Source: an uncultured Gimesia sp.
Lineage (GTDB): Bacteria; Planctomycetota; Planctomycetia; Planctomycetales; Planctomycetaceae
Assembly: GCF_937910335.1 (NCBI RefSeq)
Contig: NZ_CALEMX010000470.1
Span: 1-32,320, forward strand
Direction: 5' to 3'
DNA: 32,320 bases
In this document: in pieces, positions 1-32,320 of the stretch
How the letters are laid out: each line of letters opens with the position of its first letter
Numbering within the stretch: position 1 is the first letter of the stretch
Position numbers and translations under genes: made by a program
The notes under the pieces: generated by a model
The model's input: the letters and a program-made list of their open reading frames with translations, nothing else
What the model was told of the DNA's origin: nothing
Database searches by the model: none

Positions 1-2
1 GG

Positions 3-59
3 GTATGGCGCAAATTACGTGCCAAAGCGAGGGAAGTCATCTGGGAAATGCGGGAATAA
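3..59 (+). CDS. C-terminal end of an unidentified gene (partial)
   Basis: The frame starting at base 3 is open from the window edge and stops at TAA 57-59. It gives 18 residues rich in Arg, Lys, Glu and Trp (VWRKLRAKAREVIWEMRE), which resembles the amphipathic tail of a real protein. It is too short to assign to a family, and a chance open frame cannot be excluded. The next 224 bases have no gene I can support, and the next gene converges from the other strand. Confidence 0.35.
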   Translation, partial: VWRKLRAKAREVIWEMRE

Positions 60-283
60 ATATCGGCTATTTCAGGATATGCACACGATTCAGTCAGATG
101 AGATCTCACAATTTTTAGCGAGAAAAAGCAAAAACTTAATTTTGCCAACTTTCGAAATCGACGTGGACATCACCACTTACAATCATTAATGCCCTTGTAA
201 CCCGCACTACCGTACATTGTATAAATATGATGTGAGGACGTCGTTCAAGGCTTTTCGTTGTAATTTAATCGCAGGCAGTTGAG

Positions 284-655
284 TCATATCAAGGGAGTCT
301 CAACGATTTTCTTAAAATCAGCTAACTCCTCTGCAGTGACGGAAACATCGTTGGGCTGAAGCCATCTGATGGCTCCAATGACTTCAGCAAGGATCAAATC
401 CGGTTGAGTACGACCAAGTTGATCATGCGTAGAACGTGCATTAAACCGTTCTACGGCAGCTGCCAGTGAATTGGTATTTGGTGTCGTATCGGCTTGTTTT
501 CCATGCTTTAGTTTTTAAACCTCTGGTTTGAGCAGCTTGAACCGTGTTCTCAATTCCTGAAGTTCATCATTCGCGATAGATGACTCTTCTGCAGAAAGAC
601 GAAATACAAAACAGGTAAAAATTAAAGTCATGAATGAAGTGATAAGAGGTTTCAT
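284..655 (-). pseudogene. Small secreted protein gene interrupted by an in-frame TAA
   Basis: The start ATG (653-655) is preceded by AAGGA about 9 bases upstream. It opens a peptide with a classic signal sequence (MKPLITSFMTLIFTCFVFRLSAEE), followed by a short helical segment ending ...KLLKPEV. A TAA stop follows at 515-517. The same frame then stays open for another 76 codons to TGA at 284-286 and reads like genuine protein (for example AAAVERFNARSTHDQLGR and LADFKKIVETPLI), but it has no usable start codon of its own near the stop. I read this as one exported protein of about 122 residues broken by a nonsense codon. A sequencing error, recent pseudogenisation or readthrough could each explain it. 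I do not recognise the family. It lies downstream of the DUF58 gene on the same strand, with a 176-bp gap. Confidence 0.5.
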
Positions 656-831
656 ATTAGGAATTCCTTTTAAGAATGAAGAATAGAGCGACCCTTTGAT
701 TGGGATCTGATTGAACCTAGAGCTGGCGCGCATAGATTGCCCCTGATTACTTTATGGAAGAAGACGTTACTCGAACCAGAGAAGTGCCCGGATTTCTAAA
801 TCTCTTTGAGGAAATCGAAATCAGCAAAGAC

Positions 832-2142
832 TTACAGCAGTTGTCTTGCTTTAATCTCCAGGTAGCGACTGACAAGATTGACGGAGAGGTTTTCCGGGAG
901 AGTATCGAGTACCAGGAGGCCAGATTTTTGCAGGGCCGCTATTTGAGTCGTCTGTGTGGAAACAATATCGACGGCGGCAGCAATTTGGAATGCTTCGCGG
1001 TCGGTTTCCGGGATCGCATTCATACGATTCTGTAACGGGACATTTCTCAGGAAAGCCGACAAAACCAGATGAGGCCAACGCATGCGCTGCAGGGCGTCGC
1101 CCAGGTGACTTAGATGCACTTCATCAAGTGCATGTGTCAGCACCACAACCAGCGAACGTTTTCGATAACGTAGTTGGAGTTGTTCTGACATCATTTGATA
1201 ATCGAAGGCTTCATAAATGGGTTCCAGGTCATAGACCTGTCTGATCAGTTTCTGAATCGAACCGGCGCCTCGGATGGGTGGTACCCAGCGTTCGACTTTA
1301 TTGGAACAAGCCATCAGCGAAATCGTGTCTCCCTGTCTAAGAGCCACATAGCTTAATAAAATCGCGGCGTTTAAGGCACGATCAAAGTGAGTCACTCCCC
1401 CCTCTTCGTTGCACATGGATCGCCCGCAGTCGATCAGAAAAATGATGTTCTGATTCTTTTCGATGACATATTCTCGACTGATTAATTCCTGATGGCGCGA
1501 GGTCGCTTTCCAGTCAATACTGCGAAATTCATCACCCCTACGGTATTCTCGCAGGCGGTCGAATTCTGTGCCTCTGCCTCTTAATCGGGAAAGTTTGATT
1601 CCTGTTTCCGCCAATCGATTTCTACGTGCCAATAGCTCCACACCACGCACCGCTTTGATATCCGGGTAGATGCGGACTTCCTGATGAATGTCTTTCTCGT
1701 CATAAACCGTCCAGAGTTTGAGTTTGCTTTTCATCTGCAGAAAGACGCGTCGAAACCGGTTTTTCCCCCGATGATGTGGTTCTACATGATAAATACTGTA
1801 TTGATGCTTGTTCGGAAAGAGTTCGATATCAAAGGGCAGATTAGAATAATGACAGGGTAGTGGCGGCTCATCATGTACATGAATCGATAACGGAACCGTT
1901 CCACGATTGATAAACGAGAGTTTTACACTGTTGGGTGTACCTACACTGAGAACTTCATTGACATCCCTGTGAACTTCCACCGCTAACAGGGAAGGTGTTA
2001 CCGCCAGATCAACCAGGGATAACAGGAAGACTCCTAGACAGATTAAAACTCCTACTTGAGTCGCTTCCTGCCAGACAGTTCCCAAAGCAAAAGGAATCAT
2101 GGCCATTGCGAACAAGAATATTAACGGCAGGCGAGGCATCAT
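832..2142 (-). CDS. DUF58 family protein (MoxR partner)
   Basis: This is a 436-residue protein with two hydrophobic N-terminal segments (about 4-22 and 28-48), so it is probably anchored in the cytoplasmic membrane. The DUF58 signature lies at about 192-213 (GTEFDRLREYRRGDEFRSID). It is followed by a von Willebrand A-like strand with a MIDAS-type motif, LIDCGRSM, at 236-243. The position usually occupied by the second MIDAS serine is glycine. DUF58 proteins are typically encoded beside MoxR AAA+ ATPases and are thought to act with them as chaperone or assembly modules; the substrate is unknown. Its start overlaps the stop of the upstream moxR-type gene in an ATGA arrangement, implying translational coupling. 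A second Met directly follows the first, so the start is uncertain by one codon. Confidence 0.9.
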   Translation of the reverse strand: MMPRLPLIFLFAMAMIPFALGTVWQEATQVGVLICLGVFLLSLVDLAVTPSLLAVEVHRDVNEVLSVGTPNSVKLSFINRGTVPLSIHVHDEPPLPCHYSNLPFDIELFPNKHQYSIYHVEPHHRGKNRFRRVFLQMKSKLKLWTVYDEKDIHQEVRIYPDIKAVRGVELLARRNRLAETGIKLSRLRGRGTEFDRLREYRRGDEFRSIDWKATSRHQELISREYVIEKNQNIIFLIDCGRSMCNEEGGVTHFDRALNAAILLSYVALRQGDTISLMACSNKVERWVPPIRGAGSIQKLIRQVYDLEPIYEAFDYQMMSEQLQLRYRKRSLVVVLTHALDEVHLSHLGDALQRMRWPHLVLSAFLRNVPLQNRMNAIPETDREAFQIAAAVDIVSTQTTQIAALQKSGLLVLDTLPENLSVNLVSRYLEIKARQLL

Positions 2143-3098
2143 TGGCGAGGTGCCTCGACACTTTCCAGGATTTCCCGAATGACATCATCGACATTCATAC
2201 CTTCGATTTCCGCCTCGGGATGCAGTCGAATACGATGGCGTAGAACTGGTAATGCGAGTTCTTTGACATCATCGGGTACGACGAAATCCCGTCCCTGGCA
2301 GGCAGCCATCACGCGCGAGCCGATCAGTAGATTCACACTGGCGCGAGGACTTGCGCCGACTTCGATGGTGTGCCAACTGCGCGTACGAGAAACAATGGAT
2401 GTGATGTACTGAATGATTGAAGGTTCTATAATAATTTCTGTCGCACGTTTCTGAATGGCAAGAACTGTTTCGGTATTGAGAATGGCCGCCATGCCAAAAT
2501 TACTTAGATCACGGTTATCTTTACCAGCCGCGTACAAATTGAGAATCGCATTTTCCTGATCTTGTGTCGGATAGTCCACGATGAGTTTAAACATGAACCT
2601 GTCTAATTGCGCTTCCGGCAGCGGGTAGGTTCCTTCCTGCTCCAATGGATTCTGAGTGGCGATCGTCATGAAAGGACGATCCAGTGGATAGGTTTTGCCA
2701 TCTACAGAAACCTGTCGTTCCTGCATCGCTTCCAGAAGCGCGGACTGGGTTTTGGCAGGAGCGCGATTGACTTCATCAGCTAGTAACAGATTTGTAAATA
2801 ATGGCCCTTGATTAAATGTGAACGATTTCTCGTGCATGTCGTATACAGAGTGTCCTGTGATATCGGAAGGCATCAAATCGGGCGTGAACTGAATCCGTCG
2901 GAACTGGCTCGATAACACATGGCTGAGTGCATTGACCAGGAGCGTCTTTCCCAGCCCGGGTACACCCTCAATTAACACATTTCCTTCACAGAATAGCGCA
3001 ACCAAAACTCCTTCTACTAGATCTTCCTGACCCATGAGGACTTTCCCTACTTCGGTCAAGGAGCGTTGGTAGTAATCTTCGATTTGAGAAACATCCAT
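2139..3098 (-). CDS. MoxR-family AAA+ ATPase
   Basis: This is a 319-residue AAA+ ATPase of the MoxR branch, with Walker A GVPGLGKT at 45-52, a Walker B-like LLLADEVNRA segment, and the typical sensor stretch ATQNPLEQEGTYPLPEAQLD followed by an Arg-rich lid region. MoxR ATPases are regarded as chaperone-like factors that mature or activate partner complexes, usually with a neighbouring von Willebrand A/DUF58 protein, as here. I chose the ATG at 3096-3098. The frame can be extended 15 codons to a TTG at 3143, but the extension has no MoxR-like content. The gene overlaps the DUF58 gene by 4 bp. Upstream lie 243 bases containing only the terminator of the sigma-factor gene, so this pair is probably transcribed from its own promoter. 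Confidence 0.93.
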   Translation of the reverse strand: MDVSQIEDYYQRSLTEVGKVLMGQEDLVEGVLVALFCEGNVLIEGVPGLGKTLLVNALSHVLSSQFRRIQFTPDLMPSDITGHSVYDMHEKSFTFNQGPLFTNLLLADEVNRAPAKTQSALLEAMQERQVSVDGKTYPLDRPFMTIATQNPLEQEGTYPLPEAQLDRFMFKLIVDYPTQDQENAILNLYAAGKDNRDLSNFGMAAILNTETVLAIQKRATEIIIEPSIIQYITSIVSRTRSWHTIEVGASPRASVNLLIGSRVMAACQGRDFVVPDDVKELALPVLRHRIRLHPEAEIEGMNVDDVIREILESVEAPRQ

Positions 3099-3283
3099 GA
3101 ATGAACCGTAACCCTGACTGTCTATCTGGAGTAAGTAAATCAAAAACGATTTAAAATCGCCTGTTCGGAACTGTTGCTCCCTGAATCGTTTATTCTAAAT
3201 CCAACCCGGTTCCAATTTCGAGTATCTGAGTCAAGAACTGCAAGGTTTTTCCAAATTGTATGAATCTGGATTCGTCTTTGGCA

Positions 3284-3316
3284 TAAAAAAAGGCCTCCAT
3301 AAAAATGGAGGCCTTT
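3284..3316 (-). terminator. Rho-independent terminator of the sigma-factor gene
   Basis: A perfect 12-bp stem (3289-3300 pairing with 3305-3316, arm AAAGGCCTCCAT) encloses a 4-base loop. Read on the minus strand it is followed by a run of seven T (3284-3290). It starts 26 bases after the sigma-factor stop codon, as expected for an intrinsic terminator. The other side has only a short T run, so activity in the plus direction is less likely. Confidence 0.93.
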
Positions 3317-3341
3317 TGTGTTTGATGATAATGACTGTTTT

Positions 3342-4118
3342 TTAAGCAAATTCAGGGCGTCGTCGACCCAATTGTTCTTTGAGTCGGTTCACAATGCTGG
3401 AATGCATCTGGCTGACACGAGATTCTGATAAGCCTAAAGTGCTTCCAATCTCCTTCATTGTCAGTTCTTCGTAATAATAAAGAATGATAATCAAACGCTC
3501 GTTGCGGTTGAGACCTTTGGTAACCAGACGCATCAGATCCCGTTTTTGTATGCTTTTAGTGGGATCTTCCCCTTTAGCATCTTCGAGAATATCGACTTCG
3601 CGGACATCTTTGTAGCTGTCGGTTTCATACCATTTCTTATTTAAGCTTACTAGCCCGACGGCATTGGCTTCATTTTTGAGCTTATCAAACTCTTTGCGCG
3701 ACAATTGCATTTTACGTGCAATTTCTTCGTCGGCAGGGGGGCGACCGTGATCTGCTTCGACGGATTTTCTGGCTGCTTCCAACTTACTGGCTTTGCTCCG
3801 AACCAAGCGAGGCACCCAATCCATTGTACGCAGTTCGTCAAGCATTGCACCACGAATACGGGGAACACAATAAGTTTCGAACTTGACTCCGCGTTCCAGA
3901 TCAAATGCATTGATTGCATCCATTAATCCAAAGACACCAGCCGAGATCAAATCATTTAAATCCACACCTTCAGGTAATTTGGCCCATACTCTTTCAGCAT
4001 TATATCGAACCAGGGGAACATATTGTTCGATCAATCTGTTGCGCAACGCCTGATCAGATTGGTCCTGCTTGAAAACCTTCCAGACTTCTGCGATTTCTTC
4101 ACTGGCTTTGATGGCCAT
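3342..4118 (-). CDS. fliA: FliA/WhiG-type RNA polymerase sigma factor (sigma-28)
   Basis: This is a 258-residue group 3 sigma factor. Region 2 spans about 24-100 (VRYNAERVWAKLPEGVDL, then GLMDAINAFDLERGVKFETY and RIRGAMLDELR). A region 3 helix pair follows (DHGRPPADEEIARKM). A region 4 helix-turn-helix near the C-terminus reads LTMKEIGSTLGLSESRVSQ. The WVPRLVR segment after region 2 is characteristic of FliA/WhiG sigmas, which transcribe late flagellar genes and are held by the anti-sigma FlgM; no flgM is visible in this window. The start ATG has a strong ribosome site, GGAGG. Its place downstream of flhA-flhF-flhG supports a flagellar role over a sporulation (WhiG) role. It is followed by a strong terminator. 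Confidence 0.93.
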   Translation of the reverse strand: MAIKASEEIAEVWKVFKQDQSDQALRNRLIEQYVPLVRYNAERVWAKLPEGVDLNDLISAGVFGLMDAINAFDLERGVKFETYCVPRIRGAMLDELRTMDWVPRLVRSKASKLEAARKSVEADHGRPPADEEIARKMQLSRKEFDKLKNEANAVGLVSLNKKWYETDSYKDVREVDILEDAKGEDPTKSIQKRDLMRLVTKGLNRNERLIIILYYYEELTMKEIGSTLGLSESRVSQMHSSIVNRLKEQLGRRRPEFA

Positions 4119-4193
4119 TTATTCCTCCGTGATCAATATACGAGCATTTCAACTGGCTAAAATTGAAACGACTGACTGCTAAACTATTTATAT

Positions 4194-4415
4194 TTAGTCG
4201 AGATTATTTTTCCATTTTTCAAATATCGCCCGTTCTGATTCTTCAACCAGACGAGTCGCTATTTCTCCTAGCACAAGGCCGAGACCAAAAAATATGACCG
4301 CAGCTAAAAGTGCAGATTGAGTCGCACCGATGAAATCAGAATGAGAGAGAATCCCTCTGACTGATTCAGTCGCAAAAGCGATTAGCGATAAACGAAATGC
4401 ATAATGCAGGGCCAC
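4194..4415 (-). CDS. Small membrane protein in the flagellar cluster, unknown function
   Basis: The frame encodes 73 residues from a GTG start. It has one clear hydrophobic segment at about 32-51 (ALLAAVIFFGLGLVLGEIA) followed by a charged tail (RLVEESERAIFEKWKNNLD), consistent with one transmembrane helix and a cytoplasmic or periplasmic helix. The frame sits on the same strand between flhG and the sigma-28 gene, 75 bases upstream of the latter. That placement, and the protein-like composition, make it more than a chance frame. No family is recognised. The ribosome site is weak (GGGAAT-like), and no ATG start exists in frame, so expression is inferred only. Confidence 0.5.
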   Translation of the reverse strand: MALHYAFRLSLIAFATESVRGILSHSDFIGATQSALLAAVIFFGLGLVLGEIATRLVEESERAIFEKWKNNLD

Positions 4416-4644
4416 AGAATATTCCCGGATCGAGATTGAAAAACTTTCAAAATGAAATCCACTTCAGTTTGAAGAGACCTTCACGTCTCTATCTGTTTAT
4501 ATCGGCGTCCTGCTCCAGAATATTTAACCTTTCTCCTACAATTTAATTAACCGTTAAAATCTAACATTTTAATATTTCCTGTTTGCGTAAGGCGAACCTG
4601 ATGGAACAGTCTTAAATACAGCATTTCCAAAGGTTAAATTACGT

Positions 4645-4667
4645 CACGACAGACCAGTGTCTGCGTG
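4645..4667. other. Bulged hairpin in the flhG-downstream spacer
   Basis: CACG (4645-4648) and CAGAC (4650-4654) pair with GTCTG (4659-4663) and CGTG (4664-4667), leaving one bulged A at 4649 and a 4-base loop. That gives nine base pairs, five in one uninterrupted stretch. No T-run follows on either strand, so it is not a standard terminator. It could be an RNA-processing or regulatory structure. Confidence 0.45.
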
Positions 4668-4726
4668 CCAGTTTAAAATTAATTGTTAAGGGATGATAAA
4701 GTGACGTGATTCAGGCGTGGGAAAGA

Positions 4727-4777
<51 letters not shown>

Positions 4778-4800
4778 GATTTCTAACCTTTACCTTTATT

Positions 4801-5799
4801 TTACGCGGCTTCGCCGAGCAATCGCTTCCAAAGCCGCGGAAAGTAAGACTCTTGTTTGTTTTTCAGTTCTTTTGATTGTTTTAAATCAATCAGATGTTGG
4901 GCCAATTCAAAGATGGCTTCTGCTGCAGGTGATCCCGGGTGACTTAAAATAACGGGGTCCCGATCATAAATGGATTGCACAACATTGATATCATGAGGAA
5001 TCTGCCCGGCTTGAATTAAACCGGTATGTAAAAATAATTCTGTGGTTTTCTTAAGTTGTTGAAATACATTTTCACCCTGAGCCTTTGAGGTACATTGATT
5101 GACCAGGGTCTGTATTTCCAGTGATTGGATCGTCGACAAAGATTTGATCGTGGCATATGCGTCTGCAATTGCCGTTGGTTCCGGTGTGGTGACAATCAGG
5201 ACTTCGTCAGCTGATGTCACAAACTGTCTGATACTTCGATGAATGCCAGTTCCGTTATCGAGAATCAGAAAATCGTGAGTTGCCTCGAGTTCCTGCATTT
5301 GGCCGAGCACATCTTTTCGAACGGCTTCCGAACAGTCTGCCAGATCTGTTAAGCCACTGGCCCCCGTTACGACATTGATCCCCAATGGCCCTTGCAGTTG
5401 AATTTCTTTCAGAGAACGGGCACCGCTGACAACGTGAGAGAGATTCCAGTAACCATTTAGACGGCACAACAGGTCTATGTTTCCCAGAGCCAGATTCACA
5501 TCCATCAGACAAACGGATGCTCCCGTCTGCGCTAATGCTAATGCCAGATTCAATGAAATGACCGATTTCCCGACTCCCCCTTTTCCGCTGCAAAATGCAA
5601 TGGTACGACAGCGAGTTGTTTTGTCTTCCTGGTTGCCATCTGGCTCGAAGATCCCCGGCTGACGTTTTTCCATCATGCCACGTAGAACCTTCGCCTGATC
5701 ACCCCGCGATGGGAGTGCAACCGACGGATTCTCATTCAAACTGGCTGCGGATTCTGCTTCCGCCTGCTTTGCTAAATTTTCGTTGACAGCTGGAGCCAT
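4801..5799 (-). CDS. flhG: FlhG (YlxH/FleN/MinD-like) flagellar number ATPase
   Basis: This 332-residue member of the MinD/ParA group has the deviant Walker A SGKGGVGKS at 71-79, the A' motif DVNLALGNIDLL around 100, and a switch II region LILDNGTGI. The usual DTxxG aspartate-threonine pair reads DNGTG. The N-terminal DQAKVLR at 34-40 matches the conserved FlhG motif that stimulates FlhF GTPase activity. FlhG limits flagellar number and works with FlhF, which is encoded immediately upstream. I placed the start at ATG 5797-5799, which follows AGAAGG at good spacing. A GTG at 5847 would add 16 residues but has a poor ribosome site. MinD itself is less likely given the context and the DQAxxLR motif. 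Confidence 0.92.
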   Translation of the reverse strand: MAPAVNENLAKQAEAESAASLNENPSVALPSRGDQAKVLRGMMEKRQPGIFEPDGNQEDKTTRCRTIAFCSGKGGVGKSVISLNLALALAQTGASVCLMDVNLALGNIDLLCRLNGYWNLSHVVSGARSLKEIQLQGPLGINVVTGASGLTDLADCSEAVRKDVLGQMQELEATHDFLILDNGTGIHRSIRQFVTSADEVLIVTTPEPTAIADAYATIKSLSTIQSLEIQTLVNQCTSKAQGENVFQQLKKTTELFLHTGLIQAGQIPHDINVVQSIYDRDPVILSHPGSPAAEAIFELAQHLIDLKQSKELKNKQESYFPRLWKRLLGEAA

Positions 5800-5893
5800 C
5801 TGGCTAACCTTCTCTCTGATATTTATGTCGCTATATTTTTGATTCACTCATAGTCATCTTTTTTAAGATGACAGCGTCTCTACAAACGCTCGA

Positions 5894-7279
5894 TCATTGC
5901 AATCGATCTTCTCCCAGAATGAGACGTGACATGCGGGCTGCGTTTGCCGGTTCGATATCATCGGGTACATCCTGACCTGTTGTCAGATAACGAACGGGAA
6001 GTTTTACATTCTGGCTTAATGCCAGCAGACTCCCCATCACTGGTGCTTCATCCAGTTTGGTCAGAATCATCGAAGTTGGGTTGGCAACTTGAAATCGTCT
6101 GGCAATTGCTTCAAGGCTCTTTGCGCTGGATGTCATGCTCATTACCAGTGAAACTTCATCGATGGGCACTTCGCGGAACAAGCTTTCGAGTTCTTTTATT
6201 TTGAGATCATCGCTGGGGCTTCTGCCGGCGGTGTCTACCAGCACCAGGTCGAGCCCGACGAGTTCATCCAGAGCCTGTTGCATCTCTTTGGGATTACTGA
6301 CGACTTTCATAGGCAGGTCAATGATTTCCGCATAGGTGCGTAACTGTTCGACGGCGGCAATCCGATACGTGTCTACAGTGACCAGTCCCATTTTGATATT
6401 GTCGCGTAAGCGAAAATTTGCTGCGAGTTTTGCAATGGTTGTCGTTTTACCGACGCCCGTTGGTCCAACCAACGCCACTATTTTCCGTTGACCTGGAACA
6501 GGACTAATGGGGGGGGCACATTGTAATTGCGATTCAATTAACGCTGCCAGTAGCGCCTTACTGGCTGTTGTATCTTTTAATTGTTCGGGTGTGGAATTCG
6601 CTTTGAGTTTCGTGATTAACTGATGGGCAACACTTTCATCGACTTCCGCATCAATCAAATCGGTATAGATGTGGAACAACTCTGAAGGAACATCTGTAGA
6701 TCTCTGAGATCGAGTACGGCGTTCGAGCGATTCTAACATCTCTTGAATGGCGTTGAGTTTTTCCGCGAATTCTTCCGTGGGATCATAGGCTTTCTGTTCC
6801 GGTCTTGTCTTCTTCGGCCTTGTCTGTTCTGGCCTTGTCTGTTCCGGTCTGATCTGTCGCGGAACTGTTTCCAGGTCTCGTTGATCAAACCGACGCTGTA
6901 ATGGCCGCTGATCTGAAGGAGTAGACTGCCTGGGCTGAAATCGAGGTCCTGTCTGCTGTTGAACTGGCGTGGCACTCTGAGTGAATGTATTGGGTGGGGA
7001 GGTCGATTCTGCATGACTCTTTGCGGGTTGTAAATTTGAGGCCCGGTGTCGAATTGCGCCCGAGTGTGATTTTTTATTGATCGCTTCGGGAGTCCGTACA
7101 TTGATGCCAAGCCCGGCAGTAATTTCGAATTCATCTTGCGACTTTGACCAGGGTAACAGGCTTTTACGGCCAGGAATCTGTTTGGTCTGGAGGATAACGG
7201 CATCGCTGCCCATCTCCTCTCGAACGAGCGTCAGTGCTTCCTGCATGGATGTGGCTTTAAAAGTGCGAACATCTTCCAT
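5894..7279 (-). CDS. flhF: FlhF flagellar-placement SRP-type GTPase
   Basis: This is a 461-residue protein with FlhF architecture. It has an N-terminal B domain (about 1-65, beginning MEDVRTFKATSMQEALTLVR), a long Pro/Gln/Arg-rich linker (about 66-165), a helical N domain, and an SRP-type G domain with P-loop GPTGVGKTT at 272-280, DTYRIAAVEQL at 303-313, DTAGR at 349-353 and TKLDEA near 412. FlhF recruits early flagellar components to the assembly site and dimerises in its GTP form. The linker contains a repeated RPEQT unit encoded by a tandem DNA repeat. The start ATG has GAGGAAA about 8 bases upstream. It is followed by flhG and preceded by flhA on the same strand, which is the usual flagellar order. 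Confidence 0.95.
   Translation of the reverse strand: MEDVRTFKATSMQEALTLVREEMGSDAVILQTKQIPGRKSLLPWSKSQDEFEITAGLGINVRTPEAINKKSHSGAIRHRASNLQPAKSHAESTSPPNTFTQSATPVQQQTGPRFQPRQSTPSDQRPLQRRFDQRDLETVPRQIRPEQTRPEQTRPKKTRPEQKAYDPTEEFAEKLNAIQEMLESLERRTRSQRSTDVPSELFHIYTDLIDAEVDESVAHQLITKLKANSTPEQLKDTTASKALLAALIESQLQCAPPISPVPGQRKIVALVGPTGVGKTTTIAKLAANFRLRDNIKMGLVTVDTYRIAAVEQLRTYAEIIDLPMKVVSNPKEMQQALDELVGLDLVLVDTAGRSPSDDLKIKELESLFREVPIDEVSLVMSMTSSAKSLEAIARRFQVANPTSMILTKLDEAPVMGSLLALSQNVKLPVRYLTTGQDVPDDIEPANAARMSRLILGEDRLQ
6794..6853 (-). repeat. 15-bp tandem repeat (4 copies) inside flhF
   Basis: There are four imperfect 15-base units (6794-6808, 6809-6823, 6824-6838, 6839-6853). Read on the coding strand they give the peptide series RPEQT-RPEQT-RPKKT-RPEQ in the FlhF linker. 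The period is a multiple of three, so copy-number change keeps the reading frame. The repeat sits between the B and N domains, where length is likely to be tolerated. Confidence 0.85.
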
Positions 7280-7383
7280 GGTTTACGTTTCCTCTAATTA
7301 ACTATTTCGTATGGCTCGTTTAATTTTTATATTATTCAATTTCTACTTTTTATAGCAGAACTTTGTTTCTCTTCCGGTATCAC

Positions 7384-9504
7384 TCAGGCTGCACCTACAA
7401 CATTTCCTGCTTGCGTATGATTGACTGAGATTTGTCCTACCGCTTCCACATCTGTGTCGCGAGTAATTTCATTCAAACTTAAAACCACTAGACGCGGCAG
7501 CAAGGGAGAAGTAATTTGTTTCAATCCCGCTCTGACTTGCGGATTGCATAAGACGATCGGATGTCCGCCTGATGCAACCAGTGGTTCCATCTGATCGGCA
7601 ATAGCCTGTGTAATCATTTCTCCGGTCTGAGGGGCCAGCTTGATCACCAGACCATTTTCGTTGTAATCAATGCCTGACATGAGCACATCTTCGAGTTCTG
7701 GATCTAAGGTAACGACTCTCAACAGCCGTTTATTGTCACGGTACTGCTGGCAAATCGAACGGGCTAGACCATTGCGGACATACTCGGTCAAGATCATTGG
7801 CTCTTTGGTTCGATCTGCATAATCACCTAGAGACTGTAATATCGTTTCCAGATCACGAATCGGTACACGTTCTCGTAACAGATTGGATAGGACATGCTGT
7901 ACTTGTGAAATTTTTAAGACATCGGGAATCAGCTCTTCGACAACCTTGGGGGAGGTTTCCTTGAGATTTTCAACCAGTGCATGGACCTGCTCTCTGGTTA
8001 ACAATTCGCTGCTGTGTTCTCGAACGACTTCGGTCAGATGAGTGATCACAACCGCCGATGGTTCAACAACATTGTAGCCCATCAGTTCTGCGCGTTCTTT
8101 TTGTCCCAGTTCAATCCATTTTGCTGGTCGACCAAAAGCCGGCTCTACAGTATCGACGCCCGGAATATCTCCGTTGGTGGCACCGGTATCAATGGCCAGC
8201 AACCCATCGGGATAGATTGAACCCCAGGCTACCGAAACATCGCGAATTTTGATCTGGTAATCGCGTTGTCCTAGTCGAATGTTATCTCGAATACGCACTT
8301 TCGGAAGAATAATTCCTAGTTCCTGTGCTATTTTATGTCTGATGCGGGTCACGCGATCCAATAAATCGCCGCCTGTCGCCGGGTCGGCCATCCGTAATAA
8401 ACCAACGCCCAATTCTAATTCCAGAGGATCAACAAACAGATGATCTTCGGGCTTGGGTTCGGGTCGGCTTGGAGTCTGTTGTTGTGTTTCTTCTTTTTGT
8501 TTTTTCACTGCAGCCACCTGTTGTCCTTTTTTCCGAAGTGTTCCCGTGATGGCACAGCCGGTGGCTAAGGCCAACATCGGACCAGCTGGCAGTCCGGTAA
8601 ACGCCAGGGCAAACAGAAAGGTCGACGCCAGAAACAAGGCTTCGGGATGACCTGAGAACTGTTGAACAACATCACGGGGCAGATTACTTTCAACGGAAGT
8701 ACGGGTTACAATCAAACCGGCTGCCAGTGAGATCAAGAATCCCGGAACCTGGGTGACGAGACCATCTCCAATTGTCAGAGTGGTAAAGACGGTTGCGGCT
8801 TTAGAAAGTTCCATACCATGATCGACCATCCCTACATACAGACCACCAACAACGTTAATCAGTGTGATGATAATACTGGCGATCGAGTCGCCGCGGACGA
8901 ACTTACTGGCACCATCCATTGAACCATAGAAATCAGCCTGTTCGGTGACTTCCTTGCGGCGAGATTTGGCTTCATCGGAACTGATCAGACCCGCGTTCAA
9001 ATCAGCGTCAATCGCCATCTGTTTACCGGGCATACTATCTAATGCAAATCGCGCTGCCACTTCACTGATACGGGTGGCACCTTTGGTGATGACCATGAAT
9101 TGAATTGTGACCAGAATCACAAAGATAATCAGACCCACCACCAACTGACCGCCGGCCACTAACTGACCAAAGGCCTCAATCACGCCTCCGGCAGCAGCCG
9201 TCCCATCGGTAGCACCACGTGTTAAAATTAAACGTGTACTGGCAACGTTGAGCACCAGTCGTGCCAATGTCGTACCCAGCAGAATGGCAGGAAATACGCT
9301 AAATTCCAATGGGCGTTTAACGTAAATTGTGGTGAGCAAAATGACCACGGAAACCGTAATATTACATGACAGGAGGAAGTCCATCACGAACGGAGGCAAC
9401 GGCGCAATGATTACCAGAACTGAACCCATAATGACGAGTGGGAAAATCAGTCCGGTATGGCGCATAATAGATCCGGATAGACCGGTGTTGGACTCCGGTG
9501 GCAT
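7384..9504 (-). CDS. flhA: FlhA flagellar type III export apparatus protein
   Basis: This is a 706-residue FHIPEP-family protein of normal length. The N-terminal half (about 15-320) is strongly hydrophobic with several membrane helices. It contains the conserved cytoplasmic-loop region and the stretch FVRGDSIASIIITLINVVGG followed by TIGDGLVTQVPGFLISLAAG, which are signature FlhA/InvA sequences. The C-terminal half is the soluble domain that docks export substrates and chaperones. FlhA forms the nonameric export gate of the flagellar basal body. The flagellar rather than virulence form is supported by flhF, flhG and a sigma-28 gene downstream. The start ATG lies 5-6 bases after GGAGG. It heads the leftward cluster. 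Confidence 0.96.
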   Translation of the reverse strand: MPPESNTGLSGSIMRHTGLIFPLVIMGSVLVIIAPLPPFVMDFLLSCNITVSVVILLTTIYVKRPLEFSVFPAILLGTTLARLVLNVASTRLILTRGATDGTAAAGGVIEAFGQLVAGGQLVVGLIIFVILVTIQFMVITKGATRISEVAARFALDSMPGKQMAIDADLNAGLISSDEAKSRRKEVTEQADFYGSMDGASKFVRGDSIASIIITLINVVGGLYVGMVDHGMELSKAATVFTTLTIGDGLVTQVPGFLISLAAGLIVTRTSVESNLPRDVVQQFSGHPEALFLASTFLFALAFTGLPAGPMLALATGCAITGTLRKKGQQVAAVKKQKEETQQQTPSRPEPKPEDHLFVDPLELELGVGLLRMADPATGGDLLDRVTRIRHKIAQELGIILPKVRIRDNIRLGQRDYQIKIRDVSVAWGSIYPDGLLAIDTGATNGDIPGVDTVEPAFGRPAKWIELGQKERAELMGYNVVEPSAVVITHLTEVVREHSSELLTREQVHALVENLKETSPKVVEELIPDVLKISQVQHVLSNLLRERVPIRDLETILQSLGDYADRTKEPMILTEYVRNGLARSICQQYRDNKRLLRVVTLDPELEDVLMSGIDYNENGLVIKLAPQTGEMITQAIADQMEPLVASGGHPIVLCNPQVRAGLKQITSPLLPRLVVLSLNEITRDTDVEAVGQISVNHTQAGNVVGAA

Positions 9505-9614
9505 CCATGCCTCCGTGACATACGGTTAAGGAAATGGGTAGGTTTGACAGAAAAGTAAAGAAGTGAGTGACTTAGAATTGAGATTTGAGATTTGGAGATG
9601 TGAGAGAGAGGCGA

Positions 9615-9643
9615 GTGATAATGAAATCTTCAAATTCTGTCCA
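9615..9643 (-). promoter_or_regulatory. Possible sigma-70-type promoter upstream of flhA
   Basis: On the minus strand TGGACA (9638-9643, 5/6 to the -35 consensus) is followed after 17 bases by TATCAC (9615-9620, 4/6 to the -10 consensus), about 110 bases upstream of the flhA start. The leader between is rich in CT/GA. This is a pattern match only. Confidence 0.28.
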
Positions 9644-9699
9644 GAGGATTTCTGAATAATTCGCTCAAGTTTTTATCAGTTGAAGCCGACGCCTCCCTT

Positions 9700-11127
9700 T
9701 CAGGCCAGCATTTTCGTGACGAGGTGTGCTTCTTCCACACCGGTTAAGCGGAAATCGAGTCCCTGGTAAAAATAGGAAAGTTCGCGGTGATCAATTCCTA
9801 AAAGATGGAGTACAGTCGCATGAAAATCGCGGACATGGATTGTATCTTCCACTGTGTAGTATCCTAACTCATCAGTTTCTCCTATTGTGACGCCCGGTTT
9901 CGAACCACCGCCTGCGACCCACATTGAGAAAGCATCGATGTGATGATCGCGACCAATCAGATCTCGGGGTTCTCCCTGAGGTGTACGCCCAAATTCGCCT
10001 CCCCAGATTACCAGTGTATCATCTAAAAGGCCGCGCTGTTTCAAATCTTTGACGAGTGCTGCACAAGCCTGATCTGTTTCCAGACAGCGCGCATCCAACG
10101 CGTCAGCCAAATCGGTTCCTTTATTACCATGATGGTCCCAATCAGTATGGTACAATTGAACAAAGCGTGAACCTTTTTCAATTAACCTACGTGCTAGCAG
10201 GCAATTACGGCCAAATGAGGGCTTCGCTGGATCAACGCCGTAGAGATCAAGGGTCTGTTTGGTTTCTCCCGAAAGATCCATCAATTCCGGCGCGCTGGAC
10301 TGCATGCGGTATGCCATTTCATAAGCGGAGATCCTCGTTGAGATTTCAGGATCTCTCGTTTTCTCCAGTCGAAGGCCATTCAGTTGGTTGACCGTAGTAA
10401 TAAAATCTGACTGTCTTTTTGAGTCAATGCCTTTGGGGCTCGATAAATTCAAGATCGGATCAGCGCCGTTTAGAAAAGGGACTCCCTGATAGGTGGTTGG
10501 TAAAAACCCGCTGCCCCACAAAGGTGCTCCGCCGCGAGGTCCGCGGGGTCCTGACTGCAGGACTACAAAGCCAGGCAAATTTTGTGATTCGCTGCCGATG
10601 CCATAAGTAATCCAGGAACCCATACTGGGACGCCCAAACTGCTGCGTGCCTGTATTCATAAACAGCTTGGCTGGTCCATGATTGAATACATCCGTTTTCA
10701 TACTCTTTAAAATGGTAATGTCATCCACGACGGTTGCCAGGTGCGGTAAGGCATCCGAAATTTGTATGCCCGATTTCCCGTACTTTTTGAATTTCCGACG
10801 TGTCCCCAGCAATTTGGCATCTTTTTTCAGAAACGCAAACTGCTTGCCTTTAACATAGGACTCTGGGATGACGTTGCCTTCCAGTTCCTGCAGTTTTGGT
10901 TTGAAGTCAAACATCTCCAGTTGACTTGGCCCACCGGCCATGAAGAGATAGATGACGTTTTTTGCTTTGGGAGGATGGTGGGTTTTCCCCAGTGCAGAAG
11001 GGCTTGCTTGCGCCTGTTTTTCAGACTGCATCAAAGTCGCAAGTCCAATCGCACCTGCGCCGATGCCACAAGTTTCAAAAAAGTGGCGTCGAGTCTGATC
11101 CCGTAACATTAAGTCGTCGAAACTCAT
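9700..11127 (-). CDS. DUF1501 family exported protein (Tat signal)
   Basis: This 475-residue protein has a twin-arginine type leader (RRHFF followed by CGIGAGAIGLATLMQ), so it is likely exported folded. The body carries DUF1501 features, which relate it to the alkaline phosphatase/sulfatase fold: FMAGGPSQLEMFDFKPKL, then RPSMGSWITYGIGSE and WGGEFGRTP followed by GRDHH near the C-terminus. The biochemical role of DUF1501 proteins is not established. In planctomycetes they are abundant and regularly encoded beside cytochrome-c/DUF1549/DUF1553 proteins, exactly as here. The ribosome site AGGGAG precedes the ATG by 7 bases. The gene lies 50 bases downstream of the DUF1553 gene and is probably cotranscribed with it. 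Confidence 0.92.
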   Translation of the reverse strand: MSFDDLMLRDQTRRHFFETCGIGAGAIGLATLMQSEKQAQASPSALGKTHHPPKAKNVIYLFMAGGPSQLEMFDFKPKLQELEGNVIPESYVKGKQFAFLKKDAKLLGTRRKFKKYGKSGIQISDALPHLATVVDDITILKSMKTDVFNHGPAKLFMNTGTQQFGRPSMGSWITYGIGSESQNLPGFVVLQSGPRGPRGGAPLWGSGFLPTTYQGVPFLNGADPILNLSSPKGIDSKRQSDFITTVNQLNGLRLEKTRDPEISTRISAYEMAYRMQSSAPELMDLSGETKQTLDLYGVDPAKPSFGRNCLLARRLIEKGSRFVQLYHTDWDHHGNKGTDLADALDARCLETDQACAALVKDLKQRGLLDDTLVIWGGEFGRTPQGEPRDLIGRDHHIDAFSMWVAGGGSKPGVTIGETDELGYYTVEDTIHVRDFHATVLHLLGIDHRELSYFYQGLDFRLTGVEEAHLVTKMLA

Positions 11128-11177
11128 CCGATTCTCCCTGGGTGATCAATCGATTATCACCCACATTGAGGAATTTG

Positions 11178-14100
11178 TTATTCGCGTGTGATAAATTCAT
11201 CCAGGTTCATTAAAACGCGTGCCACTGCCGTCCAACTGGCGGCTTCGGTAGCTGTGACTTTTTCCGGTAACTGTTGAGAAGCAAACTGTTCGGCTTCCTT
11301 TGGTGATTTTTTAAAATGTGCTCTCTGTTGTGCCAGATATCTCGTTAATACATCCAGTTCATGATCGGCGGGGGTTCTGGACAAACAGATTTGAAAAGCG
11401 TGCCTCACGCGACCTTCGTCATAATCGGGTCCTTCCTGCAGAATACGTACTGCGAGTCCCTGAATCAATTCGAATAAGGATTGATCATTGGCTAGCGTCA
11501 GAGCCTGCAAAGGAGTATTTGAGCGGACGCGACGGGTACAGGTGGTATTGCTGTTGGGCGCATCGAATGTTGGTAACATCGGATAAGGTCTTGAGCGCCA
11601 GAAGTAAGTATACATGCCGCGACGGAAACGATTTTCGCCTTGCTCTTCAGGCCAGCTCTTTTTGTTCTGAGTTAAGACATAGATGCCTTCCGGCTGCGGT
11701 GGATAGACACTGGGGCCTCCAATTTTCCGTGTTAACAAACCACTACTGGCAAGAAACAGATCTCGAATCGATTCGGCTTCGATCCGATAGCGGTTCTGTC
11801 GGGAAAGGAGCAGGTTGCGAGGATCCTGTGCCTGATTTGATGGGTTAAAGTCAGATGACTGACGATAAGCGGCGGATGTCACAATCAGTCGATGCAGTTT
11901 TTTTACATCCCAGTTCAGATTCATAAATTCAGCAGCCAGCCAGTCCAGGAGCTCGGGATTAGAAGGTGCTGTTCCCTGCGTTCCAAAATCGTTTTCGGTT
12001 TCTACAATGCCTTTACCGAAGAAGCGTTGCCAATATCGATTTACTGTGACGCGCGCCGTCAATGGCTGCTGCTTACTGATAAGCCAGTTTGCAAAGTCCA
12101 GGCGTGTGGGTGATTTCACAGTGGAAGGCATCGGTGGTAATATATCGGGAACACCGGGGCTCACTCGTGCGCCGGGTGCCAGAAAATTGCCGCGAAGCAG
12201 AATAAAAGTTTCGCGTGGCTTGGGAAGCTCCTTCATGACCATGGTTGTCACGATCTTCTTATTCAATTTGTTGAGTTCTGCGTTATGCTTTGTCAATTGC
12301 TGATTTTGATCTGACCATTGCACGTCTGATTTATGAAACGCCAGTTCTACCGTCGTTTTTTGTTTTGCATCCCATTTCTCTTCGGGCTGTTTCAGAATGG
12401 CATAAATTGCAGGATCTACATTTAACACACTGGGGTTCACAGTAGTCGCTGACAGGCGAAAACGACCTACATTGTATTTCGAATCGCGTGTCTGCTTGAG
12501 TGTGACCCGTAATTTCATAGGTACGGCAGACTTCAATGGCGCTTTTAATTTGATGATGGCACGACGATTGACATTCATTTCCCCTGTCTTCACGTTAATC
12601 GCCCAACCGGTTTTGAGGTCACCGTCGACAAGATTACTGGCCGGAAATTTCTGCTGCGAATGATCGGCAGTGGCTTCCGCCAGATTCACCGGTTTGAACT
12701 TCGACCAATCCGCTTTTGCCTGCTCTGCTACTTCGACGGTCAGTTCATCCAGTACAAAATTCCCATTGCCGGCCCAACCTGGGCCCATTTTGGGAAGGCT
12801 TGCATGGGTGAGCACTTCCAGACGCAGTCCCGTCGTTCCTGAAGGGATATTCGCGGTTTCGACGATGTAGGTATCGTTATTGGGAATCTTGCCTCCCACT
12901 AAGAGAGAATGATCTTTCTGAACCGTAATCGTCGCTCCATTGACCGATTTTGCCTGTTGCGTCTGTAGTATCGACCACTGTTTCTCCGATTTTTTCAACC
13001 TTTTCTGAATAGTCTCTTTCCACGCTTTGAATTGAGGTTCCAATATTTTTTGGCGTTCTGCCAGTTGTTTCTTCAATTCTGTGAGCTCTTTCTTGAAACC
13101 TGTGAGCTTCGTTTCCTGTGAGGTGGTTGGCAGTGACAATGTGGGGGGCGCGCTATTAATATCAGCAGTACTATTGAAGATCGCATAGAGTTGATAGAAG
13201 TCCCGCTGCGTTAAGGGATCGTATTTATGTTGATGACATTGCGCACACCCTACAGTCAGACCAAGGAACGCAGCGCCGGTCGTATTGACTCGATCCACGA
13301 CTGCTTCCACACGGAATTGTTCCGGATTGGTTCCCCCTTCCTGATTGATGAGGGTATTCCGATGAAAGCCTGTGGCAATTAACTGGTCTGTTGTCGGTTT
13401 CGGCAGCAAGTCTCCCGCCAGCTGTTCTTTCACAAATTGATCGAAGGGCATGTTTTGATTAATGGCCTGAATTACCCAGTCACGATATTTCCAGATTGAA
13501 CGTGGACCATCAATGGTAAAGCCATTCGAGTCGGCATACCGGGCGACATCCAGCCAATGTCGCGCCCAGCGTTCTCCATAATGGGGAGAGGCCATGAGTC
13601 GATCAACCAACCGCTCATACGCGTCGGGTCGTTTGTCGGCGAGAAATTTTTGAACTTCATCGACAGAGGGAGGCAGACCCGTTAAGTCCAGGCTCAGGCG
13701 ACGAATCAGAGTGTTGCGATCCGCTTCTGCTGATGGTTTTAATTTCTTCTGTTCCAGATGACTTAAGATAAAGGCATCGACGGGATTACTGATCCATTTT
13801 TGTTGTTTTACTTTTGGAAGTTGAGGCTGCCGAATCGGTTGAAATGCCCAGTGGTCTGAAGTTTTCTGAACCACTTTCAATGTTTTTTCTGAATCCGGGA
13901 TCTTGGCTCCCTGATCGATCCACTGCTGTATGATTGAAATTTCTGTTTTATTCAAGGGAGTCAGCTCATGGGGCATGCGGGGAATTTTACCTTGTCCCGA
14001 CAGACTCAGAAAGAGAAGACTTTCCGCACTCTTACCGGGAATCACCGCCGGTCCCCGGTCTCCCCCTTTGAGAATATTGGCTCCATGATCGAGGCGCAAT

Positions 14101-14270
14101 CCTGATTCTTCCCCCTCCTGCGAGTGACAGTCATAACAGTGCTGCTTTAACAAAGGGCGAATCTGTTTTTCAAAATCGATGACCGATTTCTTCTCGGCTG
14201 CAATCCCAGACTGCACCATCATTAGCATAGTAATGGCGAGGGTTGTGACTCGTCTAAACAAATTCCGCAT
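11178..14270 (-). CDS. Secreted PSD1-type cytochrome c / DUF1549 / DUF1553 protein
   Basis: This is a 1030-residue exported protein with a signal peptide at about 1-25. A planctomycete cytochrome-c domain follows with haem motif CYDCH at 45-49 and a later Met-rich GKIPRMPHE segment. A DUF1549 domain begins near 155 (NPVDAFILSHLE, then LIRRLSLDLTGLPPS) and includes a second CxxCH, CAQCH, in the stretch before KYDPLTQRDFYQLY. The middle holds a coiled-coil-like segment and a beta-rich, carbohydrate-binding-like insert (about 440-640). The DUF1553 domain occupies the C-terminal third (VNRYWQRFFGKGIVETENDFG, then RRVRSNTPLQALTLAND). Such proteins are thought to act in periplasmic redox or polysaccharide degradation, but no reaction is proven. 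It is the first gene of a pair with the DUF1501 gene. Confidence 0.92.
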   Translation of the reverse strand: MRNLFRRVTTLAITMLMMVQSGIAAEKKSVIDFEKQIRPLLKQHCYDCHSQEGEESGLRLDHGANILKGGDRGPAVIPGKSAESLLFLSLSGQGKIPRMPHELTPLNKTEISIIQQWIDQGAKIPDSEKTLKVVQKTSDHWAFQPIRQPQLPKVKQQKWISNPVDAFILSHLEQKKLKPSAEADRNTLIRRLSLDLTGLPPSVDEVQKFLADKRPDAYERLVDRLMASPHYGERWARHWLDVARYADSNGFTIDGPRSIWKYRDWVIQAINQNMPFDQFVKEQLAGDLLPKPTTDQLIATGFHRNTLINQEGGTNPEQFRVEAVVDRVNTTGAAFLGLTVGCAQCHQHKYDPLTQRDFYQLYAIFNSTADINSAPPTLSLPTTSQETKLTGFKKELTELKKQLAERQKILEPQFKAWKETIQKRLKKSEKQWSILQTQQAKSVNGATITVQKDHSLLVGGKIPNNDTYIVETANIPSGTTGLRLEVLTHASLPKMGPGWAGNGNFVLDELTVEVAEQAKADWSKFKPVNLAEATADHSQQKFPASNLVDGDLKTGWAINVKTGEMNVNRRAIIKLKAPLKSAVPMKLRVTLKQTRDSKYNVGRFRLSATTVNPSVLNVDPAIYAILKQPEEKWDAKQKTTVELAFHKSDVQWSDQNQQLTKHNAELNKLNKKIVTTMVMKELPKPRETFILLRGNFLAPGARVSPGVPDILPPMPSTVKSPTRLDFANWLISKQQPLTARVTVNRYWQRFFGKGIVETENDFGTQGTAPSNPELLDWLAAEFMNLNWDVKKLHRLIVTSAAYRQSSDFNPSNQAQDPRNLLLSRQNRYRIEAESIRDLFLASSGLLTRKIGGPSVYPPQPEGIYVLTQNKKSWPEEQGENRFRRGMYTYFWRSRPYPMLPTFDAPNSNTTCTRRVRSNTPLQALTLANDQSLFELIQGLAVRILQEGPDYDEGRVRHAFQICLSRTPADHELDVLTRYLAQQRAHFKKSPKEAEQFASQQLPEKVTATEAASWTAVARVLMNLDEFITRE

Positions 14271-14316
14271 GGTAAACCTGAATCAAAAGTGAACCGAGTT
14301 TGTGAGATCGTCAATC

Positions 14317-14361
14317 AGTATCGTCTCTCCCGGGATTCGATACTTGCTTATTACGATACTT
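14317..14361. promoter_or_regulatory. Three copies of an AGTATCG element upstream of the DUF1553 gene
   Basis: AGTATCG occurs at 14317-14323 on the plus strand. Its reverse complement occurs twice, as CGATACTT at 14338-14345 and 14354-14361. The first two copies are spaced 21 bases apart start to start (about two helical turns) in inverted orientation; the last two form a direct repeat with a 16-base period. The set lies 47-91 bases upstream of the DUF1553-protein start codon. It looks like a regulator binding array, but no cognate regulator is visible here. Confidence 0.4.
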
Positions 14362-14513
14362 CAAATCGCAATTACTGGAGAAGCGTGGAAGGCTCTATTT
14401 TTTTAAGGTATATTAATTATCAGGTTAACAGCAGCAGAAGCAGATTGCAAGTTTTTGTTGAGCGTACAGCGTTAAAAGCCTGTGATTACAATCTGGAACG
14501 AATTCCGCAGATT

Positions 14514-15383
14514 TTACTCGCCTTCAATCCGTAAGGCAGAAATCTGGACCTGGTCTTTGGTGGTCAGAAAGCTCAAGAAACATTCTCGGCCCGACTGCAG
14601 CGCAGGCTGAGTGCATGTTAGAACGCGACGTCCGCCGACACTGATGACAAATCGGTTTCCCGTACCGACAAATCGAATGCTGACCGACGAGGGACCGGTT
14701 GTATTCAGATCCAATTTGACCTGTTTCAGCGATTTGCTTACACCCTGCTTTACGGCAAAGACACTGAGCGTATTGTTCTGGAATATGATCGCACTGGCGA
14801 TGAGCACTTTTTGGGGATTCGCCGGATCTCTGGTAAGTAAATGTAATTCAAACGAGGGGAGGTTCTCTTTCACATCGACGCGAAAACTAACGCTGATTTT
14901 TTTATATGGCCTTACAAAAGTCGCCGTTGAGATCTGTCCGGCTGTCGAAACCATTCCTGCTTCTGTGAACTGCCAACCTTTGCTTTTCCAGAACAGGTTG
15001 TAAAACGGGTTTTGCCAACTGGTGGAATTGAGTTCGCCTTCTTCGACCATTTTCACGTCTGGCAACAACGGCTGTCGATTCGCCGTTTGTGTGAGAACCA
15101 GTTCCGGATCCGGTGTGATGGGATCCAAGATCGGAGTGGGCTTCTCTTTGGACGAACCTGATTCATCATGTGGTGTCTTTGCTTTGCCCGATGGTGGTTC
15201 TGAAATGGATTTCTGACCTGCAGTCTGTCGGGATAACGCTTCGCGGTGCGGACGATCTGACTCCATGCTTTGAATTTTATAAATCAACAGAGTGGAGACG
15301 ATCAACAAAATCACAGCCAAGAGGACGCCGGGGCTAATGCGTTTGGCTCTTCGAAGACTCTGTTCCGGTTCCTCTGGCATCAT
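14514..15383 (-). CDS. Membrane-anchored beta-rich protein, unknown function
   Basis: This 289-residue protein has a short basic cytoplasmic N-terminus, one transmembrane helix at about 18-36 (SPGVLLAVILLIVSTLLIY), a Ser/Pro/Lys-rich low-complexity stretch (about 45-105), and a C-terminal domain (about 115-289) of alternating hydrophobic strands such as ISVSFRVDV, SFELHLLTRD and SVSIRFVGTGNRFVISVGG. The last resembles the concanavalin-like/LamG sandwich often seen in planctomycete extracellular proteins, but I cannot name a specific family. Its ATG abuts the TAA of the upstream methyltransferase gene with no gap, so the two are probably translationally coupled. Two consecutive Met codons leave the start uncertain by one residue. 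Confidence 0.75.
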   Translation of the reverse strand: MMPEEPEQSLRRAKRISPGVLLAVILLIVSTLLIYKIQSMESDRPHREALSRQTAGQKSISEPPSGKAKTPHDESGSSKEKPTPILDPITPDPELVLTQTANRQPLLPDVKMVEEGELNSTSWQNPFYNLFWKSKGWQFTEAGMVSTAGQISTATFVRPYKKISVSFRVDVKENLPSFELHLLTRDPANPQKVLIASAIIFQNNTLSVFAVKQGVSKSLKQVKLDLNTTGPSSVSIRFVGTGNRFVISVGGRRVLTCTQPALQSGRECFLSFLTTKDQVQISALRIEGE

Positions 15384-16676
15384 TTAATCTGTCCCCTTTT
15401 TTCTTGCCAGCTTACACAGTTCCTGAAAATGTTTTCCTAAAGCGCGTTCCAGATAAAATGACTGAATTCCAAACTGATTTTTCAACGACTCATATTGGCG
15501 TAGTGTAATTTGCAATTCTTCTGAATTCCATTCCGATGGTCGTTTGACCGCTTTGATCAATAGATTTTTGGGAGTATGCTCTGTATCGATAAATTCTACA
15601 ACCTGAGTTCGATATCCGCAAATTTCCAGAACTTGTGCCCGCAATGCATCTGTGACCAGCGCGGCTGTTTTTTCTTTCAGGATGCCATGTTGCAGTAATC
15701 CAGTCAGAGGTTCGCTGGAGATTTGCTGAAAGATTTCATGTTGGCAGCAAGGGACTGCCATGATGACGGAAGCGCCAGCCTGTATGGCTGAGGCAATGGC
15801 GGCATCGGTGGCTGTATCGCAGGCATGTAGCGAGATGGACAGATCGCATTTGCTGGAACCGGAATCGAACTGTGAAATATCTCCTGTTTTGAAGGATAGT
15901 CCTTTGCATTGCAGCCGATCTGCGATGCATTGACAATCTGCAACAACAGATTCCTTCAGATCGAGTCCTATAATATTTACGTCGCGTTTCCATATTTCGG
16001 TAAATAAATAATGAATTGCAAATGTGAGATAACTTTTTCCGCAACCAAAATCGAAAATTCCGAGTTCTCCGCGCGCTGGCAAGCCAGTTACGATATCGTT
16101 GATGAATTCCAGATAACGATTAATTTGCCGAAACTTGCGGTATTGAGCTGCTTTCACTTTACCGGCTGGTGTCATCACACCAATGGCTTCCAAAAAAGCA
16201 CAGGGGGATCCTTCTGGAATAAGATACTGTTTGACCCGATCATGCGATTCAACCAGCGGGGAGTTTGATTTGGTTGGCGGTTGTTTTTTCAGACGCACCG
16301 TTCCCTGATTTGTCTTTTGAAAATGATAGTCCGCTTGCTGCGTATAGAGATAGCCTTCCCGAAAATGATTGGACCAGAGTTTTGTCATTCGTTCAATTGT
16401 TTCGGAGTGAGTGAGATTTTCATGAACTTCCTGCTGTTCCCGAGTGAGCGCCAACTGGTAATGTGGCTTGCCCTTGATGATTACAGGCCGCAATGTGACC
16501 TTTTGCCCGACTGACGATTTTTTATCGACGGGTTTGCTTAGCACCACCTGAATACAGGCCCCTGCATTGAGCGTCTGCACGACTTCGGTCGGTAATGTGA
16601 ATTCAAGATGTGATTGTTGATGTTTCGTCAAAGGGAATTTGATCCTGTGCGTTATGTTGAATATTTCTGTTACCAA
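15384..16676 (-). CDS. SAM-dependent methyltransferase (Methyltransf_32-like)
   Basis: The protein is up to 430 residues. An N-terminal region (about 1-180) is without recognised motifs. A Rossmann methyltransferase domain follows, with motif I GIFDFGCGKSYLTFA at 206-220, an acidic strand end IIGLDLKE at 235-242, ISLHACDTATD near 281-291, and a VPCCQHE motif at 308-314. The HACD and PCCQH motifs are typical of the Methyltransf_32 group related to METTL25/GSTCD; the substrate is unknown. The reading frame begins at a TTG at 16676, which overlaps the upstream prepilin-peptidase-like gene by 74 bases. A TTG at 16634 is another option, and no ATG exists in the first 96 codons, so the start is uncertain. 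It sits between the peptidase-like gene and the membrane-anchored protein. Confidence 0.85.
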   Translation of the reverse strand: MVTEIFNITHRIKFPLTKHQQSHLEFTLPTEVVQTLNAGACIQVVLSKPVDKKSSVGQKVTLRPVIIKGKPHYQLALTREQQEVHENLTHSETIERMTKLWSNHFREGYLYTQQADYHFQKTNQGTVRLKKQPPTKSNSPLVESHDRVKQYLIPEGSPCAFLEAIGVMTPAGKVKAAQYRKFRQINRYLEFINDIVTGLPARGELGIFDFGCGKSYLTFAIHYLFTEIWKRDVNIIGLDLKESVVADCQCIADRLQCKGLSFKTGDISQFDSGSSKCDLSISLHACDTATDAAIASAIQAGASVIMAVPCCQHEIFQQISSEPLTGLLQHGILKEKTAALVTDALRAQVLEICGYRTQVVEFIDTEHTPKNLLIKAVKRPSEWNSEELQITLRQYESLKNQFGIQSFYLERALGKHFQELCKLARKKGTD

Positions 16677-17763
16677 GAATGTATTGCGCTACGCCTGCCA
16701 GCAGGGGAATAGCGATAATCTGTCCTCCTGTCAGCATGAGATACAAGGGGTATCCGAGGTCACCGGGTAGTATCGTCAGATATTTTCCCAGTAACATTTG
16801 CAATGCTAAAACGGCAGCAAGAAAAGCGGAGGCAGGAAGTGTCAGACTTTCTGAATTTCGTTTCCTGACGACAATCACAAAACATGCCAAGCAGAGTGCT
16901 GCGAGAAAACAGACGCTGATGACCTGCTGCCAACCCAGATAGAGGCCGATCAATATTAACAGAGAAGTTGTCCCCGGCTGAATCAGTGTGCCTGGTTTTT
17001 GTGTTTGAAACAGTACAGGCCAACTAAACAGAATGCCGGCAATGGCTCCGTAAAAAAGCCCCCAGCCCATTGTGATCAGAGTTTGTACTTCAAGACCTAA
17101 ATGCAGCGAACCATGATAGCGAGTTTCACTTAATATGTTGTCGCTGGAGAGGACAGTAGAGGAAACAGCATCAACTGGAATCAACGCTGGCACAGGATGT
17201 AGTTCTGGAAGGAAAACACCGGCGATGATGCCTGCCATAAAGCACCAGATCAGCAGACGGCGCGGGATGAGCTGACGATCAAACTGAATATAAGCAGCAG
17301 CCAAAACGACAATAAATAAGTAACTGTAATAGAGATCCAGGGCGATCAGATCCCAGGTCCGCCCTTCCATAATTTGATAAACGCCCGAAAATCTGTTGGG
17401 ATCGCGATAGGGCAAAAACTGACCACCGGAACGTACCAGCGTCAGATACAACATTACAAAAAAAATGCCGACGATGGCTTCTACTATCGGATAACGCATG
17501 GAAATGGAAGACTGACAGTACCGGCATTTTCCCCTCAGTAATATCCAGGCAAAAATCGGAAGATTATCGCGGGTCCGAATGGGGGTTTCACATACGGGAC
17601 AACGGGACTTGGGTTTGGAGATATTCAACCCTAAGGGCATGCGGTAAATGACTACGTTTAAAAAACTACCAATCACTGATCCCATCACGAAGCACCAGGC
17701 TGCAGTGAACACCTCCAAAACCCACAAGTTAATACTTGTAGAATGAACTAACATCAGTTGCAT
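16603..17763 (-). CDS. Prepilin peptidase-like membrane protein (second catalytic Asp apparently lost)
   Basis: This is a 386-residue polytopic protein of the A24 type IV prepilin peptidase family. The N-terminal methylase-like domain is intact: GSFLNVVIYRMP at 32-43 and the zinc pairs CPVC (C55, C58) and CRYC (C80, C83). The first catalytic aspartate is present in FDRQLIP (D162). The second, normally in GxGDxK some 14 residues before LGWQ, seems absent. The stretch GTTSLLILIGLYLGWQ (264-279) aligns residue for residue with the family's GD.K...LG..LGWQ pattern but has Thr265 for Asp and Ser267 for Lys. It may be a non-proteolytic or methylase-only paralogue, or use another acid. It heads a leftward cluster with the methyltransferase gene. 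The ribosome site is not obvious. Confidence 0.85.
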   Translation of the reverse strand: MQLMLVHSTSINLWVLEVFTAAWCFVMGSVIGSFLNVVIYRMPLGLNISKPKSRCPVCETPIRTRDNLPIFAWILLRGKCRYCQSSISMRYPIVEAIVGIFFVMLYLTLVRSGGQFLPYRDPNRFSGVYQIMEGRTWDLIALDLYYSYLFIVVLAAAYIQFDRQLIPRRLLIWCFMAGIIAGVFLPELHPVPALIPVDAVSSTVLSSDNILSETRYHGSLHLGLEVQTLITMGWGLFYGAIAGILFSWPVLFQTQKPGTLIQPGTTSLLILIGLYLGWQQVISVCFLAALCLACFVIVVRKRNSESLTLPASAFLAAVLALQMLLGKYLTILPGDLGYPLYLMLTGGQIIAIPLLAGVAQYILGNRNIQHNAQDQIPFDETSTITS

Positions 17764-18421
17764 GGCTTCTGGTCTATCTATTACTTCAACTGTGACTCAA
17801 TGCGGATAATTTGTTTCCAGTACGAATCGACTATTGATTACAGATCAGGAAATCAGAATCTGATCTCAGCTTATTTCAAATTCGTTGCTCTAACTTTATC
17901 AAAAAACAAAGAAATTTGGTATTTTTCGCAATTCCTCTCTTCCTATAGACAGAATCAAGCGAAAGCAGAAAAACTCAAATTGTCATTGAATGCATCATAA
18001 GAATAATTCCATGAGAAATATATGCACCATTTTACATAACTGGTACTCACTTTTTCCAAAAGTTGGCCAAGATGCTACTTTCTCCCAAACCCCAGTCAAC
18101 AGAACTAATTACTTCTACCGATAAATTATGCATCCCAGTAACTTAATCTCAGACTACCTCAAACTCCTTCGAATACGAATCAAGTCTCTCAATTTCCATC
18201 GTCTCGCATTCGAAAGTGTTTAAAAAAGTGATTTCCAAGGCTTTGAAGCGTCTCAAAACCAAGCCCTTCTGGCGAAGATTTTGCCTTCATATTAATTTGG
18301 AACGCTTTTTACTCCCTACGGAATCAACAACACCAGCCAGAATGATGCAGGCAATTTAGCGGCTCTTAAATATATTCTGCAAAACTCAAAACACAATATG
18401 TAGACTTGGAAAGAATCCGGA
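17764..18421. other. 658-bp gene-poor, AT-rich divergent intergenic region
   Basis: This separates the leftward prepilin-peptidase-like gene from the rightward 501-residue protein gene. It is AT-rich. An 80-codon plus-strand frame (17758-18000) has a composition unlike the neighbouring proteins and no ribosome site, so I do not call it. No RNA gene, terminator or confident promoter is visible. The 5' signals of both flanking genes must lie here. Confidence 0.6.
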
Positions 18422-19927
18422 ATGAATTCAAGGATGACTGCCCACCTTTGGATTAGATGTTCAACATTAATCGTTTTTTCAACTGTGATCCAAGTTGCCT
18501 GTGATGTACAGGGAGATCCGGGTCCCAAACTGCTGGTGCCGGCATTAGACAGTCAACCTGTCAAAATAAAACAGGTACAAACCTCATCAGAGGAATTGCC
18601 TCTGGTTGCTCGCAAACCAAATTTGAGTATCGAGGCACGCAAACCAGATCTGGTAGCGGAAGAGGCCACAGATAATAAAACGAACAAAAAGTCCATGTCC
18701 GAGCCAAAACCATTTCGGGGCATTGCTAAAAAATCGACATCCACACCTAAAAAACCCACGGTTCCTGAAATACCCAAAATCGTTGATCCTCTGGACAAAC
18801 TGGTGGATGAAGCGATTGAGGTCTCTCATCGCAGAATGCTTTCCACCGAGGTACATACTCCGTGGCAGATTGCACATGGGATACTGGCTCTTCGATGGGA
18901 ATACACACTTTATCAGAACAACAAACGAGTCAGAGCCATCGACTGGGTCTCTACCGGACCTAACTTTCGAAATCGTCCCTGGTTTATCACCACTGATCAT
19001 GGTGGTAAAGGTCATCCCTTTACTGAACCCTATGCATTTGAAGGGCACCCAAATCAGTTTCTGGCCTTCTACGCGATGGCTGGTCTGCCTCTTGATCATA
19101 AATTCAAGGCAGGATCTAAAACCATCACGATTGCCAGCATGATTCGCAATGCCAAAGCAGAAGTGAATACCGATGAAGAAATCACCTGGACGCTGTGGGC
19201 ATTTTCCCGTTATCTGCCCTGGGATACAGAATGGGTCAGCAACAAGGGCGAACAATGGAACATGGAAACTCTGGTTCGCGTGCAGATGCAATCAGAACCT
19301 ACCAAGTCGGCCTGCGGAGGCACGCATGGGTTGTTTGCGTTAGCCAGCTCGGTCAATAATTATGCCAAAGACCAAAAACAGTTAAGAGGCACCTGGCTGG
19401 AAGCGAGTATGCGAGTGCGTCAATATATTGAGTATGCACGATCCATGCAAAACCAGGACGGTTCATTTTCCGCTAATTATTTTGAAGGTCCTGAATACGC
19501 GAGTGACGTGAATAAACAGGTTTCTACAACCGGCCATACTCTAGAATTCATTATTGAAGGCCTGCCGCAAAATCGACTGAATGAACCGTGGGTTAGAAGT
19601 GCTGTCTCTCGGATTGCCAGGGATCTGGTTGACTATAAAAAGCAGCCTCTTGAACCGGGGGGCATGTATCATGCTATTGACTCGCTTATGATTTATCGTG
19701 AACGTACTCGACCGCAGTATGCCAGGCAACTGGAACTGCTGGCAAAGCAAAAGGTCTTTGAGCAGCCTGCCGCTTCAGCACCGATTATTGGTTATTCAGA
19801 GCAATTTCTTCAGCAGCAGAAAAACGCCGCACAATCAAAATACCAATCACGATATCAACAGAACAACAAACCTGACAATCCGCCTACGCGACAGGCTCGT
19901 CGCCGCCGATTTTCGCGGTTTCGATAA
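18422..19927 (+). CDS. Exported alpha-toroid-like protein, unknown function
   Basis: This 501-residue protein has a hydrophobic N-terminal leader (about 8-27) ending in VIQVACDVQ, so it is likely exported and possibly lipidated at C27, although the -3 residue is not typical of a lipobox. A Lys/Pro-rich linker follows to about 125. The rest is helical, with His/Gly-rich segments: TPWQIAHGILALRWE, GHPNQFLAFYAMAGLP, ACGGTHGLFALASS, and the QW-repeat-like QNQDGSFSANYFEG near 343-356, then TTGHTLEFIIEGL. These spaced helices and the QxxDGSF repeat recall the terpenoid-cyclase/alpha-toroid fold, but no catalytic DxDD or zinc triad is evident. The C-terminus is Gln/Arg-rich and basic. No operon partner is near. 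A convergent gene ends 17 bp away. Confidence 0.8.
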   Translation: MNSRMTAHLWIRCSTLIVFSTVIQVACDVQGDPGPKLLVPALDSQPVKIKQVQTSSEELPLVARKPNLSIEARKPDLVAEEATDNKTNKKSMSEPKPFRGIAKKSTSTPKKPTVPEIPKIVDPLDKLVDEAIEVSHRRMLSTEVHTPWQIAHGILALRWEYTLYQNNKRVRAIDWVSTGPNFRNRPWFITTDHGGKGHPFTEPYAFEGHPNQFLAFYAMAGLPLDHKFKAGSKTITIASMIRNAKAEVNTDEEITWTLWAFSRYLPWDTEWVSNKGEQWNMETLVRVQMQSEPTKSACGGTHGLFALASSVNNYAKDQKQLRGTWLEASMRVRQYIEYARSMQNQDGSFSANYFEGPEYASDVNKQVSTTGHTLEFIIEGLPQNRLNEPWVRSAVSRIARDLVDYKKQPLEPGGMYHAIDSLMIYRERTRPQYARQLELLAKQKVFEQPAASAPIIGYSEQFLQQQKNAAQSKYQSRYQQNNKPDNPPTRQARRRRFSRFR

Positions 19928-19944
19928 CTCAGGTTGATCCCTGC

Positions 19945-20382
19945 TCAGTCATTTTCAGACATGGTAGAGTCGCCATCGTTCTCTTTCAGATTTCGTATTG
20001 AAGGAACCCATGTTCTGTGTTCGTCGACTCTTTCACGGATCGACTCCAGAGTCGGTGGTGTCTGTGTTCCATAATCAGCAGATCTGGAACGTTTACGTGG
20101 TCGTGGCTCGTACTCGTAACTGTCTGACTCTTTCTTTTTCCACCAATACCATAGTCTAAGCGACTGCTGTCGTGCCTCTGGTGGTTTGTCGCGTAAGAGC
20201 CAGAGGGTTAGTAGGAGTACTACGATCATGCTGATCGCAATCAGCATGGGTTTGCCGGGAGGTTCTCCACTGGTGACGACGACGAAGATACAGGCAAACA
20301 ATCCCCCTGCCAGTGTAAACACTGTTGCCAACCAGGCTGCCGCCTGATCTCCCGACCCATGAGGGGACCGACCGGATGTCAT
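19945..20382 (-). CDS. Small two-helix membrane protein downstream of rseP
   Basis: This 145-residue protein has two predicted membrane helices (about 16-37, AWLATVFTLAGGLFACIFVVV, and 47-63, IAISMIVVLLLTLWLLR) and a hydrophilic, basic C-terminal tail (YEPRPRKRSRSADYG onward). No family is recognised. The start ATG is preceded by GGAGGAGC, a strong ribosome site. It lies 129 bases downstream of the rseP-like gene on the same strand, with an AT-rich hairpin and two palindromes between, so cotranscription is possible but not certain. It is convergent with the 501-residue gene. Confidence 0.75.
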   Translation of the reverse strand: MTSGRSPHGSGDQAAAWLATVFTLAGGLFACIFVVVTSGEPPGKPMLIAISMIVVLLLTLWLLRDKPPEARQQSLRLWYWWKKKESDSYEYEPRPRKRSRSADYGTQTPPTLESIRERVDEHRTWVPSIRNLKENDGDSTMSEND

Positions 20383-20399
20383 TGCTTGCTCCTCCGATG

Positions 20400-20409
20400 T
20401 AGTGCACTA
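20400..20409. promoter_or_regulatory. 10-bp perfect palindrome just upstream of the two-helix protein
   Basis: TAGTGCACTA is a perfect palindrome whose near edge lies 17 bases upstream of the start codon at 20382. A second perfect palindrome, ATGATATCAT, lies at 20456-20465. Either could be an operator half, but 10-bp palindromes are common enough that this is only suggestive. Confidence 0.25.
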
Positions 20410-20486
20410 ACTGACCAATGATCGAGTTCTGCTTCTCATACAACGACTCGCCTCTATGATATCATGGGAGCAAATCATTCCGCACT

Positions 20487-20504
20487 ACAAAATTTTAATT
20501 TTGT
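20487..20504 (-). other. AT-rich hairpin 3' of the rseP-like gene
   Basis: ACAAAATT (20487-20494) and AATTTTGT (20497-20504) form an 8-bp stem around a 2-base centre, starting 7 bases after the rseP stop codon on the minus strand. It has only two G-C pairs and no clean T-run, so it could be a weak terminator or attenuator. Confidence 0.3.
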
Positions 20505-20511
20505 GTTTTGT

Positions 20512-22521
20512 CTAAAGGAAAATATCCAGATATAGCACAAAGAGCATCAGTCCGAGAACGAATATCATACCAAGATAAGTGGCGGCAGCGAGCACCTGTT
20601 CGTTAGGCTTTTTACGGGTAATTCCTTCCCAACACAGAAACACCATATGACCTCCATCCAGTACAGGGATCGGGAGGAAGTTCAAGACGGCCAGATTCAC
20701 ACTGAGAAATCCGAGGAATAAAAGGAGTTCCGAATAACCCTGGTGGGCAACCTCATAGGCAACAGAAGCGATTTTGATCGGTCCGCTCAATTCGAGAGGT
20801 GAAACGCGCCCGGTGAAGAGGCTTCTTAGAGTGAGATAAATATCTTTTGCCGAATTGGTGGTGTATTCGACGCCCATTCCCAAAGCTTCACCCATGGTAT
20901 CCGCCCTTTGAGTTTCGCGTAACAACTGCATCTTGATTCCCCGAACGGGTAATGACCATTGTTCTCCCGGTTTCTGTTTGGTATTGACCCAGGGCATCAG
21001 TTTGACTTCTCGGATTTGTTTTTTGTTACTGATGGTCAACTCAACAGGCCAGCCGGGGCGTACCTGCATCTCCCAGAATGCATTGGCCCAGTTCATATTT
21101 TTATCATCGAATTCATAGCTGACTTCCGGGATTCCGCCCCAGTCGGCAAGTTTGTCGTTTTCGGGCAGCATGATTTTGATTTTTTTAATGTGCTCATCAG
21201 GTTTGATTCCCGCTTGAGCAGCCGGGCTGCCCTCTTCGACTTTTAGAACTGACGGAATCACATGAAAGGCGATGCCAACAGAACCAACGGCTAACGGAGT
21301 ATTTGAATAGATTGGATGTTCGAGCCAGGCCGGACTGTCTAGCGGAACCACATTCAGACTGACTTCGGTAGGATCAGCTCCATCTTGCTCGCGTTTCACA
21401 ATCACCGAAACTGTTTCGCCCGCTTTCTCAGAAAAGTAATTTGGTAGTTGCAATGGATTCAGAGCTTTCCCGACATCTTTTCCATCGATGTGAGTAATTT
21501 TGTCTCCCACCTTCAAACCTGCGCGTGCGGCCGGTGAACCATCCTGGATCGCTTCAATCGGTCCAATGTCCATCCAGAGGCCTAAAGTCCGAAAGGGATT
21601 ATTGCCTACGGTGATTTCCACAATTTCCGAATCTGGTGTCCCTTTTCGAACCACTCCTGTCTTCAAAACCTGGTTACTTTTGGCTGCGAACATTCTTTGT
21701 AACTGTGCATAGTTTTGAATCGGTTCTCCGTTGATCGTTTTGAATGTGTCACCCTGTAAGAATGCGGGTTCTGCCTTTGCGGCTGCTGTCCCTTTACTGG
21801 TCACGCTTGCTCCCGGATCCGGTAAAACAGGAATACGTAGACTGTTGGACGGGATCAAACCGATTTGTGGCCTTGTACCTGTCCGGTCGGGAGTAATTTT
21901 GACGTCGAATTTTTTTCCGTCCGGATGAACTCCCTGCATCGTGATATCGCCATCACTAAACGCACTGCTGCGGATGATATCCATATACGAATTCGCTTTT
22001 TCGCCATCAATTACTTCAATCACATCACCGGGTTGAATGCCAGCTTTCCAGGCGGGCATGCCTGAAATCGATGCGCCTACCACACTGGGCATCGATTCGA
22101 CACCCATTCGAAACGCGAAAGCAAAAAACAACATTCCGGTTATGATATTCATAATCACGCCAGCCGAAATGATCCCCATTCTCTGGTAAACGGGTTTGGC
22201 AGAATACGAACGTGGATCGAGGGCAATTTCTTCGCTTGTTAACTGACTCGGATCTACGTCGTCCTGTCCCAGCATTTTGACATAACCACCAAAGGGAATG
22301 ATGGAAAGCGCATATTCGGTTTCGCCATATTTGAAGCTGTAAATGATAGGGCCGAAACCAATACTGAACCGTTCGACTTGGACATTACACCACTTGGCAA
22401 CCGCGAAGTGTCCCAGCTCGTGAAAGAAAATCACCAAGCCCAGTCCTAATGCAACCATGGCGATGTTGAGAACTTTGCCTATGAAGGTCCCTAATATCAG
22501 ACTGGATAACTCTAGTTCCAC
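20512..22521 (-). CDS. rseP: RseP-type site-2 metalloprotease with expanded PDZ region
   Basis: This is a 669-residue M50 intramembrane zinc protease. The active-site HELGH lies at 34-38 in the first membrane helix (LGLGLVIFFHELGHFAVAKW). The second motif NFLPIPVLDGGH ends at 625 and supplies the third zinc ligand. Between them are PDZ-like segments, recognisable as GMPAWKAGIQPGDVIEVIDG, GSPAARAGLKVGDKITHIDG and GSPAAQAGIKPDEHI, plus a degenerate one around TFKTINGEPIQNYAQLQ. That makes three or four PDZ-like units against two in the roughly 450-residue E. coli protein. RseP cleaves anti-sigma factors and signal peptides in the membrane. I chose the GTG at 22519-22521 because AAGGAG precedes it by 8 bases. 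The longer frame to 22635 lies inside dxr, whose stop it overlaps by 10 bp. Confidence 0.93.
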   Translation of the reverse strand: MELELSSLILGTFIGKVLNIAMVALGLGLVIFFHELGHFAVAKWCNVQVERFSIGFGPIIYSFKYGETEYALSIIPFGGYVKMLGQDDVDPSQLTSEEIALDPRSYSAKPVYQRMGIISAGVIMNIITGMLFFAFAFRMGVESMPSVVGASISGMPAWKAGIQPGDVIEVIDGEKANSYMDIIRSSAFSDGDITMQGVHPDGKKFDVKITPDRTGTRPQIGLIPSNSLRIPVLPDPGASVTSKGTAAAKAEPAFLQGDTFKTINGEPIQNYAQLQRMFAAKSNQVLKTGVVRKGTPDSEIVEITVGNNPFRTLGLWMDIGPIEAIQDGSPAARAGLKVGDKITHIDGKDVGKALNPLQLPNYFSEKAGETVSVIVKREQDGADPTEVSLNVVPLDSPAWLEHPIYSNTPLAVGSVGIAFHVIPSVLKVEEGSPAAQAGIKPDEHIKKIKIMLPENDKLADWGGIPEVSYEFDDKNMNWANAFWEMQVRPGWPVELTISNKKQIREVKLMPWVNTKQKPGEQWSLPVRGIKMQLLRETQRADTMGEALGMGVEYTTNSAKDIYLTLRSLFTGRVSPLELSGPIKIASVAYEVAHQGYSELLLFLGFLSVNLAVLNFLPIPVLDGGHMVFLCWEGITRKKPNEQVLAAATYLGMIFVLGLMLFVLYLDIFL

Positions 22522-23657
22522 TTTTTTATCTCCTTGCGAGCCCAGCCATCCAGTAGAAACAGTTCTTCCAGACTTGGGTTGGGATCGAATTGATGTGATT
22601 CTAATACTTGTTGACAGGAAGTCGCGATATCGCAAAATCGCAATCCACCTGATAAAAATCGCTCAACAGCGGCTTCATTGGCCGCATTTAACACCGCACC
22701 GCATGTCCCCCCCTTCTCTGCGACTTCATAACCGAGTCGCAATGCAGGGAACGCTTCCATATCGGGTGGTTCAAAGCTTAATTCAAAAGACCGACTCCAG
22801 TCCATTGGAGTATTCAATCCTTCTCGCCTATCAGGATACGTTAGTGCGTACTGAATGGGAAGTCTCATATCCGGAGGCGAAAGCTGGGCGATGACGGATC
22901 CATCTACATATTCGACCATGGAATGCACAATCGACTGCGGATGGACGACTACAGAAATTTGATCTGATTTCAAGTTGAATAGCCATTTTGCTTCAATGAT
23001 TTCCAGTGCTTTGTTCATCATTGTGGCAGAGTCAACGGTGATTTTCGGTCCCATCTCCCAGGTAGGATGTGCTAACGCCATTTTAGGAGTGACGTTTTCC
23101 AGTTCGGAAGGGGTTGCTCCTCGAAACGGACCACCGCTGGCGGTCAAAATCACTTGTTTTACTTCGCTAGGGTGTCCTGCCTGTAATGCCTGAAATATTG
23201 CATTGTGCTCGCTGTCTACCGGTAGCAGAGTTGCTTGAGTGCGAGCGGCCAAATCCATAATAAGCGGCCCTGCAACGACTAACGTCTCTTTATTTGCAAT
23301 ACCAACTATTTTCCCCGCTTCGATTGCTGCCCAGGCTCCCTTCAAGCCAGCCGCCCCGACAATTCCACAAATGACAATGTCAACCTCATCTGATGAAGCC
23401 ACCCGTTCAATCTGGTCATCTCCAAACAGCAGTTCTGTCGAAGGGGAAAATGAATCTGCATTGATGTCTGATTTCAGCTCAGAATTGCTGAGTACGGACC
23501 AGCGAGGACAAAACTGCATTGACTGCTGAGCTAACTTCTCCCAACTGTTATGGGCGGTTATTGCAGTTAACTGCATTTCCTCCGGATGGTCGGCGATCAC
23601 TTCCAGAGTACTGGTACCAATCGAACCCGTGGACCCGAGAACGGCTATTCGCTTCAT
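22512..23657 (-). CDS. dxr: 1-deoxy-D-xylulose 5-phosphate reductoisomerase
   Basis: This 381-residue enzyme of the methylerythritol phosphate pathway converts DXP to MEP using NADPH and a divalent metal, supplying isoprenoids. The NADPH-binding GSTGSIG is at 8-14. Family motifs follow: GIANKETLVVAG, LPVDSEHNAIFQ (metal-ligand region), LTASGGPFRG, and GPKITVDSATMMNKALEIIEAKWLF, then VVVHPQSIVHSMVEYVDGS. Length is normal. The start is ATG 23655-23657 (MKRIAVLG), the standard N-terminus. An ATG 18 bases upstream is in frame but follows its G-rich stretch too closely. Its stop overlaps the start of the rseP-like gene, a common pairing (dxr-rseP) in bacteria, suggesting coupled translation. Confidence 0.96.
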   Translation of the reverse strand: MKRIAVLGSTGSIGTSTLEVIADHPEEMQLTAITAHNSWEKLAQQSMQFCPRWSVLSNSELKSDINADSFSPSTELLFGDDQIERVASSDEVDIVICGIVGAAGLKGAWAAIEAGKIVGIANKETLVVAGPLIMDLAARTQATLLPVDSEHNAIFQALQAGHPSEVKQVILTASGGPFRGATPSELENVTPKMALAHPTWEMGPKITVDSATMMNKALEIIEAKWLFNLKSDQISVVVHPQSIVHSMVEYVDGSVIAQLSPPDMRLPIQYALTYPDRREGLNTPMDWSRSFELSFEPPDMEAFPALRLGYEVAEKGGTCGAVLNAANEAAVERFLSGGLRFCDIATSCQQVLESHQFDPNPSLEELFLLDGWARKEIKKWN

Positions 23658-24050
23658 TCGACCCTGTTTTCTCATCCCCAGTCAGTTTACTTGACTGTTT
23701 TATCGATTCTCACAAAGAGCGGAAAAAAGACGTTCCCCGGTTCCAGTTTTTGCCCTAACCACCAACGAATCCGCATTTTAGGCGTATTAATTGAACATGG
23801 CAAGAGGCATTCACTCTGCAACAGTTCCTTTTCAGAACGAGTTTTGTGCCGAACGATGATTTCTGTGCAAACGTTTGATTGACCCCTCTGCCGAAACCAC
23901 ATACATTAACTAGAGAGGTACGCTGCGTTAAGGATCCCTGATCGCAAAAGTGGCCTCCTGCATTTAGATCTACACCTGATATTATGTTCCCTTCATTTCT
24001 TCATTAGAAATGATTTGAACTGCTAATTCCTCTGAAAAGATAAAGTCTCC
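23658..24050. other. Divergent intergenic region between dxr and ftsH
   Basis: About 390 bases hold the 5' signals of both genes. A 6-bp hairpin (CAGTCA 23679-23684 with TGACTG 23692-23697, 7-base loop) lies just upstream of dxr. A possible extended -10 element for ftsH is at 23977-23985. A minus-strand frame ending at 23687 has a protein-like last 29 codons (MRIRWWLGQKLEPG...), but its upstream part does not look coding, so I do not call it. Confidence 0.5.
23977..23985 (+). promoter_or_regulatory. Possible extended -10 promoter element for ftsH
   Basis: TGATATTAT fits the extended -10 pattern TG-N-TATnAT and would place the transcript start near 23992, giving a leader of about 60 bases to the ftsH ATG. 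No good -35 hexamer is seen, as is acceptable for extended -10 promoters. Confidence 0.3.
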
Positions 24051-26105
24051 ATGCCAAATACGGACCAAGACCCACAAAAGCAAAAAAAAGAACGCCCTTC
24101 CTCTCCTGAGAACTCATCCAAAGGTGATCCAAAAGGGCCCAAAAACAATGTCATCTGGTATCTGGTTGTTGGTGGGTTGATCGTGGTGATTACGCTTTCG
24201 ATCTTCTCGAATAATAACAAGGGCGACAAAATCAAGTTTGGTGACTTCGTCAAAGGTCTTGATGATGGAAAATATAATAAGACCAACGTTCATGAACTGA
24301 AATTTGGCAGCGATTATATCACGTTTCAAGATCAGCCTAATCCGGAATCGCCTGAAAAAGGGAAATTACCCGAAACCACCAAGAAATTTTACATCCCAGT
24401 CTGGGGAATCGCCTCTGAAACGCGCGCTCAACTGCAATCCAATCTGGAAACGAAAGATATCATCGTCGATTCCGAAAGCCGACCGTCGGAATGGGAGTCG
24501 CTGATCGCCGTTTTATTCTTCCCGATTGTGCTTTTGATTTTTGTGATTTATCTGTTTCGCCGAATGGGTGGCGCGGGTTCGCCGATGTCATTCGGTCGCA
24601 GCCGAGGGAAAATGTATGCTCAAGAAGATATTGAGGTCACCTTCAATGATGTCGCGGGTATTGATGAAGCCGTCGAAGAGCTGCGAGAAATTGTTGAGTT
24701 TTTGAGAACACCGGCGAAATATCAGGCGCTCGGCGGTCGTATCCCCAAAGGCGTGTTACTGGTGGGTCCACCGGGAACCGGTAAGACCATGCTTGCCAAA
24801 GCGGTCGCTGGCGAAGCAGGCGTTCCGTTTTACGGTCTGTCCGGTTCTGACTTTGTCGAAATGTTTGTAGGAGTAGGTGCGGCCCGCGTGCGGGATATGT
24901 TCCAGCAAGCCGCCCAGAAATCTCCGGCGATTATTTTCATAGACGAACTGGATGCGTTGGGCAAAACGCGCGGTAGTGGAATGCCCGGCGGTCACGATGA
25001 ACGCGAGCAAACACTGAATGCCCTTCTTGTCGAAATGGATGGTTTTGGTTCTGACCAGAGTGTGATCGTGATGGGCGCAACCAACCGTCCGGAAACGCTG
25101 GACCCCGCTCTCATGCGACCGGGTCGTTTTGACCGCCATGTACTCGTGGATCGCCCTGACGTGCGAGGCCGCGAAGCTATTCTTAAGGTACATAGCGCCA
25201 AAATCAAAATGGATGAAACGGTCAATCTGCAGAATATCGCCAAAATCACTCCCGGTTTTGTAGGTGCAGATCTTGCGAATCTCATTAACGAAGCTGCTTT
25301 GCTCGCCGCTCGCAATAACAAAAATGCCGTTACCATGCTTGAATGTGAAGAAGCAGTCGAACGGGTAGTTGCCGGTCTGGAAAAATCAACCAGATTGATT
25401 CATGAAGATGAAAAAAGTCGAGTGGCGTATCACGAATGTGGTCATGCTCTGGTAGCCTGTTCGTTACCCAATGTCGATCCGGTTCACAAAATTTCGATTG
25501 TTCCCCGAGGATTAGGTGCGCTCGGTTATACATTGCAGCGTCCCGAAGAAGAAAAGCAACTGGTAACGCAAAGTGAACTGGAAAGCCGAATTTGCGTGCT
25601 GCTGGGAGGCATTGCCGCCGAAGAAATTATTTTTCAGGAAACCTCCACCGGTGCTCAGAACGATTTACAGCGTGCCACCGATCTGGCCCGCCGCATGATC
25701 ACCGAGTTTGGCATGAGTCCCAAATTAGGTCGTGTGCATTACAGCGAATCTAGAAGATCCCCTTTTCTGGGAGACTCACAAAGTTCAGCCGATGGTGTTC
25801 ACAGTGAAAACACACTGCGAGAGATCGATCTCGAAATCAGGCGGATCATTGATGAATGCTCCAAAACCGCGTATGAAGTTCTGGAAGAACGCCGAGAAGT
25901 ACTGGAACATCTCACTAGAGACCTGCTGGAATGTGAAGTCATGGATATGGAGCAGTTACAGGCCATTCTGAAAGAGCATCAGCGAGGGCCTCAAATCAAA
26001 CCCGGTACGTTTAAAGGCAATACACCGGAAGGAAAAACTGAGGATTCGGAACAGGATGATCCCACAGCCGAGAATGACCAACCATCAGACGGAACGGGAG
26101 CATGA
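24051..26105 (+). CDS. ftsH: FtsH ATP-dependent membrane zinc metalloprotease
   Basis: This 684-residue protein has the canonical order. A charged N-terminus is followed by membrane helix 1 (about 34-52), a periplasmic domain, and membrane helix 2 (about 151-169). The AAA+ domain has Walker A GPPGTGKT at 239-246, Walker B IIFIDE at 294-299 and the second region of homology around [18 protein letters not shown] (345-362). The M41 protease has HECGH at 461-465, with a later Asp in the [11 protein letters not shown] region as probable third ligand. The pore FVGVG motif is at 272-276. FtsH degrades misassembled membrane proteins and short-lived regulators. The first position between the zinc-site Glu and Gly is Cys instead of the usual Ala (HEAGH). 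The C-terminus is acidic and low in complexity. It overlaps the next gene by 4 bp. Confidence 0.97.
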
Positions 26106-26692
26106 GTGAGCTGAAGAGCATCTGCGTCTTTTGTGGTTCGAAATCAGGAAATGATGAGCAGTATCAGCGGTCCGCAATTGAATTGGGTCGTTTGATGGCA
26201 CAACGAAACATATCGCTTGTATATGGTGGTGGTAGCGTCGGTTTAATGGGTATCATTGCCGATGCCGTACTTGAATCGGGAGGCCGGGTGGTTGGTGTCA
26301 TTCCCCGCCAATTGGCAACTAAAGAACTGCTTCATCCCGGCGCTACAGAAATGCATGTTGTGGAAGACATGCATTCGCGCAAGGCGAAAATGTCGGAATG
26401 TTCGGATGCCTTCATCGCGATGCCCGGCGGCTATGGTACTTTGGAAGAATTGTTTGAGGTCGTCTCCTGGGTTCAACTGGGCATTTATTCCAAACCGGTT
26501 GGCCTGTTGAATACGTCTGGATTTTACGACCCTTTATTGAACATGGTCGAACATTGCATTGAAACGGAATTTATCAAACCGAAGTATCGGGATTTGATCA
26601 TCGCTGATGAAAGCCCGTCTGCGTTGATTGATCATCTACAAAGGCATGAACTGCCTGTGATTGAAAAAATCCTGGACCTCGAAGAGATTTAA
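26102..26692 (+). CDS. LOG-family nucleoside 5'-monophosphate phosphoribohydrolase (TIGR00730)
   Basis: This 196-residue protein is full length for the family. The nucleotide-binding GGGSVGLMG is at 42-50, the conserved Arg-Lys pair is in MHSRKAKM (90-97), and the signature PGGYGTLEE is at 108-116. LOG proteins cleave cytokinin riboside or other nucleoside 5'-monophosphates to base and ribose 5-phosphate; many bacterial members were once mislabelled lysine decarboxylases. The true bacterial substrate here is unknown. The start overlaps the ftsH stop (ATGA), with GGGAGC before it, so translation is likely coupled to ftsH. It converges with acpS, leaving only 32 bases between stops and no obvious terminator. 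Confidence 0.94.
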
Positions 26693-26724
26693 ACGTCAAC
26701 GAATATTGATCTCTGCTGAAAAAG

Positions 26725-27117
26725 CTAATTCGCAGTTCCCATTGCAATTGCTGTTGCGGTCGCAAATTCGCGGCTGTGTGAAATCGTAATGAGAATTTCT
26801 GTAATTCCCAATTCCCCCGCCTGACGTTCGACGCCACCTGAAATCACAATCGTTGGTTTTCCGCTCGCTAAATTGATGACTTCAATTTCTTTCCAACCAA
26901 TCCCTTTGATGAAACCGGTGCCTAACGCCTTCATCACAGCTTCTTTCGCTGCCCAGCGTCCTGCATAATGCTGCTCTTTATTTTTCTTGGTGCCGCAATA
27001 TTTATTTTCATTTTCAGTAAATACGCGATCAAGGAACGTTTCTCCATGCCGCTCGATCATTTGACCGATTCGTTCAATCTCGACAATATCTGTACCCAAT
27101 CCGACAATCACTGGCAT
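26725..27117 (-). CDS. acpS: Holo-[acyl-carrier-protein] synthase
   Basis: This 130-residue AcpS transfers 4'-phosphopantetheine from CoA to acyl carrier protein, activating fatty-acid synthesis. The N-terminal GLGTDIVEIERI places the metal ligand Asp at 10. GRWAAKEAVMKALGTG gives Lys58-Glu59, matching the second metal ligand and catalytic region. A C-terminal ISHSREFATATAIA motif is typical. Length is normal for the family. CAGGG lies about 7 bases upstream of the ATG. It is divergent from the redoxin-fusion gene. A short palindrome with a candidate -10 sits just upstream. Confidence 0.96.
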   Translation of the reverse strand: MPVIVGLGTDIVEIERIGQMIERHGETFLDRVFTENENKYCGTKKNKEQHYAGRWAAKEAVMKALGTGFIKGIGWKEIEVINLASGKPTIVISGGVERQAGELGITEILITISHSREFATATAIAMGTAN

Positions 27118-27136
27118 TTACCCTGTTTCTGGTCGC

Positions 27137-27149
27137 ATGTATAATACAT
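27137..27149. promoter_or_regulatory. Palindrome containing a -10-like sequence in both directions upstream of acpS
   Basis: ATGTATAATACAT is palindromic about a central A. It holds TATAAT on the plus strand and TATTAT on the minus strand. The minus-strand reading would put an acpS transcript start about 15 bases before its ATG. Good -35 hexamers are not evident. A second inverted pair, TTCAAAT/ATTTGAA, lies at 27154-27160 and 27172-27178. Confidence 0.35.
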
Positions 27150-27286
27150 TAAATTCAAATCTTTCACTGATATTTGAAACAAAATCAAATTCAGCAGGGT
27201 ACTCACCCTATAGAATGTAAATATTATTTTCGCATCTCATTAGCGCCCCTCATTAAAGTAGAGTTGAAAGGTGAGTTCAAGGTCGA

Positions 27287-29272
27287 ATGCAACGCTTCTG
27301 TTACCTAATCCCGGGATTCCTGTCCGTTTGCCTGTGCGCATTTCCTCTTTTCGCAGAATCTACTAATTCCCTGATCGGGAAAAAAGTAGAGAACTTCAGC
27401 CTCAAAGATTTTCGAGGCAAAACTGTTTCACTGAATGATCAGACAGTGCAGAAGTTCACAGTGATTGCCTTTTTAGGAACAGAATGCCCGCTGGCAAAAT
27501 TGTATGGCGGGCGTTTACAAGAACTTTCGCTGGAATTTGCTGATCAGGGTGTCTCGTTTTACGCCATCATGTCCAACCAACAGGATTCACTTACTGAAAT
27601 CGCCGCTTATGCGAGGAAGCATGAGATCACGTTTCCGGTACTCAAAGACGCCGGCAACCATGTCGCAGATCAATTCGGTGCCAAGCGGACTCCTGAAATT
27701 TTTCTACTCGATGCAAAACGAACCATTCGCTATCACGGACGTGTGGACGACCAGTATGGCGTTGGTTATCTCAGAGATGAACCCAAGCGGGAAGACCTGA
27801 AGATCGCGCTCACAGAACTTATTGCAAACAAACCGGTCAGTGTTGTTTCGACTGATCCGGTTGGGTGTTTTATTGGTCGCATGCGTGAGCCTGACTCCAA
27901 AAGTTCCGTCACCTATTCCAATCAGATATCTCGCATCTTTCAGAAGCACTGCGTTGATTGCCACCGCGATGGAGAAATTGCCCCCTTTCAATTGACCGAA
28001 TATCAGGAGGTCGCTGGCTGGGCGGAAACGATTGCCGAAGTGGTTCGTGACCAAAGAATGCCTCCCTGGCATGCGGATCCGGCGTACGGGAAATTTTCCA
28101 ATGATTGCAGCTTGAGTCAAGCAGAAAAAGAACTGATCTACCAATGGGTGGAACATGGGGCACCAGAAGGTAATCCGAAAGATCTGCCTGAACCGAAAAC
28201 TTTTATTGCCGGTTGGAAACTGCCTCAAAAACCAGATGCTGTATTTTATATGCGTGACAAACCTTTCCAGGTGCCTGCACAAGCCGGGAAACGGGGTGTC
28301 AAATATCAGTATTTCACCGTTGATCCTGGTTTTAAAGAAGACAAATGGTTGACCGGCGCTGAAGCGCTGCCTGGTAACCGGGCCGTCGTGCATCATATCC
28401 TGGTTTTTGCCCGCCCCCCCTCGGGAAAACGAGTGCGTGCCTTCGGGGAGGGAGATCAGTTTCTAGTCGGCTATGTTCCCGGTTCCCGAGAAGTCATGCT
28501 GCCGAAAGGCATGGCCAAAAAAGTTCCCGCGGGATCCAAGCTGGTATTTCAGATGCACTATACCCCGATCGGCAGCGAACAACTGGATCGTAGTAAAGTC
28601 GGTCTGGTTTTTACTGATGAATCAAAAGTCACCCATCAGGTTGTGACCGCGCAGGTCATCAATCAGGATTTTGTCCGGCGTCGCATTTCCATCGACGCGA
28701 ACGACGACAATTTCCAAATTGAAGGTACTTCTCCTCCGAATGACCGTAATGCACTTCTATTGAGTTTTATGCCTCATATGCATCTGCGTGGAAAATCGTT
28801 TCGCTATGAATTGAGAAAAACTCCTGCCGAGCCGGGAGAAGTTTTGCTCGATGTCCCTGCCTTCGATTTCAACTGGCAAACTGCTTACCAAATTGAGAAA
28901 CCAATTCCCCTTGAGACAGGTGACTACATTCACTGTGTCGCGCACTTTAATAATTCGGATAGTAATCTCTCGAACCCGAACCCGAATAAGTCGGTTTCCT
29001 GGGGCGATCAAACCTGGAATGAAATGATGATTGGTTATTTCAACGTTGCAATTCCGAAAAAAGAAGCAGCAGCCGAAAACGAATTCAAGACCATTGCGTT
29101 CCGACTTATACGAAGGCGCGATAAAAATTCCAACGGTAAACTGGAACAGGATGAGGTCCCGCTTCGCGAACTCCCATTTTTCTTTCAGGCAGACAAAGAT
29201 AAAAACGCCATCGTCACCGTTGAAGAACTGGCCGCTTTAATCGAAAAAAATCAAAGCCGGAAAAAAGAATAA
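27287..29272 (+). CDS. Exported redoxin / haem c / copper-monooxygenase-like / EF-hand fusion
   Basis: This 661-residue protein has a signal peptide at about 1-24. A thioredoxin-fold redoxin domain follows (about 29-170), with a single active-site-type Cys67 in FLGTECPLAKLYG, no CxxC and the cis-Pro region RTPEIFLLD. A haem-binding CVDCH is at 222-226. Next comes a region resembling type II copper, ascorbate-dependent monooxygenases, with His clusters in VVHHILVFARP, FQMHYTPIG and MPHMHLRGKSFRYEL. Near the C-terminus are two EF-hand loops, DKNSNGKLEQDEV and DKDKNAIVTVEEL. The combination suggests a periplasmic redox enzyme; the substrate is unknown. AAGG precedes the ATG by 4 bases. It stands alone, divergent from acpS, with a weak GC hairpin after the stop. 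Confidence 0.88.
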   Translation: MQRFCYLIPGFLSVCLCAFPLFAESTNSLIGKKVENFSLKDFRGKTVSLNDQTVQKFTVIAFLGTECPLAKLYGGRLQELSLEFADQGVSFYAIMSNQQDSLTEIAAYARKHEITFPVLKDAGNHVADQFGAKRTPEIFLLDAKRTIRYHGRVDDQYGVGYLRDEPKREDLKIALTELIANKPVSVVSTDPVGCFIGRMREPDSKSSVTYSNQISRIFQKHCVDCHRDGEIAPFQLTEYQEVAGWAETIAEVVRDQRMPPWHADPAYGKFSNDCSLSQAEKELIYQWVEHGAPEGNPKDLPEPKTFIAGWKLPQKPDAVFYMRDKPFQVPAQAGKRGVKYQYFTVDPGFKEDKWLTGAEALPGNRAVVHHILVFARPPSGKRVRAFGEGDQFLVGYVPGSREVMLPKGMAKKVPAGSKLVFQMHYTPIGSEQLDRSKVGLVFTDESKVTHQVVTAQVINQDFVRRRISIDANDDNFQIEGTSPPNDRNALLLSFMPHMHLRGKSFRYELRKTPAEPGEVLLDVPAFDFNWQTAYQIEKPIPLETGDYIHCVAHFNNSDSNLSNPNPNKSVSWGDQTWNEMMIGYFNVAIPKKEAAAENEFKTIAFRLIRRRDKNSNGKLEQDEVPLRELPFFFQADKDKNAIVTVEELAALIEKNQSRKKE

Positions 29273-29274
29273 AC

Positions 29275-29293
29275 GCCCCTCTCGGATGGGGGC
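29275..29293 (+). terminator. Weak terminator-like hairpin after the redoxin fusion gene
   Basis: GCCCC (29275-29279) pairs with GGGGC (29289-29293) around a 9-base loop, starting 2 bases after the stop codon. No U-tract follows. GCCCCC near 29316 could pair with the same G-run, giving an alternative fold. Confidence 0.3.
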
Positions 29294-29526
29294 ATCAAAA
29301 TCTCACTCACGCCCCCTCTTCCGTTGCTGATTTTCCCGTTGTGGAATTCCGTTGGTTCGCCTGGACCAGCTGATTAGCACTTTACGTCTGAATTAAGCAA
29401 AACATGTGGATAAATTTCCAGTTTTAAATTGCTCAGAGATGTGAATACATATAGTATCAAGGTTCATACATACTAGACGGCTCTCGTACTGTTTACTGAA
29501 ACAAAGCCCCGAGACTGCTTTCGTTC

Positions 29527-29562
29527 ACTGGAACATTTACTGGCACATTAACTGTCACATGT
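29527..29562 (+). repeat. Three-copy 12-bp tandem repeat just upstream of the WD40 gene
   Basis: ACTGGAACATTT, ACTGGCACATTA and ACTGTCACATGT follow each other without gaps (29527-29538, 29539-29550, 29551-29562). They end 12 bases before the ATG of the WD40 gene, where no ribosome-binding sequence is visible. The repeat therefore occupies the leader or core promoter position. It may be a regulator site or a translation element. Confidence 0.6.
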
Positions 29563-29574
29563 ACAGAATACGTA

Positions 29575-31956
29575 ATGACAAACTTTGATCCTTATCAACG
29601 CTGGCTTGGAATACCTCTAGAAGACCAACCGCCTCATCTCTATCAGCTGCTTGGGATAGAATTGTTTGAAGATGACCCCGAAATCATCAATGCCGCTGCC
29701 GAGAATTCCATCGCGTTCATTCAACAAAATGCATTTGGAGTGGAATTACAACAATCGCAACGCGTTCTGAAGGAACTTGCTGCTGCGAGTAAATACCTGC
29801 TGGCTCCAGAAAACAAAGCCAACTATGACAGAAAACTTAAAATCAAAATGGGGTTATTGCGTCCTGAATCCACTTCAGTGAAACAGAGTCAGAGCAAGAC
29901 TGATCATCGCACGTCGGTTCAGTCAAACGACAACCGGGTACCCATTCCGGAACAAAGTGACCAAAAGAAACTCAACCTGCTCGGACTTGAGATCAGTTAT
30001 CTGATGGCAGGCGTGAGTGCTGTTGTTTTCTTATCTCTCATCATCACATTCAGTATTTTCTTAATGGGTGGAGATGCTGAAGCCGAATCGCCGGTTCAAA
30101 CGGCTGTGAAAAAGCTGCCAGCTGAATCGGACAAACCGGCGTCTGAGGCAGCAGGGCAAATTAACATTCATCCTGATATTAAGAAGAATCCCGCTTCGAA
30201 AAAGCCAGTGGCAGCGCTCCCCAAACCCGCTGCTCCCGTTCCATTACCTGCTGAAGAGTTTACCGGGCAGTTCATAGTACGAGCCGATTCCGTAAACAAA
30301 AAATTGGGTAAACAACTGCAAGATGTCATTGTAGATGTAATTTATCAACCGGGTCGTAAAAAAAGTGAACGAGTTGTACTGGGAACCATTAAAACAGATG
30401 CAAAAGGCCAAGCACAATTACCGGTCAAACTGACTCCTCAAGAGCAGACAGGACGGTTTCTGGTCAAATTGAGCAGAGAGAATGAAACCTGGGAACGAAA
30501 ACTGAATAACTTTCCCAACGAACTGACACAAACTCTCACCATCCCAGTCGTTACCAAACCGGAATATCTTAATCCGTCTTGGATTGAACAGCGTCTGGAA
30601 CAAGTTAATATCGACAAATTACTTGAGGAATATCGGGACATAGATGACCCGTTCGTTCAATCCATTCGCGCTGCATTGGATCTGTCACAACATATTCTAC
30701 GCGATCATCCGGAGGCATTGCGTGAGCAATTACAGGCGCGGCTACTGAATCGACTGGAACCCGAGCTTACTGCGTTTCAGATTTTTTCAGATCAGCGTAT
30801 TCATCTCCGTTCTGAATGGCCGACCATCAATCAAGTAGGAGGATCATTACTTCGAACGATTGGAATTCATTCAGGAGGTGTCAATTGCCTGGCGATCACA
30901 CCAGATGGAAAATATGCTGTTTCAGGAGGGGATGACAGGTTGATCAAAGTCTGGGACCTTTCCAGCCAGACATTGGCATCAACTTTCAAAGGTCATAAGC
31001 GTGAAGTTTATTGTTTATCGCTTACCCCAGATGGAAAACAGATAATTTCGGGATCTAACGATCGGACAATAAAAGTCTGGGATTTCAAAAGTGGCAAACT
31101 GCTTCAAACCCTTAAAGGGCATACTAGTTCTGTGTTACAGCTTGATGTGTCGCCCGATGGAAAAATTGCTGTTTCTACATCTCACGATAAACAGTTGAAA
31201 TTTTGGGATCTCACCACCGGAAAAATGATCCGCTCGATCCCTGCAAAAAAATTCGGATTTGGATCCATCACCATTCCTTCGAATGGGAATCAGGTCTTTA
31301 CAGGAGTAGGGACCAGCTTAGTTTCTTATAATTTAGAGACGGGTAGAAAGTCAGGAACGATCAAAAGTGAGACCTATGAATTCCAGAAGATCACGACGAC
31401 TCCCGATGGGAAATACGCCATCACAGGTAAGAATCCACCAAGAGTCTGGGATCTCTCCAGTGGTAAAGTAATCCGTACTTTAGAAAATCATCCTGGAAAC
31501 ATATCATGCATGACCGTTTCTCCAGATGGAAATCAAGTCATTGCCGGTACTAATGAACGAGAAGTGGTGATCTGGGACTTTTCCAGTGGTAATTTAGCCC
31601 ATATATTCAATGGCCATCTGGATAGGGTCACGAGCCTCTCAGTGTCACCTGATGGAAATCATCTCATTTCAGGATCGAATGACACCACTCTTAAGCTGTG
31701 GAACCTGCGAGGCAGCAATCAGAGTTCTTTGACAGAAAAGCATGGTCGGGAAGTGAAATCGGTGATCATTTCAAGAGATGGAACACAGGCAGTTTCAGGG
31801 GCCGACACCGAACTGAAGATCTGGGATCTCGCTGAAAATAAGTTGTCGCGAGAAATTAAGAATAAATATTCACTCGAATGGCTTTCCTATTTACCCGATG
31901 AGAAATTTGCAATCTCTTGTCTGCTTTTCTCGTTGTGGAACATCACAATCGATTGA
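29575..31956 (+). CDS. WD40-repeat single-pass membrane protein with J-like N-terminal module
   Basis: This 793-residue protein has three parts. The N-terminal module (about 5-90, DPYQRWLGIPLEDQPPHLYQ ... LLAPENKANYDRKLK) is the short planctomycete module also found in front of kinases and other membrane proteins; its end resembles the last helix of a J domain. One membrane helix lies at about 141-164, followed by an Ala/Pro/Lys-rich stalk and a beta-rich segment (about 225-325). From about 424 there are some nine WD40 repeats (motifs VNCLAITPDGKYAVSGG, then KVWDL, KFWDL, KLWNL), of which the fourth is degenerate and the last lacks a full GH-dipeptide start. It is probably a scaffold facing the periplasm. 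The partner is unknown. No ribosome site is seen upstream of the ATG. Confidence 0.9.
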   Translation: MTNFDPYQRWLGIPLEDQPPHLYQLLGIELFEDDPEIINAAAENSIAFIQQNAFGVELQQSQRVLKELAAASKYLLAPENKANYDRKLKIKMGLLRPESTSVKQSQSKTDHRTSVQSNDNRVPIPEQSDQKKLNLLGLEISYLMAGVSAVVFLSLIITFSIFLMGGDAEAESPVQTAVKKLPAESDKPASEAAGQINIHPDIKKNPASKKPVAALPKPAAPVPLPAEEFTGQFIVRADSVNKKLGKQLQDVIVDVIYQPGRKKSERVVLGTIKTDAKGQAQLPVKLTPQEQTGRFLVKLSRENETWERKLNNFPNELTQTLTIPVVTKPEYLNPSWIEQRLEQVNIDKLLEEYRDIDDPFVQSIRAALDLSQHILRDHPEALREQLQARLLNRLEPELTAFQIFSDQRIHLRSEWPTINQVGGSLLRTIGIHSGGVNCLAITPDGKYAVSGGDDRLIKVWDLSSQTLASTFKGHKREVYCLSLTPDGKQIISGSNDRTIKVWDFKSGKLLQTLKGHTSSVLQLDVSPDGKIAVSTSHDKQLKFWDLTTGKMIRSIPAKKFGFGSITIPSNGNQVFTGVGTSLVSYNLETGRKSGTIKSETYEFQKITTTPDGKYAITGKNPPRVWDLSSGKVIRTLENHPGNISCMTVSPDGNQVIAGTNEREVVIWDFSSGNLAHIFNGHLDRVTSLSVSPDGNHLISGSNDTTLKLWNLRGSNQSSLTEKHGREVKSVIISRDGTQAVSGADTELKIWDLAENKLSREIKNKYSLEWLSYLPDEKFAISCLLFSLWNITID

Positions 31957-31957
31957 A

Positions 31958-32320
31958 TTGAAGCATCTGGTGTTTAATCCCAGTCACATGGAGGATGACT
32001 GGAAACCGCTTTATCCTGGCAAAACATTCGGTGCCACCTCGGTCTTGACCGCTGCGATGGTGCGGCACCTGTATGAGCCTGGTTCCTATCCCTTTTTTAT
32101 CGCAGCCTCACGCGCCTTAAGTGCCATTCGTGAAAATCATGCCCTTGGTGCCGGGGCTTATGATCCCAAAAACAGCGGCCATCCTTTCAACGGTTTTGAT
32201 ACAGACGCTGCGCATCCTGCAATAAAAGCGACTCTGCATTCGGAAGAGAACTCGAAATTTGTTTTAGCGGAAAATGATTATGCAGCGGTGTTGGTTGATC
32301 CGCAGCGATATGGCTTGAAT
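31958..32320 (+). CDS. Open frame running off the window, start not evident (partial or truncated gene)
   Basis: From the end of the WD40 gene, in a different frame, 121 codons stay open to the window edge and look strongly coding. Examples are GKTFGATSVLTAAMVRHLYE, SYPFFIAASRALSAIREN and ENDYAAVLVDPQRYGLN. There is no ATG with a ribosome site. Candidate starts are TTG 31958, GTG 31970 and ATG 31988, all poor. The peptide begins as if in the middle of a domain and has no signal sequence. Either the gene begins at a weak start just after the WD40 stop, or its 5' part is missing and this is a remnant. I do not recognise the family. Confidence 0.5.
   Translation, partial: MKHLVFNPSHMEDDWKPLYPGKTFGATSVLTAAMVRHLYEPGSYPFFIAASRALSAIRENHALGAGAYDPKNSGHPFNGFDTDAAHPAIKATLHSEENSKFVLAENDYAAVLVDPQRYGLN

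Follow-up and report, generated by a model that had tools for sequence, protein, structure and literature searches.

What does a prepilin peptidase homologue do once the residues that make it a peptidase are gone? The question is raised by P0001, a gene on the minus strand of a Gimesia contig (positions 16603 to 17763 of the window, by which we mean the whole stretch of 32,320 nucleotides that was analysed). It forms an open frame of 386 residues plus a stop codon, has orthologues in 15 of 17 genomes of the genus and appears from comparison with its relatives to be a protease-dead A24 paralogue. Residues 26-108 (positions 17440 to 17688, minus strand) match A24_N_bact (PF06750), the part tied to methylation in PilD, with 112.8 bits and E 8.1e-33 against a Pfam cut-off of 23, and a profile search of the whole genome places P0001 as the best PF06750 match, at 117.1 bits. 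Pfam reported no Peptidase_A24 (PF01478) in P0001, and the genome profile search gave a stretch of 15 bits there, below the cut-off of 26.5. The four zinc cysteines listed in the preliminary description, C55, C58, C80 and C83, are indeed present, arranged as C-x2-C-x21-C-x2-C with G78-K79 ahead of the third (positions 17515 to 17601, minus strand).

It had also been claimed that the second catalytic aspartate is absent, GTTS standing in place of GD.K before LGWQ, and that the first is retained as D162. The former claim stood and the latter did not. A profile-profile alignment between 37 rows of the P0001 family and a varied set of 20 active A24 proteins (259 columns, probability 100%, E 8.3e-59) assigns T265 to the column of the second catalytic Asp and gives that of the first to Q160 rather than to D162; the invariant columns of the active alignment include I134-D135, P142, G303 and D306. 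The second site is thus G264-T265-T266-S267 (positions 16963 to 16974, minus strand), with LGWQ at 276-279, and the first is Q160-F161-D162 (positions 17278 to 17286, minus strand). Column counts give the same assignment at both sites, as does PilD numbering at the first. In what we take to be the sequence of P. aeruginosa PilD, D149 is the Asp of 'LID' and D213 that of GYGD, while D151 comes two positions after D149. A study of PilD places its cysteines at 72, 75, 97 and 100 (PMC3584216), which matches that sequence. For a PilD with a four-residue duplication between the two sites, D149 and D217 are named as the peptidase residues in a second study (PMC13170266), in agreement with D213 as the second catalytic Asp. 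D162 of P0001 therefore occupies the position of D151, two residues C-terminal to the catalytic D of 'ID', and in 112 active A24 rows its column varies among D, E, K, Y, F, G, R and S. The preliminary description had named D335 (in LPGDLG) as a possible substitute; within the genus its column varies among D, E, H and Q, which rules it out. P0001 thus lacks both catalytic aspartates and, judged on the features tested, is by its sequence no prepilin peptidase. The evidence favours the earlier suggestion of a non-proteolytic paralogue with a retained methylase-side domain, and does so more strongly than was proposed, since neither aspartate is left.

The gene is conserved within its genus. The nearest named relative locus, in Gimesia sp. 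SAT87, is 63% identical, and the orthologues in 15 of the 17 Gimesia genomes cover most or all of the length and have no internal stops. Of the two exceptions, one (G015) has a 37-residue fragment and the other (G006) no match; both genomes are <77% complete. Against four genus relatives, with dS >1 in three of the four, dN/dS is 0.10-0.17 for P0001 and 0.05-0.10 for its N-domain, and identity to 13 genus relatives averages 82% over residues 26-110, 80% over 111-160 and 55-59% over 161-386. Purifying selection acts on the gene, and most strongly on its N-domain. An AlphaFold2 model of P0001 is helical and confident (pLDDT 88.1, pTM 0.87); helix 137-161 ends beside Q160-D162 and helix 264-276 starts at T265. 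Both altered sites would therefore lie at helix ends, as expected if the peptidase scaffold were retained. Searches for solved A24 structures, by phmmer with P0001 and with a profile of 70 relatives, gave only weak unrelated matches. Structure comparison of the model returned none at E 0.001 with Foldseek and none above Z 5.9 with VIA-align. We draw no conclusion from the lack of a solved A24 match.

P0001 belongs to a family that extends across several planctomycete families. Column counts were taken from one alignment of 184 rows, comprising 112 active A24 rows (59 named loci and 53 from the window's family) and 72 protease-dead rows (15 from Gimesia, 44 from other genomes or paralogues and 13 named loci). 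Of the 80 named loci, classed on their motifs and by visual inspection, 59 counted as active and 13 as protease-dead, and 8 were set aside. Excluded from the alignment were two duplicates (L090, L095), three loci with no full frame (L107, L132, L148), three too diverged (L119, L120, L169) and three cut short (L047, L272, L310). Both catalytic columns are Asp in 112/112 active rows, the sorting having partly used catalytic motifs; among the protease-dead rows Asp occurs in the first column in 5/72, one of them the paralogue of genome G018, in the second in 4/72 and in both in 0/72. The four cysteines are found in 72/72 protease-dead rows, G78 in 71/72 and K or R at 79 in 68/72. A quick tree, with many weak forks, puts the protease-dead rows on one side of a branch with an SH-aLRT of 99, the exceptions being L208 and L227, active loci in wrong frames that form long branches among the protease-dead rows. 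For the classing of main active peptidases described below, the frames of L208, L222 and L227 were picked again by BLAST. The simplest reading of these relationships would be a single origin of the protease-dead family. Two A24_N-bearing proteins from MAGs of Acidimicrobiaceae/Acidimicrobiales, L120 and L169, are also without the GD motif and may represent a separate protease-dead branch outside the planctomycetes.

An intact prepilin peptidase elsewhere in the genome, which the preliminary description had called for, is not hard to find: four other A24 proteins of this genome (G000) have both aspartates. Two of the four are short, CpaA-like and carry GDVK (C386, C288). The third, a 366-residue active frame (C569), has the four cysteines, and its orthologues keep the quartet in 15/15 Gimesia genomes. 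The fourth, a 433-residue active frame (G000:C442), has no zinc cysteines, and the quartet is absent from all 14 genus orthologues found. The gene for this peptidase is surrounded by shikimate genes, with one for a glutamine amidotransferase next to it; the order is identical in the two genomes compared (L086, which is G000:C442, and L088 in G001), and no pilus operon is present there. G000 has 52 N_methyl and 59 DUF1559 profile matches, counted as stretches rather than genes, and so many candidate substrates. An extra protease-dead paralogue in genome G003 (L081:7176-8393) adjoins a gene for a DUF1559 protein with an N_methyl leader, itself a candidate substrate.

According to the PilD study, pilin methylation requires zinc and leader cleavage does not, and methylation is aided by a glycine and a basic residue adjacent to the third Cys (PMC3584216). 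We think it reasonably probable that P0001, as a protease-dead member of the A24 group, retains the half of a PilD-type peptidase that is a zinc-dependent N-methyltransferase, and is thus a candidate methylase acting in trans. Both Asp columns are lost in P0001, with the four Cys and the Gly-basic pair kept under purifying selection. The same genome pairs P0001 with a zinc-less active peptidase, a pairing that recurs in other genera. We propose that the zinc-less peptidase would cut the leader of pilins and DUF1559 pilin-like proteins, that P0001 would then methylate the new N-terminus in trans with SAM, and that the two jobs of PilD would thereby be divided between two membrane proteins.

Since PilD needs zinc for methylation and not for cleavage, an active peptidase could drop its zinc site where a methylating paralogue exists, and we compared the two features across genomes. 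The main active peptidase could be classed in 56 of 61 genomes of the window's family; those of G027, G052 and G107 were truncated at contig ends, and only the shorter active type was found in G030 and G032. A genome was scored as having no paralogue if it had no P0001 match at E 1e-5. The cysteine quartet is lost in 10 genera (G000, G018, G023, G029, G034, G036, G037, G038, G060 and G111), all of which have a Cys-bearing paralogue without one or both aspartates; for G111 the loss was known before its paralogue was searched for. Where the quartet is kept (n=45), a paralogue is present in 14 and none in 31 (Fisher p 6.7e-5). The Fisher tables omit genome G003, being of the same genus as G000, and their kept class, in the strict form used, includes the damaged motifs of G021, G039 and G057 as well as G045, whose four Cys are all present at a spacing shorter by one residue. 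A narrower table, with one weakly supported paralogue clade set aside, gave p 3.2e-6 and is not relied on. From other families, 30 of the 38 genomes G061-G098 were examined; 16 of these yielded the active enzyme and 14 were left unclassed. Here the quartet is lost in five (G069, G078, G090, G093, G096), each with a paralogue, and kept in 11, six of them with a paralogue (p 0.12 alone). These six include a short cut frame in G074 and very diverged sequences in G077 and G095; counting them as present works against a division of labour. Taken together, loss is seen in 15 genera of four families, 15/15 with a paralogue, as against 20/56 where the quartet is kept (Fisher p 3.6e-6, in tests that ignore kinship among genomes).

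In a tree of the active peptidases built without the N-domain, from which G019 and G024 were left out on account of broken frames, zinc loss amounts to 8 changes (7-8 in bootstrap trees), and the well-supported branches force only 3 changes. An independent-pairs test on this tree was underpowered and cannot reach significance. Further genomes added, among the matches listed, one strict loss, in G114, of the same genus as G023; G142, where only the shorter type was found, and G147, where the main enzyme was cut, were unclassed. Genera with damaged zinc motifs also have the paralogue in the genomes looked at, except G173 (90% complete), in which the motif is damaged and a search for the paralogue found none. 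In the shorter, C569-like active type the zinc motif is missing or damaged in several genomes, whatever else is present: G030 and G032 (78% and 88% complete) have such a type and no P0001 match at E 1e-5, and in G104 it occurs though the main enzyme is intact.

From these patterns we put forward, tentatively and with a slight lean towards doubt, that planctomycetes may have divided the bifunctional peptidase repeatedly, methylation in trans falling to an old protease-dead duplicate and the active partner losing its zinc site many times. Several observations weigh against both the methylase reading of P0001 and this wider proposal. The 366-residue active peptidase with four Cys, kept throughout Gimesia, might methylate too. 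The Fisher tests are blind to kinship, only three changes are forced, and outside the window's family p is 0.12. The missing or damaged zinc motif in the short type of G030 and G032, and the damaged one in G173, come without a paralogue found. Finally, the G018 paralogue has an Asp in the first catalytic column, and the strong conservation of D162 (69/72) falls outside this account.

The paralogue might instead be a non-enzymatic prepilin-binding protein (a chaperone, adaptor or regulator) that uses its fold and its zinc domain to bind leaders or pilins. The 20 genomes that have the paralogue beside a zinc-bearing main peptidase favour such a binder, since a second methylase would be needless there, and they indicate that the paralogue is not only a substitute. 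Much of the conservation also looks structural; E95, for example, is kept in 53/53 active rows of the window's family, Cys-less ones included. However, a binder leaves unaccounted for the retention of the methylation determinants, the Gly-basic pair and the four Cys, and the finding that all 15 genera with zinc loss in the active enzyme have a paralogue. We regard a purely binding role as unlikely, albeit deserving of serious attention.

The gene neighbourhood offers another candidate for the catalyst. P0001 is followed on the minus strand by a class I methyltransferase gene (PF13679, Methyltransf_32; positions 15384 to 16676). Its longest frame, which begins at a TTG, extends over the last part of P0001, though the true start may lie further in. 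Right after the methyltransferase stop begins a gene for a 289-residue protein (positions 14514 to 15383, minus strand), the third of an apparent operon. Two other genus genomes show the same gene order, and the protein matches no Pfam family above cut-off. In Gimesia the overlapping methyltransferase could catalyse, and P0001 would anchor it in the membrane or bind the substrate. The genes are overlapping neighbours in 14/15 genus loci, a contig end interrupting the remaining one, and both are conserved at about 62-94% identity within the genus, so the link to the downstream methyltransferase made in the preliminary description stands for Gimesia. It does not extend further: none of the 18 non-orthologous loci compared showed the methyltransferase next to the paralogue, and their genes differ, yet the motifs of the paralogue are the same there. 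The coupling is a genus feature and does not explain the family, and we judge such a partnership decidedly improbable. The same 18 loci also led us to reject gene neighbourhood as a guide to the family in general.

Other genes around the paralogues are recorded here for completeness. Upstream of P0001 lies a gene for a 501-residue protein (positions 18422 to 19927, plus strand), found in the same place in two other genus genomes and without a Pfam or NCBIfam family above cut-off. A DUF1501 gene beside a PSCyt1-PSCyt2-PSD1 gene, typical planctomycete families, occupies positions 9700 to 14270 of the window (minus strand). Elsewhere, protease-dead paralogues at L072:1651-3051, L080:6613-8534 and L082:2198-4082 are near CobW-type GTPase genes (two by Pfam, the third by similarity), and at two of these three loci a thioredoxin or MerC gene adjoins the paralogue. 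These CobW neighbours suggest a possible link of the paralogues to metal supply.

That P0001 is still a protease, working through other acidic residues such as D138, D162 or E95, seems hardly credible to us. D162 is Asp in 69/72 protease-dead rows and position 138 is D or E in 56/72. However, D162 is the neighbour of a catalytic position and is acidic in most active enzymes too, and the second catalytic column is never taken by another acidic residue replacing Asp. E95 is kept in 72/72 protease-dead and 112/112 active rows alike, so it is no replacement; being shared with the Cys-less active enzymes, it is no marker of methylation either. A sequencing error or decaying pseudogene, for which the missing motif alone speaks, can be dismissed, as all 15 genus orthologues have Thr at the 265 column, which we inspected as earlier suggested, and none has GD, with no internal stops and a dN/dS of 0.10-0.17.

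Should P0001 prove to be a methylase, cleavage and methylation would be shown to be separable onto different proteins. The PilD paper describes the role of pilin N-methylation as unknown (PMC3584216), and a natural pair of a methylase-only and a peptidase-only protein would allow methylation to be removed with cleavage untouched. Naming would also be corrected, as proteins with the N-domain only are easily called prepilin peptidases. A literature search that covered few subscription journals found no report of a methylase-only A24 protein.

How does P0001 compare with the A24 systems already known? PilD/GspO (PF06750 and PF01478), a bifunctional peptidase/N-methyltransferase that presumably corresponds to MEROPS A24A, has in common with P0001 the zinc-cysteine N-domain, the Gly-basic pair and the RYP..E motif, and active A24 proteins can be aligned with the P0001 family over the 259 columns given above. 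P0001 differs from PilD/GspO in lacking both catalytic aspartates and in having no PF01478 match above cut-off. CpaA/TadV are A24 relatives with one job, peptidases without a methylase domain. The PilD study describes the four-Cys domain as absent from FlaK (PMC3584216). Being peptidase-only, CpaA/TadV and the archaeal FlaK-type enzymes are the opposite case to P0001. The 433-residue A24 paralogue in the genome of P0001 itself is its mirror image, with the aspartates kept and the zinc cysteines lost.
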